Shown piece by piece: positions 1 through 39,512 of a stretch of DNA of 39,512 nucleotides. Location of the stretch: the IMG/VR virus record IMGVR_UViG_3300032288_002644, positions 1-39,512 of that record. The stretch is one strand, 5' to 3'. The number at the start of each line of letters is the position of its first letter. Positions within the stretch are counted from its first letter, which is position 1. Source of the DNA: a virus. The notes beneath the pieces were generated by a model that did not search any database, was not told the origin of the DNA, and was given only the letters and a program-made list of their open reading frames with translations. The position numbers were made by a program, and so were the translations under genes.

Positions 1-123
1 GGAGCCTGCCGGAATCATCAGTCGGGCGTTCGCCGCTTTACGCATATGTTCCAGAATGGTGGATCGCGCACGATTGTAGGCGTACTGGATGTCGCGGGCT
101 GGGGTGAGCAGGGTGTGTCCGAC
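1..123. repeat. Terminal direct repeat, left copy (circular overlap)
   Basis: These 123 bases recur exactly as the last 123 bases of the window. The portal reading frame passes through the repeat in one frame when the ends are joined once, giving a 1950-bp gene of 650 codons. This fits a circular or circularly permuted genome assembled with a fixed-length overlap better than a true short terminal repeat, because the repeat lies inside a gene and is not flanked by a packaging signal. The unique genome is 39,389 bp. Confidence 0.95.
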
Positions 124-1017
124 CCATGTGCGAGGGATACGGCGTTGCGTGAACACCGCAAGGTTCAGGCTGGAGAACGGGAACGGCCAGCCTTGCCCGT
201 CACCGTACGAGTACACCTGCTTGTTGTTGACGACATGAACCACACAACCAGGAGTCCGGTTGGTGGGACGTTCGTAATAGCAGTAAACGAGGGTCAGACG
301 AGGCGGTTGACCTTGGGGGCGACGTGACAGCAGGGTGCGGTGCCGTGCCGACAGGGCGGCTTCGGCGTCCGGCACAGGGTCCCAATCCAAGTTGTACCGT
401 TCTTTCACCTGTTCGGGCGGTAGGGCGACGCAACGAATCCAGTAGCGGGCCGACTCCACATCAGGGCTACCTGGTTCGAGACAGAACTCGGAGATACCTA
501 ACGGGGTGAGGCGAACCCCACCGGCAGGGATGTCCACGCCGGTTACAGGGTCGGTGGCAACGATCTTGCCTAAACCGGGGTCCCAGTCCACCGAAATGGC
601 TGCGGCACCACCAAAAAGGGTTTGGAGCAGAGATTCTTCACGAATCTCAGCCCAATCCTGTTCGTGTGCTTCGGAGAGCAACAGTTGCTCTTGGAGGCGT
701 TGACGGCGCAAACTGGAGTCGTCAATACCGGACGGTTCCACTTCCCACACCAGCGGGGAACGGGTCATTCGGGCGATCAGGTTTGTGACTCGGGGGCCGA
801 ACTTGTCGACGGTGATACGGGTGAAGCGTTCCGCTTCGGTCGCATAATCGAGTTCTTGGACGATGTTACGGGTGTGATCCCACCACACCCATTGGTGGCC
901 ACCGAAGTACGAAGCGTTCATCCAGTAGTCGCGTCGCTCTTTGAGCAGATACTGGTCGGCTTTGCTCCACAGGTTGATGACTTCCTGCGGTGAAGGTGGT
1001 TGCCACGGCTTGTTCAC
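1..1017 (-). CDS. Portal protein, N-terminal 339 codons (gene continues at the other end of the window)
   Basis: This is the first half of a 649-residue portal protein; the rest is at 38457-39389. The portal forms the dodecameric ring at one capsid vertex through which DNA is packaged and ejected. The start is the GTG at 1017, which overlaps the TGA of the upstream gene (GTGA), with a weak GAGG about ten bases before it. Readable landmarks are an N-terminal W/Y-rich stretch (WSKADQYLLKERRDYW), ARMTRSPLVWEVEP around residue 88, a glycine-rich turn LFGGAAAISVDWDP near 135, and WVGHTLLTPARDIQYAYN just before the junction. The layout (terminase, two small genes, portal, scaffold, capsid) supports the call, and the length suits podovirus portals. 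The assignment rests on gene order and overall character, since no search was possible. Confidence 0.85.
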   Translation of the reverse strand, partial: MNKPWQPPSPQEVINLWSKADQYLLKERRDYWMNASYFGGHQWVWWDHTRNIVQELDYATEAERFTRITVDKFGPRVTNLIARMTRSPLVWEVEPSGIDDSSLRRQRLQEQLLLSEAHEQDWAEIREESLLQTLFGGAAAISVDWDPGLGKIVATDPVTGVDIPAGGVRLTPLGISEFCLEPGSPDVESARYWIRCVALPPEQVKERYNLDWDPVPDAEAALSARHRTLLSRRPQGQPPRLTLVYCYYERPTNRTPGCVVHVVNNKQVYSYGDGQGWPFPFSSLNLAVFTQRRIPRTWVGHTLLTPARDIQYAYNRARSTILEHMRKAANARLMIPAGS

Positions 1018-1220
1018 GGTCCTACTGCCTCAACTGGGGTCTGCCACGCGGTGCGGGCTTTGTTGTCGTCACGATCTTTCTTGCGAGCTTTCGGTGTCCG
1101 TTCCATTGCTACCGCAACAGCCGGATTCTTGGCCAACAATAGATTAGTCAGACGACGGTTCTCCCGAAGCAGAACTAGACAGAGAACGCCCAGAATCGCT
1201 ATGGACACCGCAGCGATCAC
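1014..1220 (-). CDS. Small single-pass membrane protein, 68 aa
   Basis: The protein opens with a hydrophobic segment (residues about 2-17, AAVSIAILGVLCLVLL) followed by a basic, polar tail rich in K, R and D, which predicts an N-terminal membrane anchor with a cytoplasmic tail. It sits between a zinc-site protein and the portal gene and is joined to both by 4-bp overlaps, so it is translated from the packaging and head transcript. I do not recognise the family. A role in virion assembly or in the membrane during infection is equally open. Confidence 0.6.
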   Translation of the reverse strand: MIAAVSIAILGVLCLVLLRENRRLTNLLLAKNPAVAVAMERTPKARKKDRDDNKARTAWQTPVEAVGP

Positions 1221-1705
1221 AGGTCACCTACGAAGTCGGTGTCAATGGCAGGGGTTTCCTCCCGACGAGGGCGACCGCGCTTGCGGGCGAGGGGTGCGTC
1301 CGGCTCGGATGGTGCGTCATCCGGCGCAGGATCGCCCCCGTCGGTCGGAGGTACAGAGCCTGCCTTCTCTGTAGAACCAAACTGTACACCATCAACAGCC
1401 CCAGCGATAGCGGCTAGACGTGCTTCAGCGTCTTCGGCTCGGGCGGCGAGTTCGTTGGCGACACGATGAGCGGACGAAAGTTCGCCGTAACGCACCAACT
1501 CCAATCCTCGAGAGTCCATGCACATACGCCCAATTTCGATAGCGCAGTCGGCACAAATGTACAGACGGGTCACCGCAGACGGGTTCGGGTCTTCAGGACT
1601 GTTATGTCCATCCAAGTCCTGTTCCATGTCGATGATCGGCTTGGCCACACCACGGCAAATCCAACAGCAACCAGGCAGATAGTTGTAGTTGTCGACGAGC
1701 CTCAT
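1217..1705 (-). CDS. Zinc-site protein with acidic tail, 162 aa, unknown function
   Basis: Two cysteine pairs are visible, CWIC at residues 14-17 and CADC at 51-54, spaced like a four-cysteine zinc-binding fold. They are followed by an alanine-rich probable helix (residues about 75-105) and a disordered, Pro/Asp/Arg-rich C-terminus. The gene starts directly after the large terminase stop and overlaps the next gene by ATGA. Position between terminase and portal suggests a packaging or head accessory role, but that is inference; the zinc site is what the sequence shows. Confidence 0.65.
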   Translation of the reverse strand: MRLVDNYNYLPGCCWICRGVAKPIIDMEQDLDGHNSPEDPNPSAVTRLYICADCAIEIGRMCMDSRGLELVRYGELSSAHRVANELAARAEDAEARLAAIAGAVDGVQFGSTEKAGSVPPTDGGDPAPDDAPSEPDAPLARKRGRPRREETPAIDTDFVGDL

Positions 1706-3280
1706 TCACCATCTCCGTTTCTTGGCTGTTTTGTCCAGCCGTTCAATGAACTTCTGCACCTTACCTTCGGCACCGGGCAGACTTTGTGTCTTTCGACGAC
1801 CTATCTCTGTGTAAGGACGGCAGGCGAGAAGATAGCGGAGTGCGTCCACCGCATGGTCTTCGTCGTCGGTGTCAATGTCCTCAACTTGGATTTTAGCGTG
1901 ACGCATCGCCGGAAGTGTGCGAACAAGGTTTTCGCACGTTTTGAACACCTGCAGTTTCGGTTGACCGGTGACCGGCGACGGTTGCAAGTAGCGTCGCACG
2001 TTCTGCCAGCCGGACACTCGGGCGTTCTTGGCGCGAGTCACATGGACACCCAAACTGTTGTACACACCGGCGACGGTGGTTCCCATGCCGGACGTGTTGC
2101 TGTAGGTGGACGGGTCGATAGCGGTGGCGGTGATCGGCTCTTGGCGTCCGTTCGCCATCTTGGACATTTCTTTGACTTGCGCCGCCTGCTGGGCGACAGT
2201 CAGGTTTCGCTGGTATGCCTCCCGATAGACGTAGCACACCCCTGTCGCGGGGTCCCATGCACCCCAAAGACAGCAGTACGGGTTGGCGGTACCGAAGTCG
2301 ATTCCACGGTATCGGGGCCATTCTTCAGGTATTTCGAACGGTTCTACGACGTGCAGGTCACGCCGGAACTCGGTGAAATACTGGCCGGTGAACGTGTCCC
2401 AGTCACCTAACAGTTTCTGTTTGCGTTCCGTTTCAGGGAGCATCGACAGGTGCTTGCGATAGGTGGGGTCGATGTGCGGGTTGTCGTCCACCGTTGACGG
2501 CACGAACGCCACCACCAGATGGTCGTTCGGGTCGTGCGGAATCTCGAGGCGGGCCAGCTCTTCGTTGTCGTCGGGTAGTTCGACGCGGCGCACAATGTCA
2601 GGGTTCTCGAAGCCTTCACGCACGTCGTAGACGACCGCAAACCGGCCATGTTGGGTGGGTTGCACCAGCATCCGATACAGGAACGTGTGGCCTCGGTCGC
2701 CAGGGTTGGTGGCGAACAGAACGTGGGTTCTCACACCCTGGTTCGCCATCCGTTTGGAGGTTCGCAGACGGCCTGAGATCATCAGCATCTGGTACGGGGT
2801 GAACTGGGTTGCCTCGTCGAACCCGATGAAGTCGTACTCGGCACTCATGTACTGGCCGACATCCTCGTCTCGGGCGCAGAAGCCGTACTCGATCACCGAC
2901 CCGTTCTCGTACCACCATGCTTTCACGTTGTCAATGGAGCGCAACTGAGCGGATACGTCTAGTTGGGCGTACCGCACCTGTGAGCGGATGATCAGCGACC
3001 GGCGCAGTTCGGGGAGCGCGGTTCGGATCAGCAGAGTGCGGTGACCAGGGTATTTGGTGGACAGTTCGTGGGCGTGGTAGGCGAGCAACTCGGATTTGCC
3101 TCCACCGGCAGCACCGCCATACAGCAACCAGTCGGTTTTGCCGACCAGGATGTGCGCCCGTTCCTGCCGAATGTTGCCGGTCAGCCTCCACGCCGACATA
3201 TCGGCCTCGAGAAGGCGCAGATATTCGTCTTGTTCGGCGGGTGTGAGTTGAACAAACTCGTCGTCAGACAGCAGATTCAC
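1706..3280 (-). CDS. terL: Terminase large subunit (packaging ATPase and nuclease)
   Basis: The motor that translocates DNA into the prohead and cuts it. The N-terminal ATPase carries Walker A GGAAGGGKS (residues 55-63), Walker B FIGFDEA (151-157) and a coupling-type motif FATNPGDRG (189-197). The C-terminal RNase H-like nuclease shows its acidic residues in GIDFG (Asp328), AIDPS (Asp389) and DHAVDALRY (about 470). At 524 residues it is full length. The start ATG overlaps the stop of the probable small subunit gene (ATGA), as is usual for terminase pairs. All expected motifs are intact. Confidence 0.95.
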   Translation of the reverse strand: MNLLSDDEFVQLTPAEQDEYLRLLEADMSAWRLTGNIRQERAHILVGKTDWLLYGGAAGGGKSELLAYHAHELSTKYPGHRTLLIRTALPELRRSLIIRSQVRYAQLDVSAQLRSIDNVKAWWYENGSVIEYGFCARDEDVGQYMSAEYDFIGFDEATQFTPYQMLMISGRLRTSKRMANQGVRTHVLFATNPGDRGHTFLYRMLVQPTQHGRFAVVYDVREGFENPDIVRRVELPDDNEELARLEIPHDPNDHLVVAFVPSTVDDNPHIDPTYRKHLSMLPETERKQKLLGDWDTFTGQYFTEFRRDLHVVEPFEIPEEWPRYRGIDFGTANPYCCLWGAWDPATGVCYVYREAYQRNLTVAQQAAQVKEMSKMANGRQEPITATAIDPSTYSNTSGMGTTVAGVYNSLGVHVTRAKNARVSGWQNVRRYLQPSPVTGQPKLQVFKTCENLVRTLPAMRHAKIQVEDIDTDDEDHAVDALRYLLACRPYTEIGRRKTQSLPGAEGKVQKFIERLDKTAKKRRW

Positions 3281-3831
3281 GATGCGCCGTCCCCAATCGC
3301 GCGCAAACCGGCCTCGACACGCCGTTTCGCCTCGAGTTTCAGCTCTTCGAGACGCATGAGACGGTCTTCGGGGCTTCCGGTGCGCTGTTCTTGGATGGAG
3401 GTCGCCTGACCGGACTCCAAACGCAGGATGTCATACCAGATTTTCGCCACTTTGGTGGCTTCTTCAGCGGATTTGATCTCCCATTCACCGCCAGCGAGCC
3501 TCAAACCCAGTTCGACGATGATGCCTTGCGCCAATTTGGGGAGGATTTCGCGTGAAGCGACCCCTGAAGCGAGCATTTCCTCACCCAAAGCCTTCAACTG
3601 GGCGGCACGTTTCTTCTGTTCTTCCCGATCCAACGTCTTTTTGACGCGAGCCTCATCCAGATCGGCGGCCCGACGGGTGCGAGCAACCTGCTGTTTCTCT
3701 CCGGCCACCTCAATTTCGACTGTTGACAGGTCGTCAACCACCCGATGCACCGGGATCGCCTGGTTTGGGCGTCGACCTTTGATGCCGTCAGCGATCTCTC
3801 GAGCCGAATCAGACACTTTGCGTGTGGTCAT
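3277..3831 (-). CDS. Probable terminase small subunit, 184 aa
   Basis: The gene directly precedes and overlaps the large terminase, the usual place for the small subunit that recognises phage DNA. The protein is charged and largely helical. Its N-terminal 60 residues are basic, and a long K/R/E-rich helix (about 65-95) and a C-terminal E/R-rich helix (about 155-180) could form the oligomerisation core. No clear helix-turn-helix motif stands out by eye, so the call rests mainly on synteny. An alternative is a head-assembly accessory protein. Confidence 0.45.
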   Translation of the reverse strand: MTTRKVSDSAREIADGIKGRRPNQAIPVHRVVDDLSTVEIEVAGEKQQVARTRRAADLDEARVKKTLDREEQKKRAAQLKALGEEMLASGVASREILPKLAQGIIVELGLRLAGGEWEIKSAEEATKVAKIWYDILRLESGQATSIQEQRTGSPEDRLMRLEELKLEAKRRVEAGLRAIGDGAS

Positions 3832-4112
3832 ACAACAATCTTGCCGTCAATGATGTCGTGCAACGTGGCCCACACTTGCATGGACAGCGATGCGACAGCC
3901 TGACAGGCCACCATTTCACCGGCGGTCAACGTCCCCACATCATAGGAACGTTCGGCAAGCTCCAAAGTGTGCGCCGCAGCCAAAAACGCCACCTTGCACT
4001 CCTTGGGTGTGAGGAACACGCCTTGAGATTCGAGCGCGAACCGGGCTTGCGCCACCAACTGGTCGTTCCCCAGTCGGAGAACCGTACCCATCAAATCATC
4101 AACAACACTCAT
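3828..4112 (-). CDS. Small helical protein, 94 aa, unknown function
   Basis: The start is placed at the ATG at 4112, which overlaps the TGA of the upstream PP-loop gene (ATGA), rather than at the ATG eight codons further upstream. The protein is alpha-helical and Ala/Leu-rich (AFLAAAHTLELAER), with a hydrophobic C-terminus. It has no recognisable motif. Its place one gene before the probable small terminase makes a DNA-recognition or packaging role possible, and it could itself be the small terminase. The tight coupling on both sides supports it being a real gene. Confidence 0.6.
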   Translation of the reverse strand: MSVVDDLMGTVLRLGNDQLVAQARFALESQGVFLTPKECKVAFLAAAHTLELAERSYDVGTLTAGEMVACQAVASLSMQVWATLHDIIDGKIVV

Positions 4113-4918
4113 GTCCAACAATACCCTTCGTCGCATTTGCCTTCGTTGAACGTATCTTCGTCAAACAACGTCGGTCCGGCTTCTTGTGCCGCCTCATCTA
4201 GGGGCATTCTCTTGTCTGTAAGGTAGCAGGGAGCGCGGTCAAGGCTGGCTCGGACGGTGTTGATGTGGCGTTCCAGTTCAACGGACTTCCAAAACAGTTC
4301 GGGTTCATCTCGACGCATTTCCCGCCACGTCTGCAACCGGTGGAACGGACAGAAGAAACATGAGGACTTGGGCGGGACGGGCAGACCTGCATCTTTGATG
4401 ACCTGCATACAGGCCGTCCGATCTAGCCCAAGATCAAGCAGCGGGTATATGGGCTTCTCATGGGGGAGAGTTTTCTTGTTGTTGGCACGGTGGAACTCGT
4501 CGGTCGAGATGCCAATCATCACGTCAGCAGGCTCATCTTTTGTTGCTCCGTGCTGTTTGAGCCATTTGGCGACTACCGCCACCTTGTAGTCATAGGTGCA
4601 TGATCGGTTGCCAGGAGCGTTCGTTTCCGACATCCGCACCGGAATCTTGATTGACCGACTTCCTTCGCGAGTGATCTCATCCCACAGGGTACGGGTCGTG
4701 CCGTCTCGCATGGTGCGTTTCAGCTCTAAAACCTTTAGCCCTCGTTCGGCGGCCCACGGGATCGCAACATTTCGCACATACTCCAATGTCGCTGGATGTT
4801 CGCTGTCATCCCCAACATTCGAGAATAGGGCGGCGTCAACCGGACCTAGTTTGCCTTGAGCGGCCAGCACAACCAAAGCAGTTGATTGCACCCCGCCACC
4901 ATAAGAAATAACCCTCAC
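4109..4918 (-). CDS. PP-loop enzyme of the PAPS reductase / adenine nucleotide alpha-hydrolase type
   Basis: The start is GTG at 4918, seven bases after a strong GGAGG; the ATG 14 codons upstream has no such site. The protein opens directly with the PP-loop SYGGGVQST (residues 5-13), the pyrophosphate-binding motif of ATP- or PAPS-using enzymes. Cysteines at 107 (NRSCTYDYK) and in CFFCPFH (187-190) resemble the metal or Fe-S sites of the PAPS-reductase-like phage family and of DndC-type sulfur-transfer enzymes. It is the first gene of the packaging operon, facing the control region. Family-level knowledge allows sulfate reduction, nucleic-acid thiolation or base modification; the sequence does not decide between them. 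Confidence 0.75.
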   Translation of the reverse strand: MRVISYGGGVQSTALVVLAAQGKLGPVDAALFSNVGDDSEHPATLEYVRNVAIPWAAERGLKVLELKRTMRDGTTRTLWDEITREGSRSIKIPVRMSETNAPGNRSCTYDYKVAVVAKWLKQHGATKDEPADVMIGISTDEFHRANNKKTLPHEKPIYPLLDLGLDRTACMQVIKDAGLPVPPKSSCFFCPFHRLQTWREMRRDEPELFWKSVELERHINTVRASLDRAPCYLTDKRMPLDEAAQEAGPTLFDEDTFNEGKCDEGYCWT

Positions 4919-4950
4919 CCCTGAACCTCCGTATCCGCAGAGACCATCAC

Positions 4951-4968
4951 CGTAACACAACTGTTACG
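4951..4968. promoter_or_regulatory. Inverted repeat CGTAACA-n4-TGTTACG, possible operator
   Basis: Perfect 7-bp arms separated by CAAC lie 33 bases upstream of the PP-loop gene start, just downstream of the candidate TTGACA promoter. The arms contain the same GTAAC core that recurs near the rightward promoter, so one DNA-binding protein could control both directions. Confidence 0.5.
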
Positions 4969-4997
4969 AAGAATCGTGCAACTCTCCGACAACCATC

Positions 4998-5027
4998 TGC
5001 TACTGTGACGGCGTCTGCTCCTGTCAA
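4998..5027 (-). promoter_or_regulatory. Candidate promoter for the leftward packaging operon
   Basis: A perfect TTGACA (minus strand, 5027-5022) lies about 105 bases before the PP-loop gene. The matching -10 is poor (AGTAGC at 17 or GTAGCA at 18 bases), so either an activator is needed or the true start lies elsewhere. TTGACA also heads the other two leftward operons (15233 and 37599), which supports the reading. Confidence 0.35.
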
Positions 5028-5061
5028 AAGGTTTAGACAAACTCCATGGGTCGTGGAGAAA

Positions 5062-5097
5062 CCGCTGGGAGCAATCTGTCAGGGTTGCTCCCAGCGG
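5062..5097. terminator. 13-bp perfect hairpin, possible terminator
   Basis: The arms CCGCTGGGAGCAA (5062-5074) and TTGCTCCCAGCGG (5085-5097) pair perfectly around a 10-base loop. On the minus strand the stem is followed by TTTCT, a short pyrimidine tract; on the plus strand there is none. It could stop leftward transcripts begun inside the hub, insulate the two operons, or be a structured element of a small RNA. Confidence 0.45.
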
Positions 5098-5449
5098 CAC
5101 AACCAACAACAACGGTTCGTATCGAGACGAACACATGACCTGGCCGGAAACTGCACCCGGCTGTGGTGACACACGGAAACGTGGGTAGACCCTCATGCAT
5201 CGACGCGAGGGAGCAGCGTTCTCTAACGTAAAGACGAAGGTTGTCCACCGAACAAACTAGACCGGCACCCTGAGGCTACTAGCCCGAATTGTGGGGGAAG
5301 GAACACCTCCAGCTCTGTCACAAGGGTTGAGGATGCGAGGCTGAGGAACGAAGCCGAAGCATCGACCCAACGAGCGAAGCGAGGCGGGAGGCTCTAGACG
5401 CGCAGCACAACGACCTGCATAAACATGCAGCCATGCAACCGTAACAATC

Positions 5450-5466
5450 GTAACGCAACCGCAACA
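5450..5466 (+). repeat. 17-bp repeat GTAACG(C/T)AACCGCAACA, copy 1
   Basis: This 17-mer recurs at 5821-5837 with one base changed (C to T at position 7). A further GTAAC lies nine bases upstream at 5441. The second copy overlaps the palindrome in front of the rightward block, so both copies may bind the same regulator, for instance through DNA looping, or act as origin iterons. Confidence 0.55.
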
Positions 5467-5531
5467 AAGCGCTCGAGCCGCCCACACCCCGGTTAGGGGG
5501 GCCAAAAAATACGGGAGATTGTAGTAGTAGA

Positions 5532-5582
5532 GGGGGGGTGGGGTCCCCCCGTGGGTGCATGGTGGGGGTGGGGTGGGGGTGG
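5532..5582 (+). other. G-quadruplex-prone G tract
   Basis: G runs of seven (5532-5538), four (5540-5543), three (5553-5555), five (5564-5568), four (5570-5573) and five (5575-5579) lie on the plus strand. The last three are separated by single T bases. Four runs of three or more with short loops meet the usual G-quadruplex pattern. A CCCCCC run at 5545-5550 could alternatively pair with a G run as a hairpin. The tract lies in the middle of the divergent hub. Confidence 0.6.
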
Positions 5583-5811
5583 TCACGGCACGGGCAGGGG
5601 TGGGGCATGGCGACGGGGTGACGCTGTCCGACACAGGTCGGGACGGGTGGCAAGGGGCTGGGGCATGGCTGGGCAGATTCGACCGACAGGGCAAGGGACT
5701 GCCGACTACGTCGGTCACCCTCTCGCCGTACCGGCTCGGGGTCTCGGCTCACCGGCGTACATTCCGACAGGGGTCTGCATGATTATGCGCCTAGGTGAAT
5801 CTTCATGAATT

Positions 5812-5835
5812 TTGCGGTTTGTAACGTAACCGCAA
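5812..5835. promoter_or_regulatory. Palindrome TTGCGGTT-n8-AACCGCAA, probable operator
   Basis: Perfect 8-bp arms flank the spacer TGTAACGT. The element ends 11 bases before a TAAACT -10-like box and covers the place where the -35 contact would be, a typical repressor or activator arrangement. It contains copy 2 of the 17-bp hub repeat (5821-5837) with its tandem GTAACGTAAC. Confidence 0.55.
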
Positions 5836-5837
5836 CA
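5821..5837 (+). repeat. 17-bp repeat GTAACG(C/T)AACCGCAACA, copy 2
   Basis: This is the partner of the copy at 5450-5466, 371 bases away. Here it overlaps the right arm of the palindrome at 5812-5835, which places it in the putative promoter of the rightward block. Confidence 0.55.
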
Positions 5838-5852
5838 TGGAAGGGGTAAACT
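5829..5852 (+). promoter_or_regulatory. Candidate promoter of the rightward block
   Basis: TAAACT at 5847-5852 fits the TAnnnT -10 pattern. No good -35 box is seen; the region where it would lie is covered by the palindrome, suggesting activator dependence. The GGGTAAAC core recurs at 8812-8819 before the other rightward transcription unit, which supports a promoter role. Confidence 0.4.
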
Positions 5853-5892
5853 CCGACGCATGGCAACAACGCCGAACCCGAAAGGATCACCC

Positions 5893-6150
5893 ATGTTCAC
5901 CGTATGGCAGACATTCAGCACCGACGAACTCGCACCGCCCGATCAGATGCGGTACCTCGCCCAATTCGACGACGAAACCACCGCGCGCTCGTTCGCATTC
6001 AACGCCTACGAAATCCTCGCCCCCCGACAGGCATACTGGATGGAGACATCGGTCGTCGTGATCGCCGGAAACACCACCGCCGACGGCTACCCCGATTTCG
6101 TCGCCGACATTTTCGACGGCCTCACTCTCGCCGATCTCATCCGTTCCTAA
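5893..6150 (+). CDS. Small acidic protein, 85 aa, unknown function
   Basis: The start is the ATG at 5893, preceded by AAAGGA and six bases, matching the CGAAAGGA sites of the next two genes. An in-frame ATG at 5860 lacks such a site and lies very close to the promoter. The protein is acidic and has a central hydrophobic strand (WMETSVVVIAG, residues about 49-59), like a compact alpha/beta fold. It resembles nothing I know. It is the first gene of the rightward block, so it is probably made early. A long structured leader separates it from the next gene. Confidence 0.6.
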   Translation: MFTVWQTFSTDELAPPDQMRYLAQFDDETTARSFAFNAYEILAPRQAYWMETSVVVIAGNTTADGYPDFVADIFDGLTLADLIRS

Positions 6151-6203
6151 TCCCCTACAGCGTCGCCCTAGGGGGCTTGGTGGTGGTGCGATCCCACCCC
6201 GAC

Positions 6204-6238
6204 GCACTCCGACCACTCAGGTCGGTACAACGAAAGGA
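6204..6238 (+). promoter_or_regulatory. Hairpin plus ribosome-binding-site cassette, copy 1
   Basis: The cassette reads GCACTCCGACC, a five-base loop, GGTCGG, then ACAACGAAAGGA, and ends nine bases before the ATG of the next gene. CCGACC (6209-6214) pairs with GGTCGG (6220-6225). Copy 2 at 6834-6868 differs at only four positions, all in the loop or next to the stem. A degenerate copy without the stem precedes the first gene (CTCCGAC at 5851, CGAAAGGA ending at 5885). The hairpin stands just before the Shine-Dalgarno site, where it could set translation level. Confidence 0.6.
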
Positions 6239-6247
6239 CACCCGACC

Positions 6248-6781
6248 ATGACACCCGAACCCTGCGAACTCTGCGAAGAACCAGAAACGCTCTGCACCTG
6301 CTGGCGATGCATGGACTGCGAGACGCTCCACGTCGACGACGCCGATGCAATGGAGTCTGACACGGGCGAAATGGTGTGCCTCGGATGCTGGTCGGCGACC
6401 GATCCGACCGCCGTCGGCGACTGGGTCACGTTCCTGGTCGACGGAGACGGCGAACGCCTGACGGGTCGCGTCATCAAAACCAACGTCGCGGACGGACTGC
6501 CCGAACATTGGAGCGTCGCCGGAACGGAACCCGTCCACCACGTCGCCATCCCGAACAATGGAGTCTGGGCAATCCACCCGTCGTGCATCGTGGCCACGGG
6601 CGAAGACGCCGACAACTGCCCGACCGACTATATGATCAAAATCCGGTTCACCGCCAACCGTCCGCTCACCAAGGACGAACTCGACGACCTTGTGAATGCC
6701 GTGGCCGTGCAGATTGAAGAACCGCAGACCGACCACCACGACGCCACGTTCAGCACGTCCCACATCGTCGTCGACTACTGA
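6248..6781 (+). CDS. Cysteine-rich zinc-site protein, 177 aa, unknown function
   Basis: The N-terminal 47 residues hold many cysteines in pairs (CELC at 6-9, CTCWRCMDC at 16-24, CLGC at 44-47), consistent with two zinc-ribbon-like sites. The remainder looks like a beta-rich domain (WVTFLVDGDGERLTGRV, then WAIHPSCIV) ending in an acidic region and a beta-like tail. The start ATG follows CGAAAGGA with good spacing. A nucleic-acid-binding or host-takeover role is possible for such early phage zinc proteins, but nothing here fixes it. Both flanking intergenic stretches carry the repeated hairpin cassette. Confidence 0.6.
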   Translation: MTPEPCELCEEPETLCTCWRCMDCETLHVDDADAMESDTGEMVCLGCWSATDPTAVGDWVTFLVDGDGERLTGRVIKTNVADGLPEHWSVAGTEPVHHVAIPNNGVWAIHPSCIVATGEDADNCPTDYMIKIRFTANRPLTKDELDDLVNAVAVQIEEPQTDHHDATFSTSHIVVDY

Positions 6782-6788
6782 CCCCACC

Positions 6789-6868
6789 GCCTGCCCCATT
6801 CGTGGGCTTCGCGTCGGATCGAACCGACGGCAGGCACTCCGACCAATCCGGTCGGCACAACGAAAGGA
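6789..6868 (+). promoter_or_regulatory. Composite structured leader with hairpin/RBS cassette, copy 2
   Basis: GCCTGCC (6789-6795) pairs with GGCAGGC (6829-6835), enclosing a hairpin CGTCGG (6812-6817) / CCGACG (6824-6829). Downstream lies cassette copy 2 (6834-6868) with CCGACC (6839-6844) / GGTCGG (6850-6855) and CGAAAGGA. Because the two stems share GTCGG and CCGAC cores, they can swap partners, giving alternative folds before the ribosome-binding site. This is the kind of layout seen in attenuators or translational switches. Confidence 0.5.
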
Positions 6869-6877
6869 ACCCAACCC

Positions 6878-7309
6878 ATGAAACCCCAACCCCGCGAACG
6901 GTGGCTGATCAGTCACCCCGAGATGTTCGGCGTTCTTCACGCTGCCGACGCCATCGCCGTCGATCTAGACCAACTCACGCCCGAGCAGATCGATCAAGCC
7001 ATCAAAGCCGAAGACATGGGCTACATTCCCACCGACATTCTCGAAGCCGGTCACAATCTCGCCGACCTGATCGCCGACGGCCTGCGCTGGCGGGCCTACA
7101 TGGCCACGCCCCACAGCAAGAGCGACGACACCCGAAGCACCTACCTTTCATTTGATGACACAGTCCGATGCCCCGCCTGCGATCTCGCCGGAGATGGCCC
7201 CCGATGGATCGACCCCCGTACTGCGCTCGTCGTCCCGTGGGACGTGATGGGCGACCGTCGCCCGTACGCCCTGGTATGCCCCGAGCATGAAACGGAGGTG
7301 ACCCCGTGA
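6878..7309 (+). CDS. Zinc-site protein, 143 aa, unknown function
   Basis: The N-terminal half is acidic and helical (ADAIAVDLDQLTPEQIDQAI, residues about 24-43). The C-terminal half has CPAC (about residue 100) and CPEH (about 135), a plausible CCCH zinc site. The ATG follows CGAAAGGA and the hairpin cassette. Its stop overlaps the GTG start of the gp88-like gene, so the two are translationally coupled and may act together. I do not recognise the family. Confidence 0.6.
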   Translation: MKPQPRERWLISHPEMFGVLHAADAIAVDLDQLTPEQIDQAIKAEDMGYIPTDILEAGHNLADLIADGLRWRAYMATPHSKSDDTRSTYLSFDDTVRCPACDLAGDGPRWIDPRTALVVPWDVMGDRRPYALVCPEHETEVTP

Positions 7310-8286
7310 CCCGTCGCCCGATGCCCAACGTAGACCGCTCCGGCGGTGGCGGTGTCCGTGTTTCGTGCCGATGCGGTGACGTGTTCCGGCTGATGCTTCA
7401 CCACGACGCAAAGACCGCGCCAAGCGTCGAGATCGGCCCGAACGGGTCGCCCCGTGCGCTTGTCCCTAATGCGTGGCCGTTGCCCGTCGGCCCGTTGTCG
7501 GCGGGCGGTTCGTGCGATGCAACCACGTCAGCCTGCACCGACTGCTACGCCGCCAGCGTCGAGCGTTACAACAACTACCAGCGGGGAACGGTGGCCAACC
7601 TCGAAGCCCTGCGCCACCTGTACGCCTGCGGGGGCCGTCGAGCAGTCACGTCTGCGCTCGTCGCCGTGGTGCGCCAGTCCGAACGCCTACAACTGGCCGA
7701 AGGTGTCGCGCCCGTGTTCCGCTGGCATTCCGGCGGGGACGTGTTCGCCCGCTGGTATGGAGTGGCAATCCGTGAGACCATCGAACAGACCCCAACGGTA
7801 GACCATTGGTTATACACCCGTGACCCCGTGAAGGTTCGCTACATGCTGCCCGTTCCCAGTAATGCCCGTGTCATGCTCTCAGCAGACTCGGAGAACGTCG
7901 CCCGCATGGCCCGAGCTGGTGCGCGGTATGGCTTGCCGTTAGCCATGTTGGCCGACGACAACGCCCACGCCGTAGCCCTATGGGCCAAAGCTCAGGCAAC
8001 TGCCCCGACCCCTAGCCCAGTCACCTGCCCCGCTAGTGGGAAATGGACGACGGACGGGCTACCCGTGTCGGCGCACGTCGTCGGTCGAGACGGACGTAGG
8101 TCTACAGCCCGCCCGAGTTCGCTCGGTGTCGGAGCCTGCTACGCCTGCGGAGTCTGCCTACCTGGTGCGCCGGTTCGTGGCGTGACGTTCTTGCTACACG
8201 GTGGCAAAGCCCGCCCCGACTCTGCCGGTCGCCTCGGTGCCGCCGTTGCCGTCCGTGTCCGTCGAGGCTTGGCGGTGGCGCAATGA
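7306..8286 (+). CDS. gp88-like actinophage protein, 326 aa
   Basis: The start is GTG at 7306 (GTGA overlap) with a strong GGAGGTGA just before it. The protein resembles the family named after gene 88 of mycobacteriophage L5 in general pattern: a cysteine cluster (C70, C77, C80 in CTDCYAAS), a run of helices with conserved Arg, FRWHSGGDVF (about 144-153), and HWLYTRDP. A second cluster near the C-terminus (CPASG, then CYACGVC) suggests a metal or Fe-S site. The biochemical function of this family is unknown to me. It is the largest gene of the rightward operon and is followed by two overlapping small genes. Confidence 0.6.
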   Translation: MTRRPMPNVDRSGGGGVRVSCRCGDVFRLMLHHDAKTAPSVEIGPNGSPRALVPNAWPLPVGPLSAGGSCDATTSACTDCYAASVERYNNYQRGTVANLEALRHLYACGGRRAVTSALVAVVRQSERLQLAEGVAPVFRWHSGGDVFARWYGVAIRETIEQTPTVDHWLYTRDPVKVRYMLPVPSNARVMLSADSENVARMARAGARYGLPLAMLADDNAHAVALWAKAQATAPTPSPVTCPASGKWTTDGLPVSAHVVGRDGRRSTARPSSLGVGACYACGVCLPGAPVRGVTFLLHGGKARPDSAGRLGAAVAVRVRRGLAVAQ

Positions 8287-8399
8287 TCGCCACCGCCTGC
8301 GATGTCGGAACGTGCGAAGCCGTGACAACGTGGCCCCACCCGCTTGCCCTGTTCGGTCTCGCCGTGGTGCTAGTTCTCGCGTGGCGGTCGTGCCGATGA
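8283..8399 (+). CDS. 38-residue membrane peptide
   Basis: A 39-codon frame fits exactly between two larger genes with ATGA overlaps at both ends (8283-8286 and 8396-8399), the same coupling used throughout this genome. The peptide has a polar start with two cysteines, a hydrophobic segment of about 15 residues (LALFGLAVVLVLAW) and a basic end (RSCR), the pattern of a single-pass membrane peptide. It could act at the host membrane or partner the gp88-like protein. The exact fit argues strongly that it is a real gene. Confidence 0.65.
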   Translation: MIATACDVGTCEAVTTWPHPLALFGLAVVLVLAWRSCR

Positions 8400-8671
8400 T
8401 CGAACGCACCGACTCACCCCCGTGCGCCGGATCAGACCCCGACCACGTCTGCCAATCTCGCTGTTTGCCGATACTCGCCCGCCGACTCCCAACCCCGCCA
8501 ACTGGCTGGGCATGGCGGTACGGGCAGACCGCGCCCCGCTCCTGGTCAGTCTGGTTACAACGTGTCGGCGGTGCAGGTCGCTGGCACGTCGTCGGACTAG
8601 CCCCCGTCGATACTGCCCGAGAGCTGGCCGCCGTTGTATGGGCCTACACGCTCGGACACGCCCACAAGTAA
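8396..8671 (+). CDS. Small protein, 91 aa, unknown function
   Basis: The start is the ATG at 8396, overlapping the stop of the membrane peptide; a longer open frame upstream in this phase runs through the gp88-like gene and has no start signal. The protein has cysteines near the N-terminus (CAGSDPDHVCQSRC, residues about 10-23), a Trp-rich middle (WAWRYG, WSVWLQRV) and an Ala-rich C-terminal helix. I do not recognise it. It is the last gene before a strong terminator hairpin. Confidence 0.55.
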   Translation: MIERTDSPPCAGSDPDHVCQSRCLPILARRLPTPPTGWAWRYGQTAPRSWSVWLQRVGGAGRWHVVGLAPVDTARELAAVVWAYTLGHAHK

Positions 8672-8686
8672 CCCCCACCCCCCAGC

Positions 8687-8716
8687 GAATGCCCCGCCCC
8701 AACAGGCGGGGCATTC
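8687..8716 (+). terminator. Strong hairpin terminator of the rightward operon
   Basis: GAATGCCCCGCC and GGCGGGGCATTC form a perfect 12-bp stem around a six-base loop, 15 bases after the last stop codon. There is no long T run after it, which is usual for terminators of high-GC actinobacteria. It separates the gp88-like operon from the recombinase-like gene. Confidence 0.8.
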
Positions 8717-8785
8717 TGCTGTCCGGCCTCGAGTCGCCCGCCGAGGCTGGGTGTGGGAAGGTGACAGCGGGCATTCCACCAAAAA

Positions 8786-8821
8786 TTGTTGCGCTAACCC
8801 CCCTCCCGATAGGGTAAACAT
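8786..8821 (+). promoter_or_regulatory. Candidate promoter of the recombinase-like gene
   Basis: TTGTTG (8786-8791), an 18-base spacer and TAGGGT (8810-8815) give a weak sigma-70-type promoter; TAAACAT overlaps just downstream. Either box would start the RNA at or within a few bases of the ATG at 8827. With no Shine-Dalgarno site visible, a leaderless or nearly leaderless mRNA is likely, which is common in actinobacteria. Confidence 0.35.
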
Positions 8822-8826
8822 TACTT

Positions 8827-9723
8827 ATGCCGACTATTCGCACCGTGACAGCCAACTTTCTGGGTTCCTACGCCTCGACTCACACCCGGAAGAGATACAA
8901 GAAAGACATCGTGACGTGGCAACGATGGTGCGCCGATCATGGCGTACATCCTCTCGACTGCTCTGCCGAGAACGCACAACGGTTCGCAGATTGGATGTCG
9001 GCGAACTACACGCCCACCAGCGTGGCCTCGAGGGTGTGCGGCGTCACGAAATGGTTCGATGCCCTAGTAGATGCCCGTATTCTGAAGTCGCATGGCTTGC
9101 ATTCGGTTCGTCTCCCGAAGCGTTCGGTGCAGTTGAACCCTGATGCGATCCCGTCGGACGCTGACATGATGCTGGTAATGGCCGAGGCTGCCGAGCTTGG
9201 CCCCCGCTGGGAATGGCTCGCAGGCATGGTGGCGTGGGCTGGCTGCGACTGTCAGGAGGCTCTCAGGGTTCGTGGCATGGACGTGCGAACATGGGAAGGT
9301 AAGACGCTGGTGACGGTGCGCTCCCGTAAAGGGAACCGGCGTGAGATACCGGTCGATGGCCGTCTCGAGGTGCTGACCGTCGGTCTACAGGCCGTGTACG
9401 CCTCTCATACGCCTCTCGCAGGCACCGTGACCTCCGAATGGGCGACGATCAAACTGGGCGAGGTGGCATCGCGCGCGGTCGGACGACGCTTGAACGTGCA
9501 GGACATGAGACGTTGGGCTGTCCGGCGTCAGCATGAGCGCGGTGTCCCCGTTCCGATCATCGCCAAGTGGCTCGGGCATACGACCGACCGTTGGGTGCGT
9601 CAGACGTTGCGCTTGACCGATGCGGTGGCCGAGGTGACTGCCGCCGACGTGATCTCGAGCATCCTGGTTGAGCCGGACGGCGACCGGTTCGGTTCTGGTC
9701 AGGCTCCCGACTCGATTATTTGA
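8827..9723 (+). CDS. Tyrosine-recombinase-like protein with missing catalytic residues, 298 aa
   Basis: The N-terminal 90 residues look like the SAM-like core-binding domain of phage integrases (YKKDIVTWQRWCADHG, then SVASRVCGVTKWFDAL). The C-terminal part aligns with the catalytic domain: AGCDCQEALRVRGMDV against the usual TGLRisELlaLrwsDi, SRKGNRREIPV, NVQDMRRWAVRRQHERG against HdLRHtfat, and KWLGHTTD. In this alignment Arg I is Asp, the His of the HxLR box is Gln, and the nucleophilic Tyr position (RQTLRLT) is Thr; Lys, Arg II and the LGH His remain. It may therefore bind DNA without cutting it. Its end overlaps the convergent minus-strand gene by eight bases. A real but divergent active site cannot be ruled out by eye. 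Confidence 0.75.
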   Translation: MPTIRTVTANFLGSYASTHTRKRYKKDIVTWQRWCADHGVHPLDCSAENAQRFADWMSANYTPTSVASRVCGVTKWFDALVDARILKSHGLHSVRLPKRSVQLNPDAIPSDADMMLVMAEAAELGPRWEWLAGMVAWAGCDCQEALRVRGMDVRTWEGKTLVTVRSRKGNRREIPVDGRLEVLTVGLQAVYASHTPLAGTVTSEWATIKLGEVASRAVGRRLNVQDMRRWAVRRQHERGVPVPIIAKWLGHTTDRWVRQTLRLTDAVAEVTAADVISSILVEPDGDRFGSGQAPDSII

Positions 9724-9889
9724 ACCAGCGTCGCAGGAACCACAGTACGACCGCTGCACAGGTGGCGTACAACGTCAGAAAGTAGATGATGTCGATTGCT
9801 TTCTGCACGAAACGCTCCTGTTCGGGGGTCAACGTCTGCACCCGTGGTGCCACTCTAATTTCGTCAGCGACGTTATTCGGTCTGTTCAC
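9716..9889 (-). CDS. Small C-terminally anchored membrane protein, 57 aa
   Basis: The start is GTG at 9889, overlapping the methyltransferase stop (GTGA) with AGGAG upstream; the longer frame is a shadow within the methyltransferase gene. The first 35 residues are polar, and residues about 36-53 (IIYFLTLYATCAAVVLWFL) form one membrane segment followed by the basic end RRWFK, as in tail-anchored proteins. It is the last gene of the early operon and converges on the recombinase-like gene. Function unknown. Confidence 0.6.
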   Translation of the reverse strand: MNRPNNVADEIRVAPRVQTLTPEQERFVQKAIDIIYFLTLYATCAAVVLWFLRRWFK

Positions 9890-11664
9890 AGCACTCTCCT
9901 GACGTGTTGGCCCACCCATCGGGCCACCGGACTGGCGACAGCGTTCCCACATTGCTTGTACCGGTGCGTGTCGGCCTGCTCTTTGCCTTCGTCGGTCCAG
10001 CGGGTGTGGTCGTCGGGGAATCCCATCAGACGCTCGCACTCGAGGGGCGTCAGGCGGCGTACTGCCATCGTGGTGGCGATGGACGGAGACTGCTGGAATG
10101 CCTTCAGGGTTGGCGACTGGTCCACGAACACGTTCGCGTTGGATCCGAACTGCGTGTCAAACGAGTATGGCTGCGCAATGTGCGGTTCGTTGTCCCCGCG
10201 CTTGGCCTCGGCCCGTAGCGTCGGCACTTGATCCTGCCAGACACCACCGCCGAGCCGGACCATCGTCCCTGGCTGGAACACGGTGACAGGCTCGGCCACC
10301 ATCGGTACCTGTCCACCGCCGGTCCCCATGCGCTGTTTCAAGGTCGGGACAATCTCGGTGTCCATGCGGAAGTCGTCGTGCCGAGTTCCGTCGAAAATGA
10401 TCGGTTGGGCTACTGCTTGCGCCCCCGTTCTATCGAGGGTGTAGGACGGTGAACCTGCATCTCCGACGCCGAATCCGTTCTGGTTCTTTTCCATCTCCCG
10501 TCCATCTTGAATCGGGATCGGTTCAGCGATGAAAAGTTGGGCGTGATGTGATTGGGGCGACGGAACCAACCCGTTGAGGCATAGTGCGGTGTCGGTTTCG
10601 GTCGCGCTAAACGTGTTGGCTTTGGCATCTTCTCGCACCGAATAGGCGACGGGCATAAGGACGGTGGCCCGTGATTCGCCGCCGTTGTCAAAAGCGTTGA
10701 GGGTTGGCGCGGTTTCGGTGGCTTCCCAACGGTCGTCGTCGGTGTTGCTCATCGCACGTTTCGCTTTCACGAACGGGATGACAGCCAAGTCTGTCGCGTC
10801 TTTGTAGTCGCGTTGCTTCAGGGCAGAGGCGGTGTCGTCGGCGGTGTAGTGGCCGAATCCCAGCATTCGATACCCTTCGCCACTTCCATCAACGACCATG
10901 TTGTAGTGTTCCGATCCGCTGGGGCCACCCGAACCTTTTGCCCATTTGGAGCAGATGGATGTTGCTAGGGTGTCGTCGGCGGTTGATCCTGCGGCCCATT
11001 GGCCACTTGCATCAAGGCTTGCCTGAGCATCTCCGGTAGCACCTTGCCCCTTCGCTCTGCCCTTCGCAAAATCCCTTGGGCGGCCTTCGCAGACAGGTAG
11101 TAGCGGGCCGTCACATCGGTCGGCGGTTGCAGGATCAAAGATAGCGACGAGGAAGATGCGCCTCCGTCGCTGGGGAACTCCGAAGTGTTGTGCGTCCAGC
11201 ACAGACCATTGGATGTCCACCGCCCCGATGTCCCCCAACGCTTCGAGGACGGCTTGGAAGTCTTCGCCGTTGTTGCTGGAGAGTGCGCCGGGGACGTTCT
11301 CCCAGATGACGGCTCTTGGAACAGAGCCAGTTGGTCGGGATGCTGTTGCATCTCTCATCTCCTTGATGATTCGTGTTGCTTCAAAGAACATGGAACTACG
11401 ACCGCCGTCAAGGCCGGCTCGTTTACCGGCGACGGACAAGTCTTGACAGGGGGAGCCGAAGAAGATCACGTCCGCTTCGGGTAGATCATGGCCGGACACT
11501 TCGCACACGTCGCCCCACTTCGGTACGTCGGGCCAATGCCGTCGAAGAATGGACTGGCAATGCTTATCCCATTCCACCTGGAACACGCACTCAAACCCTG
11601 CCTGCTCCATTCCGAGGTCAGCACCGCCGACACCTGCGAACAAACTGCCGAACGTGAGTGTCAT
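9886..11664 (-). CDS. DNA (cytosine-5-) methyltransferase with a long repeat-bearing recognition region, 592 aa
   Basis: The enzyme transfers a methyl group from S-adenosylmethionine to C5 of cytosine in DNA. Motif I is FAGVGGADLG (9-18), motif IV GSPCQDLS with the nucleophile Cys73, motif VI ENV (122-124), motif VIII QRRRR (165-169), and motifs IX-X RLTPLECERLMGF (537-549) and NAVASPVARWVG (574-585). All are intact. Between motifs VIII and IX lie about 360 residues, far more than in a single-target enzyme, with recurring PTL-type units (TAPTL 318-322, IVPTL 438-442, QVPTL 479-483, QSPTL 516-520, plus SYTL at 407-410). No partner restriction enzyme is seen, so the likely role is protecting phage DNA from host restriction. 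Confidence 0.93.
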   Translation of the reverse strand: MTLTFGSLFAGVGGADLGMEQAGFECVFQVEWDKHCQSILRRHWPDVPKWGDVCEVSGHDLPEADVIFFGSPCQDLSVAGKRAGLDGGRSSMFFEATRIIKEMRDATASRPTGSVPRAVIWENVPGALSSNNGEDFQAVLEALGDIGAVDIQWSVLDAQHFGVPQRRRRIFLVAIFDPATADRCDGPLLPVCEGRPRDFAKGRAKGQGATGDAQASLDASGQWAAGSTADDTLATSICSKWAKGSGGPSGSEHYNMVVDGSGEGYRMLGFGHYTADDTASALKQRDYKDATDLAVIPFVKAKRAMSNTDDDRWEATETAPTLNAFDNGGESRATVLMPVAYSVREDAKANTFSATETDTALCLNGLVPSPQSHHAQLFIAEPIPIQDGREMEKNQNGFGVGDAGSPSYTLDRTGAQAVAQPIIFDGTRHDDFRMDTEIVPTLKQRMGTGGGQVPMVAEPVTVFQPGTMVRLGGGVWQDQVPTLRAEAKRGDNEPHIAQPYSFDTQFGSNANVFVDQSPTLKAFQQSPSIATTMAVRRLTPLECERLMGFPDDHTRWTDEGKEQADTHRYKQCGNAVASPVARWVGQHVRRVL

Positions 11665-11828
11665 CGCCGATCCCTATCTAGGCTCTCGCGCCATGCACGG
11701 TTGTCCATGCGTCGCACAGCATCAGCGGTGGACTTCTGGAGTCCCTCGAGTGCGGTCAGTTGTGCGCTGATCTTGTCCAGCCCTTCGGCAATGGCGAGCA
11801 TCAGTTTCTTCAGGTCGTCGTCAGTCAT
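11661..11828 (-). CDS. Small coiled-coil protein, 55 aa
   Basis: The start is the ATG at 11828, overlapping the upstream stop (ATGA) after GAGGACGAG; the stop overlaps the methyltransferase start in the same way. The sequence MTDDDLKKLMLAIAEGLDKI continues as a heptad-like helix with a basic end (DRDRR). It is likely a dimeric helical peptide. No function can be assigned; its position just before the methyltransferase may be coincidental. Confidence 0.55.
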   Translation of the reverse strand: MTDDDLKKLMLAIAEGLDKISAQLTALEGLQKSTADAVRRMDNRAWRESLDRDRR

Positions 11829-12049
11829 CTCGTCCTCATTCGGAAGTAGTGCAGGAACGCTTCGTATTGCGGGTGTGACTCTGCAAATCGTTCGGCAGCA
11901 CCCATCCACAGGTTGACTTCTTCCCGCAGTTTCTCAATCTCGTCGGCGGCTTGTTGGTCTGTTTCGCAACGGTCGCAATCATGCCTTATGCCTGAACATT
12001 CACACGATGCGTATTCAAACCGTAGTTGGGTCACGATGTCGTCAGTCAT
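11825..12049 (-). CDS. Small protein with a cysteine cluster, 74 aa
   Basis: The start is the ATG at 12049, with GGAG ten bases before it; the upstream extension only mirrors another gene. Cysteines in CECSGIRHDCDRC (residues about 16-28) could bind zinc, followed by the helix AADEIEKLREEV, a combination common in small early proteins of siphoviruses and podoviruses. Function unknown. It overlaps the upstream gene by eight bases. Confidence 0.55.
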   Translation of the reverse strand: MTDDIVTQLRFEYASCECSGIRHDCDRCETDQQAADEIEKLREEVNLWMGAAERFAESHPQYEAFLHYFRMRTR

Positions 12050-12374
12050 TGGCGAACAACTCCATGTGAGCGTCACGACCGGCGTCGGTAACTCGGCAGA
12101 CGATCCGTTGACGGCCTCGAGCGTTCGGGCGCGTCTCCCCTGTCGGCTCAATCCAACCGAGCGCACGAAGGTCGGAGGCACGACGGCGCAACCCTTCGTC
12201 GGCGAGCGTGGGAGCGTGACCGAGCGTCACCTCCACAGCCTCTTCGTCGGTCAGGTCGTGAAGCAGATAGGCGTCGAGCAGACGGGCGGTTTGGCTGTTG
12301 CGGTTCTTCGGGGCGACACAGGTTGCAGGGTCGTCGGCACGGACGGACAACGGGAGTACGAGTTGCAGGGTCAC
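12042..12374 (-). CDS. Winged-helix-like putative DNA-binding protein, 110 aa
   Basis: The start is GTG at 12374 (overlap with the upstream TGA). After a short polar N-terminus come helices (TARLLDAYLLHDLTDEEAVEV), then LRRRASDLRALGWIEP, a turn with PNARGRQRIVCRVTDAGR, and the end. This succession, a recognition-like helix followed by a basic beta hairpin and TDAGR, is the pattern of winged-helix phage regulators. It could be an early regulator acting on the palindromic sites of this genome. The fold is inferred from pattern only. Confidence 0.55.
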   Translation of the reverse strand: MTLQLVLPLSVRADDPATCVAPKNRNSQTARLLDAYLLHDLTDEEAVEVTLGHAPTLADEGLRRRASDLRALGWIEPTGETRPNARGRQRIVCRVTDAGRDAHMELFAND

Positions 12375-12547
12375 GGCTTCACCTCACGAACGCTTGCGGT
12401 TTCGTCCGTCCACACGGCACCGGCGACGGTCATCGCTTCCCAGCCTCTGTCGGTGCGTGGTCTGATGAACAGGATGGGCCGCCACATTTCGAGTTCTGTG
12501 GGGTACACCTCCATCGGACGGATTGGTTGTTGCCAGGGATGGTTCAT
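12371..12547 (-). CDS. Small protein, 58 aa, unknown function
   Basis: The start is the ATG at 12547 after AAAGGAGAACAGC, a very good ribosome-binding site. The protein has several Trp and Pro residues (HPWQQPIRPMEVYP) and a short beta-like middle (WRPILFIRPR). No motif is recognised. It overlaps both neighbours by four bases, within the early operon. Confidence 0.5.
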   Translation of the reverse strand: MNHPWQQPIRPMEVYPTELEMWRPILFIRPRTDRGWEAMTVAGAVWTDETASVREVKP

Positions 12548-12702
12548 TGCTGTTCTCCTTTGTTGTTGTTTCTGGACATGAGATACCGCCAACAGGCTTC
12601 GCACCAGCACCGACCTTTCATGTCGGCTGCGACGATGTCCTCACCCTGAATGGTGTGTTCGCACAAGGCGCAGGTGCCTCGTTCGGGGAACTCGATTTCC
12701 AT
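12544..12702 (-). CDS. 52-residue zinc-finger peptide
   Basis: The frame begins at the ATG at 12702 and ends with a TGA that overlaps the next ATG (ATGA). It carries CALC (residues 11-14) and CWCEAC (32-37), a CxxC/CxxC zinc-finger pattern, and a basic, Asn/Lys-rich tail. It lies directly after another peptide of the same kind. The coupling, the cysteine pairs and the otherwise empty gap make it a credible gene. Confidence 0.65.
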   Translation of the reverse strand: MEIEFPERGTCALCEHTIQGEDIVAADMKGRCWCEACWRYLMSRNNNKGEQQ

Positions 12703-12717
12703 TGGCAGGTCTTTCGG

Positions 12718-12891
12718 TCAGTCGTCCAAATATTGGCGCGGTGTCTGATGATGGTAACGCTTACAGGTGTGGCAGAGAAGGACTCCAGTCTGACGGTTGA
12801 ACCCAGACGGGATCATGTCAGGTGGGATCGGTATCCCACATTCATCGCAGTCACCTTCACGGGGCTGGTCAAACATCGGCTTCTTCGCCAT
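12718..12891 (-). CDS. 57-residue zinc-finger peptide
   Basis: The frame starts at the ATG at 12891, inside the end of the WhiB gene (23-base overlap), and stops at 12718. It has CDEC (15-18) and CHTC (40-43) separated by a Gly/Pro-rich loop (PSGFNRQTG), a compact treble-clef or zinc-ribbon-like layout, and a His-rich end. It resembles the HNH/zinc peptides often found in early regions of actinophages, but no HNH motif is complete. Confidence 0.65.
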   Translation of the reverse strand: MAKKPMFDQPREGDCDECGIPIPPDMIPSGFNRQTGVLLCHTCKRYHHQTPRQYLDD

Positions 12892-13459
12892 GCTGTGAGC
12901 CTAACCATTCTTGCATGACGATGTCACGGCTTTCCTGTTCCACCTTCTGGAGGTCAACAGGCTGGCCCCGATGCACCAGCGTCACCGTGGTAACAAACTG
13001 GCGCAGTTTCATGTCATATCCCGACGGCACTTTGCGTCGAGCTTGTCGTTTCGCCTCGGCGTCGTGCGCCTGCTGGCAGGCTTTGCATGGTTCAAGACCG
13101 AGCCGGTCTTCGGCTTTGTATCCAGCGACCGTCCCATGCTCGATGCGGGTGGCGGCATGAACCTTGCGTGACCGTGGCATCTTGGCGCGTAACGCTCGCC
13201 GGTCACGTTCGTTCGTGCCACCGAAGATGCCGGTCAGTTTCGTGAACCCCATCGCATAGTTCAGACATTCAGCCTTCACGGGGCAAGGAGGCAGACCAGG
13301 GGTGCGTCGGGTGGCTTTGCGTCCGTTGCACACCTGCTTGGCCTCGTTGCCTGGTTGCCCCACATCGGGCTGAAACAGGTTCGGGTCCATGCCTTTGCAG
13401 GCTGCGTGTTCTGCCCACGGTGTCGGGACGAAGTCAAACTTTGGCAGGTCGGCGACCAT
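12869..13459 (-). CDS. WhiB-family iron-sulfur regulator with an enlarged cluster loop, 196 aa
   Basis: The start is the ATG at 13459 (TGATG with the upstream stop, GGAG before it). WhiB proteins are actinobacterial [4Fe-4S] regulators that bind the RNA polymerase sigma factor. Cluster cysteines are C21, C44, C59 and C65 (WAEHAACKG, QVCNG, PPCPVKAEC); the turn is GIFGG (77-81) instead of the common GVWGG, followed by NERDRR. C44 and C59 are 14 residues apart instead of the usual two. After residue 100 there is an extra module, HGTVAGYKAE with CKACQQAH (125-132), which looks like a separate zinc site. The phage may use it to redirect host transcription. Confidence 0.85.
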   Translation of the reverse strand: MVADLPKFDFVPTPWAEHAACKGMDPNLFQPDVGQPGNEAKQVCNGRKATRRTPGLPPCPVKAECLNYAMGFTKLTGIFGGTNERDRRALRAKMPRSRKVHAATRIEHGTVAGYKAEDRLGLEPCKACQQAHDAEAKRQARRKVPSGYDMKLRQFVTTVTLVHRGQPVDLQKVEQESRDIVMQEWLGSQHGEEADV

Positions 13460-13692
13460 CAGGTGAACTCCCTCCACGCTGCGACGCTGTCGCACAGACG
13501 GTCAGCGGACTCGATTGTCCAGTCGTTCGCTTCGATGGCGTCGGCGAGACGGTTCCCTCGAACACGCAACGCCTGGTTCTCGAGACGCAGTTCGTTGATC
13601 GTGTCAGCGCATTTCAGCAGGTGTGTTGCCATCAGGTTCAGGTGGCCTTGCATCCCTTCACGGCGCAGGCGACGCAGTTTCAGCCAGTTCAC
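13459..13692 (-). CDS. Small basic coiled-coil protein, 77 aa
   Basis: The N-terminus is strongly basic (LKLRRLRREG), followed by a long helix with heptad character (TINELRLENQALRVRGNRL). It overlaps the RecT-like gene upstream (ATGA) and the WhiB gene downstream (TGATG). No family is recognised; the basic N-terminus and the coiled coil suggest a small DNA-associated or adaptor protein, which is inference. Confidence 0.5.
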   Translation of the reverse strand: MNWLKLRRLRREGMQGHLNLMATHLLKCADTINELRLENQALRVRGNRLADAIEANDWTIESADRLCDSVAAWREFT

Positions 13693-14630
13693 GACTTGTC
13701 GCCGTCAGGATGGTTCACCTGCAAATGCTTGATGAAGCGCGAGATTTCTTTCTTGTCCATGTCGGCCAGCGAACGAACGGTGCGGTTCAAAACCATCTCG
13801 GCAAGGTTGATGGACTCAGCCTTGTTGACGATGCCCCACTCTCGAAGGAGCGCACGGGCAAGACCGATCTGCTTCGGTGAGGCGAGGTTCATGTCGTCCA
13901 CCTCGTTTGGGTACAGCGTCTCAGGTCGCTGATCTTCGAGAACCTCGGCGTCCACGATCTCAGAACCGGGGAACGCTTCGTCCCATGAGGTTTCCACGAT
14001 CACTTGCACCGGCTCGTCCGGCTGGTTCGGTGCAGTCGTCGGAGGTTCGGGAAGCAGGGTGACTTCAGGTGCGTTTTGCAACGGGTCGACCGGCACTTCG
14101 TTCCATTCCGATCCGGCGATGGAGGCTGCCTCTTCGGGCGTGTACGACAAGCCTGCGACCACGTCTGCGAACAGCATTCGGCACAGTTCCGAGGTGGCGC
14201 GAGCCAACAGCATCGCTCGAGGGTACGTCTTCCACGCACCACGACCGGCCAAACCGGCGAGTTGGGCGTCCTTCATGGACCAGGACACGGTGGCTTCAGA
14301 GCCGGTGTCGGCCCGCTTGCCCCACAAAGTGACCTTGTCACCGGACGATTCCTTCACGTCGATGCGGTGTCCGGCTCGGGCAACGAGTCCTCGCATCAGT
14401 TCAGGCGACATGGACGGCTTGCCTTCAATGACGTGGATGCTGTTCAGCGACTGCATCGGGCCAAGACCGAGTTCCTCACCGTACAGGACGGCTGCGAAAA
14501 CTGATTCGGGTTTGCCTCGAAAGGCGGTCGGGACGAACGGGGTGTTGGCGATCCGCTGTGCGGTCTTCCATGACACTTCCGCTGGTGTGAGGGGACGTGC
14601 CACCTCAAGGCTGGTGTTCGGTTCGGACAT
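13689..14630 (-). CDS. RecT-like single-strand annealing protein (probable), 313 aa
   Basis: The N-terminal 190 residues have the pattern of actinophage proteins usually annotated as RecT-like: AFRGKPESVFAAVLYGEELGLGPMQSL, IEGKPSMSPELMRGLV, KVTLWGKRADTG, and TYPRAMLLARATSELCRMLF. A Pro/Glu-rich linker (about 190-235) leads to a helical C-terminal domain (SPKQIGLARALLREWG), a segment also seen at the ends of phage single-strand binding and Rad52/RecT-type proteins. Such proteins anneal complementary strands during recombination-dependent replication. The upstream 169-residue gene probably works with it. Function is inferred from family resemblance. Confidence 0.6.
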   Translation of the reverse strand: MSEPNTSLEVARPLTPAEVSWKTAQRIANTPFVPTAFRGKPESVFAAVLYGEELGLGPMQSLNSIHVIEGKPSMSPELMRGLVARAGHRIDVKESSGDKVTLWGKRADTGSEATVSWSMKDAQLAGLAGRGAWKTYPRAMLLARATSELCRMLFADVVAGLSYTPEEAASIAGSEWNEVPVDPLQNAPEVTLLPEPPTTAPNQPDEPVQVIVETSWDEAFPGSEIVDAEVLEDQRPETLYPNEVDDMNLASPKQIGLARALLREWGIVNKAESINLAEMVLNRTVRSLADMDKKEISRFIKHLQVNHPDGDKS

Positions 14631-14642
14631 TGCTGTTCTCCT

Positions 14643-15152
14643 TTACTTGGTGATTTGGATGCTGGTGCGGTTGTAGGTGGCTTCGCCGTAGGTGTCGGGG
14701 TCGATGCCCAGTTCCTTCAGCGCGGTGACACGCCAGCCAAGGGAGGCGGTCAACGGCAGAACCTTCTTCAGGTTCTCGAGCATGGTCGCCACGTTGGTCA
14801 GACTGATTTCGCCGGTGCCTTCCGGGTCGAGGCTGGCTCGGCACAGGTCACGCATCAGGTCTTCGGACTGCCATTTGCGGGTTGCTGCGGTGCGCTTCTC
14901 AACGGTTCCGATGCCGTCCACGAACTGCTTCTTCTCCGGCAGGAGGCTGACGATGTCATCTTCGGTGGCTCGCAGGAGCGTGTCGATGTCAGCCTTGATG
15001 GTCTTCAGGTACTGGTAACCAGCGAGAAGTTGCTGGTAGTCACCCTGCTGGGTGAGTTCCTGTCGTCCGGCGTCGGCGGCCAGCAACGCTGTGCGAAGCC
15101 CGTCCGAGGTGTGTGTTTCTATGGTTGATGTGAGCGGGACCAAGTCGGTCAT
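14643..15152 (-). CDS. First gene of the early operon, 169 aa, unknown function
   Basis: The ATG follows AAAGGGG with ideal spacing. The protein is mainly helical (residues about 20-75), with LKTIKADIDTLLRATEDDIVSLLP, a KR-rich middle (EKRTAATRKW), and a Leu-rich C-terminal half. It resembles the helper proteins found beside phage annealing recombinases, but I cannot name the family. It directly follows the promoter at 15205-15233, so it should be among the first products made. Confidence 0.6.
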   Translation of the reverse strand: MTDLVPLTSTIETHTSDGLRTALLAADAGRQELTQQGDYQQLLAGYQYLKTIKADIDTLLRATEDDIVSLLPEKKQFVDGIGTVEKRTAATRKWQSEDLMRDLCRASLDPEGTGEISLTNVATMLENLKKVLPLTASLGWRVTALKELGIDPDTYGEATYNRTSIQITK

Positions 15153-15204
15153 GTCTACCCCTTTCTTTCACCACCACCGTATTGTGGGGGTGTTGCACAG
15201 TTTG

Positions 15205-15233
15205 ATTCTGACCTACCTCGGTCAGGCTGTCAA
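15205..15233 (-). promoter_or_regulatory. Early promoter with an internal palindromic operator
   Basis: On the minus strand TTGACA (15233-15228), a 17-base spacer and CAGAAT (15210-15205) give the best promoter in the window, 53 bases upstream of the early operon. Inside the spacer, CTGACC (15208-15213) and GGTCAG (15220-15225) form an inverted repeat with six-base arms and spacer, so a bound repressor would block RNA polymerase. The -35 box starts five bases after the stop codon of the lipoprotein gene. Confidence 0.65.
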
Positions 15234-15237
15234 GGAC

Positions 15238-15753
15238 TTATTTGCAGGGTCGTGACCAGGGTTTGAACCCGCAACCTTTGTGGTGGTCGTGCCAGATGTA
15301 CATTTCCCACGCCCACGCGAAGTTGTAGTAGGGGTCTGCGACGACACGCCAGTCGCCGTACTTGTTCTCGATGTCGTCGTGCCACACCTTGTTGATCTGC
15401 ATCGGACCCCAGTCCCAGCCGTTGAAGTTCTTGTGAGCTGGTTGACCGTAGACGGAACCGATGATGTTCAGGCAACGCGACTCCGACCAGGCTTCCTCGA
15501 GAACGTCGATCAGCAGTTCCTGTGGCCACCCAGCAGCCGATGCAATCGGGGCCAGCTCGGCGCACTTGGCATCAGCCGGGACGAGCGTGGTCGTGGTCGT
15601 TGGTGCGAGCGTCGTTGTTGTCGTAGTCGTGGTGCTGGTGGTGGTTGGTGCGATGGTGACGGTCGGGATTGGGAGCGTGGGTGGTTGAACGTCGGTGGTG
15701 GTCGAGCATCCAACTATGGCAATAGACGCAACGATTGTGAGTGTGAGACGCAT
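15238..15753 (-). CDS. Lipoprotein with lysozyme-like (lytic transglycosylase) domain, 171 aa
   Basis: The start is the ATG at 15753 after GGAGG with six-base spacing; the longer frame has no such signal. A short signal peptide ends in the lipobox IVGC (Cys16), so the protein should be lipid-anchored outside the membrane. A Thr-rich linker (36-57) precedes a domain with WSESRC (catalytic Glu91 likely) and WDWGPMQIN (113-121), matching the ES and GLMQI blocks of lysozyme-like transglycosylases. It stands alone, away from the lysis cluster, between the virion and early operons. Candidate roles are entry or wall remodelling, an auxiliary endolysin, or exclusion of other phages. Confidence 0.75.
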   Translation of the reverse strand: MRLTLTIVASIAIVGCSTTTDVQPPTLPIPTVTIAPTTTSTTTTTTTTLAPTTTTTLVPADAKCAELAPIASAAGWPQELLIDVLEEAWSESRCLNIIGSVYGQPAHKNFNGWDWGPMQINKVWHDDIENKYGDWRVVADPYYNFAWAWEMYIWHDHHKGCGFKPWSRPCK

Positions 15754-15819
15754 ACGGAACCTCCGGTGAAGGCGACAGAGGCTCACGGCCGTCAATGTCG
15801 CGTTTGTTATGCGTTCACC

Positions 15820-15825
15820 AGTTTA
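15820..15825 (-). promoter_or_regulatory. TAAACT -10-like box upstream of the lipoprotein gene
   Basis: TAAACT lies 67 bases before the lipoprotein ATG on the minus strand, the same hexamer as the -10 candidate of the rightward block. No good -35 is present. It suggests that the lipoprotein has its own promoter, separate from the virion operon that ends at 15898. Confidence 0.3.
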
Positions 15826-15897
15826 GTAGATCGGCGTTCATCGTGCAGTCAGTCGCACAAAATGACATCGTGAGCAGGAGTTACAAGAATTGCTTCT

Positions 15898-16227
15898 TCA
15901 CTTCTTGCTGGCTTTCTGACGGGCGTACTGTTCGAGCAGTCTGCGACCCATTGACTTGGCTTCGGCTTCGCTGTCAGCACCCCACGCTTTCAACGCGAGA
16001 GCCTTACGGGTCGGGCGACCCTTCTCATCCTTCATCGGACCAGGGGAGCCACCCATCCGTGACAGGAACGAACCTTTGCGACGCATCTCTTCCGGCGACG
16101 ACGGGCGACCCTTCACGGGGGCTTTGAGGGTGCCACCGGTCTGCGCCTTGTACGACGCACGACCTCGAGCGTTCAGACCACCAGCAGGGTTCTGACCCTC
16201 TTTGCGTTGCCACGCCGCCGATGCCAT
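15898..16227 (-). CDS. Small basic phage protein (DUF6321-like), 109 aa
   Basis: The protein is basic and Gly-rich, with NPAGGLNARGRASYKAQTGG at residues about 13-32, then RRKGSFLSRMGG and GPMKDEKGRPTRKALALKAW. This block order matches a small protein of unknown function widespread in podoviruses and cyanophages (DUF6321 as I recall it). Such proteins often lie near virion genes. The start overlaps the upstream stop as TAATG. It is the last gene of the virion operon. Confidence 0.6.
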   Translation of the reverse strand: MASAAWQRKEGQNPAGGLNARGRASYKAQTGGTLKAPVKGRPSSPEEMRRKGSFLSRMGGSPGPMKDEKGRPTRKALALKAWGADSEAEAKSMGRRLLEQYARQKASKK

Positions 16228-16388
16228 TACTTGGCCTTGAGTTTGCGGGCGGCAGCAGCGTTGTCAACGAGGTTCGGGTACGGGCGACCGGCCTTGCGAG
16301 CCATCTCTTTGGCGAGGCTGATGCCTTCAGCACCAAGTTTGGTGGACTTCTTCTCAGGGTTCTTCGTTTCCCAGAACGGTTTGCTCAC
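16227..16388 (-). CDS. 53-residue basic protein
   Basis: The frame starts with GTG at 16388, overlapping the TGA of the upstream gene (GTGA), and ends in TAA sharing its last base with the next ATG. It is lysine-rich, with helices (LGAEGISLAKEMARKAG, then AAAARKLKAK). The exact fit between neighbours supports a real gene. Function unknown. Confidence 0.6.
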   Translation of the reverse strand: MSKPFWETKNPEKKSTKLGAEGISLAKEMARKAGRPYPNLVDNAAAARKLKAK

Positions 16389-16528
16389 GACCGGCCTCGC
16401 TTGGCGCGATCTGCCTCCGACAGGGCGATGGCGAGAGCCTGCTTCGGGGAACGCACGACGGGGCCACCCTTGCCTGAATGCAGGGTGCCAGCCTTGTATT
16501 CGCGCATGACTTTACGAACCTTGTCCAT
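16385..16528 (-). CDS. 47-residue protein of the DUF6496 type
   Basis: The reading frame gives MDKVRKVMREYKAGTLHSGK, then VRSPKQALAIALSEA and a basic end. This is the characteristic layout of a tiny phage and bacterial protein family catalogued as DUF6496 (K-x-MxEYKxGxLxSG ... kQAlAIALSEA). Function is unknown; members are often near virion genes. Confidence 0.65.
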   Translation of the reverse strand: MDKVRKVMREYKAGTLHSGKGGPVVRSPKQALAIALSEADRAKRGRS

Positions 16529-16529
16529 G

Positions 16530-16793
16530 TCAACTCATCGGCATTCCACCCGACATGGGTGGCATCGACATCGGACCGCCGACCTGTGCGCCCATCATGG
16601 GCTGACGGGAAGCGAGACGGGCGGGGAGCATCTGTCCTTCGCCGGTCAACATTTCTTCGGTGACAACACCGGTGCCACCGCACAGCGGACACGGGTACTG
16701 CTCCATCTCTTCACCCTCGCCACCAGCCATCTGACCGCCTCCGGCCATACCGGCTGCCAAACTGCCGAGCGCATTGCTATACATCGGGTTCAT
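16530..16793 (-). CDS. Gly/Met-rich protein with a CxxCGGTG knuckle, 87 aa
   Basis: The protein is rich in Gly, Met and Ala, with one zinc-knuckle-like motif CPLCGGTG at about 35-42 (half of a DnaJ-type site) and a Met/Pro/Gly tail. Low complexity suggests a flexible structural protein. It overlaps the RusA-like gene by 17 bases. No function can be assigned. Confidence 0.5.
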   Translation of the reverse strand: MNPMYSNALGSLAAGMAGGGQMAGGEGEEMEQYPCPLCGGTGVVTEEMLTGEGQMLPARLASRQPMMGAQVGGPMSMPPMSGGMPMS

Positions 16794-17160
16794 CGTCTGC
16801 TCCTTGCACGACGAGCCTCAACCCGTCCACTCCGTCTACTACTGGTGCATGGAAGTCTATACGAACGAGGATGTCGGGGGTGTCGTCTTCGATCACACCG
16901 GCGTCGACCAGCCCATCAATCCCAGCTTTGGCGGCAGGGAAGCAGGCGGCAACATCTTGTGGGGATCGTCCGTTCTTGTGCAGGGGGATGACGCTGACAT
17001 ACAGGCGTTCGTGGGCTGGGATGCCAGCCTCTTCTGCACACCGCCGGAACTGGTCACGCCACCATTTGGTGTCGGACGCCCGTTTGCCCCAACTGTTGGT
17101 CTTGCGTTCCTGGTTGAGGGTGGTGGGACGTTTGCCGACGACTTCTAAAGCCCAGATCAT
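16777..17160 (-). CDS. RusA-like Holliday junction resolvase (probable), 127 aa
   Basis: RusA-type enzymes cut four-way DNA junctions using a cluster of Asp residues. Here RSPQDVAACFPAAKAGIDGLVDAGVIEDD (residues about 65-93) reproduces the family pattern, in which Asp precedes a helix ending in K-x-x-(I/L)DGL and an exposed DD. The N-terminal W, K and R residues fit the basic DNA-binding half. The length is typical. It lies behind the virion genes rather than with the early recombination genes, so it may clear branched DNA before packaging. Confidence 0.6.
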   Translation of the reverse strand: MIWALEVVGKRPTTLNQERKTNSWGKRASDTKWWRDQFRRCAEEAGIPAHERLYVSVIPLHKNGRSPQDVAACFPAAKAGIDGLVDAGVIEDDTPDILVRIDFHAPVVDGVDGLRLVVQGADDEPDV

Positions 17161-20100
17161 GGGTTGATTCTAGACAGAATCCGTTCGCGTTCTCTGCGCT
17201 GTTGGGCTTCGATGTCTTTGATGCTTTGCAGGGTGGCTTGCTCGTAGGCAACGTCTTGCTCGATGATCGGACGTGGGAGACCGAACGTGCCGAACAGACC
17301 GCCGAGACGACTGGCGACGGGTCCGAGGCGTTGAACAGAGTACGGGCCGGTTGTTCGTGCCGAACCTTGAGGGAAGCGTTGCACGTTGCCCAAAGCCACG
17401 TCTGTGCCAGGGATACGACTGCCGGTCGGGCCGTAGGTCAGGATGTTGCGGAACGGGCCACCGAACGTGGTCAGTCCGGCATAGCCAATTTCGCCGACGA
17501 AGTCGCCGAGGCTTCGGGTTGTTGCCGACTGTCGACCCTCAAGGTAGCCGGGACGTTGCACATCTGAACCAGGGAATGGAACCTGCACACCACCGCCGTA
17601 GTACAGGATCGCATTAGCGACCTTCGCTGGGAAGGCGATAGCCGGTGAAACTGACATAGCCTGCTCGCCAACAGCTCGAATCGGGTTCGGCTGGAACAGC
17701 AACGCATCCTGATACGGGTTCAGGAACGACAGGTCAAAGAAGAAGCCGAGCGCGGGAACGGTGCCTTCGAGGAACTGGAACAGTCCTTCCTGCTCCGGCG
17801 ATGTTGCAATAGAGCCGAGGGCAGCAGCGAACAGGACACGATCAGGCGAGTCAATCGCCATCTTTGCTGCCGCCTTGTTGATGTAGCGGAGCCACGACCA
17901 GAAGGGGTAGATGTTTCGCGCCACGTTCTTCTCAAACGGGCTGAGTTCGGTGAACGCTCCGAGCGCATCGTTAGTTTCACGGACAGCCTTGTTGACTGCA
18001 TCACGAATCTCAGCGTCGTCAATGTAGTTATACGGTGTCACCTCATCAAGAGTGCGACCCTTGGCTGTGAGCGTCTGTTCCAGTTTGTACATGGCGGTGG
18101 CGGCTCGGGCAACCGTGTTCTGGTATTCGTTGAACCGGAACGACTTCTCACGGAAACCAGGGAACATTTGGAATCCCCGTGTGTCACGCAAACCGGGGAT
18201 CGGGCCTCGAAGTTGATAGTCGGCGATGGCTGCCCGAGGGTTCAGTCCTCGCATCTGCTGAATGTCAAAGTCACGCACACCTCGAGCCTGAAGTCCGGCT
18301 CCGAGCAGGGTGCTGATCAGCGTGTTGGGAACGCTTCCACGAAGTGCGTCCAATCGTTTTGCGCTTGATGTCAACAAGGCGTCTACGGCCATCATTCGCT
18401 GGATGAGTTCTGCCGGTGGAACTTCACCTCGCGCCCAACCATTTAGGACGTTTGAGACGAGGTCGCCGACTTGCCAGCGAGCCGAGAATGGCAACACCGT
18501 CGCTTTCCATCCGCTCGTCACTTTGCCGATGCTGTCGTTGACGGTTTGGATAATTGGGTTCTTTGACGCACTATCTCGAGGTACGAACTGCTGAGTCAAA
18601 TTTTCGCGCAAGCCGATACGCATCAGGATCGTGTTGGGGTCAACCAGTTCGTCAAGAACAGTAACCATCAGGTCACCCAACGCCTCATGTGCGCCCGTCT
18701 CAGGGTCAACCTTGACTGGGCTGATCGGCTCGTAGCCTGCACGACGGGCGATCTCTGCCAGTCGAATGCCAACCTGCTTGCGAACCTCGGTCTCAATCTG
18801 TCCAGGGGTACGAATCAAGCCTTGCTGTTCAACTTGCTGTTGCGCTTCCTCGGTGATCGCCTTCAAAGTTTCCGCATCCACCAAACGAGACATGGTGATC
18901 GAGAACCGAGGGTCGGTGACAATGTCCTCAAGAATCTTGTTACGACCGACGACGTTGAAGATTTCGTCGAAGCGTTTGATCATGTCGTCCAACCGCAACG
19001 GCATCAGGTCGGAGGTTCGCATCTGTTCCACCGGCGACTTCACCTGTGGGGCGGCACCTTCGCTTCGTAGTTCGGTCATTACTCGCGTCGCACCACGGGC
19101 TGTCGTTGGCAGACCAGCAGGCAGATAGCCGACCTGTGATTCGGGGCCGAGCAACTGTGGCCCGAACGGTTGCGCCATGTAACGCTCCACCGCTGTGGCA
19201 CCGGCACGAACATCAGTAATACCTTGCGCCAAAGCGACATCGGTTTCGTACTGCTGGCGAATCTCAGCGAGCTTGTTCTGCTGGTACAGGTCTTTGTTCC
19301 GCAGTTGCTCAATCTCACCCTCAGCCTTGGTCTGCGGACCTTTGAGCATCTGCCCTTCGACGGTTCCGTCCGGCTGGTCGACGATCTTGCCGACACCTTT
19401 CAGTCGGGCGCGTACGACACGACGCTGTTCGGCTGTTCCTTCACGGCGCAAACGTGCAACCGTCTGCTCTTGCTTGGTGACATCACGGTCAGCACGGCGC
19501 AGGTTCTCGAGCAGTTCCTTCGGGATCGGGATCAGCCGGGGTGTCGCACCTTCGTACGGTACGCCTGTCTCCATTTCGGTGACGAAACGGTCACGCAAAC
19601 GCAGATCGGCGGTCAGCAGGTTCGGGTTGGTGATGTACGCAATTGTTCTTGCAAGCAACGGAAGCGAGTAACCGGATGTTTCGAAATCTTGACGGTCACG
19701 GCTGCGATTCATTTCATCAGCAACTTCGTACAGCCGAAGTTTCTTGATCTGCTTTAGTTTCTGTTCAGCCAAATGAACTTGGGCGTATGCCTCTAGGTAT
19801 GACGACCATTCGTCGGCCTTTGCCGTGCTTCCCGATGACCTTGGTCCTTGCGGAACGTCTGCTCGCTCCCCCGCCGTCGTGTCCAACCCTACTGTCCGCT
19901 TTATTTGAACCCAGTCGTCAATGCCGTCGGCACCAACACCTCTGTCGTTTTGAATGTTGTATGGGTCGTAGTCATAAACAAACTGGTTGCCCCACATATC
20001 GGCGAGCAATTCGGCTTCTTCAAGCCTCATGTATCGACCAAACTCGTTGATGACCATGTCACGCACGGTCATGCCACTCATGTTTGTATCCCTAGCCCAT

Positions 20101-22727
20101 GCATTCCAACTAATTACTGGGCCAGTTTGATAATCATTTTCAAGTCTGCCGAAATGTAAATCTAGAACTTCTTGAGCCTGACGAATCATTTCAACGTGGG
20201 CAGCTTTGACCTCTTTGCTTCGATTTGTATATGGCTTGGGAACGGCGGCCGTTGGGTCAACTTTGCCAGATTCAACTTGTTGACGACGAAAGTCGTACTC
20301 ATCAACAAGTGTTGCGAGATTGTCCTGATACTCAAGGCTTTCTGCCAAACGCACAGCCTGGTCAATCTCGTCCACGATGACTTGACGTTCGTCGGGGGTC
20401 AACGCCATCTCGTTCTCTCGAGTGGTGCGCTCGTACTGGGCGATCGCATCCTGAACCGTCTGACGTTGCTGTTCCGACAGTCGCAGGTTTGCCTGTGCCT
20501 CGGTAACGCCAGCAAGGTCTTCGTCGCTGATGCGGTTCAGGTTGTCCACCAACGCACGGATGGTTTGCTGGGTTGCGCTCAACGCCTGCTCGGCTTCGAT
20601 CAACTGGGTGATGAGCGCACGGTTCTCGGCGGTCAGAGTGTCGCCGCGAGCCTGTAGATCGGCGATGCGTTCCTGAACGCGGGCCAGCAACGAGTCGGTC
20701 TTGCGAATGATGTTCCTGTACGAACCGGGCAGATACGCCGACGGAGTACCAACCAGCCGATCAAGGTCACCACGAATGGATTCGACGGTCTTCTTGCCCA
20801 ACAGGTCGCCGTATTGGTCGGCCAGATCATTGAGTCCGGCGACGATGGTGGCGATGTCTTCGCTTCTGGCGGTAGCCAACACCCGGTTCTCGGCCATGAC
20901 AAGCGGTCGCAATTGCGCTGGATAGATGTTCGCCGAACGCATGACATTGGGGAATGTCTGCAACAGTTGCGAATACGCCAGTTCAAACATTTGTTGGGCG
21001 ACGCCTGCCAGCGGATGATCTGCGCCGACTTCTGCCAAAGCACGGAACGCTCCGAACGGATTCTTAGCCGTGTACTTGGCGAACTCTTTCCGCAGTTCGG
21101 GTGGCAACGTGTCCAAGAATTGGACGGCAATATCGTCCATTGCCGTCAAAAGACGACGCACCTCGAGATACGGTAGACCGTTGCGATCAAACTCGTAGAA
21201 CAGAAACTCCACGACGGGCATACGACCGACGTAGGTTCCCGGCATCGGGCCACCGAGACGGTATTCGCCCGACAACTGTCCTCGAGTGAAGTCGTCACCG
21301 ATGCGCGTGTAGAACTGCATGACAGCGTCAACAGATTGGCGACCGAACTTGTCAATCGTTCCCTGAACATAGTCAACTGCATTCTGAATGTCGGCCGGGG
21401 TGAAGGAGTAGCCGATGCGCTCAAGGTCGGGGCCGACCTGTGTTGGTGTCATTTCGGCAGCGATGTCAGCGACAGACTGGCCGTTAGCCACTTCTCGCAT
21501 GATCAGTTCAATTCGACCCGTGCGGATCAGGTTGGCGACAGGTCCGGCATAGTCCGGCATCGGGCCAGCCTCAGCATCAGGGAACACAGCACTCGGTCCG
21601 AGCGTCTTGAGCCGTGATGCTTCGGTGACAATGTTTGTACGACGTGCCTCTTCGTACAACTGGTCGGTGTAAATCTTCTTGCGAGCATCTGTGATAACAC
21701 CAGCGCGACCCAATGCTCGACGCAACTGGTTCTTCAGATCATCAATTTCAACCTTGATTGCTGCGGCGTCAGCGTTCGGTTCATACAGGCGAGCGTCAGC
21801 GTCGGCGAGTTGGGCAACCAACCGTTGCACGTCGGCTGCACCTCGCGCTCGTTTCAGGTCAATGGCTTCGGTGACAGCCTGACGCAACGGGCCGACACCG
21901 TCAGTCACGCCTGCTTGGGCGATACGACCGAGGCGTGTTCCTGCACCGACCGCACCGACACTCTCGGCACCGAGCTGTCCGGCTCGAGCAGTACCACGCG
22001 CCAAAGTTCCGATTGGTTCTTCAACGAAACGTCCGGTAGTTGCAACCACCCGACCGAGACGTGGTGCGCCAGCCTTGCTGATTGCAGCACCACCACGCCC
22101 GATGACGTTTCCGGCACCAGCACCACGGCCAAGTAAAACAATGTTGCCAAGGTCTTCTAATGCGAGCGCACCAAGGTTGCCTTCGCGCCATGCCGTTGCG
22201 TAGTCAATGCCAGGTTGACCGTAATCAAACTTTCCGGCTGTCAGGAGTTCGCCTGCCCGGCCACCAGTTGTCTGAACACTTCGTCCTATTTCGGCTGCCA
22301 ACGGGAACTGGCGATGTCCGGCATACCAAATCAGGTCTGTACCTGACAGCCCCATCGCACGACCGCGGGCAAGATCGGTTTCAAGGCGCGACGTGTACGG
22401 GTCTTTGCCAGTAATCGCCTCAACACCCTCGGATGCTAGATCGACTGCACCTTCAAGCAGACCGCCGCCGGTTTGCAATGCTTTGCCAACAAACACGGGT
22501 GCTTGGGCGATCATGCCAGCGGTAAAACGAATTGGCGATGTGATCAGGTTGCTGATGATCCCGCCGCCACCATCGTCGTCTTTCTTCTTATTTGTATTTC
22601 CTTCATAGACGGCTCGTTTTGACGGCGGCAAAAGTCGAGGTCCACCAATAGTTGTTCCCGAAGGTGACGGTGGTTGGGCAACTTGGCTGCGGTATGCACC
22701 AAGCAGATCATCTGCGGTCATACTCAT
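17157..22727 (-). CDS. Giant internal virion (ejection) protein, 1856 aa
   Basis: At 5.57 kb this gene is 14 percent of the genome. The N-terminal region has amphipathic or hydrophobic stretches (residues about 57-105, and a Gly/Ala-rich part near 180-225). The middle is long and helical, Gln/Arg/Glu-rich. Near residues 1597-1612 lies FEKNVARNIYPFWSWLRYI, a block seen near the ends of other giant podovirus ejection or polyvalent proteins. Together with the adaptor and nozzle genes this suggests a protein injected with the DNA to build a channel. A tape-measure protein is the alternative, but no tail-tube genes are present. Codon and base use shift in the middle (see findings). Confidence 0.65.
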   Translation of the reverse strand: MSMTADDLLGAYRSQVAQPPSPSGTTIGGPRLLPPSKRAVYEGNTNKKKDDDGGGGIISNLITSPIRFTAGMIAQAPVFVGKALQTGGGLLEGAVDLASEGVEAITGKDPYTSRLETDLARGRAMGLSGTDLIWYAGHRQFPLAAEIGRSVQTTGGRAGELLTAGKFDYGQPGIDYATAWREGNLGALALEDLGNIVLLGRGAGAGNVIGRGGAAISKAGAPRLGRVVATTGRFVEEPIGTLARGTARAGQLGAESVGAVGAGTRLGRIAQAGVTDGVGPLRQAVTEAIDLKRARGAADVQRLVAQLADADARLYEPNADAAAIKVEIDDLKNQLRRALGRAGVITDARKKIYTDQLYEEARRTNIVTEASRLKTLGPSAVFPDAEAGPMPDYAGPVANLIRTGRIELIMREVANGQSVADIAAEMTPTQVGPDLERIGYSFTPADIQNAVDYVQGTIDKFGRQSVDAVMQFYTRIGDDFTRGQLSGEYRLGGPMPGTYVGRMPVVEFLFYEFDRNGLPYLEVRRLLTAMDDIAVQFLDTLPPELRKEFAKYTAKNPFGAFRALAEVGADHPLAGVAQQMFELAYSQLLQTFPNVMRSANIYPAQLRPLVMAENRVLATARSEDIATIVAGLNDLADQYGDLLGKKTVESIRGDLDRLVGTPSAYLPGSYRNIIRKTDSLLARVQERIADLQARGDTLTAENRALITQLIEAEQALSATQQTIRALVDNLNRISDEDLAGVTEAQANLRLSEQQRQTVQDAIAQYERTTRENEMALTPDERQVIVDEIDQAVRLAESLEYQDNLATLVDEYDFRRQQVESGKVDPTAAVPKPYTNRSKEVKAAHVEMIRQAQEVLDLHFGRLENDYQTGPVISWNAWARDTNMSGMTVRDMVINEFGRYMRLEEAELLADMWGNQFVYDYDPYNIQNDRGVGADGIDDWVQIKRTVGLDTTAGERADVPQGPRSSGSTAKADEWSSYLEAYAQVHLAEQKLKQIKKLRLYEVADEMNRSRDRQDFETSGYSLPLLARTIAYITNPNLLTADLRLRDRFVTEMETGVPYEGATPRLIPIPKELLENLRRADRDVTKQEQTVARLRREGTAEQRRVVRARLKGVGKIVDQPDGTVEGQMLKGPQTKAEGEIEQLRNKDLYQQNKLAEIRQQYETDVALAQGITDVRAGATAVERYMAQPFGPQLLGPESQVGYLPAGLPTTARGATRVMTELRSEGAAPQVKSPVEQMRTSDLMPLRLDDMIKRFDEIFNVVGRNKILEDIVTDPRFSITMSRLVDAETLKAITEEAQQQVEQQGLIRTPGQIETEVRKQVGIRLAEIARRAGYEPISPVKVDPETGAHEALGDLMVTVLDELVDPNTILMRIGLRENLTQQFVPRDSASKNPIIQTVNDSIGKVTSGWKATVLPFSARWQVGDLVSNVLNGWARGEVPPAELIQRMMAVDALLTSSAKRLDALRGSVPNTLISTLLGAGLQARGVRDFDIQQMRGLNPRAAIADYQLRGPIPGLRDTRGFQMFPGFREKSFRFNEYQNTVARAATAMYKLEQTLTAKGRTLDEVTPYNYIDDAEIRDAVNKAVRETNDALGAFTELSPFEKNVARNIYPFWSWLRYINKAAAKMAIDSPDRVLFAAALGSIATSPEQEGLFQFLEGTVPALGFFFDLSFLNPYQDALLFQPNPIRAVGEQAMSVSPAIAFPAKVANAILYYGGGVQVPFPGSDVQRPGYLEGRQSATTRSLGDFVGEIGYAGLTTFGGPFRNILTYGPTGSRIPGTDVALGNVQRFPQGSARTTGPYSVQRLGPVASRLGGLFGTFGLPRPIIEQDVAYEQATLQSIKDIEAQQRRERERILSRINP

Positions 22728-22733
22728 GGCAGG

Positions 22734-23924
22734 TTAGCCCTCAAACGTGAAGGAGTATTGACGCAAGATGTCAAGCAGAATCTGGGCGCGAATCGGGTCT
22801 CCGGTCTTCTCAAGGTAGTCTCGCGCCATTGAGTTAGCCGCCTCCTCCGCACTTGCGTAACCCTCATCGTTGGTTGATAATGCATCTCGATAAGTGGTGA
22901 CGCTCTCCAAGAATTGATTGTCGGCCATTACTTCTCGAGCCAAATCAGGATTCACGCCACTTATTGAAGACGGGGAAACACCGTATGATTGTTCAAGCAA
23001 TGAATCGTCGGTCATGGTGTTCTCGTAGGAACCCAACGCCTTGTTGATCTGATACTGCCGGAACTCTTCGGGCGACAATTGTTGGGCGAGAATCTCGTCG
23101 GTGCTGAGGCCGGTGTTGTAGCCCATTGCACGAAGTTGGGCATCCTGAATTGCCTGTTGCTGGCTCGCATAACCAAGGTCGGTTTGTGCGCCAAACAATC
23201 CACTTGCAAGCATCGGGTCGTAGCCGTATCGGCTGACAGCGATCTGTTGCGCCAACTGCGATGGCGTGAACGAACCTAACGCTTCACCAATTGATCGAGC
23301 TGGGGCAACTTGCTGGGCGACATCAGATTGAAATCGGCGTTGGATTGGAGTTTCAAGGGCAGTCAATTCGGCTTGACGTGAACCTTGTTGATCCTCCAAT
23401 GCGGACTTCAGTTTGGCTCGCGCTGACATTTCTGCAAGTTTCTTTGCAAGAAGCCGACCCTGAAACTCTTCCTTTGTGGGGGGTGCAACAACGGTTGACA
23501 AGTCCGGCATGAAATCCCGCATTTGCGTTTCTCTCAACGCTTGGCCAGCCTGTTGGACTTCCGCACTCGGCTGATAGTTGTAGCGGTACTTTGATGCGAT
23601 TGCAGATCGACTTTGTGCGATGTCTTTGCCTGACTCATATTCAAGTTCTGCATATCGAGCCGCAGCCAATTCCTGCGCTTGACGAGCAAGATCAGCGATG
23701 GCATACGCCTGACCCGTAATGGCTGCCTGCCCATAGCCTGCGGTCGGGAAGCCGCCGTATTTCATGCCGTAGCCGGGGGCTTGACCGCCGATCAGAAAGT
23801 TGGCGAGTGTTGAGGCGTCAATCGGGGGAGGCTGATTCGGCGGTGCTTTGACATAGGTGCCAACACCAGCACGTCGAGCCACATCCTCAATCGTTACGCC
23901 TTGGGGGCCGGTGCGCGGTGCCAT
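22734..23924 (-). CDS. Internal virion protein, helical, 396 aa
   Basis: After a Pro-rich start (PNQPPPIDAST) the protein is almost entirely helical and rich in Ala, Gln and Ser, with repeated AQ/QA segments (RQAQELAAARYAELEY, QQAIQDAQLRA). It lies between the 160-residue protein and the giant ejection protein with minimal spacing, the arrangement of T7-like internal core proteins. No enzymatic motif was found. Role inferred from position. Confidence 0.55.
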   Translation of the reverse strand: MAPRTGPQGVTIEDVARRAGVGTYVKAPPNQPPPIDASTLANFLIGGQAPGYGMKYGGFPTAGYGQAAITGQAYAIADLARQAQELAAARYAELEYESGKDIAQSRSAIASKYRYNYQPSAEVQQAGQALRETQMRDFMPDLSTVVAPPTKEEFQGRLLAKKLAEMSARAKLKSALEDQQGSRQAELTALETPIQRRFQSDVAQQVAPARSIGEALGSFTPSQLAQQIAVSRYGYDPMLASGLFGAQTDLGYASQQQAIQDAQLRAMGYNTGLSTDEILAQQLSPEEFRQYQINKALGSYENTMTDDSLLEQSYGVSPSSISGVNPDLAREVMADNQFLESVTTYRDALSTNDEGYASAEEAANSMARDYLEKTGDPIRAQILLDILRQYSFTFEG

Positions 23925-24406
23925 CAGCCGAACCTTGCGTTCAGGTTTTGCATTTTGCCTGTGCCGACACGGGTCGGCTTCACGGGTGTCGTAGCCTTTG
24001 CCGTCGTCGGGAACGGACCTTTGAAGATGTCGCCGACCGGGGGCTTGGCCGGTTCGGGCGTCAGGTACGCAAGCAAGTCTTGTAGCGACGGAATGTACTG
24101 ACCGCTGTACGGATCAAAGCCACCGCCAGTACCAGAACCTCGTCGAGCCTCACGCGCTTTCCTGACCAGAATGTCACCGAGACCGGTGGCGTAGTTCTGC
24201 ATGGCGTTCGCTTGGGCGATACCGGCTGTCATCTGAGGGTTGTACACCTCTTTGAACCGATCCTCATACATGGACAGCGTGTCGCCGTATGGGGCGAGGC
24301 GAGCGGTAGCAGCGTCACGGGCGCGTTGTTCCATTTGAGCCAGCAACGTGGCTGTCTGTGCGCTTCGATCAGCGATCTGCTGGGCGAGTTCCTGTGCTGT
24401 TGCCAT
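23924..24406 (-). CDS. Internal virion protein candidate, 160 aa
   Basis: The first 100 residues are Ala/Gln-rich helix (AQELAQQIADRSAQTATLL). The rest is Gly/Pro/Thr-rich and probably flexible. Its ends share single bases with both neighbouring genes (TGATG), so it is translated with the other ejection-cluster proteins. Function by context only. Confidence 0.5.
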   Translation of the reverse strand: MATAQELAQQIADRSAQTATLLAQMEQRARDAATARLAPYGDTLSMYEDRFKEVYNPQMTAGIAQANAMQNYATGLGDILVRKAREARRGSGTGGGFDPYSGQYIPSLQDLLAYLTPEPAKPPVGDIFKGPFPTTAKATTPVKPTRVGTGKMQNLNARFG

Positions 24407-24930
24407 CAGCGTTTACCTGACCAGCCGATACCACGAACCGGTCGTGTCGTGCCGTATAGACCGGTGGTTGCGAATGTCGGAGTTTGCTTGGCACCGGTTG
24501 CTTGAACCTTGTTCGCATTCATCAACTTGCCGAGGCCAGCGAAGTCCACCTTCGAGAAGTCGTACTGCGGTGCGTTGCCCGTCGGAGTGGTCGTTGTCGT
24601 AGAAGGTGTGCCACCGGACGATCCGCTACCGGCTTGCAGGGCGGCCAACTGTCCAGCAAGAGTCATGTCAGCCTGGTTGTACGCACCAAGCTTGGTCATC
24701 TCTGCCGCAGTCTTGGCGGCTTCTTCTTCGGCGGTCATCTCCGTTCGTGCCGTATTCGCTTCACCGGAACGCAGGATGCCTCGAGACTCTAAGTTGGTTT
24801 CCAAACGACGATTGGCGATACCGAACCGGCGGCCAAGGTCAGCCAACGCCATGTTGTAGGCGATGTCCGCATTCTCTTTGGCGAGTTGTGCCTGCTTGTC
24901 GTAGTAGGCGCGAGTTGATTCGTAGGCCAT
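24406..24930 (-). CDS. Internal virion protein candidate, 174 aa
   Basis: A helical N-terminus (YYDKQAQLAKENADIAYNMA) carries RRLETNLESRGILRSGEANTA, a pattern common in the first protein of podovirus ejection clusters. A Ser/Thr/Gly linker (about 105-125) leads to a Gly-rich end. It is the first of four consecutive genes of this kind. No catalytic motif. Role inferred. Confidence 0.5.
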   Translation of the reverse strand: MAYESTRAYYDKQAQLAKENADIAYNMALADLGRRFGIANRRLETNLESRGILRSGEANTARTEMTAEEEAAKTAAEMTKLGAYNQADMTLAGQLAALQAGSGSSGGTPSTTTTTPTGNAPQYDFSKVDFAGLGKLMNANKVQATGAKQTPTFATTGLYGTTRPVRGIGWSGKR

Positions 24931-24948
24931 AGAAGTCTCCGGTGAGTC

Positions 24949-25197
24949 CTACGGCTGTCCAGCCTTCGGTCGTTTCCGCACCACTTTAGCAGGTGCTGGG
25001 CTGTGTGCAGGGCCATTGATGTGATCGGTCAGGTCGTAGCGCACCTGTCGAATGTCTTTGCGAATCTCCGACGACACCAGATCGAGGCGATCCATCACGT
25101 TGTTGTGGTCACGCTGGTTTTCTTTGCGACCCTTCTCGACGAGGATGGCGACGATGGTGAACGCACCACCGATCAGGGCGACCAGCACCGCTTCCAT
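24949..25197 (-). CDS. Holin-like single-pass membrane protein, 82 aa
   Basis: The start is the ATG at 25197, sharing a base with the endolysin stop (TGATG). One hydrophobic segment (residues 3-20, AVLVALIGGAFTIVAILV) is followed by a charged coiled-coil tail and a very basic end (KVVRKRPKAGQP). Direct coupling to the endolysin and this topology fit a small holin or a lysis regulator. The two-helix protein at 26180-26488 is the other holin candidate. Confidence 0.6.
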   Translation of the reverse strand: MEAVLVALIGGAFTIVAILVEKGRKENQRDHNNVMDRLDLVSSEIRKDIRQVRYDLTDHINGPAHSPAPAKVVRKRPKAGQP

Positions 25198-25931
25198 CAG
25201 CCGAACATCTTCTTCCAGGTGACCGGCCCGACGATGCCGTCGGCGGCGATGTTGTGGGCGAACTGCCATTCTTTGACGCGATGCTCGGTCTTGGGGCCGA
25301 AGTCGCCGTCAGTCTTGACGCTTCCGACAACAGCCTGAACCAACGCCACTTCGGGACCCTTGGAGCCGAGCTTGACCGGTTTGCCCGGATAGTCAAACCT
25401 CAGACCACCTTCAGGGGCTGGAGCCGGTGCCGGTGCCGGTGCCGGTGCGCCGCCGAGGCTGGCGAACGCCTGCTCGTAGTAGGCCGGATCGTCGGCATGG
25501 GCTGGTGCGATTTCAACGTGGAACCAGTCGCCACCGGGGGCTGATCCGATGGACGGCTTCTTATAGGTTGTCCACACAGCCTTGTCGCAACGCCATCCGC
25601 GTCCGTGCGGTGCAGGCCAGTAGTCGTGGATTTCTTCGACCAAGAACAGTTCGGCGTTGGCAACCCAGAAGTCCACAACCTGACAGGCGACGGCGTAGTC
25701 ACCGAAACCTTTGGTCTTGTTTTTGCGCCATGAGAGGTCGGCGGCTCGACCTGTGCCGTGAACGGACGGCTTCGGGGTGGCGAGGTTCGGGTTCTTCATG
25801 TTGCGAACCGACCATGTGCCGTTGTTCCACACGCCGTTGTTGAAATGTTTGATGGTGAGTTCAACGAATTTCTCGAGACCGGCTCGTTTGCCGGAGGCGT
25901 TGCCGTCGAATCCTGTGTATTTGCGTCCCAT
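25197..25931 (-). CDS. Endolysin: M15-like peptidase plus peptidoglycan-binding domain, 244 aa
   Basis: It degrades the host wall at lysis. The N-terminal domain has the zinc-ligand pattern of M15/VanY-type peptidases, HGTGRAAD (His58, Asp65) and DWFHVEI (His138). An Ala-Pro linker (163-173, about five AP units) leads to a PG_binding_1 domain (186-241) with KLGSKGPEVALVQ and DGIVGPVTWKKMFG. There is no signal peptide, so release needs a holin, and holin-like genes are adjacent. It is full length with motifs intact. Confidence 0.88.
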   Translation of the reverse strand: MGRKYTGFDGNASGKRAGLEKFVELTIKHFNNGVWNNGTWSVRNMKNPNLATPKPSVHGTGRAADLSWRKNKTKGFGDYAVACQVVDFWVANAELFLVEEIHDYWPAPHGRGWRCDKAVWTTYKKPSIGSAPGGDWFHVEIAPAHADDPAYYEQAFASLGGAPAPAPAPAPAPEGGLRFDYPGKPVKLGSKGPEVALVQAVVGSVKTDGDFGPKTEHRVKEWQFAHNIAADGIVGPVTWKKMFG

Positions 25932-25958
25932 TCTGAGAACGCTAGCAGGTGATTCTGG

Positions 25959-26165
25959 TCAGTTGTCCACAGTTGTCGCCCGAACGAACATATAGGCGTT
26001 GTCGGGGAGGACTTCCTGCAAGGTCTTCATCACGTCGTAAACCACTTGTTCGCCACCCGAAATGGGGGTTTCGTCACCTTCGTGGGGTGACTTATAGCCA
26101 GGTATCTCCGGTGGCAGATGGTCGACGCTGATAGCGAGAACGAGTGTGGCTCGGACGGTGGGCAT
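25959..26165 (-). CDS. Small protein, 68 aa, unknown function
   Basis: The ATG follows AGGAG with seven-base spacing. The protein begins with a beta-like strand (TVRATLVLAISV), a Pro/Gly loop, a helix (EQVVYDVMKTLQEVL) and another strand (AYMFVRATTV), a compact alpha/beta layout. It lies between endolysin and membrane genes, so a lysis-related or neutral passenger role is possible. No family recognised. Confidence 0.5.
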   Translation of the reverse strand: MPTVRATLVLAISVDHLPPEIPGYKSPHEGDETPISGGEQVVYDVMKTLQEVLPDNAYMFVRATTVDN

Positions 26166-26179
26166 TGGCAGGCTCCTTG

Positions 26180-26488
26180 TCAGTTGTCTTTGCGATTGCC
26201 TCTTGTGGCAACGATGCCGACGGCGGCACCTACCAAGGTGTAGCAGATCGGACCGAGGATTTCAAGCATCGCTTTATCGTTGGGCGATTGGGCGTCCAAC
26301 GGCTGAACGACGAACAGCAGTCCCCACAGCATGGTGACGACGATCAGACCGACGATGACGATCAGCCCGATACCAACGTAGTACCGGAGTCGAGCGTCCA
26401 GCTCTTCGGCTGTCATGCGTTCTTTACGGGGTCGGGGAGACATCCGTTCCCTCACATTCGGCTGTTCCGGCGTTGGCTGGGTTGTCAC
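26180..26488 (-). CDS. Two-helix membrane protein, holin candidate, 102 aa
   Basis: The start is GTG at 26488. A polar, basic N-terminus (about 35 residues) is followed by membrane segments at about 38-62 (VGIGLIVIVGLIVVTMLWGLLFV) and 79-95 (GPICYTLVGAAVGIVA), separated by AQSPNDKAMLE. The SPNDKA loop with flanking helices is a pattern I know from small phage membrane proteins in lysis regions. Two helices with both ends in the cytoplasm fit a class II holin. It overlaps the hidden lipoprotein gene out of frame by 65 bases. Confidence 0.6.
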   Translation of the reverse strand: MTTQPTPEQPNVRERMSPRPRKERMTAEELDARLRYYVGIGLIVIVGLIVVTMLWGLLFVVQPLDAQSPNDKAMLEILGPICYTLVGAAVGIVATRGNRKDN

Positions 26489-26579
26489 AAGGGTACCTGT
26501 ACCTATCTGAACATTGGCTCAATACGGCACAAACTAGCACCACAAGTGCGCTGGAAAGTGCCTTTCGCGTCAAAGTCAT
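26424..26579 (-). CDS. 51-residue lipoprotein with a YRYPC motif
   Basis: A frame from the ATG at 26579 to TAA at 26424 encodes a signal peptide (TRKALSSALVVLVCAVLSQC) with a lipobox-like end, then SDRYRYPCDNPANAGTAEC. The C-x3-YRYPC-x2-PAN order is shared with small lipoproteins in lysis regions of many podoviruses and cyanophages. It lies between two membrane protein genes and overlaps the holin candidate out of frame, reminiscent of nested spanin genes. The Shine-Dalgarno site is weak; coupling to the stop at 26589 may suffice. Confidence 0.7.
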   Translation of the reverse strand: MTLTRKALSSALVVLVCAVLSQCSDRYRYPCDNPANAGTAECEGTDVSPTP

Positions 26580-26588
26580 GGCAACAGT

Positions 26589-26750
26589 CTAGTCGTCGGA
26601 CAGCATCTGCGAACCGATGTAGAAGCCAATACTGGCCAGCGAGATGATCAGAGCCTGTGTCCGAGTTTCACCGGACAGGGTGATCAGCACCAGTCCGAGG
26701 GAACCAGCCATTACGCCGGTTTCGATGACGATCTTGGGGAATCGCTTCAT
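26589..26750 (-). CDS. 53-residue membrane protein
   Basis: The ATG at 26750 follows AGGAGAACTAA and overlaps the upstream stop (ATGA). Two hydrophobic segments are present (GVMAGSLGLVLITL and ALIISLASIGFYIG), separated by SGETRTQ, giving a small hairpin membrane protein. It lies between the Thr-rich secreted protein and the lipoprotein. Possible holin or antiholin; not assigned. Confidence 0.65.
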   Translation of the reverse strand: MKRFPKIVIETGVMAGSLGLVLITLSGETRTQALIISLASIGFYIGSQMLSDD

Positions 26751-27799
26751 TTAGTTCTCCTGCTTGTTGGGGTGGGGATAGCGACCAGGGTGGTGGCAGT
26801 TACCGCAACGAGGGTTCGGCGCGTCCCCACAGGGACGGTCGACCCGACAGGGACGTAGGTATCGAACTGGCCGGAGAACACGTCCACTTGGGACTCAAAC
26901 TCTTCTTTCACGTCGTCGGGTGCTTCCGACAGGACGGCTGACAGTTCGGCGGCTTGTTCGTCGGTCAGTTCGGCTCCGGCGATCTCGGCGATCAACTCCA
27001 CCACCTCGGTTTCTGACAGGTCGTCAAAAACGGTGGGGTCTGCTAAGACGCTGGTCAGAGGCTCATTCTGCGTCGGGCTGGTGGTTGGTGGGGTGGTTGG
27101 CTCTGGCTCGGAGGTAGGCGTCGAGGTAGGCGACAAGATAGGCGGGGTCGTAGTCGTCGAGGTCGGCGATGCGAGGCTTGTCGTAGGTGCCGAAGAGCTG
27201 GTCGTAGTAGTTGATGGCGCGACTGTAGAGGTCGTTGGGATCGTCGGAGACGAAGTGGACGTGGAGGGTTCCGTCGGGGGCGTCGTGGCAGGGACAGTCG
27301 TTTCGGGGACAGTAGTAGTAGTTGTCGTCGTTGATGTCGTGGATGTTGTTGTTTCCGGCCATGTTGTGGTGGTCTCCTCGGGCAGGGTGGTGGTTGTTTC
27401 TGGAACGGTACTGGTTGTGCTTGTTGTGGTGGTGGATGGGGCAACAGGGGTGGTGGCGGTGTCCAGCGTGTACGACGACCCGTACCAGGCGTCAGGGTTT
27501 CCGCAGCAGACACCGGTGCGGAGCCGGTATTGCCCTGGCTGGACAGGAACGTTCAGGTACGAGTCCAGCCCGTAGTAGTCGTCGTTCTGGGCGACGAGAA
27601 CACCGTCGGAGTCGTACAGCCACAGCATCGAGTCAATACCGTTCTGAATGGCGTAGGTGCGAATAGTGAAGACTGACGGTTCGTCGAACGAGAAGTAGAT
27701 GTCTGTCGGGCCGGTGACGGTGATGACTTCAGCGCGAGCAGGCTGAACCCACGCCAGCAGGCACACAATCAGGACGGATATACGCGGTACAAATCTCAC
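26747..27799 (-). CDS. Secreted Thr-rich protein with a PPC-like domain, 350 aa
   Basis: A signal peptide (residues 1-23, cleavage after ARA) precedes a beta domain whose YDSDGVLVAQNDDYYGLDSYL and PGQYRL are the hallmarks of bacterial pre-peptidase C-terminal (PPC) domains. Residues about 118-250 are an extreme Thr/Ser/Pro linker. The C-terminal 100 residues have an acidic helix pair (LSETEVVELIAEIAGAELTD), then YVPVGSTVPVGTRRTLVAV. Both ends resemble secreted proteins of Acidimicrobiia, so host origin is likely. It could be a virion or surface decoration protein, or a host-modifying factor. It opens the lysis cluster. Confidence 0.7.
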   Translation of the reverse strand: MRFVPRISVLIVCLLAWVQPARAEVITVTGPTDIYFSFDEPSVFTIRTYAIQNGIDSMLWLYDSDGVLVAQNDDYYGLDSYLNVPVQPGQYRLRTGVCCGNPDAWYGSSYTLDTATTPVAPSTTTTSTTSTVPETTTTLPEETTTTWPETTTSTTSTTTTTTTVPETTVPATTPPTEPSTSTSSPTIPTTSTVAPSTTTTSSSAPTTSLASPTSTTTTPPILSPTSTPTSEPEPTTPPTTSPTQNEPLTSVLADPTVFDDLSETEVVELIAEIAGAELTDEQAAELSAVLSEAPDDVKEEFESQVDVFSGQFDTYVPVGSTVPVGTRRTLVAVTATTLVAIPTPTSRRTK

Positions 27800-27816
27800 C
27801 GCACAACTCTACACCG

Positions 27817-27957
27817 TCACTTTTTCGTGGGGCGAAACAGCATTTTCTCTAGCATTTGAATCGTTTCTGCTAGTTCTTGTTCTTCTTCAAGACCTCGAGG
27901 GGTGCAACGAGTCAGAAACTTGTGGATGGTTCGCGCCAATCGAATGCTGATGTTCAT
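27817..27957 (-). CDS. 46-residue basic/helical protein
   Basis: The ATG at 27957 follows TGAGG with six-base spacing, and the frame ends at the TGA at 27817. It begins basic (SIRLARTIHKFLTRC) and continues as an acidic then amphipathic helix (LEEEQELAETIQMLEKML). It overlaps the end of the upstream gene by 71 bases in another frame and fills a stretch that would otherwise be empty. The ribosome-binding site and composition make it credible. Confidence 0.55.
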   Translation of the reverse strand: MNISIRLARTIHKFLTRCTPRGLEEEQELAETIQMLEKMLFRPTKK

Positions 27958-28207
27958 CTGCGACCTCAAGAAGATTGATGACCTTTTGGACCATCTTGAC
28001 AGGTATGTGAAGGACTGAGTCTACACACGCTTCCGGTGTCCAAGATTGGGTTATGGAGACGTGTTTGGCTTTGCCGCCTGTTCGTTTATCCAACAGGAAT
28101 CCGACGCTGTGAACCTCATACGGGCCGTCGTCTTCCATCTCGTCAAGCCGAGTCCATTGGGATGTTCCAGCATGGGCGTCGTGCCAGATGACGAGAACCG
28201 GTTTCAC
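27887..28207 (-). CDS. Small phage protein of the VIWHDAHA type, 106 aa
   Basis: The start is GTG at 28207, overlapping the metallophosphoesterase stop (GTGA) with AAGGA before it. The sequence has VLVIWHDAHAG, WTRLDE, PYEVHSVGFLLD and HVSITQSW, a recurrent pattern in small actinophage proteins that lie in tail or lysis regions. Probable all-beta fold. Function unknown. Its last 24 codons overlap the 46-residue gene. Confidence 0.55.
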   Translation of the reverse strand: MKPVLVIWHDAHAGTSQWTRLDEMEDDGPYEVHSVGFLLDKRTGGKAKHVSITQSWTPEACVDSVLHIPVKMVQKVINLLEVADEHQHSIGANHPQVSDSLHPSRS

Positions 28208-29262
28208 CACTTTTCCTTCTTCCTGTCGAGGCTGAAGACTGGTGCCTGAATCGTAATGCCATGTTCCGGGGTGACGATGGCAAGAGCCTGCTGGGGTGGT
28301 TCGTGACCGAAGTTGGACACCCAAGCGTACTCGTCGGTGCCTTTCAGGCTTCCGTTGACGATCAGGCCGGGGGTTTGGATCAACTGGTGCCAATGCCCCA
28401 TCCAGAGGGTGGAGAACGGGGTTCCGGTGTCGTTGGCTCGCTGGGCTTTCCGCGCTCGCATCCGCATGATCGGAGGCCAGATACCGCCGATGCCACCACC
28501 GCCAGACACCTGATCGCCGTGGGTCAGGAGGTGGTGGGTGTTGTAGATCGGGATGATGCAGTCGGTGTTCTCCCCGACCTGGAATGTAAACCGTTTGTCG
28601 GAGCCGAGGTGGCGTTCGATCATCTTGGCTAGTAGCCAGTCAAAGTTGGTTCTGGCACGGAGTTTCGCTCGAGGTTTGCGGGTCATGCGTCCGTGGTTGC
28701 CCATAACGGCTGCGACATGGACTTTCCCGAACTCGTCTGCGAACAGGGTCAAAGCCGCGCACAGTTGCTCCGACCAATGCAGGAGCGAGCCGAGCATCGT
28801 GTCCTCGTTCGTCTGGGCTAGTTCCTCATGGATGTCGCCGGAGAAGATGTCGCCTCCCAGCATGATGACCACCCCGTCGTAGGTGACGCCAGCCAGGTAG
28901 TGGCGAGCGATCTTGATGGCATTGGCCGCCCACGCTTGGAGCCGGAGTTCGGCGATACGCCGGTTGTAGGCGTTCAGGCCGCCAACTTCTTCGGGCAGAA
29001 CCACCTCGTCAAAGTGGGTGTCCGACAGGAGTAGGGTCAGGGTGGCGTGTTTCTTGCGTCCCGATGGGGGGCTGACCAGCCATTTCGGGGGTGCGAGCTG
29101 GGCGTTCGTAGCCGAATCCACCAGGTTCAGGGCGCGTTCCAGTTCCTCGACACGCTCGATCAGCCGAAGGTTCTCCTGGTTCAACTGGTCGCGCTGACGG
29201 CGAATCCGGTTGACCGAAGTCAGGTCGTTGTTTTCGGCGTTGATGTCGTCAGCGAGGCTCAC
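28204..29262 (-). CDS. Calcineurin-like metallophosphoesterase, 352 aa
   Basis: Metal-ligand blocks are in the right order: DTHFDE (81-86), GGDIFSG (136-142), GNHGR (188-192), THGD (247-250) and GHWH (289-292). The N-terminal 45 residues form a coiled coil (RDQLNQENLRLIERVEELERAL). Such enzymes hydrolyse phosphodiesters or phosphomonoesters, and phage versions often lie among late genes with unknown substrate; DNA ends, cyclic nucleotides and nucleotide alarmones are options. The start is GTG at 29262, within the end of the upstream gene. Confidence 0.88.
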   Translation of the reverse strand: MSLADDINAENNDLTSVNRIRRQRDQLNQENLRLIERVEELERALNLVDSATNAQLAPPKWLVSPPSGRKKHATLTLLLSDTHFDEVVLPEEVGGLNAYNRRIAELRLQAWAANAIKIARHYLAGVTYDGVVIMLGGDIFSGDIHEELAQTNEDTMLGSLLHWSEQLCAALTLFADEFGKVHVAAVMGNHGRMTRKPRAKLRARTNFDWLLAKMIERHLGSDKRFTFQVGENTDCIIPIYNTHHLLTHGDQVSGGGGIGGIWPPIMRMRARKAQRANDTGTPFSTLWMGHWHQLIQTPGLIVNGSLKGTDEYAWVSNFGHEPPQQALAIVTPEHGITIQAPVFSLDRKKEKW

Positions 29263-29497
29263 AGGAGCATTCCTTCTTCCGGTGCCGTGGAATCGCTGAC
29301 GGCTTCACTTCGATGCCACGGTTGCGTAATGCTCGAACGATTGCCGAATGTTGGATGTTCGGATCGGCGAACGCGGTCTCAAGGTCGGCTCGGTCTTGGT
29401 TGCTCATGGTTGACATCGTTTGGGCAACCCAACAGTTCGGGCCGACCCCTCGACGGTTCTCGGAGCGGATCGAATCCAGCAGGCTTGGTTTGGTCAC
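29249..29497 (-). CDS. Small helix-turn-helix-like protein, 82 aa
   Basis: The GTG start follows GGAGG. After a basic N-terminus (IRSENRRGVGPNCW) come DRADLETAFADPNIQHSAIVRAL and RNRGIEVKPSAIPRHRKKECSC, two helices and a turn followed by a basic, Cys-ended tail, like an RNA- or DNA-binding HTH. Similar proteins occur in actinophages in varied places. It overlaps the phosphoesterase gene by 14 bases. Target unknown. Confidence 0.5.
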   Translation of the reverse strand: MTKPSLLDSIRSENRRGVGPNCWVAQTMSTMSNQDRADLETAFADPNIQHSAIVRALRNRGIEVKPSAIPRHRKKECSCEPR

Positions 29498-29539
29498 GGT
29501 TCCTCCATTGGCAGGTTGTTGCTGAGAGGCTACCTAATT

Positions 29540-29785
29540 TCAGGCGGGGGGTGGTGGAAATACGGGGTTCGCTTCCGTTCCGTCGTAGGTGTCCATGAAG
29601 TCGCGTAAAGCCTGCCGATAGTCGGCCCACGCTTGGCGGTCAACGGGTGCGTCAGATAGTTGCGTCCAGTCGGAGGCAAGTAAGAGGTAGTTGCGGTAGT
29701 GACGCACCAAATTGATTATTGGTTCATTGGGGTAATACGACCGAAAATTAGTGAAGTCAAACGGGGGTGAAAGTGGTTCGCTCAT
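29540..29785 (-). CDS. Tail fibre assembly chaperone-like protein, 81 aa
   Basis: The block NYLLLASDWTQLSDAPVDRQAWADYRQALRDF is the hallmark of small XkdW-like or tail-assembly proteins: a WTQL..P motif then W..YRQALRD. These proteins follow tail fibre genes and help fold or attach fibres. Here the gene follows directly after the 786-residue collar fibre. The C-terminus is Pro-rich (FPPPP), as often seen. Confidence 0.65.
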   Translation of the reverse strand: MSEPLSPPFDFTNFRSYYPNEPIINLVRHYRNYLLLASDWTQLSDAPVDRQAWADYRQALRDFMDTYDGTEANPVFPPPPA

Positions 29786-29787
29786 AA

Positions 29788-32148
29788 TTATGCCTTGATG
29801 ATGTAGTTGAGGACGATGTAGGGCTGGAGGTTGTTGTGCGCCCCGCCACCACCCGTGTTCTGGTTGGTTGCGGTCGTGTTCTGGTTGGTTGCTGTGGTTG
29901 CTTGATTGGTTGCCGTTGCATTATTGATGCTAATGCCGGTCGTCTTAGTATCCGTGTTGACTGTCTGCGGCAGCACACCCGTGTTACTGGTCGTCTGGAA
30001 GCCAGAAACAAGGTTGGTTTGGACAAAGAACGCCCACACGTTGAAGGTGTGGAAGTGACCGGGGTCAGTAATCCCGTGGTTGTGGGCGTTTTGCGTGTGG
30101 TTGTGGCTGTCCTGCGTGTGCGTGTGAGCGTTCTGAGTGTGCGTGTGCGACGGCATTTCGGTCGTCGTCAACGTATGTGTCTTCGCACCACCAGTCTCAC
30201 CAAGGGCATCAAACTCGGTTTGTGCCGAGTCACGACCAACCGGGATACGACCTTTGAGGTTCGGCAGGTTGAACGTCGTAGAACCGTCGCCGGTTCCGTA
30301 GGTCGTGCTGATAACACCAAACAGCGTTGCGTATGTTGTGCGCGAAACTGCCGATCCGTCGCAAAGCAACCAGTCGGTAGGAGCAGTTGCGGTCGACCAC
30401 ATAGTGATCGAGCCGGTCGGCATTGACGCAGAGGATGGGGCGGTTGGTGCAAACTTTGTTCCGTTGTACGCAAGAACCTGGTTAGAACTGGCACCGGTCG
30501 TATCAATCTCGATGCCGTCCACAGTCAGAACCGAGGTGGCTGTGGTTCCGGTGATCGTTGCCGAGGCCGCGCCAACACCGTTGGTCACCGATACCGCGTT
30601 TGCCGACACCGTGCCGGTCGCTGTCACGCCCACGAACTGGGGACTCGAGGTGGTAGCAACAGCTTGCCCGATGGAGATGGTCGCTGTTGATCCTTCGCCC
30701 GTACCACCCGACACGGTCACGCCGGTGCTAGCCGCCACGGTCGCCACATAGTCGCCGGTCGTCTTGGTTCCGAGAGCCACCGAATCGTTGCCGATGTTCC
30801 CTGACGGGACGGTGCCAGACAGTTGGCTCGCTGGGATGCTGGTCAAACCTGCACCCGAACCGTTGAACTGTCCTCCCGACGTGCTGATGTTGCCGGTCAC
30901 CGAAATGGTGTTGGGAGTGTTCGCTGACGGTCCGCAAGCAACAACGATGCCACCGGTGTTCAGGTTCACTCGAGAGACGTGGCCGACAACTTGGATGACA
31001 TCGGATGCGCCCGTCGGGCGAGTACCAGTCACCCCACCGCCAGAGGCAACGTACAGGGGCTGGTTGATGCTGTATGCGTTCGTGTTCTGCCCGTCAAGAT
31101 CACCAACGATTACCGCGTGGCCGTTCGCATTGGCAGCAATGTCGCCGTCCGTGATGCCGATAGCAGGCATCTTTGCGCTGTTTGAAGCATCAGCCGGGGC
31201 GATCTCGGCTACCTGTGTTGAGCCGACAGTTCCGGTGATGTAGACGGGGGTGCCATTTGGGATGGTGCTGGCAGTCGTGTTCTTGACGTGGAAGTACACC
31301 AAACCGGCCAGATCGCCGTGAATGTGTGGTGCGTAAATGGTTCCGTCTACCGTCAGGTCGGTGGTGAAATGCCCGTCGCCGGTGACATCCAGCGAATACG
31401 ACGGGGTGGTGTCGTTGATGCCGACGCGATTGTTGGTGGAGTCAACGTACAGGGTTCCTGAGTCGACGTTCAACCCACCGAATGCGACCGTGTCACCTGT
31501 TCCGACTGACTGTCCGATGGCAACGGAGGGGGTTGCCCCTTCCGAACCTGATCCGGTGACAGTAACTCCGGTACCGCCGGTAATGCCAGCCACATAGTTC
31601 CCGGTGGTTTCCGTACCAAGCGTGATGTTCGGGGTCGCCCATTTGATGCCTGCCGTCTGTGTGGAGTCTGCGATCAGGTATTGCCCGTCGGAGCCAACAG
31701 CGAGCCGTGCCGGGGTGTCGGCTGCGGTTCCGGCAATCAGGTCACCTTTAGCGTCAATAATGCCCTTGGTGATGGCGTTGGGGTCTTGTTCAGATGACCA
31801 GCGCACACCGGACGGCTCGTTGTGGTCGGCGACCAACACCTGAAGATCGGTGCCGACAGGGAGACGCACGAACGTGTCTGGGCCGGTGCCGACAAGCAGG
31901 TCACCTTTCGCGTCAAAAGTTGCGGTGACAGGATCAGTACCCCAACGCAGGCCGGATGCCTGGGTGGAGTCTGCGAGCAGAACCTGCCCGTCCGATCCAA
32001 CAGCCAGCCGGGTGGGGGTGTCTGCCCCGGTAGCCGAGATTAGGTCGCCCTTGGCATCCAGGATCGTCTTGGAGATGGCGTTCGGGTCGGTGGTCTCGAT
32101 GGGAGCCTGCGAGAACGACGGCTGTGCGAGGGACGGCGGGATAGTCAT
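29788..32148 (-). CDS. Tail spike/fibre with collar domain, 786 aa
   Basis: The adhesin has three tandem units of about 40 residues at its N-terminus (30-69, 78-117, 131-170; pattern DAKGDL..GT..DT..RL.VGSDGQ.L.ADS). Next come two beta modules with TGxYVA..T/S-GVTV-SG and GIGQ-like strands. A Tail Collar domain begins at GSITMWSTATAPTDWLLCDG and is followed by LPNLKGRIPVGRD. The end is His-rich (HTHTQNAHTHTQ), which in short tail fibres coordinates metal ions in the trimer core, and finishes GAHNNLQPYIVLNYIIK. It should bind the host surface. Confidence 0.85.
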   Translation of the reverse strand: MTIPPSLAQPSFSQAPIETTDPNAISKTILDAKGDLISATGADTPTRLAVGSDGQVLLADSTQASGLRWGTDPVTATFDAKGDLLVGTGPDTFVRLPVGTDLQVLVADHNEPSGVRWSSEQDPNAITKGIIDAKGDLIAGTAADTPARLAVGSDGQYLIADSTQTAGIKWATPNITLGTETTGNYVAGITGGTGVTVTGSGSEGATPSVAIGQSVGTGDTVAFGGLNVDSGTLYVDSTNNRVGINDTTPSYSLDVTGDGHFTTDLTVDGTIYAPHIHGDLAGLVYFHVKNTTASTIPNGTPVYITGTVGSTQVAEIAPADASNSAKMPAIGITDGDIAANANGHAVIVGDLDGQNTNAYSINQPLYVASGGGVTGTRPTGASDVIQVVGHVSRVNLNTGGIVVACGPSANTPNTISVTGNISTSGGQFNGSGAGLTSIPASQLSGTVPSGNIGNDSVALGTKTTGDYVATVAASTGVTVSGGTGEGSTATISIGQAVATTSSPQFVGVTATGTVSANAVSVTNGVGAASATITGTTATSVLTVDGIEIDTTGASSNQVLAYNGTKFAPTAPSSASMPTGSITMWSTATAPTDWLLCDGSAVSRTTYATLFGVISTTYGTGDGSTTFNLPNLKGRIPVGRDSAQTEFDALGETGGAKTHTLTTTEMPSHTHTQNAHTHTQDSHNHTQNAHNHGITDPGHFHTFNVWAFFVQTNLVSGFQTTSNTGVLPQTVNTDTKTTGISINNATATNQATTATNQNTTATNQNTGGGGAHNNLQPYIVLNYIIKA

Positions 32149-32163
32149 GTCAGGCTCCTCTCG

Positions 32164-32856
32164 TCACGTCTTGATGATGTAGTTCAAGACTACATAAGGC
32201 TGAAGGTTGTTGTGCGCCCCACCAGACCCTGCGTTCTGGTTGGTGGCAGTCGCGTCTTGGCTGTAACCGAACACCGTGTGATGGTGAGTTCCTGCATAAC
32301 TGGTGTTGCCAGTTGATGTCGATGGTGCCGAAGCGGTATTGAATGCTGGTGAAGCATTGTTGCGAAGAACTGTTCCAACATTTTCGTAGTCGTAGGTATG
32401 GCGATGGCTTCCCTGATCGTCGGTATCAATCCAAACAAGGTGATTGTGGGCGTTCTGAACGTGGGTGTGAACCGGCATTTCGGTTTGTGACAGGGTGTGC
32501 GTCTTTGCACCGCCAGTCTCACCCATCGCGTCAAACTCGGTTTGCGAGGCATCTTTTCCGACCGGCACTCGACCTTGCAGGTTCGGTAGGTAGTACGAGG
32601 TTCCGCTATGAACTCCGTAGGTGTCGCCGAGACAGTCTCGAAGTTCGGGGTATTGGTCGCCGTTGAAGGTCGATCCGTCGCACAGCAGGTAGCCAGACGG
32701 GGCTGTAGCACCGGCATACGGCAGAACAGCACCGGTCGGATTGACGGCCAGTTGCAGGAACAGTTCCAATTCACGGTCACGGTTCTCGAGCAGGTCACGA
32801 ACCTCTGCCGCCAAACTCGGCATATCGTCGCCACGGAACGTGTAGTTGAACGGCAC
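32164..32856 (-). CDS. Second tail collar protein, paralogue of the fibre tip, 230 aa
   Basis: The GTG start follows one base after the nozzle gene stop, with GAGG upstream. A short helical N-terminus (LAAEVRDLLENRDRELELFLQ) replaces the long fibre shaft. The rest is a collar domain: APSGYLLCDG, LPNLQGRVPVGKDASQTEFDAMGETGGAKTHTL, and several HxH motifs. It ends GAHNNLQPYVVLNYIIK, nearly identical to the neighbouring fibre. The two are clearly duplicates. It may be a short spike or the tip adapter. Confidence 0.85.
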   Translation of the reverse strand: MPFNYTFRGDDMPSLAAEVRDLLENRDRELELFLQLAVNPTGAVLPYAGATAPSGYLLCDGSTFNGDQYPELRDCLGDTYGVHSGTSYYLPNLQGRVPVGKDASQTEFDAMGETGGAKTHTLSQTEMPVHTHVQNAHNHLVWIDTDDQGSHRHTYDYENVGTVLRNNASPAFNTASAPSTSTGNTSYAGTHHHTVFGYSQDATATNQNAGSGGAHNNLQPYVVLNYIIKT

Positions 32857-32857
32857 T

Positions 32858-34384
32858 TCAGTCCTCGCAGTTCAGGATGACACGGTTGATCAAGGCAGCA
32901 TCAAACGACAGGAACGGCTTGACACCGTATCCTCGCGGTGCGTCGTCGCCTCTGAAGCGTGAAACCACAAGGTCGCCGTTTGAGGTTTCTTGTGCATACG
33001 CCCAATCAGATTGTGTGTAGTTCGCTGAACTGACATCAACCAGGCCGGTTGGCTTCATCGTGACCGCAACGATCGGTGTGCCGTTACCTGCGTTCGCCCA
33101 TTCAACCAGCACCTCTTTGACGGTGAACGGCTTCTGATGCCAGTATTCGGACAGTTCAACTTCGGCGGTCGGAACATTAGTTGATACCCCTGCCGAGCCG
33201 GTGAAGATGAAGTCTTCGTCTGTGTTTGTTCCCGTGATCACGTTATTGATTGCTCGATACCATTTGATCGGGAACTTTGTGTCGTCTTGAACCATGCCGA
33301 CGATGAAATATTCGTTCTGCGATTCGGGGCCAGGGCGAGCGATAACGATCTGATTGGTTTCGCCAGTATCGGTCGGATCGTAAGAAATGTTGGTTCGCGC
33401 CCAACGCCCGTGGGATGTTTGCGAGTACACAACTCCGCTTCGCAATACGACAACCAGTCGACCGTCAGCGATGGCTTGAATACGACCCTTTTCGTATCCG
33501 TCGCTGGCATCGTTGACATCGTCCAGATTCATGGTGGCTATTGCTTGAACGCTTGAACCGAGCAACTGGTAGATGTTGCCGTCCAGCGAACCGGAGCGTT
33601 GCTGATCTAGGAAGTACACGTTGCGTCCGACGACCGTCGCATCACGCATACCTTCGGTGACGTTCTGCGCTGGCACGATCAACTGGATGGTGACGCTCGA
33701 GCCGAGGACACCAACGACGCTGTACACGCCGGTGTCGCAGATAACCAGCAGGTCGTTGGTTCGAGGGAGGACGTTCAGAATCTGCCCGTTGAACTCGTAA
33801 TACTGGCTTGTTGACCAGCCGGTGAGTGCGGTGTCCGAGTAGTAGAGACGTTTGGTTGTCGGCCCCCACGCCACAAGACGGTAGCCATAAAGCGCAAGGT
33901 TCGTGATGCCGGTTCCGGTTCCGAGGGCGGTTGAGACGCTGGCGTCGGTTCCGGCTGTTGTCACGCTGCGGATGTACCCGAAAGTACCCGAATTGGTGTT
34001 GACGTAGTAGAACTTCGCTTCGTTCGGAACGTAGGCAACTTTGCCGCCGATGGTGCCGGTCAGGCTGGTGTCGGTTGTCGTGATGGGGAAACCGGGACCG
34101 TAGTTGACGGACGTGATTCGGCACATCTTGGATGTTGTGCCAGACCAGATGACAAACGAATAGTTGTTTGCACCGACAGTCCAAGAGTCCATGATCTTGG
34201 CTCCAGTTGCGCTGGTGACGCCACCGTTGGCTCCGCATTGCTCATACCCGACCGGACACAACCGACCGTTAGGAATCGCAATGGCATTCTGGCCGAACCA
34301 AGTGTTCTTCGGCCAGTTGGTGGAGCGTGGCCCCATGTACTGACCGCCGGAGAAGTCGTCGTAAACGATCTGGAAGGAGGCCAT
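32858..34384 (-). CDS. Beta-rich tail protein, nozzle/propeller-like, 508 aa
   Basis: The protein starts FQIVYDDFSGGQY, a typical opening of podovirus tail nozzle (tail tube B-like) proteins, and runs as beta-strand repeats with many Gly/Ser/Thr and aromatic residues (VNYGPGFPITTTD, YGYRLVAWGPTTKRLYYSD, NVYFLDQQRSG). This fits a beta-propeller or beta-barrel platform. It lies between adaptor and spike genes, as in podoviruses. Good GGAG site before the ATG. The fold is inferred from pattern. Confidence 0.65.
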   Translation of the reverse strand: MASFQIVYDDFSGGQYMGPRSTNWPKNTWFGQNAIAIPNGRLCPVGYEQCGANGGVTSATGAKIMDSWTVGANNYSFVIWSGTTSKMCRITSVNYGPGFPITTTDTSLTGTIGGKVAYVPNEAKFYYVNTNSGTFGYIRSVTTAGTDASVSTALGTGTGITNLALYGYRLVAWGPTTKRLYYSDTALTGWSTSQYYEFNGQILNVLPRTNDLLVICDTGVYSVVGVLGSSVTIQLIVPAQNVTEGMRDATVVGRNVYFLDQQRSGSLDGNIYQLLGSSVQAIATMNLDDVNDASDGYEKGRIQAIADGRLVVVLRSGVVYSQTSHGRWARTNISYDPTDTGETNQIVIARPGPESQNEYFIVGMVQDDTKFPIKWYRAINNVITGTNTDEDFIFTGSAGVSTNVPTAEVELSEYWHQKPFTVKEVLVEWANAGNGTPIVAVTMKPTGLVDVSSANYTQSDWAYAQETSNGDLVVSRFRGDDAPRGYGVKPFLSFDAALINRVILNCED

Positions 34385-34387
34385 CGG

Positions 34388-35023
34388 CTACTCCCAGGTG
34401 GCGTAGTCGCGGGCGCGGGTGAACTTGATTCGCCTCTTGATGGTCGTTCGGTTGTCGTCGTTCATGGACTTCAGGAACGTGCCGTACTCTTGCAGGTACA
34501 GGGAAGCTCGCTGTTCGTCTTGGCGTCGAGCGGCGCACAGGTGTGAAGCGTAGGCGACGATCACCGAATGGTAGACGACCGGCATCAGAGGTGACGACGA
34601 GTCGCTGGAGAGGGCTGGCTCGGAACGGAAGTAGTACAAGGTTCCGGCTGTCGTCGTGGACGGGATCGGCGTGATCTTGGCTTGGTTGCCGTAGATCGTC
34701 CAACCGAACGTGCTGTTGTCCGATGTCGGATCGAGGAACGTCTCGAGCGGAACCCATTCGGCTGGTGACGAGTTGATGACCAGTTCGTTGGCTCGCATGA
34801 AGTCGGACGGAAGCGTTGCGGCACCGTTCACCGTGTCGAACGACAGCGATGCGGTCGAAGCCAGCCACCACCAGTCGCGTTCCATACTGACACGGTTCAG
34901 CGCGTCGTTCAGGCTGGTGTTGATGAACGTGTTTGTGATCAGGCCGTCAAGGCTGTTGCCGGAGCCGTCCGACTTGATTGCCAGTCGGTCTTTGACTGCG
35001 TTACGCAGGTCGAGTCTGTTCAT
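34388..35023 (-). CDS. Head-tail adaptor, podovirus tail-tube-A-like, 211 aa
   Basis: The helical start MNRLDLRNAVKDRL, then LITNTFINTSLNDALNRVSMERDWWWL is the recurrent opening of podovirus adaptor proteins (T7 gp11-like, P22 gp4-like). A middle beta segment (STASLSFDTVNGAATLPSDFMRANEL) and a C-terminal basic helix with SLYLQEYGTFLKSMNDD follow. It attaches under the portal and carries the nozzle. Gene order (adaptor, then nozzle) agrees. Confidence 0.65.
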   Translation of the reverse strand: MNRLDLRNAVKDRLAIKSDGSGNSLDGLITNTFINTSLNDALNRVSMERDWWWLASTASLSFDTVNGAATLPSDFMRANELVINSSPAEWVPLETFLDPTSDNSTFGWTIYGNQAKITPIPSTTTAGTLYYFRSEPALSSDSSSPLMPVVYHSVIVAYASHLCAARRQDEQRASLYLQEYGTFLKSMNDDNRTTIKRRIKFTRARDYATWE

Positions 35024-35024
35024 G

Positions 35025-35324
35025 TCATACCACCATCACGCTGTACGCCTGCGCGGCGTTGGAGATCAGTTTCACGTCGGAGGCTGTCCCGTCGCCCACC
35101 AGGCTGAGGGTCATGCCGATGCCCACCACATAGCAGTCGTCGCCGTTCACCGTCGGGTTTGGCACACCTTTGGTCGGGTCGCCGTAAGTAAAGAATATGG
35201 GGGAACCTGAGGTGGTGCGGTTGCTGATAATCACGAACGACACCGAATCACCGAACGACACCGTGTCCACCGTATTGGGGGTCAAGACGGCGTGTTTCGC
35301 CTTGTTCACGGTGTACGACGCCAT
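35025..35324 (-). CDS. Small beta-rich virion protein, 99 aa
   Basis: The start is the ATG at 35324 (TAATG with the upstream stop, AAAGG before it). The sequence consists of short strands and turns (KHAVLTPNTVDTVSFG, VSFVIISNRTTSGSPIFFTYG, KLISNAAQAYSVMVV), like a small jelly-roll or Ig-like head decoration or fibre protein. Role inferred from position between capsid and adaptor genes. Confidence 0.5.
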   Translation of the reverse strand: MASYTVNKAKHAVLTPNTVDTVSFGDSVSFVIISNRTTSGSPIFFTYGDPTKGVPNPTVNGDDCYVVGIGMTLSLVGDGTASDVKLISNAAQAYSVMVV

Positions 35325-35779
35325 TACTTGCCTTTCTGGTTCATGCTGTGGATTCGACGGTTGGAGCCTTCTAAGTGTCCCACATCGCGCACCAACGCCC
35401 AATGCAGTTTGTCAGCCAACTCCAACCTTTTCTCACGTTCAGCGGTTTCGTGTGCGTCACGCACCGCCTTGTTCTTCTTCATCAGATCGTCGTGCAAGGC
35501 TTTGCCCTTCTGCCAGTCACCTTCGATCAGTTTGACGATCAGCGTGTGATCGCACCGATCATGGGAGCAGGCCACATACGGGGTTCCCATCGCATCGACC
35601 ATCCACACCTCAAACCGGTTGGCGAGAGGGTTGAACATCAGGGAAGCAGACGGGTCACCGCGCCACCCCGACTCATCGCCACGTTGGATGCGGTTGGCGA
35701 TGTCGTACACGTCGAACGACACCTCAGCCATCTCCGACCCACCGTCAACATTGCCCATCAAATCTGCTGCACGAATCAT
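35324..35779 (-). CDS. Probable virion protein, 151 aa
   Basis: Two ATGs are possible; the one at 35779 has AGGA eight bases upstream, so it is preferred over 35788. The N-terminal half is beta-like (AEVSFDVYDIANRIQRGDESGWRGDPSASLMFNPLANRFEVW split over residues about 17-60) with CSHDRC near 71. The C-terminal half is a long charged helix (MKKNKAVRDAHETAEREKR). Similar proteins are common in head regions of actinophages without known function. Confidence 0.5.
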   Translation of the reverse strand: MIRAADLMGNVDGGSEMAEVSFDVYDIANRIQRGDESGWRGDPSASLMFNPLANRFEVWMVDAMGTPYVACSHDRCDHTLIVKLIEGDWQKGKALHDDLMKKNKAVRDAHETAEREKRLELADKLHWALVRDVGHLEGSNRRIHSMNQKGK

Positions 35780-35796
35780 GGTGGTCATCCTAGACG

Positions 35797-35829
35797 AAAG
35801 GGCCGGTCACCTTTCGGCAACCGGCCCTG
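35797..35829 (-). terminator. Hairpin after the capsid/decoration genes, with an alternative fold
   Basis: AGGGCCGGT (35800-35808) pairs with ACCGGCCCT (35821-35829) around 12 bases; on the minus strand it is followed by TTCGTC. The loop contains CCTTTCG (35811-35817), which can instead pair with CGAAAGG (35797-35803). The two stems share bases and exclude each other. It lies between the decoration-like gene and the next one, where partial termination would give the capsid genes higher expression. Confidence 0.6.
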
Positions 35830-35849
35830 ACGTTTGGGGGATTTGTGGA

Positions 35850-36170
35850 TCAGGCTCCGATGGCGTGGAACCGAACAGTCGTCGACGAAACGTCGGTCGT
35901 ACTCGGAACTTCAGCCAGCGGTGCGCCGTCGGTCGTGGTGTCCACCCAGAACAGCTTGACCTTGGGAGCCGAGGTCGAACCATCCCACGAAGGGACGTTG
36001 CCGTTGACGGTGGAAACTTCGAGCCAGTCGAGCCGGTTCACACCGAGCTGTGCCAGCGTGACCGCCTCGCCACCCGTCGGGTACGACGAGTCGAAGGTGA
36101 TGACACCGAACACTTCTTTGCGTGAACCGGGGACTTCCGGCCCGTAGGTGATTGCGACGGATGCGGCCAT
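35850..36170 (-). CDS. Decoration-like or minor head protein, 106 aa
   Basis: A beta-strand-rich protein (VAITYGPEVPGSRKEVFGVITF, LDWLEVSTVNG, KVKLFWVDTT, VRFHAIGA) starts two bases after the capsid gene stop. Small all-beta proteins directly after the capsid gene are usually decoration or head-stabilising proteins. No motif proves this. It precedes the hairpin at 35797-35829. Confidence 0.55.
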   Translation of the reverse strand: MAASVAITYGPEVPGSRKEVFGVITFDSSYPTGGEAVTLAQLGVNRLDWLEVSTVNGNVPSWDGSTSAPKVKLFWVDTTTDGAPLAEVPSTTDVSSTTVRFHAIGA

Positions 36171-36171
36171 G

Positions 36172-37440
36172 TCAGATGCTCACCTCGGTGAGATCCTTGA
36201 TGACGAAGTGGGCGTTGCGCTGCTTGCAGGCGAGTTCGCCGTACATATAGAGCGTCGCCTCGTAGGCATCCTGGTCGGGCTTACGGTTCATCACCGCGCC
36301 GTCGAGGTCCATGAACTGGAATCCGTCGCCCACCTGGTGGAACACCAACACTTCGGGGTTGATGCCGTACAGGCGGTTGTTCGGGCAGTCGAAGTCGGCG
36401 TAGAGGGCCGTGGGGGCTTCGTCACCCTTGCCGGAAACCGACGGGCTGTAGAACTGGATGCCCGCGTAGCCACCCTTCAACTGGGTCTGCTCCATGTTGC
36501 GCTTGAGGCTCAGGAGAAGGTTGCTGATGGCCAAGTTCACGCCTTCAGCCGACACCAACAGGCGCGGCTTCTTGCCCGAGTTGGTCAACACCTTCATGAT
36601 CGAACCGGTGATCAGCGACTCGGTGACCGAACGGTTGGTTCCGCTGTTGCTGTTGACGTAAGCCTTCCACTTCGGCTGGCTCGACGGGTTGATCGTGTGA
36701 AGGATGGCGGTGTCGTCGACGATGGTCTGGAGACCGGTCAACTCGACCTGACCGTCACCGGGCTGACCGGTGTTGCTCGACGCTCCACCCGCTCCCGAAC
36801 GGAACACGAAGTGCGACGACGAGGTGGTGACCGCAGCACCCGAAATGGCGATGGTCTTGTTGGTCTCGTCCACCGAGGTGACGGTACGAGCCGAAGCCAC
36901 CGTGGTCGGCGAAGCGACCGTTCCGATGTCGACCACCATGCCGCCGTCGAAGAACAACTGGCGCAGAGCGGTGGTGCCAGTGGTGGAAGCCAACACGACG
37001 GTCGTGGACGACGAGGTGGTGCCACATTGGGCGATCACACCGTTCGACGTTCCCCACAACTGGCGGTTCACGTCCTTCATCGCGTCCTTCTTGATGCCTT
37101 CCATTTCGGCGTCGAGCGCGTCGATGAAAGCACCACGGTCGGTCACGGCCTGCTTGATGGTGGGGCCGGACAACTGGATGCGACCGTAGACGTAACGGAC
37201 CGGAACCGGAACCGTGGCGTACGACTGGTTGGCGGCGGTGGGGAGGGTGCCGGATTCGGCTCGCGCTCCAACGCCGGACGAACGTCCGAGGTGGACGGCG
37301 TGACGGGCGATTCGACCCTGGACGGTGTCCTTGCGGGTTTCGACCTGCGAGAGGATGAAGTTCGCCTCGTTGAGGTTGTCGAGGTATTCCTTGTAGTCAT
37401 CCTTGAGGATGGCATCGACTGTGGAAAGGGTTGCGGCCAT
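36172..37440 (-). CDS. Major capsid protein (HK97 fold), 422 aa
   Basis: The helical N-terminus (LKDDYKEYLDNLNEANFILSQ) with TRKDTVQGR, then RYVYGRIQLSGPTIKQAV and FIDALDAEMEGIKKDAMKDVNRQLWG are the E-loop and spine-helix blocks seen in HK97-fold capsids of this type. A Gly/Ser/Thr/Val-rich insertion (about 135-230) may be a surface domain. RNMEQTQLKGGYAGIQFYSPSV and MNRKPDQDAYEATLYMYGELACKQRNAHFVIKDL follow. It follows scaffold and its own promoter. The Shine-Dalgarno site is modest (AGAAAG). Confidence 0.85.
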   Translation of the reverse strand: MAATLSTVDAILKDDYKEYLDNLNEANFILSQVETRKDTVQGRIARHAVHLGRSSGVGARAESGTLPTAANQSYATVPVPVRYVYGRIQLSGPTIKQAVTDRGAFIDALDAEMEGIKKDAMKDVNRQLWGTSNGVIAQCGTTSSSTTVVLASTTGTTALRQLFFDGGMVVDIGTVASPTTVASARTVTSVDETNKTIAISGAAVTTSSSHFVFRSGAGGASSNTGQPGDGQVELTGLQTIVDDTAILHTINPSSQPKWKAYVNSNSGTNRSVTESLITGSIMKVLTNSGKKPRLLVSAEGVNLAISNLLLSLKRNMEQTQLKGGYAGIQFYSPSVSGKGDEAPTALYADFDCPNNRLYGINPEVLVFHQVGDGFQFMDLDGAVMNRKPDQDAYEATLYMYGELACKQRNAHFVIKDLTEVSI

Positions 37441-37568
37441 GATTGGTGCTTTCTGAGAGAGAGTCTGATTGGGGGGAATCGGAACCTATCTGAGTTGAGC
37501 CGTCCGGCTGTCTCTTTCCATCATCCGATGGAGGTACCTATGTGGGCGAACCATCCGGTTCGTTGCAC

Positions 37569-37599
37569 AGTCTACACACGACTGTCATACGATTGTCAA
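37569..37599 (-). promoter_or_regulatory. Promoter of the virion (capsid) operon
   Basis: On the minus strand TTGACA (37599-37594) is followed by TGTAGA at 17 bases or TAGACT at 19 bases. It lies about 130 bases before the capsid ATG and directly behind a terminator hairpin. The leader between it and the gene holds small hairpins, such as CGAACC (37547-37552) / GGTTCG (37557-37562) and the near-palindrome AGCCGTCCGGCT around 37505. Confidence 0.5.
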
Positions 37600-37611
37600 A
37601 TAAGGGAATCG

Positions 37612-37649
37612 CCCCGCCCAACGTAAAAGACTGAAACCGTTGGACGGGG
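37612..37649 (-). terminator. Terminator-like hairpin after the scaffold gene
   Basis: CCCCGCCCAACG and CGTTGGACGGGG pair over 12 positions with one mismatch and a 14-base loop. It lies 55 bases after the scaffold stop and 12 bases before the TTGACA of the next promoter. It would end packaging transcripts and keep capsid expression under its own promoter. Confidence 0.65.
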
Positions 37650-37704
37650 ACATCGGCGGTCACTCAAAGGATAAAAGAGTGCCTTCCCTTGTGCCGACGT
37701 TACG

Positions 37705-38460
37705 TCAGAGTCCGTTCTGTGCCAGACGAGCCATCGCACGTTCACGCGGTGTCATCTGCTGGCCGTTCGGAGAAACCACGGGGACACCGTTGACGATCGG
37801 TGCGCCCAGCCCGTTGGAGGCTTCGGCTCGACGGGTCGCTATCGCTTGCGCCTGCGCCAGAACTTGTTCCTCCACCTCACGAATGGCTGCGGAGAGGTCA
37901 AGGTCGGGTCGCTTGGAGGCGGCCACAATGGCAGCCGTTGCGAGCGGGGTGTCCGGCGAAAGTCCATGTTGGGTCAGCGTTTCCTCGATCTGGCGTTCGT
38001 ACTGCTGTTGCACCTGCGCCTGCTGCATCTGCTGGAGGCTTTCGTTCAGGCGAGTTTGGACGAGCTGTTCCACCTGATCGGGGGTCATTCCAGCGTTCGT
38101 GCCGTCCGAGTACGCCTGTTGGGCGACTGCCGTGTTGATGGCCTGCTGTTGGGCGGGGGTGATGAACGAGTCGAATCGGTCTCCGGCCAGCGTACGGGCG
38201 TTGTCCACCATCCATCGGACAGCGGTTTCGGTGTCGCCGGAAGCGAACGCTGATGCGAACTCTTGTACCGCTCGAGCGTCGTCAGGATGCATTTTGCCGA
38301 AAGTCTGGACGAAAGGCTTGTATCGCTCACGTTCCTTGATGCGATCCTGCACTTCGGCGCGGTACTTCGCTTCGTAGTCGATTGCAGATGTGGCAGTTTC
38401 GTCTGCTACACCCTCCATCGGGGCGGCATCCACCGCCTGTTCGGGGGCGAAATCGGTCAT
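37705..38460 (-). CDS. Scaffolding protein, 251 aa
   Basis: The protein is highly charged and helical: an acidic N-terminus (DAAPMEGVADETATSAIDY), a long middle rich in Gln (MQQAQVQQQYERQIEETL) and Ala/Glu, and a basic end (MTPRERAMARLAQNGL). This layout, between portal and capsid genes, is that of an internal scaffold that directs capsid assembly and binds the shell through its basic C-terminus. It overlaps the portal stop by four bases. Confidence 0.8.
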   Translation of the reverse strand: MTDFAPEQAVDAAPMEGVADETATSAIDYEAKYRAEVQDRIKERERYKPFVQTFGKMHPDDARAVQEFASAFASGDTETAVRWMVDNARTLAGDRFDSFITPAQQQAINTAVAQQAYSDGTNAGMTPDQVEQLVQTRLNESLQQMQQAQVQQQYERQIEETLTQHGLSPDTPLATAAIVAASKRPDLDLSAAIREVEEQVLAQAQAIATRRAEASNGLGAPIVNGVPVVSPNGQQMTPRERAMARLAQNGL

Positions 38461-39512
38461 AAGGGTTGCATCTCCTGTGGTACGCCGGGTTGTCCGGTCA
38501 TTGCTTGGGGAACCAAAGAACCGGCTGGTTCGTTGGCTTGCGGCAGGGCTTCAGCCCCTGGCATCATTTGCATCCGCATCATCTGCTGTTGCGCTTCTTC
38601 GGCGGCCATCGTCTGGTGCGCCTGAATGTGGATGTCGATTGTTTGACGCACACCCGGCGACGCAAGTTCGTATGCAGGGGATTTGCGTTCACGGTTGTGT
38701 TGTGCGATGTGTTTGGCGTGATCATCGAAGTCGGCTGGCATGACGGGAACTTCCTGCATGAGCAGACCGTTCTCCCATTCGGCTTTGGTGATGTCGGGGT
38801 CGGTGGAGCCGAGAAACCCTCGAGGGTCCGGCAAGTCCAGCATTCGTGCCAACGCGGTTCCGTCCACATTCTGGAATGCCTGTGGAAACTGTTGGGCGAG
38901 GCTGGTGATAACCGACTGGGTGGCGATCTTGGAGCGGGGGGCGGTCGCATCCAACGGCACCTTGACCTGCGGGTATTCCTCGATGTCTTCGGCGGTCCAC
39001 TCAAACTGGAGGGTGTTGCCTTGCGGAGTGGTGAGCGTCTGGCTTCGCACCATGCCCGAGTTTGATGCGTATGCACGATACAACTGGAGGGTCATACGTC
39101 CGATCCTCGCCCACATGGCTGACTGGTTGCGAGCCATCGGGCCGAGGGGAGTGTCGTCCTTTTCGGCGAGAACCGACAAAGCCAAACCGGAGTTTCGGTC
39201 GCCAGGTGCTTGACCTCGAGACACCGCATGGGTGAAGAAGATGTCGTCCATTTCGGCTTCCAACTGGGCGGCTTCCATGCTGATCCAACGTGGTACGTCC
39301 GGTGCGGTCTGCCAATGCGGTTCACCCAGCTCGGCGTTGTACTCCATCACGTCAGCCGGATCGGTGGTAATGACATCGGAGTCTTCGATGGAGCCTGCCG
39401 GAATCATCAGTCGGGCGTTCGCCGCTTTACGCATATGTTCCAGAATGGTGGATCGCGCACGATTGTAGGCGTACTGGATGTCGCGGGCTGGGGTGAGCAG
39501 GGTGTGTCCGAC
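38457..39512 (-). CDS. Portal protein, C-terminal part (5-prime end wraps to position 1017)
   Basis: The frame is open to the right edge and continues, once the 123-base overlap is removed, from the part at 1-1017. Visible are LMIPAGS near residue 335, a helical stem (MEAAQLEAEMDDIFFTHA), LSVLAEKDDTPLGPMARNQSAMWARI, and a long Gln/Met-rich tail (EAQQQMMRMQMMPGAEALPQ) that may form the crown or barrel. The stop overlaps the scaffold ATG (ATGA). The whole protein has 649 residues. Confidence 0.85.
   Translation of the reverse strand, partial: VGHTLLTPARDIQYAYNRARSTILEHMRKAANARLMIPAGSIEDSDVITTDPADVMEYNAELGEPHWQTAPDVPRWISMEAAQLEAEMDDIFFTHAVSRGQAPGDRNSGLALSVLAEKDDTPLGPMARNQSAMWARIGRMTLQLYRAYASNSGMVRSQTLTTPQGNTLQFEWTAEDIEEYPQVKVPLDATAPRSKIATQSVITSLAQQFPQAFQNVDGTALARMLDLPDPRGFLGSTDPDITKAEWENGLLMQEVPVMPADFDDHAKHIAQHNRERKSPAYELASPGVRQTIDIHIQAHQTMAAEEAQQQMMRMQMMPGAEALPQANEPAGSLVPQAMTGQPGVPQEMQPL
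39390..39512. repeat. Terminal direct repeat, right copy
   Basis: Identical to bases 1-123. It lies entirely inside the portal gene. It should be counted once in a circular genome. Confidence 0.95.

What the first reader, a model, noticed from the sequence alone, without database searches (positions are those of the whole stretch)
8827..9723. An integrase-like protein that appears to have lost its nucleophile
The protein keeps the two-domain layout of phage tyrosine recombinases, but by alignment with the family blocks Arg I is Asp, the His of HxLR is Gln and the Tyr position is Thr. Arg II, the Lys and the LGH His remain. Half of the active site is gone while the fold seems intact, so it is not a decaying pseudogene. 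A domesticated recombinase that only binds DNA (partition, origin, repression, or blocking other integrases) would be a new kind of phage factor. It has its own promoter and a near-leaderless mRNA.
Basis: partly seen in the sequence, partly recalled or inferred. Interest (0 to 1): 0.72.

Follow-up and report, generated by a model that had tools for sequence, protein, structure and literature searches.

The report
Catalytically dead phage integrase, conserved
A group of related actinobacterial phages, none with a detectable working integrase, all keep a gene for a protein shaped like an integrase but without its cutting residues; it has probably become a DNA-binding regulator, as also happened with the repressor of Bacillus phage SPbeta.

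Summary
ORF 8827-9723 (298 aa) is a tyrosine-recombinase-fold protein with Arg I→Asp141, box-II His→Gln225 and nucleophile→Thr260; no tyrosine occurs after residue 191. It is not a one-off: 26 IMG/VR contigs and one Acidimicrobiales MAG contig encode relatives 50-98% identical. All have Asp/Glu at Arg I; all but one truncated row also have Gln at the His and Thr/Val at the nucleophile. dN/dS is 0.03-0.13. The window is a circularly closed ~39.4-kb genome; it and 12 relatives have no tyrosine- or serine-recombinase match above cut-off. A sister clade has no integrase-like gene. Upstream of the gene, CTGGGTGTGGG (8747-8757) is single-copy in each of 11 genomes and absent from three sister genomes. 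A weaker GCGTGC-type element beside it may recur once, ~3 kb away, before the first + strand gene. Best reading: a domesticated recombinase acting as a DNA-binding (auto)regulator. This has a precedent (MrpR/YopR of SPbeta; SroF of phi3T), so it is not a new kind of factor, but the family is unrelated to MrpR by sequence and has also lost the tyrosine. DNA binding and regulation are inferred, not shown.

The parts
8827..9723 (+). dead tyrosine-recombinase-like protein, 298 aa (SAM-like core-binding domain ~1-100, catalytic-fold domain ~105-279, conserved low-confidence tail 280-298)
9247..9249 (+). codon 141: Asp in place of Arg I (Asp or Glu in every relative)
9499..9501 (+). codon 225: Gln in place of box-II His (invariant)
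9508..9510 (+). codon 228: Arg II retained (invariant)
9577..9579 (+). codon 251: His of the LGH box retained (invariant)
9604..9606 (+). codon 260: Thr in place of the Tyr nucleophile (Thr, or Val in L027/L028)
8747..8757 (+). near-invariant CTGGGTGTGGG element, one copy per genome, in all 11 genomes tested that carry the gene and in none of the 3 sister genomes
8766..8780 (+). GCGTGC-type element S2 (AGCGGGCATTCCACC); partly or fully duplicated as a direct repeat in most relatives outside the window's own subclade
8780..8788 (+). A/T-rich element CAAAAATTG at a nearly fixed distance from CTGGGTGTGGG
8810..8820 (+). -10 region TAGGGTAAACA of a near-leaderless promoter
5754..5768 (+). candidate second site S1 (GGCGTACATTCCGAC), about 90 nt before the first + strand gene (5860); syntenic copy in 10 of 11 genomes examined
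   Evidence: found after the fact; suggestive

Best explanation
It is a tyrosine-recombinase-fold protein that has lost catalysis and been kept as a sequence-specific DNA-binding regulator. Shown here: the family-wide loss of Arg I, His and Tyr; the predicted fold; purifying selection; the absence of any detectable recombinase in these genomes; and a near-invariant single-copy cis-element upstream of the gene. Inferred: the protein binds that element (CTGGGTGTGGG plus the GCGTGC-type and A/T-rich elements) to control its own near-leaderless promoter, and possibly also the first promoter of the + strand cluster through the similar site at 5754. The acidic residue at Arg I (Asp/Glu in every relative) would repel the scissile phosphate or pair with the retained Arg II, so the pocket could bind DNA without cutting.
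For: Catalytic substitutions shared by every relative down to 50% identity. dN/dS 0.03-0.13, C-terminal domain included. Same fold predicted for two members about 50% identical. Strongest family match is to actinobacterial integrases (hhalign 99.6%). Protein is basic, pI 9.5, N-domain 9.95. No PF00589 above cut-off and no PF00239 in 13 genomes, with positive controls ringing. Gene present in all 12 close terminase relatives with enough flank, absent from the sister clade. CTGGGTGTGGG one per genome, always before the gene; a collection scan found it 71-104 nt before the ORF in 18 family contigs, nearly all other hits looking like chance matches. Precedent: MrpR of SPbeta, a dead recombinase-fold repressor that binds DNA (PMC10516654).
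Against: No DNA-binding or expression data. Unlike MrpR with its ten binding peaks over the prophage, only one firm site and one tentative second site were found. The S1-S2 similarity was found after the fact and is weak in some genomes (fraction of genome stretches as good: 0.0025 to 0.59). The cis-element could be read by another protein or be a promoter, origin or RNA feature. No other lysogeny gene was recognised, so a lysogeny repressor has no obvious job.
Confidence: 0.52

Rival explanations
1. It is an architectural or replication/partition factor: it binds the single cis-region upstream of its gene (direct repeats, A/T-rich stretch, invariant 11-mer), which acts as an origin or centromere-like site rather than an operator.
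For: Single-copy, complex cis-region with lineage-specific direct repeats at 24-54 nt period next to A/T-rich DNA; one copy per genome.
Against: No ParA-type ATPase (PF13614) in 7 genomes; no replication initiator linked to it; only one or two repeats per site; sister phages do without the region.
Confidence: 0.17
2. It is a competitor: it occupies core sites of host XerC/XerD or of other phages' integrases and blocks integration or dimer resolution.
For: Same domain layout as Xer/Cre-type recombinases without an arm-binding domain; tyrosine recombinases act as tetramers, so a dead subunit could poison a complex (general knowledge).
Against: The conserved cis-element lies in the phage's own genome next to the gene; no host target known; no evidence of co-occurrence with competitors.
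Confidence: 0.12
3. It is still part of a recombination system: a non-catalytic partner that recruits host XerC/D or another recombinase to a phage attachment site upstream of the gene.
For: attP sites often lie beside int genes, and phages using host Xer enzymes are known (both general knowledge); a unique conserved site is there.
Against: No integrated copy found in a scan of 84,980 species genomes; the single hit is a 5.2-kb contig in a MAG. No catalytic residues of its own. The upstream region lacks paired inverted arms of a core site in nearly all rows.
Confidence: 0.09
4. It is a decaying integrase gene on the way to loss.
For: The catalytic residues are gone and no other lysogeny gene (HTH_3 repressor, ParA) was found.
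Against: Intact ORF in every relative with the full gene, dN/dS 0.03-0.13, invariant residues throughout, synteny kept over large divergence.
Confidence: 0.02

Closest known systems
MrpR (YopR), master repressor of Bacillus phage SPbeta (PDB 8A0A; PMC10516654)
   Same: Phage-encoded tyrosine-recombinase fold with Arg I and box-II His replaced (V/S and N in MrpR; D and Q here); reported to have lost recombinase function and to bind DNA as a regulator.
   Different: No detectable sequence relation (hhalign probability 0.2%). MrpR keeps Tyr304 and Lys169; here the Tyr is Thr/Val. MrpR has ten binding peaks over the prophage; here one firm and one tentative site. SPbeta is temperate with a serine integrase; in these phages no integrase was found.
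SroF of phage phi3T (PDB 9rd5, 9rgl)
   Same: Repressor with the same fold, solved bound to DNA (Z 14.7, rmsd 5.7, 247 residues aligned).
   Different: Known to me only from entry titles; Bacillus phage; no sequence comparison made.
Tyrosine integrases of Gordonia and Arthrobacter phages (e.g. Bunker gp34, Hestia gp36)
   Same: Among the best sequence matches, same domain order, similar size.
   Different: They keep R, K, H, R, H and a Tyr. The dead family forms its own clade on a long stem.
UniProt A0A6J7WYJ5, 'DNA_BRE_C domain containing protein', uncultured Caudovirales phage
   Same: 70% identical member of the family already in databases.
   Different: Named only as a recombinase-type domain protein; no function assigned.

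Membership tests
Tyrosine recombinase superfamily (fold) | SAM-like core-binding domain plus catalytic-domain fold | tested here: met
   PF02899 over cut-off, PHROG_1 6e-12, AF2 models of two members and Z 16-19 to XerA/Cre/lambda Int
Active tyrosine recombinase/integrase | Catalytic Arg I | tested here: not met
   Asp or Glu in all rows
Active tyrosine recombinase/integrase | Box-II His | tested here: not met
   Gln225 invariant
Active tyrosine recombinase/integrase | Tyr nucleophile | tested here: not met
   Thr or Val; no Tyr after residue 191 in the window protein
Active tyrosine recombinase/integrase | Beta-hairpin Lys | tested here: inconclusive
   R167/K168 depending on a one-residue gap; Arg-Arg in most relatives
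Active tyrosine recombinase/integrase | Arg II and the His/Trp III position | tested here: met
   R228 and H251 invariant
MrpR/YopR repressor family | Sequence homology to MrpR | tested here: not met
   hhalign 0.2%; HMM E-value 1.2 in a small reference set
MrpR/YopR repressor family | Catalytically incompetent active site in a recombinase fold | tested here: met
   MrpR Table 3 in PMC10516654
MrpR/YopR repressor family | Many operators dispersed over the phage genome | tested here: not met
   CTGGGTGTGGG one copy per genome; GCGTGC-type site one firm plus one tentative place
MrpR/YopR repressor family | Maintains lysogeny, binds DNA | not testable with these tools
   needs experiment

The most novel reading that the evidence does not exclude
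The dead recombinase keeps the synapsis habit of its ancestors: bound at S2 (8766) and S1 (5754), it joins the two sites into one complex and loops out the variable ~3-kb + strand segment, switching both flanking promoters. It would be a recombinase turned into a DNA-looping regulator in phages with no detectable integrase.
Probability: 0.1. Interest if true: 0.75.

Novelty: new variant of a known kind. Interest (0 to 1): 0.5.

Why it matters
[quoted passage not shown] It also warns that integrase-type annotations, used to call phages temperate, can mislead: these genomes carry an integrase-like gene but no detectable integrase. The near-invariant cis-element gives a direct binding target.

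Tried and rejected
Looked for a genome-wide operator as in SPbeta: CTGGGTGTGGG occurs once per genome, and 11-mers shared by all genomes gave in intergenic DNA only this one, the block AAAAATACGGGA and a CGCAACATGGA before gene 5860. Looked for a displaced Tyr: none. Looked for an active integrase elsewhere: none above cut-off. Looked for canonical repressors (HTH_3) and ParA: none. tRNA or Rfam features as an attachment-site clue: none. Tested MrpR homology directly: none. Host genomes: one MAG contig only; samples of Acidimicrobiia and of its phylum otherwise gave only distant recombinases, and the three placed in the tree alignment keep the catalytic residues. Plasmids: only distant matches, nearly all annotated as recombinases. 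Papers on SroF: none held.

Full report
OBSERVATION. The ORF at 8827-9723 exists, has phage-like codon use while the antisense ORFs do not, and encodes a 298-aa protein matched by PHROG_1 integrase (E 6e-12) and the Pfam SAM-like integrase domain. Aligned with XerD and actinobacterial integrases, Arg I is D141, box-II His is Q225, Arg II is R228, the LGH His is H251 and the nucleophile position is T260. The only tyrosines are at 15, 24, 61 and 191, so no alternative nucleophile sits in the C-terminal part. The Lys claim is uncertain: R167 or K168 in the window, Arg-Arg in most relatives.

FAMILY. Scans of IMG/VR with the protein and with alignments found 26 contigs, plus a 5.2-kb contig binned with an Acidimicrobiales MAG. 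In every one Arg I is Asp (Glu in L027/L028). In every one that reaches these positions the His is Gln and the nucleophile is Thr (Val in L027/L028); the partial contig L030 ends at residue 222. Pairwise dN/dS is 0.03-0.13 for the closer pairs, with the C-terminal domain about as constrained as the N-terminal one (NG86, distant pairs saturated). AlphaFold predicts the same fold for two members about 50% identical, with XerA, Cre and lambda Int among the nearest solved structures. This is a conserved dead enzyme, not a decaying gene.

GENOME. The window has a 123-base terminal repeat, read here as a circularly closed genome of about 39.4 kb; relatives G003 and G009 and sister genomes S016 and S017 also have end repeats. 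In the window and 12 relatives no match to PF00589 reaches cut-off (weak sub-threshold matches in 11 relatives, in open frames of about 300 codons like the dead gene's) and PF00239 is absent, while control genomes ring. No HTH_3 repressor or AAA_31 ParA in seven of them. The phage carries terminase, portal, major head protein, tail, endolysin, RecT, exonuclease, RusA, WhiB and a cytosine methyltransferase; WhiB and the MAG suggest an actinobacterial host. Among terminase relatives at 80% identity or more with enough flank, all 12 carry the gene; seven at about 70-73% do not, and whole-record searches of those found no integrase-like protein. The gene sits in a + strand segment, usually next to a GP88-like gene.

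CIS-ELEMENT. Between the preceding gene and the dead integrase lies CTGGGTGTGGG (8747-8757), present exactly once in each of 11 genomes, always upstream of this gene, and absent from the three sister genomes; one of the 23 aligned upstream regions, L023, differs by a single base. It is followed by a GCGTGC-type element, repeated in most relatives outside the window's subclade, and an A/T-rich element. A collection-wide scan for CTGGGTGTGGG-N16..30-AAAAWWTT returned 18 contigs with the gene, all with the site 71-104 nt before the open frame. One more (L164) looks like a family contig cut at its end. The remaining hits look like chance matches, many in A/T-rich DNA; a rough estimate of mine, assuming some 50 billion bases, is about 20 by chance. 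The scan also met one further family member, L175/L191, found again. A position matrix of the GCGTGC-type element then pointed to a second syntenic site before the first + strand gene (window 5754). It is seen in 10 of 11 genomes; none was found in G009, and in G011 (read by eye, ATGCTTCCCGAC) it resembles that genome's own upstream copy (ATGCGTCCCGAC). Because this second site was chosen by similarity, the per-genome control (0.0025-0.59 of genome stretches as good) makes it suggestive only.

MECHANISM. A basic, recombinase-fold protein without catalytic residues, conserved along its whole length, next to a near-invariant site, is most simply a DNA-binding regulator of its own promoter and perhaps of the + strand cluster. 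The constant acidic residue at Arg I may pair with Arg II (inference; no coordinates examined).

KNOWN. MrpR of SPbeta is a repressor with recombinase fold that lost catalysis (PMC10516654, read), and SroF of phi3T appears among the structural matches. By sequence this family is unrelated to MrpR and closest to actinobacterial integrases. In the tree it is one clade on a long stem; its exact origin is unresolved and long branches are flagged. So the kind is known; the lineage, the loss of the tyrosine, the setting in phages without a detectable integrase and the cis-element were not found described in the papers searched.

Noticed in passing
window 5505-5548: Conserved noncoding block AAAAATACGGGA followed by a G-rich inverted repeat (GGGGGGGTGGGGTCCCCCC); the block is present in all 11 dead-integrase genomes and absent from three sister genomes; no Rfam match.
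   Followed up: partly
window 6204-6269 and 6834-6899: 66-nt repeat (83%) spanning the starts of two neighbouring + strand genes, each copy with a CCGACC-N5-GGTCGG-type dyad.
   Followed up: no
window 9886-11664, - strand: C5 cytosine methyltransferase of 592 aa whose Pfam match is split into two stretches, suggesting a large insert; the gene is present in some relatives and absent in others.
   Followed up: no
window 9664-9720 (residues 280-298 of the protein): C-terminal tail VEPDGDRFGSG-APDS has low model confidence yet is well conserved across relatives; may be a contact peptide.
   Followed up: no
L115/L118 (Gordonia phage Bunker), L117 (EMsquaredA), L214 (Arthrobacter phage Hestia): Each of these phages carries two genes annotated as tyrosine integrase close together; only the first was examined here, and it keeps its catalytic residues.
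   Followed up: partly
window 17157-22727, - strand: Giant 1856-aa protein that diverges much faster than many of its neighbours between relatives.
   Followed up: no
window 4109-4876, - strand: PAPS-reductase-like gene (PHROG_424) with no match in any of the relatives compared.
   Followed up: no
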